Shown here: positions 1-41,093 of the stretch, piece after piece
How positions within the stretch are numbered: position 1 is the first letter of the stretch
Layout: each line of letters starts with the position of its first letter
Assembly: GCA_028281385.1 (NCBI GenBank)
Contig: JANQJY010000019.1
Location: forward strand, 1-41,093
DNA length: 41,093 nucleotides
Reading direction: 5' to 3'
Source: Rickettsiales bacterium
Lineage (GTDB): Bacteria > Pseudomonadota > Alphaproteobacteria > Rickettsiales > UBA3002
Position numbers and translations under genes: made by a program
The notes under the pieces: model-generated
Database searches by the model: none
Told to the model about the DNA's origin: nothing
Seen by the model: the letters and a program-made list of their open reading frames with translations, nothing else

Positions 1-309
1 TAGCCATTGCTGATACAAATGGGGGCGTCTGACTTTGGTCCGTTCGATTTGCTGGTCTCGCCGGCAGCGTTCGATTGCGGCGTGATTGCCGGATAGTAAA
101 ACAGCTGGAGCTGTCCATTCCCGAAATTTAGCGGGACGGGTGTATTGGGGGTAGTCTAACAGGCCCGCTTCAAAACTCTCATATTTTAGTGAGTCGGGTT
201 TACCGACAACGCCCGGCAGCAAACGGATGACGCCATTGAGCAAAGCCAGGGCGGGGATTTCTCCACAGGTCAAGACAAAGTCTCCTAGGGAAACCTCACG
301 GCTGATCAG
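1..309 (-). CDS. TrmD-like fragment, tRNA (guanine-N1)-methyltransferase, in frame with FtsY
   Basis: These 102 residues are read in the same frame as the preceding FtsY segment and run off the window. They match the SPOUT methyltransferase TrmD from the knot region onward: SREVSLGDFVL, then EIPALALLNGVIRLLPG, ESFEAGLLDYPQYTRP, and VLLSGNHAAIERWRRDQQ. The wording resembles cyanobacterial TrmD more than alphaproteobacterial TrmD (from memory). The usual TGGE motif reads TCGE. The DNA is visibly more A/T-rich at third positions than the neighbouring genes. The N-terminal half of TrmD is missing. It is either foreign sequence joined during assembly or, less likely, a real fusion. Confidence 0.7.
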   Translation of the reverse strand, partial: MISREVSLGDFVLTCGEIPALALLNGVIRLLPGVVGKPDSLKYESFEAGLLDYPQYTRPAKFREWTAPAVLLSGNHAAIERCRRDQQIERTKVRRPHLYQQWL

Positions 310-909
310 ATTAGCTTTGTTCTGCAACCGTCCGGCGGTATCGATCATCAGCACATCGATGTGTTTGGCCTTCGCCTCTTCCAGCGCGCGATAGGCCACC
401 GATGCCGGATCGGCATTCGCTTCACCAGTGACCACGTCGCATCCCACACGCTCACCCCAGACTGTCAGCTGTTCCACCGCCGCAGCACGGAAGGTATCAG
501 CCGCCGCAAGCATCACCGCATGGCCCTGCGATGTTAGTTCATGCGCCAGCTTGCCGATGGTCGTAGTTTTGCCGTTGCCATTGACGCCGACAACCAGCAC
601 TACATATGGTGAATGCTCTTTATGAATGTCCAGCGACACCGTCACCGGCGCCAGAATTTTGGTGATCTGCTGTGCGAGAGCAGCTTTGACTTCCTCTTCG
701 GAGATTTCCTTATCGAAGCGTCCTTCACCAAAATCCGCAACAATGTTGGCGGCAGTGCCTGCTCCCATATCCGCCATGATGAGGAGTTCTTCCAGTTCCT
801 CCAGCATCTCGTCATCGAGTTTACGCTTGGTGAAGATGTCGGTGATGCCGCTCGAGAGGTTCGAGGAGGTTTTCGACAGGCCGGAGGTGAGTTTGGAAAG
901 CCAGTTCAT
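310..909 (-). CDS. ftsY: FtsY, signal recognition particle receptor, N-terminal part (chimeric 3' end)
   Basis: FtsY is the membrane-docking SRP GTPase that receives ribosome-nascent-chain complexes. About 201 residues are readable from the ATG at 909, which overlaps the mtaB stop as ATGA. They cover the short N domain (acidic stretch around residues 25-45), the P-loop GVNGNGKTTT, the DTFRAA motif and the G3 motif DTAGRLQNK. After the motif NKANL the frame stays open but the protein stops looking like FtsY: the G4 TKLD motif and the rest of the GTPase domain are absent, replaced by a TrmD-like segment. The mtaB-ftsY order supports the identity. As written the GTPase could not work, so a join artefact is the simplest reading. 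Confidence 0.85.
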
Positions 910-2255
910 GCCTGATACACTGCTCCGCTCAGACACTTGCCATCAAACCGCTCCATTACGACAGATGCCAATGCTCCCGCCTGCATGTCGGCACATTTTA
1001 CGGGAACGAAGTGTTCGCTGCGGCCAATACCGCCTGTTTCCATCAGCACATTCGCAGATTGTCCGATCGATGCATGATACAGCGTCTCTTCCTGTCTCCT
1101 GCCCAACGCACGCAGACGCGCCGCACGCTCCTTGCGCACGTGCATGTCCACCTGCGGCATTTTTGCGGCCGGTGTACCTTCACGTTCGGAATAGGGAAAG
1201 ACATGCAGATAGGTCAATCCGGCTTCTTCGACCAGCGAAAGCGTATTTTCAAACATGTCATCTGTCTCGGTTGGGAAACCGGCAATGATATCGGCACCGA
1301 AGACAATATCGGGACGCAGCTTTCGTACCTTATGGCAGAAATCAAGTGCATCCTGTCGCAAATGCCGGCGCTTCATACGTTTCAGAATCATGTCATCACC
1401 CGCCTGCAGCGAAATATGCAGATGCGGCATCAACCGTTTTTCTTCGGCAAGCAGGCGGTACAGCTCGTCATCGACTTCGACCGCATCGATTGAGGAAATA
1501 CGAAGACGCGGCAGTTCCGGCACCGCCGCCAGCAAGCGGCGGCACAGTTGCCCCAATGTCGGCTCGCCCGGCAGCCCTTCCCCGTAAGAGGAAATATCCA
1601 CACCAGTCAGCACCACTTCCTTCGTACCCGCTTCGACCAATGCACGCACCTGCGCGACAATCTCTCCCATCGGCACACTGCGCGAATTGCCGCGCCCGTA
1701 GGGAATAATGCAGAAGGTACAACGATGGTTACAGCCATTCTGCACCTGTACGAAAGCACGGGTATGTCCCTGCATGCCGGTCATCATATGCGCGGCGGTT
1801 TCGGCGATCGACATGATGTCATTGACCATGATCTTGGTTTCTTTTACGTTCCGCCCGACTGGCGAAAACGCACTGCTTCCCGCTACGGTCTCCTGACCTC
1901 CGCGATGAAGCAGGCTCAAGGCTGGGTCGCGCTGCTGCGCTCCTTTCTGTACCCTTTCCCAATTCTGTGCCCACATCTTCTCCTCATTACCCAATACCAA
2001 ATCGACTTCTTCCATGTCGGCATAACTGTCGGGATGAATCTGCGCCGAACAGCCGGTGACGACAATCCTGGCGTCCGGGTTTCTACGCCGTGCCTTACGG
2101 ATAGCCTGACGTGCCTGGCGTTCGGCTTCCTTTGTCACCGCACAGGTATTGAAAATAATGGCATTCTCCATTCCCGCCCGCACAGCATGTGCACGCATCA
2201 CTTCGCTTTCATAGGCGTTCAGACGGCATCCGAATGTAACAATTTCATTCTGCAT
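906..2255 (-). CDS. mtaB: MtaB, tRNA t6A37 methylthiotransferase
   Basis: Radical-SAM methylthiotransferase that converts t6A37 to ms2t6A37 in ANN-decoding tRNAs. The N-terminal MTTase domain carries the cluster cysteines C10 (GCRLN), C38 (NTCAVT) and C69 (TGCSAQ). The radical SAM motif CxxxCxxC is C175, C179 and C182 in GCNHRCTFCIIPYGRG, and a TRAM-like segment lies at the C-terminus. At 449 residues it is slightly long for the family, with a loose region around residues 103-140. The CysNC stop is 69 bases upstream, and its own stop overlaps the ftsY start (ATGA), so the two are probably translationally coupled. TsaD, which supplies the t6A substrate, is also in this window. MiaB or RimO are alternatives, but the N-terminus fits MtaB best. 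Confidence 0.9.
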   Translation of the reverse strand: MQNEIVTFGCRLNAYESEVMRAHAVRAGMENAIIFNTCAVTKEAERQARQAIRKARRRNPDARIVVTGCSAQIHPDSYADMEEVDLVLGNEEKMWAQNWERVQKGAQQRDPALSLLHRGGQETVAGSSAFSPVGRNVKETKIMVNDIMSIAETAAHMMTGMQGHTRAFVQVQNGCNHRCTFCIIPYGRGNSRSVPMGEIVAQVRALVEAGTKEVVLTGVDISSYGEGLPGEPTLGQLCRRLLAAVPELPRLRISSIDAVEVDDELYRLLAEEKRLMPHLHISLQAGDDMILKRMKRRHLRQDALDFCHKVRKLRPDIVFGADIIAGFPTETDDMFENTLSLVEEAGLTYLHVFPYSEREGTPAAKMPQVDMHVRKERAARLRALGRRQEETLYHASIGQSANVLMETGGIGRSEHFVPVKCADMQAGALASVVMERFDGKCLSGAVYQA

Positions 2256-2324
2256 GAGGCGTTATATGGCGGATTTCAGAAGGATTTGCAAACCTTGAAT
2301 ATCAACAGAATTTGCAATTACCGG

Positions 2325-4253
2325 CTAAAGCCTTGCGACCGGTTTGACTAAATGCGTATCAACATAGCGCACCAGTTCATCGACACAGGCATCGATATCC
2401 ATCGCCTCGGTATCAATCACCAGATCGGGGTGTTTCGGCTCCTCATAAGGTGCCGAAATACCTGTAAACTCTTTGATTTCTCCGGCACGTGCCTTCTGAT
2501 ACAGTCCCTTCACATCGCGGGCCTCACAAGCCTCGACACTGGCTTTGATATAGACCGTATTGAAATACTGACTCGCCATCGTACGTGCACGACGGCGGTC
2601 TTCATTATAGGGCGAAATAAAGGCAGTAATGACAATCACGCCGGCATCGGCAAACAGGGAAGCAACCTCACCGATCCGCCGGATATTTTCGGTGCGATCT
2701 TCCGGCGAAAAGCCCAGATCGGAACATAATCCGGCACGAACATTGTCGCCATCCAGTACATAGACCTGATAGCCGCGCTGGAACAAGCGGCGCTGCAACT
2801 CCTTCGCCAGCGTTGATTTTCCCGAACCAGACAGGCCGGTAAACCACAACACACCGCCCAGATGGCCGTTTACCTGTGCACGCTTTTCACGCTCGATTTC
2901 ATAATCAACCATGACAAGGTTGGAGGATTTGATATCCTTCGCGCGGATACGCTGATCTTCCAGCCCTTCGGTCGAAATGATCCCGCCACCGGCAACATCA
3001 TAGCCGTCAAACAGCATAAACCGTCCGGTACGCGGCAAATCGCCATGATCATCCACCGCCATCGTACCCTTGATACGCAGTGACACTTCTGCCACCTGAT
3101 GCTTGCCCACATGCTCCGGTGAATCAGAAGAAAGTTCATTGGTATCAATGACTTTATTGATTTTCTTCACTTCACACATCATCGTGTTGGTGCCGAGTTT
3201 CATGCGGTAATTATTTCCCTCTTTCAGCGGCGTTTCCGACAGCCAGAACAGCCGGCTGTGGATCAAAGGCGTCAGAATCGGCGCCTGTTCGTCATGGCTG
3301 CCGATTTGTCCGCGTTCGACAAAGATCTGTTCTGCAAGTCTGATGCCAACCGATTGTCCGGCAGAGGCGGAGTCGATGGCAGGCGCCTCTTCAGGCCAGC
3401 GCTCGAAGGATTTGACTTTCGCACTCAGCCCCGAGGGGGAAAACAGTAACTCATCCCCGACTTTCAGTGTACCGCTTTCAATGCGCCCGGCAATGATCCG
3501 CCGCTCATCGAAGCGGTACACATCCTGCACCATAAAGCGCAGCGGCTGATCTTCCGGCTCGGCCATCGGGGTGAACTGATCGAGCAGTTGCGTAACCGTC
3601 GGCCCGTCATACCAGCCCATCTTCTCCGACGGTTCTTTGATCATATCGCCTTCGCGCGCCGAGATCGGGACAAAGGCCAGCGGATCAACCCCCAGTTCGC
3701 CGAGATACTGCGCATATTCCTTCCGCACCGCTTCAAAGCGCGCCTGATCATACCCCACCAGATCCATCTTGTTGATCACCACGCCGACCTGTTTGATGCC
3801 GAGCAGGCTCAACAGATAGCCATGGCGTTTGGATTGCTCCTTCACTCCCTCCTGCGCGTCGATCAGCAGCAGCGCCGCTTCGGCCGAGGCGGCACCGGTA
3901 ATCATATTCTTCAGAAACTCGCGGTGGCCTGGCGCGTCGATCAGGCAATAGCGCCGCAAGGCGGTGGAAAACCAGATCTGCGTGGTATCGATGGTGACAT
4001 TCTGATCGCGCTCGGCCTGCAGCGCATCCATGAGAAACGCCCACTCGAACGCCATACCGCGCTTGTCGCAGCTGGCCTTGATGGTGTCATATTTGCCATC
4101 CGGCAGGGAATCGGTCTCATACAGCAACCGCCCGACCAGTGTCGATTTACCGTGATCAACATGGCCGACAATGACGATCTTCAACTGCTCATCAGTCGAG
4201 AGAGGCGAAGGACGAAGGACGAGGGACGAGGCATGCACAGCAGCAGTATTCAT
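2325..4253 (-). CDS. cysNC: CysNC, sulfate adenylyltransferase GTPase subunit fused to APS kinase
   Basis: Bifunctional enzyme: the CysN part drives ATP sulfurylase by GTP hydrolysis and the CysC part phosphorylates APS to PAPS. The GTPase P-loop GHVDHGKST is at residues 30-38, followed by DAPGHREF and NKMD. The APS kinase domain starts near residue 464 with the P-loop GLSGSGKS (473-480) and FISPYNEDR, whose Ser547 is the usual phospho-acceptor position. The full length of 642 is normal for the fusion. The start ATG overlaps the stop of the four-helix-bundle gene (ATGA). Residues 8-18 are encoded by one arm of the repeat that brackets that upstream gene, so the N-terminus looks rebuilt by an insertion. 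It acts with CysD, two genes upstream. Confidence 0.95.
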
Positions 4254-4645
4254 AATTTCTCTTTCAACGATTTTTGCAAACCGGTCAACATGCGATTCAC
4301 TTCATCGCTACGAGCCATAGCATCGTTTAATTGTTCCGGTTCAATATAACCCCAGCGTTCCGCCAGCAGAGCCTGTGTCTCAAGTTCAGCAAGCGAACCT
4401 TTGGCTATGGCAATAAATTGCAGAAATTCTCTGGTACTGCTGCGAGCATGCCCTTCCGCAAGATTAGATGGTATGGAAATGACAGCACGCCTGATCTGGC
4501 TGGTCATGCCATATTGTTCTTCTTTTGGAAAAGAGCGGCTGATATCATACACTATGTCAGCAAGATCCATAGCTTTCTGCCATACCAGCAATTCTTTGTA
4601 ATGCGTTACCATCTGATCTCTCGTCCCTCGTCTCTCGTCCCTCTA
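4196..4645. mobile_element. Inverted-repeat element carrying a four-helix-bundle gene
   Basis: Two arrays of a degenerate 7-base unit (GGACGAG/GGACGAA on the top strand at about 4207-4231, the complement CTCGTCC/CTCGTCT at about 4617-4641) lie in opposite orientation on either side of a single small gene. By eye the two 25-base arms match at about 21 positions. One boundary lies at the TAG stop of the upstream 116-residue gene (4643-4645). The other lies inside the first 20 codons of cysNC. No transposase is present. The arrangement resembles known 23S rRNA intervening sequences that encode S23-type proteins, but here it sits in a protein operon. Calling it mobile is inference. Confidence 0.55.
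4250..4612 (-). CDS. Four-helix-bundle protein (S23 / 23S rRNA intervening-sequence type)
   Basis: The 120-residue protein matches the S23-type four-helix-bundle family: an N-terminal motif around [12 protein letters not shown], then [19 protein letters not shown], then [19 protein letters not shown]. Family members are encoded in intervening sequences of some 23S rRNA genes and as solitary genes; the relative Avd works with diversity-generating retroelements. The biochemical role is not established. The gene sits between two sulfate-assimilation genes, is flanked by inverted repeat arrays, and its stop overlaps the cysNC start. The purine-rich repeat arm directly upstream may double as its ribosome binding site. 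The family call is firm; a role in sulfur metabolism is unlikely and the gene looks like a passenger. Confidence 0.85.
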
Positions 4646-4993
4646 ATGAGACTTGGTCTCATTAGCAGTCGGCGCAAATTCGCCGATTTTGCTGATCGCG
4701 TCAATCCCCTGTGTGCGCAAGACATTTAGCACCACCTCTCCATAACGGCGCAGAAATTCCGGCTTGTCCTTGTCCGCCAGTTCGAGGAACAGCTCCGGAT
4801 GCAGGCTGGCGTCGATCTCGGCGCGCAACACCTTGGGCATGCGCGGCTCACGCCCTTCGGCCACTGCTTCGACCATATAGGCCAACGCCGTCATCCGCCG
4901 GTACAGCGCGATGATATTCGTCGCATTGCGCTTTTCCAGCGCGAGCAACGCATCAAGCTTTTGATGAATGCTGTCATGGGTTTCGTTGGTCAT
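4643..4993 (-). CDS. Hypothetical protein, 116 residues, in the cys cluster
   Basis: I do not recognise this protein. It is predicted helical, with a polar N-terminus (HQKLDALLALEKRN) followed by a charged central part and a short C-terminal tail, and it has no signal peptide or membrane segment. It lies between cysD (174 bases upstream, with palindromic elements in the gap) and the four-helix-bundle gene. Its TAG stop forms the beginning of the GGACGAG repeat array. Codon use resembles the neighbours, so it is probably a resident gene. It might belong to the sulfate-activation operon, but nothing in the sequence shows a function. Confidence 0.6.
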   Translation of the reverse strand: MTNETHDSIHQKLDALLALEKRNATNIIALYRRMTALAYMVEAVAEGREPRMPKVLRAEIDASLHPELFLELADKDKPEFLRRYGEVVLNVLRTQGIDAISKIGEFAPTANETKSH

Positions 4994-5019
4994 ATGCTAT
5001 GTATCATTCCTTTTTTATT

Positions 5020-5150
5020 CGTCATTCCGGACAAGTGATCATCGATCACGCGATCCGGAATCTCCCTGCCTGTGGCATGAGATCCCCGCTTCTCGCCGCG
5101 CAAGCGCTGGCGCAGCGGGTCGCGGGGATAAATTGCGGCTAAGCTCCCTT
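5020..5150. repeat. Palindromic elements between cysD and the next gene
   Basis: Two hairpins in tandem. The first (5020-5062) has outer arms GTCATTCCGG and CCGGAATC and an inner stem GTGATC/GATCAC. The second (about 5081-5130) has arms GATCCCCGC and GCGGGGAT with a G/C-rich interior. The first has a close relative at 37469-37515 that keeps the outer arms and changes the inner stem on both sides. It resembles the short dispersed palindromes common between genes in alphaproteobacteria. Confidence 0.75.
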
Positions 5151-5166
5151 CGTTCGCCAAGCCTCA

Positions 5167-6000
5167 TTACATATATCCCGCAGCCCGAAGTCTTTCAAAG
5201 CTGCTTTCATCTTCATCCGCCCCCATCGGACGGCCAGAGCGTTCGGACGTTCTGGTCACCTCCAGCTCGGCAATGATTTTCTCTAATGTATCTGCCTCTG
5301 ATTCCACCGGCCAGGTAATGCCCTTCTCACCGAGCGAGCGAAAACGCATCATTTTGCCGCCGAAATCGCGGCCTTCGAATTCGCCATATTCCTTGGCAAA
5401 ATAAAGCGGCACCACCGGAATATTTTCGCGCTGAATATAGCGCCAGATATCGAGCTCGGTCCATTGCAGCAGCGGGTGAATCCGCAAATGCGTACCGGGC
5501 GGGAAATCGGTGGTATACTGATCCCAGAATTCGGGCGGTTGATCTTTCACATCCCATCCACCTTCCTGTCCGCGTGGTGAAAAGAAACGCTCTTTCGCAC
5601 GCGTACCCTCCTCGTCGCGGCGGATGCCGGCGATGATTCCGTCGAATTTATGCTCATCAAGCACGGCTTTGAGCCCCAGCGTCTTGCGCGAGGCCACCCG
5701 CGCCGCATGCGGCAGCGACGGATCGGTCGCCTCATAAGGCGGACAGATCGGGCCGAGAAAATCAATCTCCCACTCTTTGACATACTGATCGCGGTAGGCA
5801 TAGACCTCATCCATCTCCAGTTCCGTATCACAATGAATCAACGGAAAGGGCAGCTTGCCGAAAAAGGCTTTTTTGGCGAGCCAGATCATCACCGTTGAAT
5901 CCTTGCCAAACGACCATAGCATCCCCAGCTTACCAATCGTATGAAAGGCTTCGCGGAAAATATAGATCGATTGCGCTTCGAGTCTGTCTAAATGGTCCAT
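5167..6000 (-). CDS. cysD: CysD-type sulfate adenylyltransferase subunit 2
   Basis: Catalytic ATP-pyrophosphatase subunit that adenylates sulfate to APS with CysN. It shows the PP-loop SFGKDSTVM near residues 30-38, the conserved RRDEEGTRAKERFFSPR segment, and the HPLLQWTELDIWRYI motif shared by CysD and PAPS reductases. At 277 residues it is shorter than the common ~300-residue CysD, and the region LIHCDTELEMDEVYAYRD differs from the typical proteobacterial wording. It is therefore a divergent CysD. The ATG at 6000 starts just before the LEAQSIYIFREA segment expected at the N-terminus. It is the first gene of the minus-strand cluster ending in cysNC. Confidence 0.88.
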   Translation of the reverse strand: MDHLDRLEAQSIYIFREAFHTIGKLGMLWSFGKDSTVMIWLAKKAFFGKLPFPLIHCDTELEMDEVYAYRDQYVKEWEIDFLGPICPPYEATDPSLPHAARVASRKTLGLKAVLDEHKFDGIIAGIRRDEEGTRAKERFFSPRGQEGGWDVKDQPPEFWDQYTTDFPPGTHLRIHPLLQWTELDIWRYIQRENIPVVPLYFAKEYGEFEGRDFGGKMMRFRSLGEKGITWPVESEADTLEKIIAELEVTRTSERSGRPMGADEDESSFERLRAAGYM

Positions 6001-6306
6001 CCGTGCCTTTTAGCGGGGAATGACAGGAAGTGCAACGAATTGTGTTCGCGTCATTCCGGCCAAGGTGTCAGGCTTGTCTCGCCAAAGCGAAGCGACGGCG
6101 GAAGACACCGTGTGCCGGAATCCAGTGGAAGCAGAATCAAGTCAGTAGACTCGATGCGTATAGTTTAGACGGCCTCGGACTTCTGTCCTCAGCCTTTTCT
6201 GGATCCCGGAGTTCGTGATCTCCTAATCACTCATCCGGAATGACAAAATAAGAAACCCTCACTTCTTTGATGACAGCATAACTTCACCTCTTTATAACTC
6301 GCCGAC
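6001..6306. repeat. Intergenic palindromic elements between divergent cysD and ccmD
   Basis: This gene-free stretch is mostly palindromic. One element spans 6049-6128, with outer arms CGTCATTCCGGC/GCCGGAATCC and an inner pair GGTGTC/GACACC. A second, in inverted orientation, spans about 6199-6244, ending in ATCCGGAATGAC with an inner GTGAT/ATCAC stem. Both belong to the same GTCATTCCGG family as 5020-5062 and 37469-37515. Promoters for cysD and ccmD should lie here, but I cannot place them with confidence. Confidence 0.7.
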
Positions 6307-6477
6307 ATGAATCACGACCTCCCCTATCACACCGTCAGCAGCTTCACGCCCTATATTGCCGCCAGCTGGGCGATAGCGGCAATCTGCGTACTGTGGCTGC
6401 TGATTGGCGGCTATGTCAGGCTGCGCCGCGCGCGCAGAGAACTGGAGGCGTTCGAGGAGAGGAAGGAAAAAGCATAA
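6307..6477 (+). CDS. ccmD: CcmD, small haem exporter accessory protein
   Basis: A 56-residue single-pass membrane protein. It has a short polar N-terminus, one hydrophobic segment at about residues 17-36 (IAASWAIAAICVLWLLIGGY), and the basic tail RLRRARRELEAFEERK. That layout and the tail motif are typical of CcmD, which stabilises the CcmABC haem-handling complex and helps release holo-CcmE. It is followed by ccmE and ccmF, in the usual order. ccmA, ccmB and ccmC are not upstream, where cysD runs the other way, so the ccm set is split in this genome. Confidence 0.8.
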   Translation: MNHDLPYHTVSSFTPYIAASWAIAAICVLWLLIGGYVRLRRARRELEAFEERKEKA

Positions 6478-6480
6478 TGC

Positions 6481-6562
6481 CGTCATTGCGAGGAAATGCA
6501 CCAGCATTGACGAAGCAATCCAGTCTGGATTGCCGCAGTCGCTTCGCTCCTTCGCAATGACG
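6481..6562. repeat. Dispersed palindrome (CGTCATTGCGAGG type) between ccmD and ccmE
   Basis: An 82-base near-palindrome with ends CGTCATTGCGAGGA and TCCTTCGCAATGACG. Its middle contains GACGAAGCAATCCAGTCTGG, which recurs almost unchanged inside the ileS coding sequence at 18101-18170. Intergenic here, in frame there. It leaves the ccmE ribosome binding site intact. Confidence 0.85.
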
Positions 6563-6576
6563 TATGGGGAGGTGCG

Positions 6577-7020
6577 ATGAAACCAAAACATAAACGACTG
6601 ATCGGGTTGCTGGTGGCCGGACTGGTGATGACATCAGGGCTAGCGCTGATGTTATCGGCCTTTTCCGAGAATCTGATCTTTTTCTATACGCCCTCGCAAC
6701 TGTCCGCGCTCGATGCGGATAAACGCATACGTATCATGCGCAGCGGCGGGCTGGTCGAGATGGGCAGTGTGCAAAAGACCGGCAAGACGTCGATCCGCTT
6801 TGTGATTACGGACCTAACCGAGTCGATCACCGCCGACTATACCGGCCTGCTGCCCAGCCTGTTCCGCGAGGGACAAGGCGTCGTCGCCCAGGGCACACTG
6901 CAGCCGGACGGAAGCTTTCATGCCGCCACCATCCTCGCCAAGCATGATGAAAACTACATGCCGCCCGAAGTCGTCGAGGCACTCAAGGCCTCCGGGCGGT
7001 GGGAGCATTATGGGAAGTAA
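6577..7020 (+). CDS. ccmE: CcmE, periplasmic haem chaperone
   Basis: Binds haem covalently and passes it to CcmF/CcmH for attachment to apocytochrome c. The 147-residue protein has an N-terminal membrane anchor (about residues 8-28), then the OB-fold domain. The haem-binding motif HDENYMP gives His123 as the covalent ligand and Tyr127 as the axial one. The GGGGAGG ribosome binding site just ahead of the ATG supports the start. It lies between ccmD and ccmF on the same strand. Confidence 0.95.
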   Translation: MKPKHKRLIGLLVAGLVMTSGLALMLSAFSENLIFFYTPSQLSALDADKRIRIMRSGGLVEMGSVQKTGKTSIRFVITDLTESITADYTGLLPSLFREGQGVVAQGTLQPDGSFHAATILAKHDENYMPPEVVEALKASGRWEHYGK

Positions 7021-7021
7021 T

Positions 7022-7130
7022 TAGTTGTCAGTAGCTAGTAGCTTGGTCGTTAATTCCTACTGGGGCTGGACTAATGGATAACACCCCTCTATGACACTAG
7101 CTACTAAAAACCAGCTACTGGCTACTAACT
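7022..7130. repeat. Hairpin of degenerate TAGTAGC units after the ccmE stop
   Basis: The left arm (about 7022-7043) repeats units such as AGTAGCTAGTAGC. The right arm (about 7096-7130) carries the complement (CTAGCTACT...CAGCTACTGGCTACT). The array begins within two bases of the ccmE TAA and ends at the ccmF start codon. The same unit family occurs after gpsA at 19944-20003. No reading frame is carried. Confidence 0.75.
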
Positions 7131-7131
7131 C

Positions 7132-9024
7132 ATGATCGCAACCCTCGGATATAGTGCACTGATGATTGCCTTCGCGATGGCACTGCTGCAGGCCGCCAGT
7201 CCGCTGTTATCGCATGTGAAACAAGATAGGCGCTACGTCACTTTCGGCCATTACAGCACCGTCGCGCAGGCGCTGTTTACCTCGTTAGCCTTTCTGCTGC
7301 TAATCTGGGCGTTTCTGATTTCGGATTTTCAGGTCAGTACCGTTTATCTGCATTCACACAGCGCTAAGCCGCTGCTGTATAAATTCACCGGCACATGGGG
7401 TAATCATGAAGGCTCGATGCTGTTATGGGCGACGATCCTGTCGGTTTATGGCGCGGCCACCCTCCTGCGCAGAATTCCCAAAGATGCAGCGCTTGAATCC
7501 GTCATGCTCGGGGTGCATGGCGCGATTGCCGCCGGATTGCTGCTGTTCATTCTCGCCACCTCCAACCCGTTCATCACACTTACCCCGATCCCGCCCGAAG
7601 GCCAGGGACTCAACCCGCTGCTGCAGGATATCGGCCTGGCGATTCATCCGCCGTTGCTTTATCTCGGCTATGTCGGTTTTGCGATTATCTTCGCCTATGC
7701 CGTCGCCGGGATGATTACCGGCAAAATGGATAAAGACTGGGCCGCGACCGCGCATCCCTGGATCATGCTGAGCTGGGGCACACTCACCTTCGGTATCGGC
7801 TTCGGCAGCTGGTGGGCGTATCGTGAGCTTGGCTGGGGCGGCTGGTGGTTCTGGGACCCGGTGGAAAATGTGTCGCTGATGCCGTGGCTGGCCGGCACCG
7901 CTCTGCTGCATGCCAATCTGTCGCTGGAAAAGCGCGGCCTGTTTGCGCGCTGGGTGGCGCTGCTGGCGATCTTCTGTTTCGGCTTAAGCCTGATCGGTAC
8001 CTTTATCGTGCGCTCCGGCCTATTGGTTTCGGTACACAGCTTTGCCAGCGATCCTGAGCGCGGTGTCTTTCTGCTACTCTATCTTGCCGTGTTCGTCGGC
8101 AGCGCGCTGATCCTGTTCGCCCGCAGCGCCTTTCCGCCATCGGCGAAATCCTACCCGCTGTCACGCGACGGCATGATACTGGTCAACAATCTGTTCCTGA
8201 GCGTCGCCACCACTACCATTCTGCTGGCGATTCTCTATCCCGTTCTGCTGCAGCTAGTGGGGCAACCCTCCATCACTGTCGGCCCGCCCTATTATCACCA
8301 GACCTTCTTTCCGCTTACCGCACCGCTGCTGTTCCTTGCCGCCGTCGCGCCTTTCCTGCCCTGGGGAGAAGGAAAATTCACCTCACTGCTCAGCGTGCTG
8401 CGCCTGCCTGCGGCTGTCACATTGCTGGTGAGCATCCTGTTACTGACCTGGCTCGATCACCGCCATCTGAGCCTGCTGGGCAGTCTGGCGCTGGCAATCT
8501 GGCTGCTGGCCGCCACGCTGAGCCATATACGCAAAACCCGCCGCAACAGGGGAAACATCAAAAAGGCGGTTGCGCTGTGGTGCGGCCATGGCGGACTGGC
8601 GTTGTTTGCGATGACGGCCGCGTTCTCATCCTTTCTGCATGAAGCCTATGAAGCGCCGCTTTATCCGGATCAACCGGTCCGGCTCGGCGACGTCACGCTG
8701 GAGATGACCGCACAATCCGTCGAGCAAAAAGACAATTATCTCCTGCGCCGCGCTCAGATCGATCTGGAGAAAGACGGCAACTATATCGCCACTTTGTTCC
8801 CCGAAATCCGTTTCTATCCGGTGCGCGGCATGCAGACCTCAGAAGCGGCGATTGCATCGCGCTGGTGGGGCGATTATTATCTGACCATCTCTCCCATACA
8901 GGACAATCAGGCCGTCGGCGTGCGTTTTCATATCCGCCCGGCGATGGGATGGCTGTGGCTCAGCTTCCTTTGTGTGGGCGGTGGCGGATTATGGGTTGCG
9001 ATACGCAGGTGGAACGCGGTATAG
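7132..9024 (+). CDS. ccmF: CcmF, haem lyase component of cytochrome c maturation
   Basis: A polytopic membrane protein of 630 residues, near the usual ~650. It takes haem from CcmE and, with CcmH, attaches it to CXXCH motifs of apocytochromes. The tryptophan-rich haem-handling motif GWGGWWFWDP is at residues 234-243, and histidines flank it in the expected places (GNHEGSMLLW, IHPPLLYLGYVGF, LWLDHR). A periplasmic domain near the C-terminus precedes the last membrane segment. The start codon directly follows a repeat hairpin, with no clear Shine-Dalgarno sequence, so translation may depend on coupling to ccmE or be weak. Confidence 0.95.
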   Translation: MIATLGYSALMIAFAMALLQAASPLLSHVKQDRRYVTFGHYSTVAQALFTSLAFLLLIWAFLISDFQVSTVYLHSHSAKPLLYKFTGTWGNHEGSMLLWATILSVYGAATLLRRIPKDAALESVMLGVHGAIAAGLLLFILATSNPFITLTPIPPEGQGLNPLLQDIGLAIHPPLLYLGYVGFAIIFAYAVAGMITGKMDKDWAATAHPWIMLSWGTLTFGIGFGSWWAYRELGWGGWWFWDPVENVSLMPWLAGTALLHANLSLEKRGLFARWVALLAIFCFGLSLIGTFIVRSGLLVSVHSFASDPERGVFLLLYLAVFVGSALILFARSAFPPSAKSYPLSRDGMILVNNLFLSVATTTILLAILYPVLLQLVGQPSITVGPPYYHQTFFPLTAPLLFLAAVAPFLPWGEGKFTSLLSVLRLPAAVTLLVSILLLTWLDHRHLSLLGSLALAIWLLAATLSHIRKTRRNRGNIKKAVALWCGHGGLALFAMTAAFSSFLHEAYEAPLYPDQPVRLGDVTLEMTAQSVEQKDNYLLRRAQIDLEKDGNYIATLFPEIRFYPVRGMQTSEAAIASRWWGDYYLTISPIQDNQAVGVRFHIRPAMGWLWLSFLCVGGGGLWVAIRRWNAV

Positions 9025-9060
9025 TACGCTCCGTCCGTATCGTATCAACAAGGAGGCACT

Positions 9061-9669
9061 GTGGTTGAGATCATTTATGATACCCCGCTTAAGGTTCCGG
9101 AAGGCTATGAGACCAAACCGCCGTCGCAACGCCGCTTCGATCACGGGTTCCCGCCGACGCTGACGCTCGATGAGGCCATCAACTACATGCATGACGAGTT
9201 GATGGCGCTGGAGGGGATGGACAAAATCACCGTCTACACCAATTACGATCATCTCAACAAGGAACGCCTGCGCAAAAAGCTTAGCGATGATCCGGGCATC
9301 TGCATCGAGTTGCGCACCGGCGGACGGTCCTATCATATACTGTGCGACAGCTGGTATATGATCGAGCACAATGCCTATGCCATTCACCTGTCACTGCGGG
9401 CAATGAAGAATATCGTCAAATGGGGCGTGGCGGATATGGCTACCCTGCTGCACGGATTCGGCGCCTCGAGCCATGTGGTGGATACCAGACAGGCTATGTC
9501 CGGTGACCTGCCGGAATGGATGCATTTTTTCGGTCTCGGGCCGAGCGCGACGCTGGATCAGGTCAACAGCATTTACCGTCAGCGCGCCAAGGAAGTTGCC
9601 GAGGATGAACATAAGCTGCTCGAGCTCAATCAGATGGTCGAACAGGCGCGAAAATATTTTAATGGATGA
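9061..9669 (+). CDS. Hypothetical protein with a J-domain-like C-terminus lacking HPD
   Basis: 202 residues from a GTG start that is well supported by AGGAGG five bases upstream. The N-terminal two thirds are an unrecognised soluble domain (TLDEAINYMHDELMALEG, then GRSYHILCDSWYMIEHN). The last ~50 residues (WMHFFGLGPSATLDQVNSIYRQRA, continuing with an acidic helix and ELNQMVEQARKYF) follow the helix pattern of a DnaJ J-domain, but the HPD tripeptide needed to stimulate Hsp70 is missing. It follows ccmF by 36 bases and is followed by two hairpins. Function unknown. Confidence 0.7.
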   Translation: MVEIIYDTPLKVPEGYETKPPSQRRFDHGFPPTLTLDEAINYMHDELMALEGMDKITVYTNYDHLNKERLRKKLSDDPGICIELRTGGRSYHILCDSWYMIEHNAYAIHLSLRAMKNIVKWGVADMATLLHGFGASSHVVDTRQAMSGDLPEWMHFFGLGPSATLDQVNSIYRQRAKEVAEDEHKLLELNQMVEQARKYFNG

Positions 9670-9679
9670 GCACGTAAAG

Positions 9680-9703
9680 AAAATAGTCCGGGGGACTATT
9701 TTT
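9680..9703 (+). terminator. Rho-independent terminator after the J-like gene
   Basis: A perfect 10-base stem, AAAATAGTCC/GGACTATTTT, with a GGG loop and a short T tail, just downstream of the stop at 9669. A second A/T-rich hairpin (AAAAACATT/AATGTTTTT, 9728-9750) follows and may act as a backup before tsaD. Confidence 0.7.
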
Positions 9704-9828
9704 AGTGCGAATTCCTAGGACGTTCAGAAAAACATTTAGAGAATGTTTTTCCATCACGAATTTTTAGCACATTTTGTAATCATTTTTCTTACTGGAAACA
9801 TTCGGGGAATGACGGGTATAAAAGAGAA

Positions 9829-10845
9829 ATGATAAACACCTTAGGCATAGAAACCAGTTGCGATGAAACCTCGGTGGCAATTGTCGATGAGGCACGGAAG
9901 ATTCACGCCAATATCATCCGCTCGCAATGGCAGGCGCATGCGCCCTATGGCGGCGTCGTGCCGGAAATCGCCGCGCGTGCGCATATCGAGCATATCGAAC
10001 CGATACTCGATGCGGCGTTGCGTGAAGCCGGTTGTCGGATAAAAGACGTCGATGCGATTGCGGTGACGGCTGGTCCCGGCCTGATTGGCGGAGTGATTGT
10101 CGGGGTGATGACAGCGAAAACACTGGCCTCCATATATGACAAGCCTTTCCTCGGCGTGAATCATCTCGAAGGCCATGCACTCACCCCGCGGCTGACAGAT
10201 GATGCGCAATTTCCCTATCTGCTGCTGCTGGTCTCCGGCGGGCATTGCCTGATGGCGATTGTCCGGGGTGTGGGCGAGTATGATATTCTCGGCGGCACGA
10301 TCGACGATGCACTGGGCGAAGCCTTCGACAAATGCGCCAAAATGATGCGGTTGCCCTATCCCGGCGGACCGCAGATTGAACGATTGGCCAAAAAAGGAGA
10401 CGAAACACGCTTTGATCTGCCGCGACCGCTACTGGACCGCGAAGGGTATGATATGTCGTTTGCCGGGCTAAAAACCGCGGTGCGGTATCAGCTGCGCGAG
10501 ATTGGCGAAGTGAATTTGAGTGAGCAGGACAAGGCCGATATGGCCGCTTCTTTTCAACTGGCCGTCGGCGATATTCTGGTGCAGCGGACAAAGCGGGCGC
10601 TGGAAGTGCACCACACAGACATAACCTCGGTCGTCGTTGCCGGAGGCGTGGCGGCAAATCAGTATCTTGCCGAACGGCTGCGCGAAGTATGTGCGGGGTA
10701 TGACACGCCGTTTATCGCTCCGCCGATACAACTCTGCACCGATAACGGTGCGATGATCGCCTGGGCCGGGCTGGAACGGTTTAGAATGGGCCAGCGCGAT
10801 GAACTGACACTCGATCCACGCGCACGCTGGCCGTTGGGAGAGTGA
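9829..10845 (+). CDS. tsaD: TsaD, tRNA N6-threonylcarbamoyladenosine transferase
   Basis: Transfers the threonylcarbamoyl group from TC-AMP to A37 of ANN-reading tRNAs, working with TsaB and TsaE. The 338-residue protein shows the ASKHA-fold start GIETSCDETSVAIV, the metal-binding HLEGH motif, the substrate-loop motif LVSGGHC and the C-terminal DNGAMIAWAG. Length and motifs are complete. It stands alone between terminator-like hairpins, convergent with the ModA-like gene. Its product t6A is the substrate of MtaB at 906-2255. Confidence 0.97.
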   Translation: MINTLGIETSCDETSVAIVDEARKIHANIIRSQWQAHAPYGGVVPEIAARAHIEHIEPILDAALREAGCRIKDVDAIAVTAGPGLIGGVIVGVMTAKTLASIYDKPFLGVNHLEGHALTPRLTDDAQFPYLLLLVSGGHCLMAIVRGVGEYDILGGTIDDALGEAFDKCAKMMRLPYPGGPQIERLAKKGDETRFDLPRPLLDREGYDMSFAGLKTAVRYQLREIGEVNLSEQDKADMAASFQLAVGDILVQRTKRALEVHHTDITSVVVAGGVAANQYLAERLREVCAGYDTPFIAPPIQLCTDNGAMIAWAGLERFRMGQRDELTLDPRARWPLGE

Positions 10846-10872
10846 ATTATTTTACTATGCGCCATACGCCCT

Positions 10873-10914
10873 CCGCCACCTGGCCTTCGGCCAAACGCGA
10901 CCGGGCGATGGCGG
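10873..10914. repeat. Palindrome between convergent tsaD and modA-like genes
   Basis: Outer arms CCGCCA/TGGCGG enclose an inner perfect hairpin TGGCC-TTC-GGCCA. It lies in the short gap between two convergent genes and could serve as a bidirectional terminator, although there is no T-run. Confidence 0.5.
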
Positions 10915-10927
10915 TTCTATCCTGATA

Positions 10928-11776
10928 CTAATGCTCGCTACCCACTGCAAATGCTTTGTCAAACCCGTATTGCTGAAAAATATCCAACGCCTCGCCGGAC
11001 TTCAGATACTCCAGAAATTCGCGTGCCGGCTGCATGTCCTTGCTGGCAATCACCACCGCTTCATAGACAATCGGCGCATGCGCTTCAGTGGGCACGGTGT
11101 CGATGACCTTTATCGCCGGATTGCGCTGCGCTTCGGTCTCATACATCAGCCCGAGATTGCCGGGTTCCAATATCGTTTCATGCATGGTGACCGAGGAACG
11201 CGGAAATTCGAATAGCGGCTCCATGGCACTAAGCAGCCCGAAAAAGGTCAGCGCTTCGAGCGCGAAGCTACCTTCGTCGAGATATTGCGGATCACCGACA
11301 ATCAACCTCGCCGCTTCACCGCCAACCTTGATCAGGATATCATCCAGCGGAATGCCCTTGATCAGTGACAGCTCGATCGGATTATCCTTCGCGCTGACCA
11401 GCACCAGCCGGTTTTTTACCAGCGCTGTGCGCGAATAGACATCCACCACGCCCTGGTTTGTCAGATGCTTGATCCAACGCGGCTGGGGTGAAATAAAGAT
11501 GTCCGCCTCATCACCCATTTCCACTTTCAGCGATTGATCCGCCGTTGAGCCATAGGACATGGTAATCAGTGCATGATGTTCCGCAGAATAGTTGCGCGCA
11601 ATATGGGTGAGTGGGACCGTCAGGCTGGGATCGGCCAGCACGCTGACTGTCGGCAGGTCAAGCTGTTTGGTGTGACCGTAACGGAACATGAAAAAACATG
11701 ATAAAACAAAGACTACACACAGAAATCGTAAAAATCGCTGGCAAATGGTAAATAAATCTTTACTATTGATCGTCAT
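10928..11776 (-). CDS. ModA-like periplasmic substrate-binding protein
   Basis: Resembles molybdate-type ABC transporter binding proteins: SVLADPSLTVPLTHIARNY, then ITMSYGSTADQSL, then EMGDEADIFISPQPRW, and the C-terminal EFLEYLKSGEALDIFQQYGF. These are the anion-binding ModA landmarks in order. I take the ATG at 11776 (282 residues), which gives a short polar N-terminus and a hydrophobic signal segment (FLCVVFVLSCFFMF). A longer start at 11929 would run deep into the divergent gene. No modB or modC is nearby, so the substrate (molybdate, tungstate or other) is uncertain. Confidence 0.75.
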   Translation of the reverse strand: MTINSKDLFTICQRFLRFLCVVFVLSCFFMFRYGHTKQLDLPTVSVLADPSLTVPLTHIARNYSAEHHALITMSYGSTADQSLKVEMGDEADIFISPQPRWIKHLTNQGVVDVYSRTALVKNRLVLVSAKDNPIELSLIKGIPLDDILIKVGGEAARLIVGDPQYLDEGSFALEALTFFGLLSAMEPLFEFPRSSVTMHETILEPGNLGLMYETEAQRNPAIKVIDTVPTEAHAPIVYEAVVIASKDMQPAREFLEYLKSGEALDIFQQYGFDKAFAVGSEH

Positions 11777-11810
11777 AAGGTTTGTTGTAATAAAAAACAC
11801 CCGTTCGGTC

Positions 11811-12419
11811 ATGTCCAGTAAACGTTTTGTATTGATCTTCGCAAGCATTTTCTTTCTCGGTGCGCTGCCCTTTATGATTCTGCAACCGACCGGTATGGCA
11901 AGTGCAGGGCTGAGTGCCGGATTCACCATTCTGATTGAACGTTTTTATCATCTGATTCCGCTGATCATCGTGGGGATGATTGCCAGTTTTCTGCGTGGGT
12001 TTACGGTGATTCTGCTGCCGCTAATGTTTGTGCTGATGTATGTGATCGGCTCGCTGGTGATGATGGAGCGCAGCGCCTACCCCATGCAGCCAATGTTCGT
12101 GTTTGGTGCGACCATGATTTTTGCGGTCTGCATGGCGCTGATTCAAACGCGCATAGCGCTGGTGGCGGCTGCAGCAGTAGCGTCGCTTGCCTTCCATATG
12201 GGCATGTATTATGCACAGCTGGTGCCGCCGATCGCCTCGCCGATGTATTTTCTTCTCGGCAATATTTTGTCACTGGCATTGATTCTTTCAACGGCAGTAA
12301 GTTTTGGTCTGACACTCAAAGGCGATATCAGAGAAAGCCAGGACGCCAGACGCCGCGCGTATGATGAAGCCACGCACGAAGAAAAAAGCAACCGAGATTC
12401 GAGCGGGTATTTGGGGTAA
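11811..12419 (+). CDS. HupE/UreJ-like membrane protein
   Basis: A 202-residue protein with about six hydrophobic segments and a charged tail (RESQDARRRAYDEATHEEK). The pattern SAGLSAGFTILIERFYHLIP, an internal AFHMGMYYAQ, and a final FLLGNILSLALILSTA resembles the HupE/UreJ family, thought to move nickel or cobalt. The histidine-rich metal motif of true HupE is weak, so this is a loose family match. The ATG at 11811 is chosen because it leads straight into the signal segment; upstream in-frame starts overlap the divergent modA-like gene. Only 34 bases separate the two starts. Confidence 0.55.
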   Translation: MSSKRFVLIFASIFFLGALPFMILQPTGMASAGLSAGFTILIERFYHLIPLIIVGMIASFLRGFTVILLPLMFVLMYVIGSLVMMERSAYPMQPMFVFGATMIFAVCMALIQTRIALVAAAAVASLAFHMGMYYAQLVPPIASPMYFLLGNILSLALILSTAVSFGLTLKGDIRESQDARRRAYDEATHEEKSNRDSSGYLG

Positions 12420-12421
12420 AG

Positions 12422-13576
12422 CTAAACTTTACTAAACGCCCGATCCAGATCGTCTTTCAAATCTTCGGCATCTTCCAACCCGATATGCAGGCGTACCAGC
12501 CAGCAATGTTCATCCCACTGCGTCGCAGAACGGTTTTTCGCCGGCCGGTAAACCGTCACCAGACTCTCATAGCCACCCCAGCTATAGCCGAGACCGAAAT
12601 GTTCCAGACTGTCGACAAAGGCTTTGATCTGCTCACGCCCGGCCTCTTTGATTTCAAAGGCAAACAGGCTGCAGGCACCGGTCAAATCGCGTTTCCATAG
12701 TTCGTGGCCGGGATGCGACGGCAGGGCCGGATACAACACGCGTACCACCTCGTCACGCGCTTCAAGCCACTGAGCGATTTCCAACGCAGTTTTCTCCTGT
12801 GCCTGCAGGCGTGTAAGCATGCTGCGAAGTCCACGCAGGGCCAGATACGCATTATCACTAGCTACCGCCGGCCCGTAATTATAATAGGTCTTATAGAGCT
12901 GTTTGCGGTGTTGTTCTTTGACGGTGATGGATCCCATCGTCAAATCGGAATGACCGGCCATATATTTGGTGACGGATTGGATCGACACATCCATACCCAA
13001 CGCGAAAGCGTCGAGATAAAGCGGCGTACCCCAGGTATTATCGCCGATGACGATCGCACCGTGCCGGTGTGCGACCTCGGCAATGGCCGGTACGTCCTGC
13101 ACTTCGAACGTCAGCGAGCCTGGGCTTTCAACATAGACAACACGGGTGTTATCCTGCATCAGTGATTCGATGTCAGCGCCAATGGTTGGATCGTAAAACG
13201 TGACTTCCACTCCGCAACGCGGCAGTTCGATTTCGCAAAATGTGCGGGTGGAGGCATAAATCGAATCCGGCGCCAGTATATGATCGCCAGTCTTGAGAAA
13301 TGTGTTCAGCGCCAGCACGGTCGCGGCCAGCCCTGAGGCAGTCACCAGTGTATAGTCGCCACCTTCGAGTTCGCAGATCGTATCGCACAGCCGCTGCATG
13401 GTTTCATTGCCCATGCGCGCATAGCCGTAATGCCCGCCCTTGCCCGCTTCATAGGCCTGCATTTGTTCGAAATCATCGAAAATAAGTGTCGAGGTCCGCA
13501 GAACCGGCGGGTTGACGGCGCCAAAATCCTTTTTGACATTACGCCCCAGACTGGCAAGCTTAGTCCTGGTTTTCAT
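12422..13576 (-). CDS. metC: Cystathionine beta-lyase-like PLP enzyme (MetC family)
   Basis: A fold-type I PLP enzyme of the Cys/Met metabolism family, 384 residues, complete. The PLP lysine is K204 in SVTKYMAGHSD, with D179 as the residue facing the pyridine nitrogen (IVIGDNTWGTP). The YGYARMGNETM motif and the C-terminal VRLHIGLEDAEDL match cystathionine beta-lyase, which cleaves cystathionine to homocysteine, pyruvate and ammonia. Related gamma-lyases cannot be excluded from motifs alone. It is convergent with the HupE-like gene (two-base gap), and a long palindrome lies upstream. Confidence 0.85.
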   Translation of the reverse strand: MKTRTKLASLGRNVKKDFGAVNPPVLRTSTLIFDDFEQMQAYEAGKGGHYGYARMGNETMQRLCDTICELEGGDYTLVTASGLAATVLALNTFLKTGDHILAPDSIYASTRTFCEIELPRCGVEVTFYDPTIGADIESLMQDNTRVVYVESPGSLTFEVQDVPAIAEVAHRHGAIVIGDNTWGTPLYLDAFALGMDVSIQSVTKYMAGHSDLTMGSITVKEQHRKQLYKTYYNYGPAVASDNAYLALRGLRSMLTRLQAQEKTALEIAQWLEARDEVVRVLYPALPSHPGHELWKRDLTGACSLFAFEIKEAGREQIKAFVDSLEHFGLGYSWGGYESLVTVYRPAKNRSATQWDEHCWLVRLHIGLEDAEDLKDDLDRAFSKV

Positions 13577-13589
13577 ATATGTACTTTCC

Positions 13590-13760
13590 TTGTCATCCCC
13601 GGCGTTACAAGGCAGGAATGCGCTAGCATTCCGTTGCCGTAGTTAGATCAGGGATCTTTGTGCATAAAGGCAAAAAGATTCCGGGCAAGCTGCGCCAGCG
13701 CTAGCGCGGCGAGTCGCGCCCGCCTTCGCTAATGCTACGGCGCAGCTTGCCCGGAATGAC
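13590..13760. repeat. Long palindrome upstream of the metC-like gene
   Basis: The arms ATTCCGGGCAAGCTGCGCC (13678 onward) and GGCGCAGCTTGCCCGGAAT (ending about 13757) are perfect complements around a G/C-rich centre that includes CGCCTTCGC...GCTACGGCG. A fainter GTCATCCCCGG palindrome (from about 13590) lies closer to the gene. The whole resembles the dispersed palindromes elsewhere in the window. Confidence 0.75.
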
Positions 13761-13773
13761 GCCAAGACTTACG

Positions 13774-14214
13774 TTAAAATTCCCGCCATGACAAGCCCAC
13801 AATGATATGGGTCACGTTGCCGTCATTCCCACCAAACGGCAACAGGCAGGAGCGGTATTTTATTACCTTGCTGTTGTCATTGATAAACTGCCCCTGATCC
13901 GACATGGGTTCAGGTTTTTCCAGAATCTGATCGATACGCTTGATGACGGCCGCGCCTTTAAACATAGACTGTTTGGGATTCAGCGTGCTACCCGACAGAT
14001 CACCACCATAAAGGGCCTTCACCTTATCACCCATGCGGTAGAAGGTATAGCTCGCCTTGCCCTCGGAGACCGGATTGACACTGAATAACATGCAATGATC
14101 CCACACATCGGCAATACTGGCATTATTGAACTTGCTGAATTCCGGTATCGGCTGATCCTTGCGCAACAAATCCCAGTAGGAGGTTAGCCGGTCGGTTAAA
14201 CGTTTCTGGTGCAT
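13774..14214 (-). CDS. PAS-domain protein (alphaproteobacterial PAS_5-like)
   Basis: 147 residues from the ATG at 14214, which has AGGAG five bases upstream; the longer frame to 14277 lacks this. The sequence LTSYWDLLRKDQPIPEFSKF, then SIADVWDHCMLFSV, then YTFYRMGDKVKALYG follows the small stand-alone PAS family found in many alphaproteobacteria. The C-terminus (CLLPFGGNDGNVTHIIVGLSW) completes the PAS sheet. There is no output domain. Its role is unknown, possibly sensing or protein contact. Confidence 0.75.
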   Translation of the reverse strand: MHQKRLTDRLTSYWDLLRKDQPIPEFSKFNNASIADVWDHCMLFSVNPVSEGKASYTFYRMGDKVKALYGGDLSGSTLNPKQSMFKGAAVIKRIDQILEKPEPMSDQGQFINDNSKVIKYRSCLLPFGGNDGNVTHIIVGLSWREF

Positions 14215-14305
14215 AAACTCCTGCTTCTGTTCCAGATAAAAACAACCTTTAGTTGTTTTTCTATTATTTGTAAACAATCAAAAGGGGAGAATGTAAGATG
14301 CGACA

Positions 14306-14419
14306 ATGATGTTCGCCATTCACCTCTTCCTGATTCTCGTCAGCCCGATCGTATTGATGGGCTACGCGCTCTATTTCTGGCTATTTTTATCCAAACGGCA
14401 AGAAAAAATGCATCGGTGA
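14306..14419 (+). CDS. Possible 37-residue membrane peptide upstream of ileS
   Basis: A short frame starting MMFAIHLFLILVSPIV and continuing with one hydrophobic helix, then a basic tail (LSKRQEKMHR). It lies 92 bases ahead of ileS on the same strand. The Shine-Dalgarno candidate (GGGGAG at 14284) is farther away than ideal. Weakly supported. Confidence 0.3.
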   Translation: MMFAIHLFLILVSPIVLMGYALYFWLFLSKRQEKMHR

Positions 14420-14511
14420 CGGATAATACGGTTATCCGGCCTATTTTCCCGTTGAGTTCTCTGCTTTCTGTGCGATAACAGGCACAATATTTCGACAGAA
14501 GACCAGAGACA

Positions 14512-17500
14512 ATGACGCAGGAAAAACCAACCCATTACCCGAAAAGCGACCCCAATCCCGATTTCGCCGGATTGGAGGAAGAGGTGCTGGCCTTCTGGCA
14601 GGAGGAAAACATCTTTAAGGCGTCGGTGGAGAATCGCCCGGCACAGAATGCGTCGGAAGAGAATAACGAATATGTATTTTACGATGGCCCGCCCTTTGCC
14701 AACGGCCTGCCGCATTACGGTCATCTGCTGACCGGCTATGTCAAGGATGCCATCGCACGCTATCAGACCATGCGCGGCAAACGTGTCGAGCGCCGCTTTG
14801 GCTGGGATTGTCATGGTTTGCCCGCCGAGATGGGCGCGGAAAAAGAACTGAAGATCTCCGGCCGTCAGCAGATCATGGACTATGGCATCGGCAAATTTAA
14901 CGAGTTCTGCCAGTCGTCCGTGATGACCTATGCCCATGAGTGGGAACGCTATGTCACCCGTCAGGCGCGCTGGGTCGATTTCAAAGGCGACTATAAAACC
15001 ATGGACAGGAATTTCATGGAGTCGGTCATCTGGGCGTTCAAACAGCTCCATGACAAGGGGCTGTGCTATGAGTCGCACCGCGTGATGCCCTATAGCTGGG
15101 CGGCGGAAACCCCGCTGTCGAATTTTGAGACCAAGCTCGATAATTCCTACCGCGATCGTACCGACAAGGCGGTGACGGTGGCGTTCGAGTTGAAAGACAA
15201 GCCGAACGGTGCGCCGGACGCAGAGAAATATTATTTGTTGGCATGGACAACAACGCCATGGACGCTACCGAGCAATCTGGCATTGGCGGTGAGTGGGGAG
15301 ATGGAGTATGTGTGCGTCGTGAAAGATCACTCCCCCCTTGCGGGGGAGTCGGATTCGCGTCAGCGATCCGGTGGGGGGAAGACAGATTTTGCTACTGAGA
15401 AAGCGCAGGAGATGCGTAAAAACCCAACAGAAGCAGAAAAAAAACTGTGGAATGCATTAAAAGCTGAACAACTGGGGATAAAATTCCGTAGGCAGCAACC
15501 GATTGGGAATTATATTGCCGATTTTTACAATGCCGAAAAACGGCTCATTATTGAAGTCGATGGTGGGCAGCATAACGAAAGTATGAAAGATGCAGCGCGT
15601 GATGCTTGGTTGAAAGAACAAGGGCTGACCATATTACGTTTCTGGAACAATGAAGTACTGGAAAATCTGGATGGTGTATTGCAACAGATTACTAGAGCGA
15701 TAGAGAATGCCCCCCACGCGGTTTCTCTCGAAACCGCCGCTCCCCCGCAAGGGGGGAGCAAGCGTGCCTGCTACATTCTTGCTAAGGCTTCCCTTGCGTC
15801 TTATGCGAAAGAGTTGGCAAACGCAATTGCCGAAACTTCCAAGCGTTTACATCCAGTTTCGGGCAAAGACCTTATCGGCCTATCCTACACTCCTCTCTTC
15901 CCTTATTTCGATAATCACCCGAATGCATTTCGCGTGCTCGACGGCTCGGACTTTATCGAGGAAGGCTCGGGCACCGGCGTGGTGCATATGGCACCGGGCT
16001 TCGGTGAAGATGACCAGCGCGTCTGCGCAGAAAATGATATTGAGATTGTCGTGCCGGTCGATGGACAGGGAAAATATACCGACGCGATATTTGATCTGCC
16101 GCCTGCGCCGAAACCGAACAAATCGCCGGATGGGCATTATGAAAGCGAGCGCTGCCTGCTGCGGCCTTTCACTGAAGACGATACCGATCTGCTCATTTCG
16201 CTGCACACGCATGAGCAGGTGATGGATACCGTCAATGACGGGTTACAGAATGAAGAAGAAGCGCGCGCCGATCTGGCCGAATTCATCCGCCTCTATGACG
16301 ACTATGGCTTTACGCAATTCGCGGTGTTTCACAAAGAGTCGGGCACCTTCATGGGCCGCGCCGGATTACAGATGATGAATCAGCGCGAAGATGGCGGCGG
16401 TGAGGTCAAGCCGGTGCTGCGCGCGGCATTGTTCCCTGAATTCTGGCATGGCGGTTACGGCACCGAGCTGTGCCGTTTCGTCACGGCGCTGGGATTGTAT
16501 GGCTTCAATCTGGAGGAAGCGGTGGCAGGTGCGGTGGCGCATAACCCGCGCTCACATAACATGATTCAGCGCATCGGTTATGACTATGTCGGTGACGTGG
16601 AATTCAAACAAGGACTCGGCCCGATGTTCGTGGCGACGAAAGACAGTTTTGAGCGTGCGCATATCCCGCTGTCGCTCAAAGGGCTGAATGTCATTGCCGA
16701 GACCAACGGGACATGTGAGGACGAGCCTTACAGCGACAAACAGCTCGAAAAATACGGGCTGGCGAATCTGCGCATCATTAATTGGCTGAAGCTAAAAGGG
16801 CATCTTGCTGTACCACCGGAGGATTATACCCACAGCTATCCGCATTGCTGGCGGACCGATCAGCCGCTGATCTACCGCGCCATGCCGAGCTGGTATGTGG
16901 CGGTGACACAGTTCCGTGAGCGCGCGGCGGAGTTGAATCAGCAGATCAACTGGATTCCCGCGCATGTGCGCGACGGGCAGATGGGGCATATGTTGGCGAC
17001 GGCGCCGGACTGGTCGATCTCGCGCAACCGTTTCTGGGGTACGCCGATTCCGGTGTGGAAGTCGAATAATCCGAATTCGAAAGAGCCGATCAAGGTCTTT
17101 GGTTCTATCGAAGCATTAGAAACGTTTTTCGGGCAGAAGGTCGATGACCTCCACCGCCCGTTTATCGACGAACTCACCGCGCCCGATGGCGACGGCTATG
17201 AATATCGCCGCGTCGAGGATGTGTTTGACTGCTGGTTCGAATCCGGCTCGATGCCCTTTGCGCAGGTGCATTACCCGTTTGAAAATAAGGAGTGGTTCGA
17301 CAGCCATTTTCCCGCCGACTTCATCACCGAATATGTCGGCCAGACGCGCGGCTGGTTCAACACGCTGATTATTTTATCGACGGCGCTGTTCGACAAACCG
17401 CCCTTTAAGAATTGCATCTGTCACGGTGTGGTGCTCGATGCCGAGACCGGACTGAAATATTCCAAACGCCTCAAAAATTATAAAGACCCGCTCGAGGTGA

Positions 17501-18930
17501 TCGACACATTTGGTGCCGATGCGTTGCGCTGGCTGATGCTGCATTCGCCGGTGATGCGCGGGCAGGATCTGATGGTCGATCCGGAAGGCAAATTTATCCG
17601 TGATGTGGTGCGGCTTCATATCAAACCGGTGTGGAACGCCTATCATTTCTTCACGCTCTATGCCAATGCCGATGGGGTGAAGGCGGAATTGCTCTTCGAT
17701 TGTCATCCCGCACAGCAAGCGGAAGGAGATCCCGGCTCGCGCGGCGCTACGCTTGCTGGCCGGGATGACAGTTTACATGTTATGGACCGCTATATTCTCG
17801 CCAAATGTGCGCAGGCGGTGGAAGCGATTAAAACTTCGCTCGACGCCTATGATACGCCCGGCGCCTGCGACGCGGTGAATGATTTTTTCGAAGTGCTCAA
17901 TAACTGGTATATCCGCCGTAGCAAGGAACGTTTCTGGAATGAAGGCGGCGATGCGGGCAAGGTCGATCAGGCGGCTTTCAATACGCTCTATACCGTCTTG
18001 CATGTGATGTGCCGCGCCATGGCGCCGCTGCTGCCGCTGGTCAGCGAAGTGGTCTATCGCGGGCTGACGGGAGAGAAAAGTGTGCATCTCGCCGAGTTTC
18101 CGTCATTGCGAGGAACCGTAGGTGACGAAGCAATCCAGTCTGGATCGCCGCGCTTCGCTCGCGATGACGAATTAATCGCCGATATGGACCGCGTGCGGGA
18201 TGTGTGTAATGCGGCATTATCGATACGTACCAAAGCGAACATAAGAATTCGACAACCTTTGGCTAAACTTGATATTGCCGGTTATGGGCTGGACAGGATT
18301 TCTCAATATGCCAACATCATTCAAGACGAGCTTAATGTGAAATCGGTAGTGGTGCATGAACCGAAAAAGATGGCTGATTTTGGTACCTTCAAATTGCAGG
18401 TTGTTTTTGCAGAGTTAGGAAAGCGTTTAAAGTCTGAAGGTAAAGCGCATAAGGTTAAGGAAATCACTGCAGCCATAAAAAATAATCTGTGGGAAAAAAC
18501 AAAACAAGGTGAACGGGTCGTAGCCGGAGAGACTCTGTTGGAAAATGAATATAAACAACTGCTGGAAACAAAAGATAAGTATAAAGATTCTTCTGCCCCT
18601 CTCTCTACTAACGACGCGCTTGTCGTACTCGATCTGACCATCACTCCCGAACTCGAAGCCGAGGGCCTGGCGCGCGATTTGGTACGGCTGATCCAACAGG
18701 CGCGCAAGGACGCGGATTTACAGGTGACGGATCGGATTGCGCTGCAACTGCAATTAAATGATCAGGCAAAGGCGGCAGTGAAAGCACATCAAGAGTATAT
18801 CTGCGAGCAGACGCTGGCGACGGAATTACAGGTGAGGGATACCGTCGAGGCAACGCATACATCCGAGCAGATGCTGAACGGTGAGCCGGCCGTCATCGGT
18901 TTTACCGTGGTGAAAGCCGTCGCGGCGTGA
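14512..18930 (+). CDS. ileS: Isoleucyl-tRNA synthetase with four in-frame insertions
   Basis: Charges tRNA-Ile and edits Val. The backbone is the long IleS type seen in Rickettsiales: HIGH-type motif HYGH at residues 68-71, WTTTPWTLPSN in the editing domain (245 onward), GTGVVHMAPGFGEDD (488 onward), KMSKS equivalent KYSKR at 982-986, and a C-terminal domain ending near 1472. The length is far above the usual ~1,000-1,100. The excess is a DUF559 nuclease domain (273-417), a RimJ/L-like acetyltransferase domain (about 541-712), and two palindrome-encoded peptides (1064-1087, 1197-1220). All insertions keep the frame and the catalytic motifs survive, so it is probably functional. The GTG start of gpsA overlaps its stop. 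Confidence 0.95.
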   Translation: MTQEKPTHYPKSDPNPDFAGLEEEVLAFWQEENIFKASVENRPAQNASEENNEYVFYDGPPFANGLPHYGHLLTGYVKDAIARYQTMRGKRVERRFGWDCHGLPAEMGAEKELKISGRQQIMDYGIGKFNEFCQSSVMTYAHEWERYVTRQARWVDFKGDYKTMDRNFMESVIWAFKQLHDKGLCYESHRVMPYSWAAETPLSNFETKLDNSYRDRTDKAVTVAFELKDKPNGAPDAEKYYLLAWTTTPWTLPSNLALAVSGEMEYVCVVKDHSPLAGESDSRQRSGGGKTDFATEKAQEMRKNPTEAEKKLWNALKAEQLGIKFRRQQPIGNYIADFYNAEKRLIIEVDGGQHNESMKDAARDAWLKEQGLTILRFWNNEVLENLDGVLQQITRAIENAPHAVSLETAAPPQGGSKRACYILAKASLASYAKELANAIAETSKRLHPVSGKDLIGLSYTPLFPYFDNHPNAFRVLDGSDFIEEGSGTGVVHMAPGFGEDDQRVCAENDIEIVVPVDGQGKYTDAIFDLPPAPKPNKSPDGHYESERCLLRPFTEDDTDLLISLHTHEQVMDTVNDGLQNEEEARADLAEFIRLYDDYGFTQFAVFHKESGTFMGRAGLQMMNQREDGGGEVKPVLRAALFPEFWHGGYGTELCRFVTALGLYGFNLEEAVAGAVAHNPRSHNMIQRIGYDYVGDVEFKQGLGPMFVATKDSFERAHIPLSLKGLNVIAETNGTCEDEPYSDKQLEKYGLANLRIINWLKLKGHLAVPPEDYTHSYPHCWRTDQPLIYRAMPSWYVAVTQFRERAAELNQQINWIPAHVRDGQMGHMLATAPDWSISRNRFWGTPIPVWKSNNPNSKEPIKVFGSIEALETFFGQKVDDLHRPFIDELTAPDGDGYEYRRVEDVFDCWFESGSMPFAQVHYPFENKEWFDSHFPADFITEYVGQTRGWFNTLIILSTALFDKPPFKNCICHGVVLDAETGLKYSKRLKNYKDPLEVIDTFGADALRWLMLHSPVMRGQDLMVDPEGKFIRDVVRLHIKPVWNAYHFFTLYANADGVKAELLFDCHPAQQAEGDPGSRGATLAGRDDSLHVMDRYILAKCAQAVEAIKTSLDAYDTPGACDAVNDFFEVLNNWYIRRSKERFWNEGGDAGKVDQAAFNTLYTVLHVMCRAMAPLLPLVSEVVYRGLTGEKSVHLAEFPSLRGTVGDEAIQSGSPRFARDDELIADMDRVRDVCNAALSIRTKANIRIRQPLAKLDIAGYGLDRISQYANIIQDELNVKSVVVHEPKKMADFGTFKLQVVFAELGKRLKSEGKAHKVKEITAAIKNNLWEKTKQGERVVAGETLLENEYKQLLETKDKYKDSSAPLSTNDALVVLDLTITPELEAEGLARDLVRLIQQARKDADLQVTDRIALQLQLNDQAKAAVKAHQEYICEQTLATELQVRDTVEATHTSEQMLNGEPAVIGFTVVKAVAA
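15329..15762 (+). mobile_element. DUF559 nuclease element inserted in frame in ileS
   Basis: A segment of about 430 bases inside the editing-domain coding region. It is bracketed by inverted repeats of about 53 bases: left 15329-15380, right 15709-15762. The outer ends share CTCCCCCCTTGCGGGGGAG (palindromic in itself) and the inner ends share CCCCCCAC/GTGGGGGG. Between them is a complete Vsr-like DUF559 domain (residues about 296-395 of IleS): the LGIKFRRQQPIGNYIADF motif with D337, LIIEVDGGQH with E348 and D350, and LRFWNNEVLENLDGVL. The arms are translated as linkers. No intein splice residues are present. Mobility by the nuclease is inference. Confidence 0.8.
16130..16665 (+). other. GNAT acetyltransferase domain (RimJ/RimL-like) inserted in IleS
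   Basis: IleS residues about 541-712 do not belong to the synthetase. They read as a GNAT N-acetyltransferase: ESERCLLRPFTEDDTDLL at the start, GTFMGRAGLQ, the acetyl-CoA motif WHGGYGTELCRF, and NPRSHNMIQRIGYDYVGDV. The synthetase backbone resumes at LKGLNVIAE. A Pro/Lys-rich hinge (PPAPKPNKSPDG) joins the two. Unlike the DUF559 insert, I see no flanking repeats. The domain looks complete, and its substrate is unknown. Confidence 0.8.
17701..17770. repeat. In-frame palindrome in ileS (TGTCATCCCG type)
   Basis: Seventy bases with perfect ends TGTCATCCCG/CGGGATGACA and an inner pair AGCAAGCG/CGCTTGCT. They are translated as about 24 residues (1064-1087) between LLFD and VMDRYILA of the synthetase. 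The ends are those of dispersed intergenic palindromes. Confidence 0.85.
18101..18170. repeat. In-frame palindrome in ileS (CGTCATTGCGAGG type)
   Basis: Ends CGTCATTGCGAG/CTCGCGATGACG. It shares GACGAAGCAATCCAGTCTGG with the intergenic copy at 6481-6562. It is translated as IleS residues 1197-1220 and joins HLAEF to LIADMDRV of the backbone. Confidence 0.88.
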
Positions 18931-19946
18931 GCGACACACCGCGCATCGGCATCGTCGGAGCGGGCGCCTGGGGTACGGCACTGGCGATTCTGGCCAACCG
19001 TGCCGGTAATGAGGCGATGCTGTGGACGCGCAACGACCATGTCGCTTCCCAGATCGCTAAAAGCCACACCAATGAACATTACCTGCCCGAGGTGTTTATC
19101 GATCCGGCGATTGCGGTGACCACCGATATTGCCCGCCTGAGTCATGAGAATGATGTGGTCGTGCTGTGCGTGCCGGCGCAGCAGATGCGCCCGGTTTGTA
19201 TCATGCTGTCGGATGTGCTGCAAAGCGACGTGCCGCTGGTCATCGCCAGCAAGGGAATTGAATGCGGCTCGCTTAACCTGATGAGCGAGGTGACGCGTGC
19301 GACCTTGCCGAACAATCCGGTCGCAGTGCTGTCCGGCCCGAATTTCGCGCGCGAGGCGGCCTGTTCCAAACCCACCGCAACGACGATTGCCAGCGAGGAT
19401 GTAGAGCTGCGCGAACGGCTGATCGGCCTGTTCGGCAGTTCGCGTTTTCGTCCTTACGGAAGTGACGATATCATCGGCGTGCAGATCGGCGGGGCGGTAA
19501 AAAATGTCATTGCCATTGCTTGTGGCATTGCCATGGGCCGTAAACTGGGCGAAAACGCACGTGCTGCATTGATCACCCGCGCGCTCGTCGAAATCATGCG
19601 CCTGGCCGAGATGAAAGGCGGAAAAGCCGAAACCCTGATGGGGCTCTCCGGCATGGGAGATTTGCTGCTGACCTGTTCGAGCGACGCTTCGCGCAATACG
19701 CGGCTGGGAATCAGGCTGGGCGAAGGCGCGCGTGTGAGCGAGTTGAGTGATGACCGCTTCAGATATCTGGCAGAAGGCGCGTATACAGCCGAAGCGGTCT
19801 ATGATATGGCACGCAAGGCCGGGGTGTCGATGCCGATCTGTTTCGTGGTGCACCGCATTCTTGATGAGCAGCTGACTGTTGATGAAGCGATTGCCGAACT
19901 GCTGAGACGACCATTTAATGCCGAGGGATTGTGGGAGGAGGAGTAG
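18927..19946 (+). CDS. gpsA: GpsA, glycerol-3-phosphate dehydrogenase [NAD(P)+]
   Basis: Reduces dihydroxyacetone phosphate to sn-glycerol-3-phosphate for phospholipid synthesis. It shows the NAD(P)-binding GIVGAGAWGTALA at residues 8-20, the IASKGIECGS and LSGPNFAREAA motifs, the catalytic-lysine region around GGAVKNVIAIACG, and a C-terminal PFNAEGLWEE. At 339 residues it is complete. The start is GTG, overlapping the ileS stop (GTGA), so translation is coupled. A repeat hairpin begins right after its TAG. Confidence 0.96.
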   Translation: MSDTPRIGIVGAGAWGTALAILANRAGNEAMLWTRNDHVASQIAKSHTNEHYLPEVFIDPAIAVTTDIARLSHENDVVVLCVPAQQMRPVCIMLSDVLQSDVPLVIASKGIECGSLNLMSEVTRATLPNNPVAVLSGPNFAREAACSKPTATTIASEDVELRERLIGLFGSSRFRPYGSDDIIGVQIGGAVKNVIAIACGIAMGRKLGENARAALITRALVEIMRLAEMKGGKAETLMGLSGMGDLLLTCSSDASRNTRLGIRLGEGARVSELSDDRFRYLAEGAYTAEAVYDMARKAGVSMPICFVVHRILDEQLTVDEAIAELLRRPFNAEGLWEEE

Positions 19947-20003
19947 CGAGTATTAGTAGCCAGTAGCTAGTCCAGCTACTAATAACTTGCTACTAGCTAC
20001 TAA
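19944..20003. repeat. Hairpin of degenerate TAGTAGC units after the gpsA stop
   Basis: The left arm TATTAGTAGCCAGTAGCTAG (19951-19970) is followed at once by the longer complementary arm (about 19972-20003, with CAGCTACT...TACTAGCTACTAA). TAGTAGCCAGTAGCT is also found, inverted, in the right arm of the 7022-7130 hairpin. It is a strong structure that could terminate or protect the ileS-gpsA transcript. Confidence 0.8.
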
Positions 20004-20004
20004 A

Positions 20005-20048
20005 CTTCACCAAACTGTCACATTCCTATCCCTCTGATTCGCTATAAT
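20005..20048 (+). promoter_or_regulatory. Candidate PHO-box-like operator and -10 before the 296-residue gene
   Basis: CTTCACCAAACTGTCACATT at 20005-20024 is followed by a perfect TATAAT at 20043-20048. A near copy with the same spacing lies before the gene at 21709. The CTGTCA half-site preceded by TCA five bases upstream matches the phase of PhoB boxes. PhoB control is inference. Confidence 0.45.
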
Positions 20049-20097
20049 AAATAGTAGTGTAAAGCCCGAAATTAGGAGTGTGTGAGGCAAACATATC

Positions 20098-20988
20098 ATG
20101 CAAAATGAGCCATATAACCCCTATAGCTCGATTCCCGGCGGTGATCCGTATGGCGGGTATTATGCGCATGTCTATGACGTGTCCGAGCCCGGCTATCTTG
20201 GAAAATTAGCAAGGAAACTCAGAAAGTTAGGTCATGCCTCGACGACGATCCCTCTCCATCGCTTGTTTTTCATATTACCTGTAGGGCAAGCGATCAATAC
20301 TGGTCTTGTCGGTGCGGCAGGTGTCTTGGAAGTGATCGATTCGCTAATTCACGGTGAGACGAAAAAAGCGTTTAAACAAACCATTGCCAATACGGTGGAT
20401 ACTGCAGCAACGTTCGCATTGACTGGTGCAGGGGTGGTATGGTGGCTTGGCAACGCGGTATTTGGTATCGTGTCCAGCAACTCTCTACCCGAAGAAGCGC
20501 GCAAGCTGACCGGCTGGGCGTTGGACAAGGTCGATGAGGGACTGACCGGGCCGAAGGTGGATCCGTATAAGGCGGCAGTGGAACAGAACTACGCGGCGGT
20601 GGAACAGCAGGTGCTTGGCCCGTCGCCACAGATTGCCGGCACGCAGACAGGACAGGTGGCCTATAACCCGGCACTGGTGCCGCAGCAGGATATGACATAT
20701 CGCGGCAATTACGATATTGTCCAGGCCGATCCGCGAGCGCTGGCGATGATGGAGCAGATGAATCAGGCCTATGCACCGCCGCCAGAGCAGGCCGATCGCG
20801 CGGCGATGATCGGGCAGTTCAGACCCGACAACATGCCGCATTTCAGTGAGCAGGCTCGTCGGCGCGGGCAGGAGCCGCAACATGCTTATACCGATTATAT
20901 GCGCGGTGAAGGGCGCGAACATGTAGCAACGCTGGAAAATGCGCGTGAAAACCAGCCGGATTATAGCATGGGGCGCAGTACGACGTAG
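20098..20988 (+). CDS. Hypothetical protein with two hydrophobic segments, 296 residues
   Basis: Not recognised. The N-terminus is rich in Gly, Tyr and Pro (NPYSSIPGGDPYGGYYAH). Two hydrophobic stretches (about residues 52-82 and 98-125, including ALTGAGVVWWLGNAVFGIV) suggest membrane association. The C-terminal half is polar and rich in Gln, Pro and Arg, without clear repeats. It opens a run of four unknown genes between gpsA and glnA, with its own promoter (TATAAT at 20043) and AGGAG/GAGG purines upstream. No signal peptide is evident. It could be a cell-envelope or inclusion protein; I cannot say which. Confidence 0.65.
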   Translation: MQNEPYNPYSSIPGGDPYGGYYAHVYDVSEPGYLGKLARKLRKLGHASTTIPLHRLFFILPVGQAINTGLVGAAGVLEVIDSLIHGETKKAFKQTIANTVDTAATFALTGAGVVWWLGNAVFGIVSSNSLPEEARKLTGWALDKVDEGLTGPKVDPYKAAVEQNYAAVEQQVLGPSPQIAGTQTGQVAYNPALVPQQDMTYRGNYDIVQADPRALAMMEQMNQAYAPPPEQADRAAMIGQFRPDNMPHFSEQARRRGQEPQHAYTDYMRGEGREHVATLENARENQPDYSMGRSTT

Positions 20989-21040
20989 GAATGTTAAGGT
21001 TTTAGTAAGGTTTTTGTGATAGGAGAGAAAGGATAAGATC

Positions 21041-21595
21041 ATGTTATTCGGCACTATGGAGACGGGAAACAAAGAGGCAACCATGAACATGCAGGATCTG
21101 GAAGCACGCTATTACGAGATCACTGAACTGTATGATCTGGCTGAAGAGCTGGTCGATACGGTTGAGAGCGAGTTTGTCGACAGCCCGGATGACCAACTGG
21201 TGCTGATTGAAGAACTGGTCGAGGAAGTGGGCGATGCCGCCGATATCCTGACTGAGGAATTCATTACCCTTGCCGAAGCGCAGAAAAAAGGCAAAAAGAA
21301 ACCGCGCAATAAGGGCAAGATTGAAAGCGCGCTGCGTCGTATTTATTCCGCGATTGATGCCTATAACACCCGTGTCAGCACTGGCCTTTCGGAATTAAAT
21401 GCCGGTTTCCGCAATATTGCCGATCCGATCGTCAACAAAATCAAACGCCAGATGGAAGTGGTGGTTGCTAATTTCCTCGCTTTCCTCGAACTGTCGCTTG
21501 ATCGTATCATGCATAAATCACAGATCGAAGAGCTGAAGGAACGTCAAGCGCATATTGCCCACCTGCTCGCTCAGGCCGGACCGGGACAGGCCTGA
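21041..21595 (+). CDS. Hypothetical acidic helical protein, 184 residues
   Basis: Not recognised. The first half is very acidic and predicted coiled coil (ELYDLAEELVDTVESEF, then VLIEELVEEVGDAADILTEE). A basic patch (KKGKKKPRNKGK, about residues 82-93) separates it from a second helical part. There is no signal or membrane segment. A purine-rich ribosome binding site (AGGAGAGAAAGGA) precedes the ATG; an internal start at 21083 is possible. The gene follows the 296-residue gene by 52 bases and may share its transcript. Confidence 0.65.
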   Translation: MLFGTMETGNKEATMNMQDLEARYYEITELYDLAEELVDTVESEFVDSPDDQLVLIEELVEEVGDAADILTEEFITLAEAQKKGKKKPRNKGKIESALRRIYSAIDAYNTRVSTGLSELNAGFRNIADPIVNKIKRQMEVVVANFLAFLELSLDRIMHKSQIEELKERQAHIAHLLAQAGPGQA

Positions 21596-21618
21596 GGCCA
21601 GTCGTCGGTCATCCCAAA

Positions 21619-21663
21619 CTTCATCAAACTGTCACATTTCACAGACTGCTACCATGTTATTAT
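21619..21663 (+). promoter_or_regulatory. Second PHO-box-like operator and -10
   Basis: CTTCATCAAACTGTCACATT at 21619-21638 and TATTAT at 21658-21663. This is the same 20-base box, with one clear substitution, and the same distance to the -10 (39 against 38 bases) as upstream of 20098. It should drive the gene at 21709. Confidence 0.45.
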
Positions 21664-21708
21664 GACAATTGCGTGACAATGAATCATTAAAGAGAAGAGT
21701 GTGTCATC

Positions 21709-22164
21709 ATGGCATTCGAAGCCACCCGAGCCGCTTACGTAGAATCCGAAGCCTGGCAGGCAGACCAAAACCTCTGGAAACGCATCAATGATGCGGCTAT
21801 TCCCGTATGGGGAGGCACCCATAACCGTATCGCTATCGCCCTGAGTGAGGCATGGAAACCTTTTAAGATGACAGGCGCTATGATAGCAGGCAACACCAAA
21901 GATTATTCTCACCAGGATGATCTCACACCGCACCATGAATTGCCGGAGGATATCAAAGACAGCCAGTGGGGCAAAGATTTGCTGCAAGCACGAAACACAG
22001 AAATTGCGGCAGCCGCACTGCGCGCCGATGGTTATGTTGCTCTGGCCGAGCTGAATATTACCAGCGGGTTAAGGCAACTCGAAGCGGCAGATCATGCCGA
22101 AGCGATTGTTCCTCATCGTTATTTGCCGCTGGAAGCCTCTCACACGACGTGTGAGAGGGTCTAA
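21709..22164 (+). CDS. Hypothetical protein, 151 residues
   Basis: Not recognised. A soluble, mostly helical protein (YVESEAWQADQNLWKRIND, then NTEIAAAALRADGYVALAEL) without signal or membrane segments. AAGAGAAGAG purines lie upstream of the ATG, and a promoter with the shared CTTCATCAAACTGTCAC box lies at 21619. Its last codons (around SHTTCERV) are encoded by a perfect hairpin, so the 3' end of the gene doubles as an RNA structure. Part of the unknown four-gene run. Confidence 0.65.
   Translation: MAFEATRAAYVESEAWQADQNLWKRINDAAIPVWGGTHNRIAIALSEAWKPFKMTGAMIAGNTKDYSHQDDLTPHHELPEDIKDSQWGKDLLQARNTEIAAAALRADGYVALAELNITSGLRQLEAADHAEAIVPHRYLPLEASHTTCERV
22136..22158. repeat. Perfect hairpin overlapping the 3' end of the 151-residue gene
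   Basis: CCTCTCACAC-GAC-GTGTGAGAGG, a 10-base perfect stem ending four bases before the TAA. The following bases are A-rich, not T-rich, so it is not a standard intrinsic terminator. It may protect the mRNA end. Confidence 0.7.
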
Positions 22165-22268
22165 AAAAATTAACTTTTTCTTTATTTTTGTTAATAATTT
22201 ATTAACCAATGGTTGATAAAATTTTACTATAAAATCATTAAAAATGATGGTTTCCGGGGAGGTGAAGA

Positions 22269-22850
22269 ATGAAGCAGTCAAAAGCACTGAAGGCAAAAGA
22301 TACCATCGATGCAGCCTATCTGCGGTATGATATTCCGGAGATGATGCAACATGCGATTATTGAAGACGGTGACTATAATATTCTGCGATTTCTTGACCAT
22401 GACGATATGCAGGCATTGAATGAACACATTCATAATATGATGTTCGACTGTTTTGAACGTGAGGTCGATCTGGCGGATATCGAAGGGTTTCGTCAGGTTT
22501 CCAATCTGAATGCCAAAGGCGATCCGTTATTTGTCGAGGCCGTCGAAGCGATGGCCTATGTGCTTGGCGCGGCCTTCGCACTCGGCACTTATGTGGAAGA
22601 CGGCAAACTGGTATCACGCGCAGCCAAACAGGTGGATTTATCGAAATTGACGGTTGCGCAACGCAGACTGGCGACAGAGCTGGCCGAACAGGTATTCGGT
22701 GATAGTTTTCAGGAGCTGAGCGTTAAAGATACAACGACCAGGGAATCGTTGAAAGGAGCAATCGAGGCGGCCATCCATGTCATGCAAACACAAAAACAGG
22801 AAGATGTTCGTAAACTGATTTTCAGTCAGGAACTGTTTGATCAAAAATAA
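22269..22850 (+). CDS. Hypothetical protein, 193 residues
   Basis: Not recognised. A soluble alpha-helical protein with an acidic start (YDIPEMMQHAIIEDGDYNILRF) and a C-terminal helical region (FSQELFDQK at the end). GGGGAGG lies close before the ATG, giving a strong ribosome binding site. The A/T-rich 100 bases upstream probably hold a promoter. A textbook terminator follows at 22876. It is the last of the four unknown genes and convergent with glnA. Confidence 0.65.
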   Translation: MKQSKALKAKDTIDAAYLRYDIPEMMQHAIIEDGDYNILRFLDHDDMQALNEHIHNMMFDCFEREVDLADIEGFRQVSNLNAKGDPLFVEAVEAMAYVLGAAFALGTYVEDGKLVSRAAKQVDLSKLTVAQRRLATELAEQVFGDSFQELSVKDTTTRESLKGAIEAAIHVMQTQKQEDVRKLIFSQELFDQK

Positions 22851-22875
22851 CCCTTTCCCAACCGCAACCAAAAAA

Positions 22876-22904
22876 GGCAGGTCATTCGTGACCTGTCTTT
22901 TTTT
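22876..22904 (+). terminator. Intrinsic terminator with TTCG loop
   Basis: Stem GGCAGGTCA/TGACCTGTC with a TTCG tetraloop followed by seven Ts. The preceding A-run makes it usable in both directions, so it may also stop the glnA transcript. Confidence 0.9.
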
Positions 22905-22912
22905 ATTAGGGA

Positions 22913-22997
22913 TAAGAGACTAGAGAGGAGAGGCTATCCTAACCTCTAATCTCTAACCTCTAGTCTCTAGCCTCTAGTCTCTAGCCTCTAGCCTCTA
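22913..22997. repeat. Hairpin of degenerate CCTCTAGTCTCTAG units at the glnA stop
   Basis: A short left arm (about 22913-22935, AGAGACTAGAGAGGAGAGG) faces a long right arm (about 22940-22997) made of repeated CCTCTAGTCTCTAG-type units. Read on the minus strand, the TAG stop of glnA is itself the first unit of the array. Confidence 0.8.
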
Positions 22998-24407
22998 AAC
23001 ACTGTAATACATCTTGAACTCAACTGGCGCCGGCGTGTTCTCCCACTGGGCACATTCTTCTTCCTTCAGTTCGATGTAGCCGTCGATTTGATCGTCGTTG
23101 AAGACATCACCCTTTTTCAGGAAGTCGCGGTCAGCATCCAGCGCTTCAAGCGCCTGACGCAGAGTCGGCGCAACAGTCGGAATGTCCGTCAGCTCTTCCG
23201 GCGGCAGATCATAGAGGTTTTTATCCATGGCGTCGCCCGGATGAATTTTATTCTCAATCCCGTCAAGACCGGCCATCAGCAAGGCGCTGAAGGCATAATA
23301 CGGGTTACCGGAGGAATCGGGGAAACGCGTTTCGATCCGTTTGGCATTCGGGCTGGAGACATAAGGAATCCGTACCGAAGCCGAACGGTTGCGCGACGAA
23401 TAAGCCAGCAATGTCGGCGCTTCGAAGCCCGGCACCAGGCGCTTGTAGCTGTTGGTGGTGGCGTTGGTGAAGGCGTTAATTGCGCGCGCATGTTTCATCA
23501 CGCCGCCAATGTAATAGAGACAGATTTCCGACAGATCGGCATAGCCGTTACCGGCGAAAAGCGGCTTTTTATCTTTCCAGATCGACTGGTGCACATGCAT
23601 GCCCGAGCCGTTATCATCCGCCACCGGTTTGGGCATGAAGGTGGCGGTTCGGCCATAGGAATGCGCGACCATCTGCACCACATATTTATATTTCTGCACA
23701 TTGTCGGCACAGGCGGTCAGGCTGTCATACTCAACACCCAACTCACATTGCGACGGCGCGACCTCATGGTGATGCAGCACCGGCGTAATGCCGACCTGTT
23801 TCAGCGTGGTCAGACATTCGGCACGCAGATCCGCCAGCGAATCGACCGGCGGCACCGGGAAATAGCCGCCTTTGACGCCCGGGCGGTGCCCCATATTGCC
23901 AACTTCATACACCGTGCCGGAATTCAGCGGAGATTCCGTCGTCTGCAGATCGTGGAAACTGCTGTTCATGCTCAGATCAAAGCGGACATCGTCAAACACG
24001 AAAAACTCCAGCTCCGGACCGAAATAGGCAGTGTCACCAATGCCGCTCTGCTTGAGATACGCCTCGGCACGTCCGGCAGTGGAACGCGGATCGCGCGCAT
24101 AGGACTGGCCGCTGGAGGGTTCAATAATGTCGCAAAAGACAATCAGCGTCGGCTGCGCAGCAAACGGATCGATCACCGCTGTGTCCGGATCGGGCATCAG
24201 AATCATGTCCGATTCATTGATTGATTTCCATCCGGCAATCGACGAGCCGTCGAACATCACGCCATCCTCGAAGGTATCCTCCGAGACTGCCTCGACATAA
24301 TAGCAGGTATGCTGCCATTTACCACGCGGATCGGTAAAGCGGAAATCAACGAACTGAATGTCGTTATCCTTGATCAGTTTGAACACTTTATTTGCATTTG
24401 CTGACAT
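22995..24407 (-). CDS. glnA: GlnA, type I glutamine synthetase
   Basis: Makes glutamine from glutamate, ammonia and ATP. At 470 residues it has the usual type I length. Motifs seen: [10 protein letters not shown] (51-60), the metal/ATP region [11 protein letters not shown] (128-138), [10 protein letters not shown] (266-275) and the adenylylation loop [10 protein letters not shown] with Tyr399, which marks the GlnE-regulated form. It is preceded by glnB on the same strand with a gap of about 95 bases. The stop codon merges with a repeat array. Confidence 0.97.
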
Positions 24408-24501
24408 GAAAAACTCCTATGTGCCAAGTTAAGTTTAGTTAGTTGTTATCGCTACCGTCATCCCGAGGAGGCGTATCGCCGACAAAGGAGACGATACTTT
24501 G

Positions 24502-24846
<345 letters not shown>

Positions 24847-24883
24847 TCATCCTTTATGATTACGGTTACGATCGCCTCGTATA

Positions 24884-24899
24884 TGCATCAATCATGCCG
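24884..24899 (-). promoter_or_regulatory. Candidate sigma-54 promoter of glnB
   Basis: On the minus strand CGGCATGATTGATGCA places GG and GC exactly 10 bases apart, as in TGGCAC-N5-TTGCA, with three mismatches outside the invariant pairs. It lies about 45 bases before the glnB start. NtrC-dependent glnBA promoters are well known. Confidence 0.5.
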
Positions 24900-25003
24900 C
24901 AGAATAATTATTTTTTTTCAAAAGGCTAGTAAAATTTTTGTGATGAAAAAGACGGCGATGTCTGGTGAAAAATCAGGCAGATGGCGATTTTTTGGGCAGG
25001 CTT

Positions 25004-25099
25004 TGGTGACGCGGTGAAATGGTGAAACGGCAAAGCGGTGAAACGGTAAAATAGTGAAATAGTTTTTAATAACCGCTTCACCATCTCACTACTTCACCA
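25004..25099. repeat. Hairpin of degenerate GTGAAACG units
   Basis: The left array (about 25004-25062) repeats GGTGAAACGGTGAAATGG-like units; the right array (about 25073-25099) is the complement (CTTCACCATCTCACTACTTCACC). It lies in the gene-free stretch between the glnB promoter and the tRNA-His promoter. The rest of that stretch (24900-25003) holds nothing I recognise. Confidence 0.75.
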
Positions 25100-25105
25100 A
25101 TCTGC

Positions 25106-25134
25106 TTGACCTTTGCTGTGAAATTCCGTTTAAC
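25106..25134 (+). promoter_or_regulatory. Sigma-70 promoter of tRNA-His
   Basis: TTGACC, a 17-base spacer, then TTTAAC, placing initiation about 15 bases before the tRNA. The -35 sits just past the GTGAAACG hairpin. Confidence 0.65.
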
Positions 25135-25156
25135 TCCACCTCCGACGTTATCCTGT

Positions 25157-25234
25157 GGCGGGTGTAGCTCAGTTGGTTAGAGCGCCAGTTTGTGGCACTG
25201 GAGGCCGTGGGTTCGATTCCCATCACTCGCCCCA
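25157..25234 (+). tRNA. tRNA-His (GTG anticodon)
   Basis: Cloverleaf with acceptor GCGGGTG/CACTCGC (one G-U pair), D arm GCTCAGTTGGTTAGAGC, anticodon loop TTTGTGGC (GTG), T arm GTGGGTTCGATTCCCAT and encoded CCA. The extra G-1 (25157) opposite C73 is the identity element of bacterial tRNA-His. Confidence 0.95.
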
Positions 25235-25562
25235 GCTAGCATTGCTTAATGAGCGGAGCGAATATAGTAATGCTGCTGTCTCGCCGTAGCCCGAAGGGCG
25301 AAGGCGGACGACTACCCAACGCCCGAAGGGTACATGGCTAGGAGATCATGCACCAAACCATCACACAATGGGTTGATGTTATCCGCCGTCGCTCTGGTAT
25401 GCTTCGCATCCCAACCGCTACCGGCACAGGCCATCACTCGCCCCAGCTAGCATTGCTTAATGAGCGGAGCGAATATTAGTAATGCTGCTGTCTCGCCGTA
25501 GCCCGAAGGGCGAAGGCGGACGACTACCCAACGCCCAAAGGGTGCTCTGCCGTCGCTCTGGT
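25220..25562. repeat. Duplicated tRNA-His 3' tail plus downstream unit
   Basis: The last 15 bases of the tRNA (CCATCACTCGCCCCA) and the next ~97 bases (25220-25331) recur at 25431-25543 with two visible differences (a one-base insertion and G to A). The unit contains a CGCCGTAGCCC/GGGCGAAGGCG hairpin. A shorter GCCGTCGCTCTGGT motif is also repeated (25385, 25549). The region 25332-25430 and the rest hold no gene. It resembles the tRNA-tail repeats after E. coli tyrT. Confidence 0.8.
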
Positions 25563-25580
25563 CATTATAAGAAATAAAAT

Positions 25581-25634
25581 TTAATATGCTGCGAAGATGA
25601 TCGATAGTTCGACGCGTGAGAAGGCATGCTTCAT
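25581..25634 (-). pseudogene. Truncated fourth prepilin-like gene start
   Basis: Reads MKHAFSRVELSIIFAAY then TAA. The first 13 residues match the leader and helix start of the three neighbouring pilins (MKRAFSLVELSIV), after which the sequence diverges and stops. AAGGA lies in front of the ATG, and the gap from the preceding pilin stop is 12 bases, as between the intact copies. A deletion remnant. Confidence 0.7.
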
Positions 25635-25646
25635 AAGAGTTCCTTG

Positions 25647-26459
25647 CTAATCTATCTTGAACAATAAGAAGCAGTTACTGTTATTCTGATTCAATGCATA
25701 CTCAGAAGTGGTGGCAACATCTGTGGTAGTACAATCTGCGCCATACGCAGAAGACTGAAATGGACCTGTTATTTTCCCTTGCCCCGGTCTTCCATCATCT
25801 ACTTTTGTATCAATGTTCCATGCCTCTTCTGGGGCCATCACACCTAGGTTGCTAGCGCCCGTGGTAGATAGATAATTGGCAGCATCAGTGTAAAAAATAT
25901 TTCCATCATGCCAGCCTAATGCCGACGGCTGTCCGGGGTCTGCATACTGCAAGTTCCAACCACTGTTGCTCATCCGCCCGCGCGGAGCAGCGTTGCCAAA
26001 GTCCATATCCCAGATGCCTCCAGAGCCATGAATACCACTATAATTTCCTTCCACTAATCCTGCAGCACTCAAGTGTTCCCATACACGATAGCGCTCATAT
26101 GGGCCATCTGCGGCTATACTGGTACTGCCAAAAAGGATAATCCCGTCTCCATTTCCATTGCACGTTTGTGTACCTGTACCACTGTCGAGTTCGTTGTCTG
26201 AGCATTCACCCCCTGATGTGCCGGTGTCAGCGTTACCCCAAAAGTCCGTCGCATTCCGCATGTCCCCCGGTAATGCAAAATATTTATCTTTGAATATATT
26301 GATCGCTGTTTGATAGGCTTGGAACTCGGTTGTCACCGAGCGCAGTTCTGCTGCTCGGATCAGATTCTGGCCGGTGAGGATACCACCGGTCAGCAGACCG
26401 AGGATGACGAGGACGATGGAGAGTTCGACGAGTGAGAAAGCTTTTTCGCATGTCATCAT
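25647..26459 (-). CDS. Prepilin-like protein 1 (type IV pilin / pseudopilin N-terminus)
   Basis: A type IV prepilin signal with cleavage site KA|FSLVELS and the hydrophobic helix IVLVILGLLTGGILTGQNLI, followed by a globular part ending in SNCFLLFKID. Conserved blocks shared with its two tandem neighbours are KYFALPGDMRNATDFWG, AGLVEG and EEAWNIDTKVDDGRPG. The residue before the cleavage site is Ala, not the usual Gly. The ATG at 26459 follows GAGG; a TTG at 26462 is in frame. It should be processed by PilD and built into a pilus or pseudopilus, but no assembly genes are in this window. Confidence 0.85.
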   Translation of the reverse strand: MMTCEKAFSLVELSIVLVILGLLTGGILTGQNLIRAAELRSVTTEFQAYQTAINIFKDKYFALPGDMRNATDFWGNADTGTSGGECSDNELDSGTGTQTCNGNGDGIILFGSTSIAADGPYERYRVWEHLSAAGLVEGNYSGIHGSGGIWDMDFGNAAPRGRMSNSGWNLQYADPGQPSALGWHDGNIFYTDAANYLSTTGASNLGVMAPEEAWNIDTKVDDGRPGQGKITGPFQSSAYGADCTTTDVATTSEYALNQNNSNCFLLFKID

Positions 26460-26472
26460 CAAAACCTCAAAT

Positions 26473-27240
26473 CTAAAACAAATTTACAAACACGGGGCTA
26501 CAATCCGTTGTGCTATTGGACAAATCATATGCTGCGTCAGTTTCGGCGCTTGTTCCAGCTAAAGTACAGACATTCCAGTTCGAGGACATAACCTTACCAA
26601 ACCCTGATTTTCCATCGTCAACTTTTGTATCAATATTCCACACTTCTTCGGGAGTAAAACCAGCTCTTGGCGTTGAATTTACGTTCACATTACCAATGAT
26701 CATATAGTTACCGTAATCACCGTCAAACCAATAACCATGTCCGCTCCACGCGCTATTTTCGCTAGCAAAATACCATATGGCATTGCCCAATCTTGAATTG
26801 GGGCTATTATCCAACGTAGCTGACCATTGATTAGTTCCAGCTGTAGCACCCGTGTAAGTTCCCTCGATAAGCCCGGCATTAGCGAGATGCTGCCATGAAC
26901 GAAATGCTTCGTTCGTTGTGTTTGGAAGGCTATTGCTGATGCGGCCATTTCCATTCCCATTACATGTTAATGTCCCTGTCGAGCCTGTCGTATTATCATA
27001 TGCACAATTAGCCGCTATTTCCGAACCCCAAAAATCCGTCGCGTTGCGCATATCCCCCGGCAGGGCAAAATATTTATCACGGAAGGTGTTGACGGCGGAT
27101 TGGAAGGCTTGGAATTCTGTTGTTACAGCTCGCAACTCCGCCGCGCGAATGAGATTCTGGCCAGTGAGGATACCACCGGTCAGCAGACCAAGGATGACGA
27201 GGACGATGGAGAGTTCGACGAGTGAAAATGCGCGTTTCAT
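26473..27240 (-). CDS. Prepilin-like protein 2
   Basis: 255 residues, starting MKRAFSLVELSIV with the same hydrophobic helix as its neighbours and an almost identical nucleotide sequence over the first ~100 bases. The globular part differs (SAWSGHGYWFDGDYG) but keeps KYFALPGDMRNATDFWG, AGLIEGTYTG and PEEVWNIDTKVDDGKSG. The leader ends in Ala before the Phe. It starts 10 bases after the upstream pilin stops and lies 13 bases before the next, so the three form one operon. Role as for pilin 1. Confidence 0.85.
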   Translation of the reverse strand: MKRAFSLVELSIVLVILGLLTGGILTGQNLIRAAELRAVTTEFQAFQSAVNTFRDKYFALPGDMRNATDFWGSEIAANCAYDNTTGSTGTLTCNGNGNGRISNSLPNTTNEAFRSWQHLANAGLIEGTYTGATAGTNQWSATLDNSPNSRLGNAIWYFASENSAWSGHGYWFDGDYGNYMIIGNVNVNSTPRAGFTPEEVWNIDTKVDDGKSGFGKVMSSNWNVCTLAGTSAETDAAYDLSNSTTDCSPVFVNLF

Positions 27241-27249
27241 AAGTGAATC

Positions 27250-28110
27250 CTAAAATGGGTTATCAAAAATAATAGTACACAAAATGGAGTCATCCGCCAA
27301 ATTATAAGTAGAATCAAGCAGTGCTGCGTCAGCAGCAGCAGTGGTCTGAGCCGAACCATCTGCTTTGAGTGTGCAGCCGACACGGTCACGCACAAGCACC
27401 TTACCGATTGCGGGTCTTCCATCATCCGTTTTTGTGTCAATGTTCCACATTTCTGTAGAAGTTAGAACAGGTAATTTAGGTGAGCCAGTACCCGTATTTC
27501 TTATACCGCCATATAGCAATATGTTTCCTCCTCCACGATCGAATTGTTCCGCATCACCAATGGGACCAGTGCTTCCACCAATTGTATTCCATGCAGCATT
27601 ACTCATTTTTCCACCCGGAATATTAACGCTGGGAATACCGTGATTTTGCCCAACAGAACCGGCGATACCCGTATAACTACCTTCCACTAATCCGGCATTT
27701 GCAAGCTGTTGCCAAAAAGCAAAATTCTCACCAGTCTGCGCCGCCGCCGCTGCCCAGGTAATAAATCCATCCCCGTCACCATTACAGGTCTCAGTTCCGC
27801 TCCCCGAAGGGCTGGCCGCGCCGCAATTGGTCATGCTACCCCAAAAATCTTCGGCATTATTCATATCCCCCGGCAGGGCAAAATATTTATCGCGGAAGGT
27901 ATTCACCGCTGCTTGGAAGGCTGAAAACTCGGTTGTCACCGAGCGTAGTTCGGCTGCTCGGATGAGGTGTTGGCCAGTGAGGATGCCGCCAGTGAGCAGG
28001 CCGAGGATAACCAGGACGATGGACAACTCCACCAAAGAGAAGCCTTGACTGTTATTATATAATGATTTTTCCGGCCTTTCTGAAAAGGCCGTATATGTAT
28101 AGTGTGTCAT
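27250..28110 (-). CDS. Prepilin-like protein 3
   Basis: First gene of the pilin operon. The ATG at 28110 is preferred because GGGAG lies just upstream; a further in-frame ATG at 28200 would add a poorly pilin-like 30 residues. It has an unusually long leader (about 22 residues, MTHYTYTAFSERPEKSLYNN) before the classic G|FSLVELS site. The globular part carries KYFALPGDMNNAEDFWG, AGLVEGSYTG and EMWNIDTKTDDGRPA, and ends with two cysteine-containing stretches (DRVGCTLKADGS, DSILCTIIFDNPF). Paralogous to pilins 1 and 2. Confidence 0.85.
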   Translation of the reverse strand: MTHYTYTAFSERPEKSLYNNSQGFSLVELSIVLVILGLLTGGILTGQHLIRAAELRSVTTEFSAFQAAVNTFRDKYFALPGDMNNAEDFWGSMTNCGAASPSGSGTETCNGDGDGFITWAAAAAQTGENFAFWQQLANAGLVEGSYTGIAGSVGQNHGIPSVNIPGGKMSNAAWNTIGGSTGPIGDAEQFDRGGGNILLYGGIRNTGTGSPKLPVLTSTEMWNIDTKTDDGRPAIGKVLVRDRVGCTLKADGSAQTTAAADAALLDSTYNLADDSILCTIIFDNPF

Positions 28111-28477
28111 TTTATTAGCTCCCTGCAGCGCTGCCAGAAGGTATCCCCCAGCGAAGTAAATTAACTTATTATTGATACCATAATTTTCTAAATAAATCAT
28201 TAATTGTTGAGCGGATTTTACATATCACCAGCGGTCATCATGGCCGTTTTTTACAAAGACAGGGTGTGTCATTTAACTAACTCTTGGCAACTAAATAAGT
28301 TATTACTTGGTAAAGGGTATATGTCCTGTACGCCCATATATAAATCACCATAAATAGGTGTCATTTTTTATGAAGAAAAAACATAAACCTTAACACACGT
28401 CCGATTTCGACATCCGCATTAACTAAAAATTAACTAAAATAAATTATGATAATATCGTGTAAGTATATGACAAATCT
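28111..28477. promoter_or_regulatory. A/T-rich intergenic region between divergent pilin operon and caspase-like gene
   Basis: No gene seen. Two copies of TTAACTAAAA stand 11 bases apart (28419 and 28430), followed by a TATGATAATAT stretch that could be a -10 for the gene at 28478. A CACC-ATAAATA-GGTG hairpin lies near 28343. The promoter of the pilin operon must also be here. Confidence 0.4.
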
Positions 28478-29731
28478 ATGAAGATAGCCAAGGGCTGGTC
28501 AGCTATGTCGAAAAAGGATACCTCCACCGGTCAGGCACAGCAGCCAAATAGCAAACCAACAGAGTTGGTGATATTATTCGGTGGCTATTTACATGATAAA
28601 GACGGCTCGCCGCCTGAGTTAGACGCTGCTAAATTGGCAGAAAAGCATGGCGCGACGATTATTGGCGACGGTAAAGCCGTCCCCAAGATGTCGGCTGTTG
28701 CGGATCAACTTGGAAACATGAAGGGGCCGGTTGAACTGGTAGTGGTAGGACATAGCCATCAGTTTACACAGGCAAACGGTCAACCATCAGATCGTTTATC
28801 GATGCTATTCGACTCTGAAAGGCAAAGGACCAGCAACGAAAAACCTGCCGCGTTCACACCGGATGGAACGCCGGTTCAACCGTCACATGTGATGCCGGCG
28901 GCAGAGTTTTTTGGTAAGTTACCTGATAATGTCAGATCGGTTTATCTTGCTTCCTGTCAGAGTGAGGCGGCGATGAAGGATGTGGGGCATGCGCCTGAAG
29001 GAACACGGGTGTATTGGGCAGCAACGGCCGCTGAAGATTCTGTTTCTCCGGTAGGAAGCGCTGCAATAATGAATATTTTAGCGGCAAAGCCTGATGAACA
29101 GGGATTACGCATCCCGGCGGCGGCCGGAGGCGATATTCCTGCCACAGCAGGTCCTAACGCGCTGAAGGATAGACAAACTCCGCCAGTCACCAGCTATGCC
29201 ATTGGTGGCAGGAGTGATACAACCATCCGGGAAGAACGGGTGATTGATCTCGATCGGGGATTAAAAGACGCCGTCGGCAAGCAACACCGGTTTTCCGGTT
29301 CTGTCAGAGAAGAAGTAACAAAAGGGCTTTCCAGCGGAGTAGGAGTGCACGAAACGGCATACCGGATGGGAAGCGGCATTGATCAGGAAAAACTCAGAAG
29401 TTTAGTGCATGGAACAACCAGTGATGTGGGGCGTGGAAAACTGCCTTCAGACGAATTCAAGAACATCGCAAAAGAAGGACAGGACCCGATTCATGTTTCT
29501 CCGCGCGATGTGGGGCGCTATCTGGTAGATGCCGAAATCCGCGATCTGGCAAAAAAAACAGACGTTCCGGTTGAAAAAGCGGCAGGCATGTTTTCGGCCT
29601 GTATGACACAGGTATCTGGCGGTGGGTATGCGGTGTGTGAGGCAAAAGATTATGAAACGCCTACTGCATCTAACACACCTGTCCCGGAGCGCTCTCCCAG
29701 CGAAAAAGACGCGCCTTCACAGGCACACTGA
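28478..29731 (+). CDS. Caspase-fold-like protein of unknown function, 417 residues
   Basis: Not a named family to my eye, but the first 170 residues follow the caspase-haemoglobinase pattern. A strand (ELVILFGGYL), a helix and a second strand precede ELVVVGHSHQ with candidate catalytic His92; a helix then leads to VRSVYLASCQSEAAM with candidate Cys160. The C-terminal part (from about residue 230) is polar and unrecognised, with a possible processed or effector-like character (GGRSDTTIREERVIDLDRG). There is no signal peptide. An alternative start is the ATG at 28505. It stands alone, divergent from the pilin operon. A CHAT- or C80-like peptidase is possible. Confidence 0.6.
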   Translation: MKIAKGWSAMSKKDTSTGQAQQPNSKPTELVILFGGYLHDKDGSPPELDAAKLAEKHGATIIGDGKAVPKMSAVADQLGNMKGPVELVVVGHSHQFTQANGQPSDRLSMLFDSERQRTSNEKPAAFTPDGTPVQPSHVMPAAEFFGKLPDNVRSVYLASCQSEAAMKDVGHAPEGTRVYWAATAAEDSVSPVGSAAIMNILAAKPDEQGLRIPAAAGGDIPATAGPNALKDRQTPPVTSYAIGGRSDTTIREERVIDLDRGLKDAVGKQHRFSGSVREEVTKGLSSGVGVHETAYRMGSGIDQEKLRSLVHGTTSDVGRGKLPSDEFKNIAKEGQDPIHVSPRDVGRYLVDAEIRDLAKKTDVPVEKAAGMFSACMTQVSGGGYAVCEAKDYETPTASNTPVPERSPSEKDAPSQAH

Positions 29732-29865
29732 ACAGTCTTTCCTGAGTTTTTTCCGGAACTCAATCCGGATTCACGACGGTTTAGTGACAATTCGGTGATG
29801 AAAGAATGATAAGTAGAGAACCATCGCTTTCGAATCACTTAGGGCGAAGGCGAACATAATGAAGT

Positions 29866-31335
29866 TCATGTCCCTTCGTGCAGATCCCTACGCATGGCGC
29901 GCCACAGGCTCCAGCACTGCCACAGCATGACAAACAAATAACAGGCGCCGCCGAGTACGGCAAAGCTTTGGAAAAAGATCGTCGAATGACCAGAACCAAG
30001 CGACCAGGCCGTCACCAACCCAACCATCGCACCCCAGAACAGCCGTTGTCTGACGGGCGGGCGCAGTTCGCCGCGGGTGGTGAACATGCCGAGCACATAG
30101 GTGCCGCTGTCGGCACTGGTGACAAGGAAGATGAACAGTAAAAACAATACGATGCAAGAGGTGATACCGGCCAGAGGCAGGGTTTCCAGCATGGCGAAGG
30201 TGGTGTTTTCCGGCGTCGAGATGACACTGCCAAAGCCGGGCTGTTCGAATATTTCCAGATAAATCGCAGTGCCGCCCAGCGTGGCGAACCATAATGCGGA
30301 AAATAAAGTGGGCACAAAGATAACGGCGAGGATAAACTCGCGCAGGGTGCGGCCATGGCTGATGCGCGCGATGAATACGCCGACGAACGGCCCCCAGGCG
30401 ATCCACCAGAGAAAATAGGTGATGGTCCAGCTTTCGGTCCAGCCGCCGGGATCACTGAAATGGCGGACATTGAAGGAAAGATATAAAAACCGGTCGAGAT
30501 AGTCGCCAATGCCGCTGACAAAGCTTTCCATGATGAATTGCGTCGGGCCGATGCCGAGGATGAACAGCATCAGCACGATGGCTACGGCCAAGTTGATATC
30601 ACTCAGGATTTTGATGCCCTTGCCGATGCCGGTAGAAGCGGAAAACATGTAGCAGGCAAACAGGCACAACAGAATGATCAACCTCAGCACCACCGGATCA
30701 ATGGTGAGATGGAATTGTGTGATCATCCCCTGTGCCACCTGCAAAATACCGTTCGACAGTGACGCGACCAGCCCGAACACCACCGCCAGAATTGCCAGAC
30801 TGTTCACCCCCCATGCCAGTTTGGGGTGCGAAGTAACAGCCTCGCTCGGCAGCATGGCAGTATGGCGGTGAAAGGTGAAGTAAGCAATACTCAGCGCGGC
30901 AACGGCATAAATCGCCCAGGCATGGATGCCCCAGTGGAAATAGCTGATGGCCATGGCACGGCGTGCGGCGCCAGCGCCTTCCGAGACGATATTCACTGCC
31001 GGTGGCGGTGTCATGAAATGCAGCAGCGGTTCGGCAGCACCGTAGAATACCAATCCGGCGCCCATGCCGGCGGCAAACAGCATGGCCAGCCAGGAGATGG
31101 TGCTGAAATCGGGCGTTTCGTCCGGTCCGCCCAGGCGCAAATCGCCATAACGGCTACAGGCGATGACCAGCGCAAAGCCGACAAAAAAACTGCAGACCAG
31201 CAGCACCAGCCAGCCGAAACGATGTTCAAACCATCGAGTCGTTTCAGATAATGCGGTTTCCATTTCGGCAGGAAACAGGGCGCCGAGCATGACAATGGCG
31301 AGAAAGAGGAGATGTCCGGGCTGAAATGTCAGCAT
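29866..31335 (-). CDS. BCCT-family transporter (betaine/carnitine/choline)
   Basis: Sodium- or proton-coupled uptake of quaternary ammonium compounds, in the inner membrane. About 12 hydrophobic segments. Signature blocks are LFAAGMGAGLVFYGAAEPLLH (Gly-rich sodium-site loop), HWGIHAWAIYAV, and the family motif ESWTITYFLWWIAWGPFVG followed by FIARISHGRTLREF. I start at the ATG at 31335 (489 residues); a GTG at 31377 would add 14. The C-terminus is short, without the long regulatory tail of BetP. Substrate not determinable from sequence alone. Confidence 0.92.
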   Translation of the reverse strand: MLTFQPGHLLFLAIVMLGALFPAEMETALSETTRWFEHRFGWLVLLVCSFFVGFALVIACSRYGDLRLGGPDETPDFSTISWLAMLFAAGMGAGLVFYGAAEPLLHFMTPPPAVNIVSEGAGAARRAMAISYFHWGIHAWAIYAVAALSIAYFTFHRHTAMLPSEAVTSHPKLAWGVNSLAILAVVFGLVASLSNGILQVAQGMITQFHLTIDPVVLRLIILLCLFACYMFSASTGIGKGIKILSDINLAVAIVLMLFILGIGPTQFIMESFVSGIGDYLDRFLYLSFNVRHFSDPGGWTESWTITYFLWWIAWGPFVGVFIARISHGRTLREFILAVIFVPTLFSALWFATLGGTAIYLEIFEQPGFGSVISTPENTTFAMLETLPLAGITSCIVLFLLFIFLVTSADSGTYVLGMFTTRGELRPPVRQRLFWGAMVGLVTAWSLGSGHSTIFFQSFAVLGGACYLFVMLWQCWSLWRAMRRDLHEGT

Positions 31336-31413
31336 GAATGAAGAAGTATTATGATGCCTTGTTGCTTGATAAAGCACCGCAGCATAGCGGATGGTTTTAA
31401 AAATGCAAACAAG

Positions 31414-31435
31414 CCCTTAGGAAATCTGCTAAGGG
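31414..31435. terminator. Hairpin overlapping the stop of the 61-residue gene
   Basis: CCCTTAG/CTAAGGG, a 7-base perfect stem with an 8-base loop. On the minus strand it contains the TAG stop at 31431-31429 and is followed by a moderately T-rich stretch. Probable terminator for the small gene. Confidence 0.5.
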
Positions 31436-31614
31436 ACTTTTCTGTGCTGTGTGGTAAACAGCGTATAGTCGCCTGGACCGCCCATGCGTCTGGCAAGAAT
31501 CTCATGAATGGCGTCGTAATCTTCAGACCGACCAAGAATAATATTATTGATATCGTGTATTTCCCAAATCGCTTCCTTGTTACGCCATATGGCAAAGAAA
31601 ACGGCATCGACCAT
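31429..31614 (-). CDS. Hypothetical 61-residue protein
   Basis: A small soluble protein (MVDAVFFAIWRNKEAIWEIH, then ILARRMGGPGDYTLFTTQ) that I do not recognise. AGGAGG six bases before the ATG is one of the best ribosome binding sites in the window, and a hairpin at the stop supports a real, separately expressed gene. It lies alone between ccmH and the BCCT gene, both on the same strand. Confidence 0.6.
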   Translation of the reverse strand: MVDAVFFAIWRNKEAIWEIHDINNIILGRSEDYDAIHEILARRMGGPGDYTLFTTQHRKVP

Positions 31615-31765
31615 TCAGCACCTCCTACGCTGTCTGTTTATGGCCAGCTATTGCATGGCCATTTTACCTTGTCTTAATACTGATTGTAGTGTAGCGGATG
31701 ATAGTTAATTTCTTGTTAACATTTAAGGATATTTTATTAAAATCAGTCAGTTGTTGATAGTTGCT

Positions 31766-32167
31766 TTACCGCTGGCTATCAGCGCCCTTCCGCCGCCACT
31801 GGGTAGCCAAAAACAGAACTCCAAGCACCAGCAGGACCGCCGGACCATACCATAAGGCCAGGGTGTGGGCATCCGTGGGGGGGTGCATCAAGACATCATC
31901 GCCGTAGCGGGCGGCGTAATAGAATAAAATCTCCGCATCGCTTCTACCAAGTGCAATCATCTCGCGGATATGCGTGCGCATCTGCCGTGCCAGCACCGCA
32001 TCGGAGCCGGCAAGCGACTGGCCGTCACATACCACACAACGCAATTCCGTAAACAGGGCCTGTGCACGTTTTTCATTTATGAGATCATCCAGCGGCACGT
32101 CCAGCGCCTGCGCCGGAACAGATAATAACAGGCAAAGTAAACAGACGACGATGAATAACGGATTCAT
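31766..32167 (-). CDS. ccmH: CcmH (CcmL/CycL type), apocytochrome thiol reductase
   Basis: Periplasmic, membrane-anchored protein that reduces the CXXCH thiols of apocytochrome c before haem attachment. It has a signal segment (residues 1-21), the signature LRCVVCDGQSLAGSDA with the redox pair in RCVVC, DAEILFYYAARYGD, and a C-terminal membrane helix. At 133 residues it is the short CcmH without the TPR domain. The start overlaps the ccmG stop (ATGA). Confidence 0.93.
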   Translation of the reverse strand: MNPLFIVVCLLCLLLSVPAQALDVPLDDLINEKRAQALFTELRCVVCDGQSLAGSDAVLARQMRTHIREMIALGRSDAEILFYYAARYGDDVLMHPPTDAHTLALWYGPAVLLVLGVLFLATQWRRKGADSQR

Positions 32168-32706
32168 GGCTGTCTTTTTTTCTTCGGCGGTGCAGACAGG
32201 GCGGCAAGCAGATACTCTTCAATCATCTCTATCGTCATTGCGCCGGAATAATAGGCAAGGATGATGCCGTCCGGTCCGACGATGAAGCTTTCAGGCAAGC
32301 CGCGCATGCCGAGTGAAATACCGGCGCCGCCATTCTCATCTAGTCGAATCTGATCATAGGGGTTACCGTGTTTTTCAAGCCAGGCGTTGGTACGCTCCGG
32401 TTTGTCGTTCCAGGCGATACCAATCAGTGTGATATCATAGGTGGCTTTCAATTGCGCCAGTTCCGGCAGTTCGGCCAAGCAAGGGGCACACCAACTGGCG
32501 AACAGATTATAGATGACGGGGGTATTTTCCGGCAGTGGCGTCTCATCTTCGGATAAAACAGGCAATGCATTGAAACGCGCATAGTCAAATGCTTTGCCTG
32601 CCGCATTCGGCATAATTTTGCCGTCCTTGCTGTAAAGGATAAATAGTAACCCGCCGCATAGCGACAGGAAAAGAAGAAAAGGCAGCAGACGCAGGAAAGA
32701 GGGCAC
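32164..32706 (-). CDS. ccmG: CcmG/DsbE, thiol-disulfide oxidoreductase
   Basis: Membrane-anchored thioredoxin-like protein that passes electrons to CcmH/apocytochrome c. An N-terminal anchor (residues 6-26), the YNLFASWCAPCLAELPEL active site (WCAPC), and GLPESFIVGPDG with the cis-proline region. At 180 residues it has the usual length. It forms a two-gene operon with ccmH, 22 kb from ccmDEF. Confidence 0.93.
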   Translation of the reverse strand: MPSFLRLLPFLLFLSLCGGLLFILYSKDGKIMPNAAGKAFDYARFNALPVLSEDETPLPENTPVIYNLFASWCAPCLAELPELAQLKATYDITLIGIAWNDKPERTNAWLEKHGNPYDQIRLDENGGAGISLGMRGLPESFIVGPDGIILAYYSGAMTIEMIEEYLLAALSAPPKKKRQP

Positions 32707-32876
32707 GAGTGTTATTATTTCGAAGTAGTTTAGCGTTTTCAGTCAATCATGGTTATCTTTTCGTTGTGCCCTATAGTAGATTGCCCGAATGCATCAGGCA
32801 ATGATAAATAGTAGTTGTTTTACTTAGGTTCAAATCCTGCTGGATTTTGCCCCGAGGATGACGTTTATTGGCAGCC

Positions 32877-33800
32877 ATGACCAAGATTACCATCGCCACC
32901 CGCAGCAGCAAACTTGCCATCGCCCAGGCGGAAATGATCCGTCACGCCTTAATGACGGCCGATCCAGCCTTGTCTGCAGACGATGTCATCCTGCTGCCAA
33001 TGACCACTTCCGGCGACCGCCAGCTCGATAAGGATATCAGCCAGTGGGGTTATAAAGGACTGTTCACCAAGGAAATCGACGAAGCCCTGCTCGACGGCCG
33101 CGCCCAAATCGCCATGCATTCGATGAAAGATGTGCCGAGCGAACTGCCAGGCGACATTATAATCGGCGGCATGTTACCGCGTGACGACGCACGTGATGCC
33201 TTTGTCTCCACCCGTTACGGATCGCTGGAAGACATGCCCCCGGGGAGAACACTCGGCACCTCGTCGGTGCGCCGCGCCGCCATGATCAGCCACCACCGTC
33301 CGGATCTAACGATCATCCCCTTTCGTGGCAATGTGAACAGCCGGGTGCAAAAACTGGAAGATGGCGTTGCCGATGCGACACTGCTCGCTGTCGCCGGACT
33401 AAAGCGATTACAAATGGAAATGCATATCACACAGATACTGTCCATCGACCGTTTTCTCCCCGCCATCGCCCAGGGCGCCATCGGCATGCAATGTCTGAAA
33501 CAGGATGACGAGATACGCGAACGGCTGGCGGCCATTTCCCACCCTGATACCGTCACCTGTGTCACGGCCGAACGTGCCTTGCTGGCCACGCTTGACGGTT
33601 CCTGCAAAACCCCGATCGCCGGCCATGCGACACTGGACGGTGATACCCTCACCCTCACCGGATGCGTTTTCGCCCCTGACGGCAGCGGCATGGAATCGAT
33701 CAGCGACCACGCACCAGCCGGCGATGCCGAAGCGCTCGGCAACAGGGTGGGTAACACATTGCTCGACAGGGTGCCGGATGCATGGCTGAAAGAACAGTAA
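32877..33800 (+). CDS. hemC: HemC, porphobilinogen deaminase
   Basis: Polymerises four porphobilinogens into hydroxymethylbilane for haem synthesis. It shows MTKITIATRSSKLAIAQAE, the DKDISQWGYKGLFTKEID region, HSMKDVPSELP, GTSSVRRAA, and the dipyrromethane-cofactor cysteine in LDGSCKTPIAGHA. The ATG at 32877 gives 307 residues; a TTG at 32868, nearer to a GAGG, is an alternative start. Followed by hemD with TAATG overlap. Confidence 0.97.
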   Translation: MTKITIATRSSKLAIAQAEMIRHALMTADPALSADDVILLPMTTSGDRQLDKDISQWGYKGLFTKEIDEALLDGRAQIAMHSMKDVPSELPGDIIIGGMLPRDDARDAFVSTRYGSLEDMPPGRTLGTSSVRRAAMISHHRPDLTIIPFRGNVNSRVQKLEDGVADATLLAVAGLKRLQMEMHITQILSIDRFLPAIAQGAIGMQCLKQDDEIRERLAAISHPDTVTCVTAERALLATLDGSCKTPIAGHATLDGDTLTLTGCVFAPDGSGMESISDHAPAGDAEALGNRVGNTLLDRVPDAWLKEQ

Positions 33801-34480
33801 TGGGGATCTTACTGCTCACCCGCCCGCAAGCGCAGAGCGAGGCGTTTGCTACATTACTGGCGGAAGACAGTATCGACTCCGTTATCTGTCCGATGCTGAC
33901 TATCCATCCCAGAGACATCGCCCCTCCCGAAGAGATACCGCAGGCAATGCTCATCACCAGCGCCAATGCGCTTCCCGCGCTGGCACAATTATCCTTGACC
34001 GTTCCACTCCTGTGCGTCGGCGAACAGACCGCTGCACAGGCACACTCACATCATCCGCAGACCGTCTGCACCGGAGAGATGGTTGACGAGTTGATCGCCT
34101 GGATTACGCAACACCTTGTGCCTGATGACGGGCCATTGCTCTATCTTTCGGGCAGCCACATCACCCGCGACCTGCAAGCCGCACTCCCTGATTTCACGGT
34201 CCACCGCCTCGTCTGTTACGATGCTATCGCTGCCGAACAGATCGATCCGGCCATATTGGAGGATATCAGCGCCGTGTGTTTTTTCTCCTCACGCACAGCA
34301 GAGATTTTTCAGTCACTTCCTACCGTTACGCCAGAGCTAACTCGCTCTCTTACCGCCTTGTGTTTAAGCGAGCAGATTGCCGCAGTATTACAGGCAAACA
34401 ACTGGCGCGCCATCTATCACAGTGACCGCCCCACCGCTGAAAGCATGCGGGGATTGATAGGTCAGTATCACCAATACTAA
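33800..34480 (+). CDS. hemD: HemD, uroporphyrinogen-III synthase
   Basis: Closes hydroxymethylbilane to uroporphyrinogen III with inversion of ring D. About 226 residues of two alternating alpha/beta domains: LLLTRPQAQSEAFATLL at the start, LITSANALPAL, LLYLSGSHITRDLQ and VCFFSSRTAEIF. The family is poorly conserved, so position after hemC is important support. I use the ATG that shares its A with the hemC TAA (TAATG); an in-frame ATG at 33782 also exists. Confidence 0.9.
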   Translation: MGILLLTRPQAQSEAFATLLAEDSIDSVICPMLTIHPRDIAPPEEIPQAMLITSANALPALAQLSLTVPLLCVGEQTAAQAHSHHPQTVCTGEMVDELIAWITQHLVPDDGPLLYLSGSHITRDLQAALPDFTVHRLVCYDAIAAEQIDPAILEDISAVCFFSSRTAEIFQSLPTVTPELTRSLTALCLSEQIAAVLQANNWRAIYHSDRPTAESMRGLIGQYHQY

Positions 34481-34548
34481 AAAACCAGGTGCAATCTGCG
34501 TATGGCTTGCTATAAAACACGTCTGAGCATCATGCAGCAGTGGATATC

Positions 34549-35727
34549 ATGACAGACACAACCGATCATTCCGACGCCGATCAGCCCGCTCCCAAAGAGG
34601 CCAATGACAACCTGCCGCCCGAGCGGGATAAGGAACAACAAGCGCTGCAACGCAATAATTATCTTATTAAGCTGTTGCTGCTGGTATTTTTCTGTCAGAT
34701 AGGCGTCGTCGGCTATTTTGCCTGGGAAATGCAACAGCTATCAGACGTAGGCGACCATCCCATTACCGCCAATATCAACGCCCTGGCGGAGCTGCACGCC
34801 GAAGTCTCAGCCAGCCTTAAAGCCATGGAGGATTATATCGCCTTCATCGAGCGCAAACAGGGCGATATCGAAGCACAAATTTTTGAAGCCGGAGAGGCAA
34901 AGATCGCCGAACTCCGGCGTGAACATTCGTCCGGCGCGCATGAAGAAGCGCTGGAGGAACTGTATACCGCCGCTGACGATCTGGAAGTGATGATGGAGGA
35001 TTTGACGTCGCGTATCGATGCATTAGAAGCGCGCCCTGTTATCGTCGAAACACCGCCACCACCACCCGCGCCGGCAATCGACAATACGGCATTGGACGCG
35101 TTGAAACAACAGATGGACAGGCTGGAAACTTCCATCCATCAGGGCAGCCAGTCACACATGGCCGAAACGCTGTATATACGCCGTGCGACAGCTTTTTCCC
35201 TAGTATCGCAGCGCGTTCTGTCCGGCAACGCCTATCATGAGCCCCTTGCCTACTTCCTGTCGATTTACGGTGAGGAACCGCCAGTGTTTAACAGCTGGGT
35301 CGAGATACTGGCCAACTATGAGGAAGATGGTGTGCCTACTCCGGCCTCGCTGCATGCATCTTTTACCCGCCTGACAAATGAAGTGATGTTCGAGCTGGCA
35401 CAGCAGCCGGCAGAGGAAGATTCGGTATGGGGGCAAGTCAAAGGCAGTCTGTCGCAACTGATCGTGGTACAGAAAACCGGTGGCGATCCTGAAGACGACA
35501 GCCCGATGGACAGAATTGCCCGCGCCGAGGCCGCACTGGCCAATGGTGACGTGGAAGAAGCCATCTATGAACTCGACGAACTGCCTGAAGCGCAACACGC
35601 ACTCTTTCATGACTGGATCGCCGAAGCAGAACACTATCTCGCAGCACAGGAAGCGCTGAATAAAATACAGTCTCATTTCGACAAACAGCTGGCTGCGCTT
35701 GCCGCCTCTTCTCATGAGGATAAGTAA
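34549..35727 (+). CDS. Mitofilin-like inner-membrane protein
   Basis: A Pro/Glu-rich N-terminus, one membrane helix (about residues 38-58, YLIKLLLLVFFCQIGVVGYF), a long coiled coil (about 80-165), a proline-rich hinge (PPPPPAP), and a C-terminal helical domain with DEDSVWGQVKGSL-like wording (VWGQVKGSLSQLI). This is the layout of alphaproteobacterial mitofilin/Mic60-like proteins, usually encoded between hemD and hemY as here. Mic60 proteins bend membranes. The ATG at 34549 is used; a GTG at 34540 is also in frame. Confidence 0.85.
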   Translation: MTDTTDHSDADQPAPKEANDNLPPERDKEQQALQRNNYLIKLLLLVFFCQIGVVGYFAWEMQQLSDVGDHPITANINALAELHAEVSASLKAMEDYIAFIERKQGDIEAQIFEAGEAKIAELRREHSSGAHEEALEELYTAADDLEVMMEDLTSRIDALEARPVIVETPPPPPAPAIDNTALDALKQQMDRLETSIHQGSQSHMAETLYIRRATAFSLVSQRVLSGNAYHEPLAYFLSIYGEEPPVFNSWVEILANYEEDGVPTPASLHASFTRLTNEVMFELAQQPAEEDSVWGQVKGSLSQLIVVQKTGGDPEDDSPMDRIARAEAALANGDVEEAIYELDELPEAQHALFHDWIAEAEHYLAAQEALNKIQSHFDKQLAALAASSHEDK

Positions 35728-35733
35728 GCGGCC

Positions 35734-37038
35734 ATGCTGCGCGTTCTGTTTTACCTCGCCTGTCTGACCGCTCTGGGCTATGGCGCGCTGTGGCTGGCTG
35801 AGCATCCCGGCCGTGTCACCATCGACTGGATGGATTATCGCATCACCACGCTGCTGTCGGTACTGGTGTTTGTCGTGCTCGGGCTGATCACTCTGTTCAT
35901 CGCCATCTCGCTGCTTATCCGCGAAATCATCACCGCCCCGCGCCGCGCCCGCATGCGCCGCGCGCTCCGGCAAAAGGATGACGGCCTGCTCGCCCTAACG
36001 CACAGCTTGTCCGCCCTCGCATTGGGTGATCATTCGGTCGCAGAAAAACAGCTGACACGCGCGAAACGGTATCTGCAGGATGCGCCGGTTACCCTGCTGC
36101 TCTCGGCCCAGATCGCACGCATTAAAGGCCAAGGCAACGAAATCACCTTCAGCGCCATGCTCGACAGTCCGGAGACGCGCGCCGTGGGCCTGCGCGGAAT
36201 GATCGAACAGGCGATGAAAAACAAACATTATGACCAGGCAGCAGACCATGCGCGCGAGGCTTATCAGCTGCGCCCGAAAGACCGCTGGTTAACGCTGATT
36301 CTACTGGATCTGCATTGCCGCCGTCAGCGCTGGGCCGATGCGCTCGAGATCGTTAAAAACGGAGCGCGTTACAGTCTGTTTGATCACGATACCGCCAAAC
36401 GCTATGACGGGCTAATCCATTACGAGCGCGCCAGACATGCATTAAGCAAAGATGAGGAAGATACCGCCATAGCGCTACTGATCCTGTCGCGCAAAGCCTG
36501 GCCGGAATTCATGCCCAGCGCCAATCTGCTGGTCCAGCTTTACGCCAAGCATGATGAACGCGCACTCACCGGCAGACAGCTGCAACGCATCTGGCAGGAT
36601 GCACCGAATCCCATCATTGTCGATACCCTGTTGGAACGCCTGTCGGATCTGTCTGCGGCAAAGCTGGTGAAACAGATCGAAAAGCTGGTGGAAGCGAATA
36701 GGGATCACCCCGAAAGCCAGATGGCGCTGGCGCGTGCCGCCATTCAGACCAGCCAGTGGGACATTGCGCGCAATCATTTGAAAGCGGCGCTCAGCAGGCG
36801 CGAATCAGCACGGATTTACCAGCTCTTCGCCGAAATCGAAACACAGGAACTCGGCGATGAAGCCGCTGCGGGCGAGTGGCTGCGCCGCGCAGTGGAAGCA
36901 CCAAAAGAACCCGAATGGGTGTGCAGCGTCTGTGGACACCACACGGATGACTGGAACATGCATTGCACGTCCTGCCAAAGTTTTGACAGCTATATCTGGG
37001 ATACGCCGGAGCGTAAAACGGAACTATTGGCGAGTTAA
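35734..37038 (+). CDS. hemY: HemY-like TPR membrane protein
   Basis: Two N-terminal membrane helices (LRVLFYLACLTALGYGALW and LLSVLVFVVLGLITLFIAI) followed by TPR repeats (for example KNKHYDQAADHAREAYQL). The C-terminus holds a rubredoxin-like zinc ribbon, CSVCGHHTDDWNMHCTSC, with two CxxC pairs, as in LapB-type proteins. HemY of this kind sits in hem operons, but its role (tetrapyrrole channelling or envelope function) is not settled. It follows the mitofilin-like gene by 6 bases. Its end overlaps the convergent gene by 4 bases. Confidence 0.9.
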   Translation: MLRVLFYLACLTALGYGALWLAEHPGRVTIDWMDYRITTLLSVLVFVVLGLITLFIAISLLIREIITAPRRARMRRALRQKDDGLLALTHSLSALALGDHSVAEKQLTRAKRYLQDAPVTLLLSAQIARIKGQGNEITFSAMLDSPETRAVGLRGMIEQAMKNKHYDQAADHAREAYQLRPKDRWLTLILLDLHCRRQRWADALEIVKNGARYSLFDHDTAKRYDGLIHYERARHALSKDEEDTAIALLILSRKAWPEFMPSANLLVQLYAKHDERALTGRQLQRIWQDAPNPIIVDTLLERLSDLSAAKLVKQIEKLVEANRDHPESQMALARAAIQTSQWDIARNHLKAALSRRESARIYQLFAEIETQELGDEAAAGEWLRRAVEAPKEPEWVCSVCGHHTDDWNMHCTSCQSFDSYIWDTPERKTELLAS

Positions 37039-37445
37039 TATTTTATCATCAACGATCTGGGTTCACCCGCTTCATCGTTTTCAGAGACCTCGATTCTCTG
37101 ATCCGCCGGCAGTGCATGCGACATCTCCGCTATACCCACCGGTTCTGTCGGTGCAGCCGTGGCATAATGATGCGCTGTTCCCTGATATCCCACCAGACGG
37201 TTGGTCAGATGCGGCTGTGGATGCTCATAACAGATGATATCAGAATAGGCATCATAACAGAAACGCTGCTGCGGCAGGCGCGGATCATCCGCCTTGGGGG
37301 TATAGGCTACCCAGTCGCGCATTGCGTCAGAGGTTTTGATAATACTGCCCTTTGCGCTGTTCTGCAGTCGCCAGCTCGCTTCCTGTATTTTGGTACAGGC
37401 ACTGGTGACTAACAGTATGGAAAGAAACATGGTTGCGGATCGCAT
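37035..37445 (-). CDS. Hypothetical lipoprotein-like protein, 136 residues
   Basis: The N-terminus MRSATMFLSILLVTSAC resembles a lipoprotein signal with Cys17, though TSA before the cysteine is a weak lipobox. The middle has AMRDWVAYTPKADDPRLP and a cysteine pair region (RFCYDAYSDIICYEHPQ). It resembles small conserved alphaproteobacterial envelope lipoproteins, but I cannot name a family. Convergent with hemY, overlapping by 4 bases. Confidence 0.65.
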   Translation of the reverse strand: MRSATMFLSILLVTSACTKIQEASWRLQNSAKGSIIKTSDAMRDWVAYTPKADDPRLPQQRFCYDAYSDIICYEHPQPHLTNRLVGYQGTAHHYATAAPTEPVGIAEMSHALPADQRIEVSENDEAGEPRSLMIKY

Positions 37446-37468
37446 AGACCTACTCCTTCATTTGACCT

Positions 37469-37515
37469 CGTCATTCCGGACAAGCGACCCATGATTGGTC
37501 GCGCGATCCGGAATC
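37469..37515. repeat. GTCATTCCGG palindrome, second close copy
   Basis: Same outer arms as 5020-5062 (CGTCATTCCGGACAAG and CGATCCGGAATCT) but with the inner stem GCGACC/GGTCGC in place of GTGATC/GATCAC. A further GTCGGGAATGAC piece follows at about 37544-37556. Confidence 0.85.
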
Positions 37516-37569
37516 TTTTTACTTTGCATTTCTACCTCCTAACGTCGGGAATGACATTATTATGGATAT

Positions 37570-38442
37570 TTATTTGCACGTTTCGTGCCATATCGCCCGC
37601 AGCCCCGCCCGATAGTCGGGATAACGCAGTTGACCACCTGTAAGCAATTTTATTTTCTCATTTTTAATGCGCCGGTTGGCGGCATAGAAACTGCGCATCA
37701 TCTCCGACATCTCCGCCGTCTCGAACGTTTCGGTGACAGGCGGCGTCATACCCGTCAATTCACAAGCAAAGTCAATTAGTTCATGGGACGGAGCCGGTTG
37801 GTCATCCGCCAGATTATAGATATCTCCCGCCCGTGACTGCTGCATGGACGCCATGGCTACTCCTGCAATATCTTCCACATGAATCCGCGAGAAATAATGA
37901 CCTTCCCTGACAATGCGACGGGCCGTGCCTGCCCGCAACCGGTCCAGCACCGAGCGACCCGGTCCATAAATGCCGCTTAAGCGGAAAATATGTCCTGCTA
38001 TACCAACATCACCCCATATTTCCTGCCATGCGTCTTCTGCCTTCAGACGGACCTCTCCACGGGTGTCTATCGGGCTGGGTGGTGTGGTTTCATCAACCCA
38101 GCCGCCACCATGATCGCCATACACTGACGTTGCCGAAAGATATCCCACCCATGCCAGCCGGTCTGAGATGGTCTTTCTTACCATCTGCCGTGCCACCTCA
38201 TCAACTTCCCCCGGCGGCAGGCTGACAAGCAGATGCGTCGCCTGTGACAATGCCTCCTGTATCTCTTGATGTGCTTCGCCTTCCCAGAGATGCGCCATAA
38301 CGCCATAGCGTTGCAACCGCGCCGCTTTCGCCGCATCACGCGTGGTGCCATGCACAGTCCATCCCTCGGCAATCAGCCCGCGTGTTAGATATTCCGCGCT
38401 ATAGCCCAGTCCGAAAATGAAAAGCGTCTGTTGCCTGCTCAT
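37570..38442 (-). CDS. NAD(P)-binding SDR/epimerase-type protein (YeeZ-like)
   Basis: An extended-SDR Rossmann protein: FIFGLGYSAEYLTRGL (GxGxxG), HLLVSLPPGEVD, VGYLSATSVYGDHGGGWVDE with the YGD segment, FRLSGIYGPGRSVLD, and a C-terminal RRIKNEKI. This matches the YeeZ-like group of SDR proteins, whose substrate is unknown. The ATG at 38442 places the Rossmann motif at the N-terminus; the longer frame to 38478 does not. Divergent from the TPR gene, with 23 bases between the starts. Confidence 0.85.
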   Translation of the reverse strand: MSRQQTLFIFGLGYSAEYLTRGLIAEGWTVHGTTRDAAKAARLQRYGVMAHLWEGEAHQEIQEALSQATHLLVSLPPGEVDEVARQMVRKTISDRLAWVGYLSATSVYGDHGGGWVDETTPPSPIDTRGEVRLKAEDAWQEIWGDVGIAGHIFRLSGIYGPGRSVLDRLRAGTARRIVREGHYFSRIHVEDIAGVAMASMQQSRAGDIYNLADDQPAPSHELIDFACELTGMTPPVTETFETAEMSEMMRSFYAANRRIKNEKIKLLTGGQLRYPDYRAGLRAIWHETCK

Positions 38443-38465
38443 GACGCCTGTTATACAAATGTGCC

Positions 38466-39119
38466 ATGCGCTATGCAATCTTCACACTCATCATTCTGCT
38501 GTTTCCCGCCGTTACCACAGCGATGGACAGTTCGGACATTTATGCGGAATGTACCAAACTCACACGTGAACGCCCAAAACTGGCACTGGTGATGGCCAGG
38601 GAATGGATTCAGCGTGAGAACGTACCCTCGGCCTATCACTGCAAGGCAATCGCCGAATTCGCGCTGGAGAAATTTCCCGAATCCGCCAAAACGCTTGAAC
38701 TGCTAAGCGAACGGTTGCCGGACGATCAGCTGACACTGCGAGCCAATGTACTGGAACAGGCCGCACGCGCCTGGGATTTGGATAATAACCGTGCCCGCGC
38801 GATCATCGTCATCACCAAAGCGATCAAACGCACTGCCAATGCCGGGCTGAAAGACCGCGTGATCGGCAAACTCGCCGCCAATCTGCTGCTCTATCGCAGC
38901 GATCTGTATCTGCGCGGCGGCCGGGCGATGTATGCATTGCAGGATCTGGATCAGGGACTAATGCTGTCGCAGCATGATGAGCAGCTATTGATTGCACGCA
39001 GCAAATTATTCATCGACCTGCAGGAATATGACCTCGCCAAACAGGATTTGAACCTGATCATTAATCGCAAACCCGGCCACAAGGAAGCCAACCGCCTGCT
39101 GAATTCGATTGATGATTAA
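38466..39119 (+). CDS. Secreted TPR-repeat protein
   Basis: A signal peptide (MRYAIFTLIILLFPAVTTA, cleavage expected near residue 20) and then about five helix pairs with TPR spacing (for example RARAIIVITKAIKRT, MYALQDLDQGLMLS, EYDLAKQDLNLIINRKPGH). 217 residues, periplasmic or outer-membrane associated. TPR proteins mediate protein contacts; the partner is not visible. It ends just before the convergent gatB stop. Confidence 0.75.
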   Translation: MRYAIFTLIILLFPAVTTAMDSSDIYAECTKLTRERPKLALVMAREWIQRENVPSAYHCKAIAEFALEKFPESAKTLELLSERLPDDQLTLRANVLEQAARAWDLDNNRARAIIVITKAIKRTANAGLKDRVIGKLAANLLLYRSDLYLRGGRAMYALQDLDQGLMLSQHDEQLLIARSKLFIDLQEYDLAKQDLNLIINRKPGHKEANRLLNSIDD

Positions 39120-39120
39120 G

Positions 39121-40575
39121 TCAGGATAATTTCTGTTTCAGAATCTCATTGACGGCCTGCGGGTTCGCTTTACCGCCCGAAGCTTTCATCACCTGGCCGA
39201 CGAAAAAGCCGAACAGCTTTTCCTTCCCACCCTTATACTCTGCGACCTTGTCCGGATTGGCAGCAATCACTTCATCAATCATCGTTTCAATCGCACCGCT
39301 ATCGGTGACCTGTTTCAGCCCTTCTTCCTCGACGATCGTCACCGCATCCTTGCCGCTCTCGAACATTTTATCGAGCACGGTTTTGGCGATCTTGCCGCTG
39401 ATCGTCTCATCGGCAATCAGCTTCAGCAAGCCGCTTAACTGCTCCGCCGATACCGGCGAGTCTTCGATCGATCTGCTTTCCTTATTGAGCCGTCCGAACA
39501 GCTCTGCCGTCACCCAGCTGGCCGCAAGCTTTGGATCATTGTCATTGGCCACCGTTTCGAAATATTCCGCACTCGCCTTATCGGCCGAAATCACCATCGC
39601 GTCATAGGCCGACAGGCCCATCGCTTCCATATAGCGATTCTTTTTCTGATCCGGTAGTTCCGGCAGGCTCGCCTTGATGTCATCGACAAACGCCTGGGTG
39701 ATTTCCAGCGGCAGCAGATCCGGATCGGGGAAATAGCGGTAATCATGCGCGTCTTCTTTCGAACGCATGGTACGCGTCTCACCTTTGGACGGATCGAACA
39801 GTCGCGTTTCCTGATCGATCTCGCCGCCCGATTCGAGCACTTCGACCTGGCGCTGCGCCTCATATTCAATCGCCTGAGAAACAAACTTCACCGAGTTTAC
39901 ATTCTTGATTTCGCAGCGCGTACCGAAATGTTTTTCGCCCACGCGGCGTACCGACACATTGGCGTCGCAACGCATGCTGCCCTTTTCCATATCGCCGTCA
40001 CAGGTACCGAGATAGCGCACAATCGAGCGCAGCTTTTTGAGATAGAGCGCCGCTTCTTCGGGTGAACGCATATCCGGTTCAGACACAATCTCCATCAGCG
40101 CCACACCGGAACGGTTCAGATCGATAAAACTGTGTTTAGGCGAATGCTCATGCAACGATTTACCAGCATCCTGTTCGAGGTGAATACGCGTCACACCGAT
40201 CTCGCGCGTCGATCCGTCAGGCATGTCGAGCGCAATGACGCCCTTGCCGACAATCGGGTCGAGATATTGCGAAATCTGATAGCCCTGCGGCAAGTCGGGA
40301 TAGAAATAATTTTTGCGGTCGAACACCGAATGCAGATTGATCGCCGCATTCATGCCAAGGCCGGTACGCACCGCCTGCTCAACGCACACTTCATTGATCA
40401 CCGGCAACATCCCCGGCATGCCCGCATCAATGAATGAGACATTCTGATTCGGCTCGGCCCCAAAGGTCGTCGGCGCGCCGGAAAATAATTTGGCATTGCT
40501 GGTCACCTGGGCATGAACTTCCAGCCCGATTACCACTTCCCACTCGCCCGTATTACCTTTGACTATGTAACTCAT
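39121..40575 (-). CDS. gatB: GatB, aspartyl/glutamyl-tRNA amidotransferase subunit B
   Basis: Kinase/transamidase subunit of GatCAB, which turns Glu-tRNA-Gln or Asp-tRNA-Asn into the amide. 484 residues: [68 protein letters not shown], and a C-terminal YqeY-like tail domain ending [19 protein letters not shown]. Complete. The end of gatA lies upstream, separated by a small gene and a short palindrome. Confidence 0.97.
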
Positions 40576-40607
40576 ATCTCCACTCCGACATTCCCGCCTT
40601 CCACTCC

Positions 40608-40633
40608 GTCATTCCCGCGCAGGCGGGAATGAC
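40608..40633. repeat. Short GTCATTCCCGC palindrome
   Basis: GTCATTCCCGC-GCAG-GCGGGAATGAC, 11-base arms, between the small secreted-protein gene and gatB. A minimal member of the dispersed GTCATTCC class. Confidence 0.8.
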
Positions 40634-40650
40634 GATTGAAGTGATGTAAC

Positions 40651-40908
40651 TCATCGCCGAACCACCTGTCCAATCACATTGGTGCAGACCGGTTTCTGTG
40701 CCGGATTACAGCGTGAACGCGGTTCCACCTTTTTGCAGAAAAACCTGCTCTTCTTGTGCATCTGTCTTCCACACACATCGCACCCTTCTTTATACTGCAC
40801 GCATTTTTCAGGAATGATCAGATTGCCACGATTGTCCGATGAAAGCGGCATATAGACCGATTTAGTCGACATATAAATCACCAGCGACAGGACCAGCACA
40901 TGTTTCAT
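40651..40908 (-). CDS. Small secreted Cys-rich protein between gatA and gatB
   Basis: 85 residues: a signal-like N-terminus ([20 protein letters not shown]), then a basic cysteine-rich part (CVQYKEGCDVCGRQMHKK, CKKVEPRSRCNPAQKPVC) with seven cysteines. The ATG overlaps the gatA stop (TGATG), so it is translationally coupled. Not recognised; the cysteines suggest disulfides or metal binding in the periplasm. Confidence 0.6.
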   Translation of the reverse strand: MKHVLVLSLVIYMSTKSVYMPLSSDNRGNLIIPEKCVQYKEGCDVCGRQMHKKSRFFCKKVEPRSRCNPAQKPVCTNVIGQVVRR

Positions 40909-41093
40909 CACGCCGCCTCCTTCATGGTCTGCGGCAACTCGTCGAAGGCCAGCGCCTCTTCGAGCGCACCGGCGGCCCTGAACATCGTCACTTCATCGAA
41001 GGCGCGGCCGATCAGTTGCAGACCCAGCGGCAACCCGTCATGATTCAGCCCGGCGGGAATCGAGATTCCCGGCAGTCCGGCCAGCGAGGTCGG
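40908..41093 (-). CDS. gatA: GatA, amidotransferase subunit A, C-terminal end (partial)
   Basis: The last 61 residues, running in from the window edge: [51 protein letters not shown]. This is the conserved C-terminal region of the amidase subunit that releases ammonia from glutamine for GatCAB. The order gatA - small gene - gatB on the minus strand supports it. The stop overlaps the start of the small gene. Confidence 0.95.

Follow-up and report, generated by a model that had tools for sequence, protein, structure and literature searches.

Introduction

The described systems closest to the element analysed here are the intervening sequences (IVSs) of 23S rRNA genes in Leptospira, Coxiella and others, for which mobility has previously been proposed. 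The 23S IVS of Coxiella carries tandem GACAGAT heptamers in strain-dependent number, has a 28-bp terminal stem and is cleaved by RNase III (PMC4990558), and IVP open reading frames are also found in CPR rRNA insertions (PMC11270868). Heptamer repeats are in addition a known class of bacterial SSRs (PMC4692102, PMC4679880): intergenic tandem 7-mers such as GGGAATC in Xanthomonas, GGGGAYT in Nostoc and TAACTGA in Beggiatoaceae (PMC4679880) belong here, and about 70 convergent (inverted) heptamer pairs per genome are reported for Xanthomonas (PMC4692102). In the text searched, these two SSR papers connect the repeats neither with a four-helix-bundle gene nor with insertion events. Likewise, the open-licence PMC literature, to which this search was confined, contained no report that connects opposed heptamer arrays, or mobility, with stand-alone four-helix-bundle genes.

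The DNA studied here is a stretch of 41,093 nt from a Rickettsiales bacterium (GCA_028281385.1, contig JANQJY010000019.1), referred to as the window. Its sulfur-assimilation operon contains what is very probably an IVS-type mobile element, about 440 bp long, in which opposed 7-nt arrays enclose a four-helix-bundle (S23/IVP) gene and which is inserted at a stop/start junction.

Results

A four-helix-bundle gene between opposed arrays in the cys operon

The operon lies on the minus strand in the order cysD (6000–5167, identified by profile matches), gene X (4993–4643; 116 aa, without a Pfam or NCBIfam match), a 120-aa gene (4612–4250) and cysNC (4253–2325), whose reading frame and profile matches identify it as sulfate adenylyltransferase subunit 1/APS kinase. 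Within the element region (4196–4645) the 120-aa gene, a member of PF05635 (S23/23S rRNA-IVP), is enclosed by opposed arrays of a 7-nt unit. Read in the sense of the operon, gene X ends with CTCATTAG and is directly followed by AGGGACGAGAGACGAGGGACGAGAGATCAGATG, the 120-aa ORF and then CTCGTCCCTCGTCCTTCGTCCTTCGCCTCTCTCGAC. The 5′ terminal array (4617–4644, sense GGGACGAGAGACGAGGGACGAGAGA) begins directly 3′ of the gene X TAG; the opposed 3′ terminal array (4199–4231), with CTCGTCCCTCGTCCTTCGTCCTTCG just within cysN, codes for CysN residues 8–18. Both arrays were scored at period 7 by TRF. Their pairing gives inverted arms of 24 nt that are 88% complementary and 389 nt apart (4207–4230/4620–4643), or wider arms of 28 nt with 79% complementarity (4199–4226/4617–4644). 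The motif GGACGAGNGACGAG, with one mismatch allowed, occurs four times in the window, each time within the element arrays, against an expectation of 0.05. The TGA of the four-helix-bundle gene overlaps the cysNC ATG as ATGA, and the element's RNA has a folding z-score of −6.0 relative to dinucleotide shuffles. An earlier note, made from the sequence alone, had described a single S23-type gene between opposed 7-base arrays, the first starting at the TAG of the upstream gene and the second encoding part of the CysN N-terminus, with ATGA coupling to cysNC, and our analysis bears out each of these points. Dispersed palindromic repeats of a kind different from the heptamer arrays are present in the intergenic gaps at ~5020–5140, 6045–6240 and ~6480–6570 (CGTCATTCCGG..., GTCATTGCGAGG...CAATCCAG).

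The 120-aa product passes the curated cut-offs of both PF05635 (1.6e-39, 134.8 bits versus 33.8) and the NCBIfam profile TIGR02436 (9.5e-38, 128.8 bits versus 24). Its AlphaFold model (pLDDT 96) has four helices and superposes on the S23-family structure Xcc0516 (2gsc) with an rmsd of 0.6–0.8 Å, which places the protein in the S23/23S rRNA-IVP family. The model also shares the fold of Avd, the accessory protein of the Bordetella phage diversity-generating retroelement (4dwl, TM 0.79), and there is weak sequence similarity to PF22296 bAvd; however, the protein falls below the NCBIfam Avd cut-off (34.9 versus 80 bits), and the window genome has no RVT_1 reverse transcriptase match. Membership in the diversity-generating retroelements is rejected on these two grounds. 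A tblastn search of 50,697 phage records returned no match to the four-helix-bundle gene, and annotation as an anti-phage defence element was rejected, with no PADLOC match. Between divergent plasmid copies of the gene dN/dS is 0.10–0.15, which shows purifying selection, and the protein is therefore used. Weaker PF05635 matches lie in open frames of 270–340 aa in the same family of bacteria (G005:C99, G006:C37, G008:C5, G009:C157, G010:C13, G011:C197 and G012:C27), which are possibly a longer protein with a PF05635 domain.

Opposed arrays accompany PF05635 genes across phyla

The earlier note had proposed looking for opposed tandem arrays around other stand-alone S23-type genes. We compared 125 PF05635 loci from the window genome, from relatives in its order and class, and from 80 named genomes that between them cover many phyla (Proteobacteria, Bacteroidota, Planctomycetes, Clostridia, Chloroflexi, Acidobacteria, Cyanobacteria, Gracilibacteria and an archaeal MAG); the loci are partly non-independent, a few being orthologues or stemming from the same genome reached twice (e.g., L054 and L091). 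Opposed arrays were present at 110–112 of them (88–90%). Complementarity between the upstream and downstream flanks exceeded the 99th percentile of shuffled flanks at 112 loci and that of flanks swapped between loci at 81, and the level attained by 88% of the four-helix-bundle loci was reached by 4% of 573 control ORFs from the same loci. The ~12% of loci without clear arrays include weak members of the family and decayed copies. The best lag was 7, 14 or 21 in 69 of 81 strong upstream and 64 of 72 strong downstream arrays, with a few at period 8. Each of the six PF05635 genes of the window genome lies between opposed arrays of a unit of its own, an 8-mer case under the score threshold (L005) among them, and three shuffles of the 346-kb sample of this genome that we scanned, window included, yielded no opposed period-7/8 array pair.

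Among the 122 loci with clear arms, the arms have a median length of about 30 nt and an outer span of 450 nt (IQR 433–488). The 5′ arm starts at a median of +1 nt past the upstream stop codon, and the following start codon lies at a median of +9 nt past the 3′ arm. The base content of the 5′ arm is 38.5% G and 11.9% C, with G exceeding C in 114 of the 122 loci; thus, element polarity is fixed. Both neighbours are co-directional with the four-helix-bundle gene in 82 of the 91 loci where both were called, an exception being Nostoc edaphicum, where the gene lies antisense between nrdB and nrdA. Elements have array units in common only where their proteins are closely related (identity above roughly 65%). 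At lower identity the units are unrelated, yet each arm continues to match its partner within the element, and the ends therefore evolve in concert. In plasmid pANA02 of Anabaena sp. 90 a four-helix-bundle gene is flanked by cas6 and cas4 in a type I-D CRISPR operon (L249).

With complementary termini that enclose an S23 ORF within about 0.4–0.8 kb, the cys element is built like the rRNA IVSs; it is located between gene X and cysNC and not inside an rRNA gene, and is therefore IVS-like rather than an rRNA IVS. A locus from the class search, L071, does lie inside a 23S rRNA gene, with an LSU_rRNA_bacteria match spanning it, and its termini (AGAGGTCAGAGATCAGAAATCAGATATC/CTGACATCTGATTTCTGACATCTGAC) are arrays of the same kind as in the operon elements. 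From these termini and those of the Coxiella IVS it follows that operon elements and rRNA IVSs share protein family, size (about 430–450 nt for the IVSs) and termini, i.e., a complementary terminal stem with heptamers at the 5′ end (in Coxiella and L071). The kinship to 23S rRNA intervening sequences with terminal complementarity that the earlier note had claimed is thus upheld, and sequence comparison shows the same kind of element at many different sites, 23S rRNA among them. In contrast to the rRNA IVSs, the operon elements are found between protein genes and not in an rRNA helix, occur in several copies per genome and have gene-less relatives, and their insertion is demonstrated by near-identical empty sites.

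Filled and empty sites in the family of the window genome

In two genomes of the same family (G001 and G003), gene X is directly followed by cysN, with stop overlapping start and no element. CysN of the sister genus (G001) reaches the IVIVGH motif 11 residues sooner than CysN of the window genome (G000), and the 11-residue excess of the latter corresponds to residues 8–18, which the array encodes. In a third genus (G007), the N-terminus of cysN is coded by heptamers of another unit (CCCTCAA CCCTTAC CCCTCGC CCCTGAC), at which point the contig stops; judged by eye, this appears to be a separate element occupying that site.

The carA/carB junction shows a similar distribution. It is empty, with overlapping stop and start, in four genomes of the window family (G005, G011, G002 and G003), filled by a gene-bearing element in three, and occupied by a gene-less heptamer hairpin in G007; orthologous elements are maintained at this junction across three genera. 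The earlier note had named empty sites in relatives and CysN homologues without residues 8–18 as checks on its reading; the latter exist in the sister genus, and the former exist at the cys and carA/carB junctions as well as in plasmid pairs of 97–98% identity (below). Xanthomonas carA/carB proved uninformative as an empty-site test for exact junctions. Its carA–carB gap (L204–L233) holds several unrelated small genes, varying by species, plus a four-helix-bundle element, and is an intercistronic insertion hot spot.

Insertion seen between near-identical plasmids

In plasmid C of Trichormus variabilis and in a Scytonema plasmid, two genes of a conjugation operon are separated by an element that is absent from six plasmids with 97–98% identity. 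The filled site reads aaaaagTAAT / AAATCAG...TTCTTTG / TAATTAACAAAT and the empty site aaaaagTAATTAACAAAT; the insert is clean, 428 bp long, located at the stop codon and accompanied by a 5-bp GTAAT direct repeat. At this degree of relatedness, alignment of filled and empty sites identifies the element as an insertion and the arrays as its ends. Related elements that share its TCAGRAN unit (78–83% DNA identity) are present at other sites in Aulosira and Nostoc plasmids.

In a second plasmid operon, one junction carries a TCAGRAN element in three plasmids and is empty in others. At the neighbouring junction, an overlapping TAATG, a further plasmid has a different element with GGGAAAA-type arrays, with TAATG at its left border and TTATG at its right, so that both flanking genes stay whole. 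This parting of an overlapping stop and start directly shows the re-creation of gene starts and stops at the borders that the earlier note had inferred. Gene-less units occupy the third junction; in two plasmids the loop of the resident unit holds a second, different one. Nested gene-less units replace 15–18 bp and do not insert cleanly. A four-helix-bundle gene is itself interrupted by a gene-less unit (L244 versus L245), and another such unit parts two rarA-annotated reading frames in Calothrix. As compared across these filled, empty and nested sites, the small mobile unit with its own four-helix-bundle gene that the earlier note had postulated appears to be real, and gene-less units of the same array families exist and evidently move as well.

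Target repeats vary: one site has 5 bp, another has 3 bp (ATG) and a third has none that is unambiguous, and a fixed-length duplication as in a classical transposon or MITE does not emerge from these three sites. In plasmid pC052_E of Nostoc sp. C052 the plasmid element survives as a decayed copy (L241, 1650–1790), of which the 5′ array and the gene start are left and the rest is deleted.

Gene-less array hairpins in the window and elsewhere

Scanning the 346 kb of the window genome detected six gene-less hairpins of opposed 7- or 8-nt arrays. Three are in the window: one with CTAGCCT units and termini like those of the element (22915–22997), one with AGCTACT units just 3′ of a stop codon (19954–20002), and one with an 8-nt unit (CGGTGAAA; 25005–25098). 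Further opposed arrays of the AGCTACT type, recognised by eye and under the scan threshold, lie at 7021–7131, where they exactly fill the stop-to-start gap between the ORFs at 6577–7020 and 7132–9024. Two nearly identical gene-less heptamer hairpins with similar flanks (L161; G000:C118 81157–81228 and 91927–91996) are located ~11 kb apart and seem to belong to a longer repeat.

Gene-less units with the same arrays were found at 95 places in 43 cyanobacterial plasmids. Neither 700 kb sampled from seven further genomes of the order with PF05635 genes nor 800 kb from eight relatives that lack the gene contained a convincing gene-less hairpin; among the 16 genomes compared, such hairpins occur only in the window genome and a Flavobacterium, a distribution that leaves a general pairing of autonomous and non-autonomous units no more than a possibility.

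Discussion

REPtrons consist of a RAYT transposase flanked by inverted REPs. Like REPtrons and MITEs, the cys element combines a small gene between inverted hairpin-forming repeats with gene-less copies. It differs from them in that its termini are tandem heptamers that vary among elements and in that the window genome has no match to the Y1 transposase profile PF01797, the Y1 family being the one that the transposase search covered; a RAYT/REP system in the window host is accordingly unsupported.

Another reading takes the arrays for a miniature inverted-repeat family that depends on an unrelated transposase for its movement, with the four-helix-bundle gene captured as a passenger. Units that have the same arrays but lack the gene are common both in the cyanobacterial plasmids and, with several copies, in the window genome, one target repeat of 5 bp is clean, and the protein has no known catalytic motif. 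A mere passenger would, however, be hard to square with the presence of the same protein family in the loop across many phyla while array sequences are unrelated between loci, with the purifying selection on its gene, or with a host that holds six copies and has no reverse transcriptase or Y1 transposase match (the two families searched for). We therefore regard this reading as possible but rather unlikely.

The mostly co-directional placement at stop/start junctions, the persistence of orthologous carA/carB elements in three genera and the arms that remain complementary during unit turnover could instead point to a conserved regulatory module that does not move, in which an intercistronic hairpin and an RNA-binding protein control processing or translation of the operon mRNA. 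Such a module would not explain the clean empty sites at 97–98% identity, the patchy presence within one family and one plasmid operon, or the unrelated neighbours, nested copies and occurrence inside rRNA, and we consider it improbable, although a resident element may acquire a regulatory role. To the view that the arrays are chance or replication-slippage microsatellites flanking a gene we give hardly any credence: heptamers are an SSR class described in bacteria (PMC4692102, PMC4679880) and array copy number varies, but slippage makes no second, complementary array across the gene, and the complementarity is locus-specific, exceeding that of swapped flanks, and lacking in control ORFs. Chance arrays as such are ruled out by the shuffles, the flank swaps, the control ORFs and the motif count (four seen versus 0.05 expected).

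We thus favour an IVS-type mobile element whose sense-strand termini are a G-rich array at the 5′ end and a C-rich array at the 3′ end, with one S23/IVP gene between them. In the mRNA, the arrays would pair, as those of rRNA IVSs do, into a stem of about 25–30 bp whose loop holds the gene, and the foot of this stem would bring the upstream stop and the downstream start together. By analogy with rRNA, the hairpin may be processed in the mRNA, and RNase III, for which the window genome has a gene, could cut the array stem. An insertion would survive because landing at stop/start junctions leaves both reading frames usable. With less confidence, we suggest from its modelled Avd fold that the four-helix-bundle protein might bind the array hairpin and be needed for spread or maintenance, and it may itself drive mobility. 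A bolder version of this proposal, which we put forward as speculative and less likely to be right than wrong, would make the Avd-like four-helix-bundle protein the trans-acting mobility factor of a class of bacterial transposable elements without a recognisable transposase or reverse transcriptase, reading hairpins of opposed 7-nt arrays by period and not by sequence and inserting units with or without a gene into rRNA and stop/start junctions.

These findings join three literatures, on rRNA IVSs, heptamer SSRs and Avd-like proteins, and raise the question of what moves an element without a recognisable transposase, for which the natural filled and empty plasmids and the nested gene-less copies are ready experimental material. 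Most stand-alone "four helix bundle" genes belong to IVS-type mobile elements that reside in operons and whose rRNA-resident form has been known for decades as the IVS. An abundant "hypothetical" gene family of bacteria thereby gains a genomic explanation, namely that it is mostly the cargo of a small mobile element.
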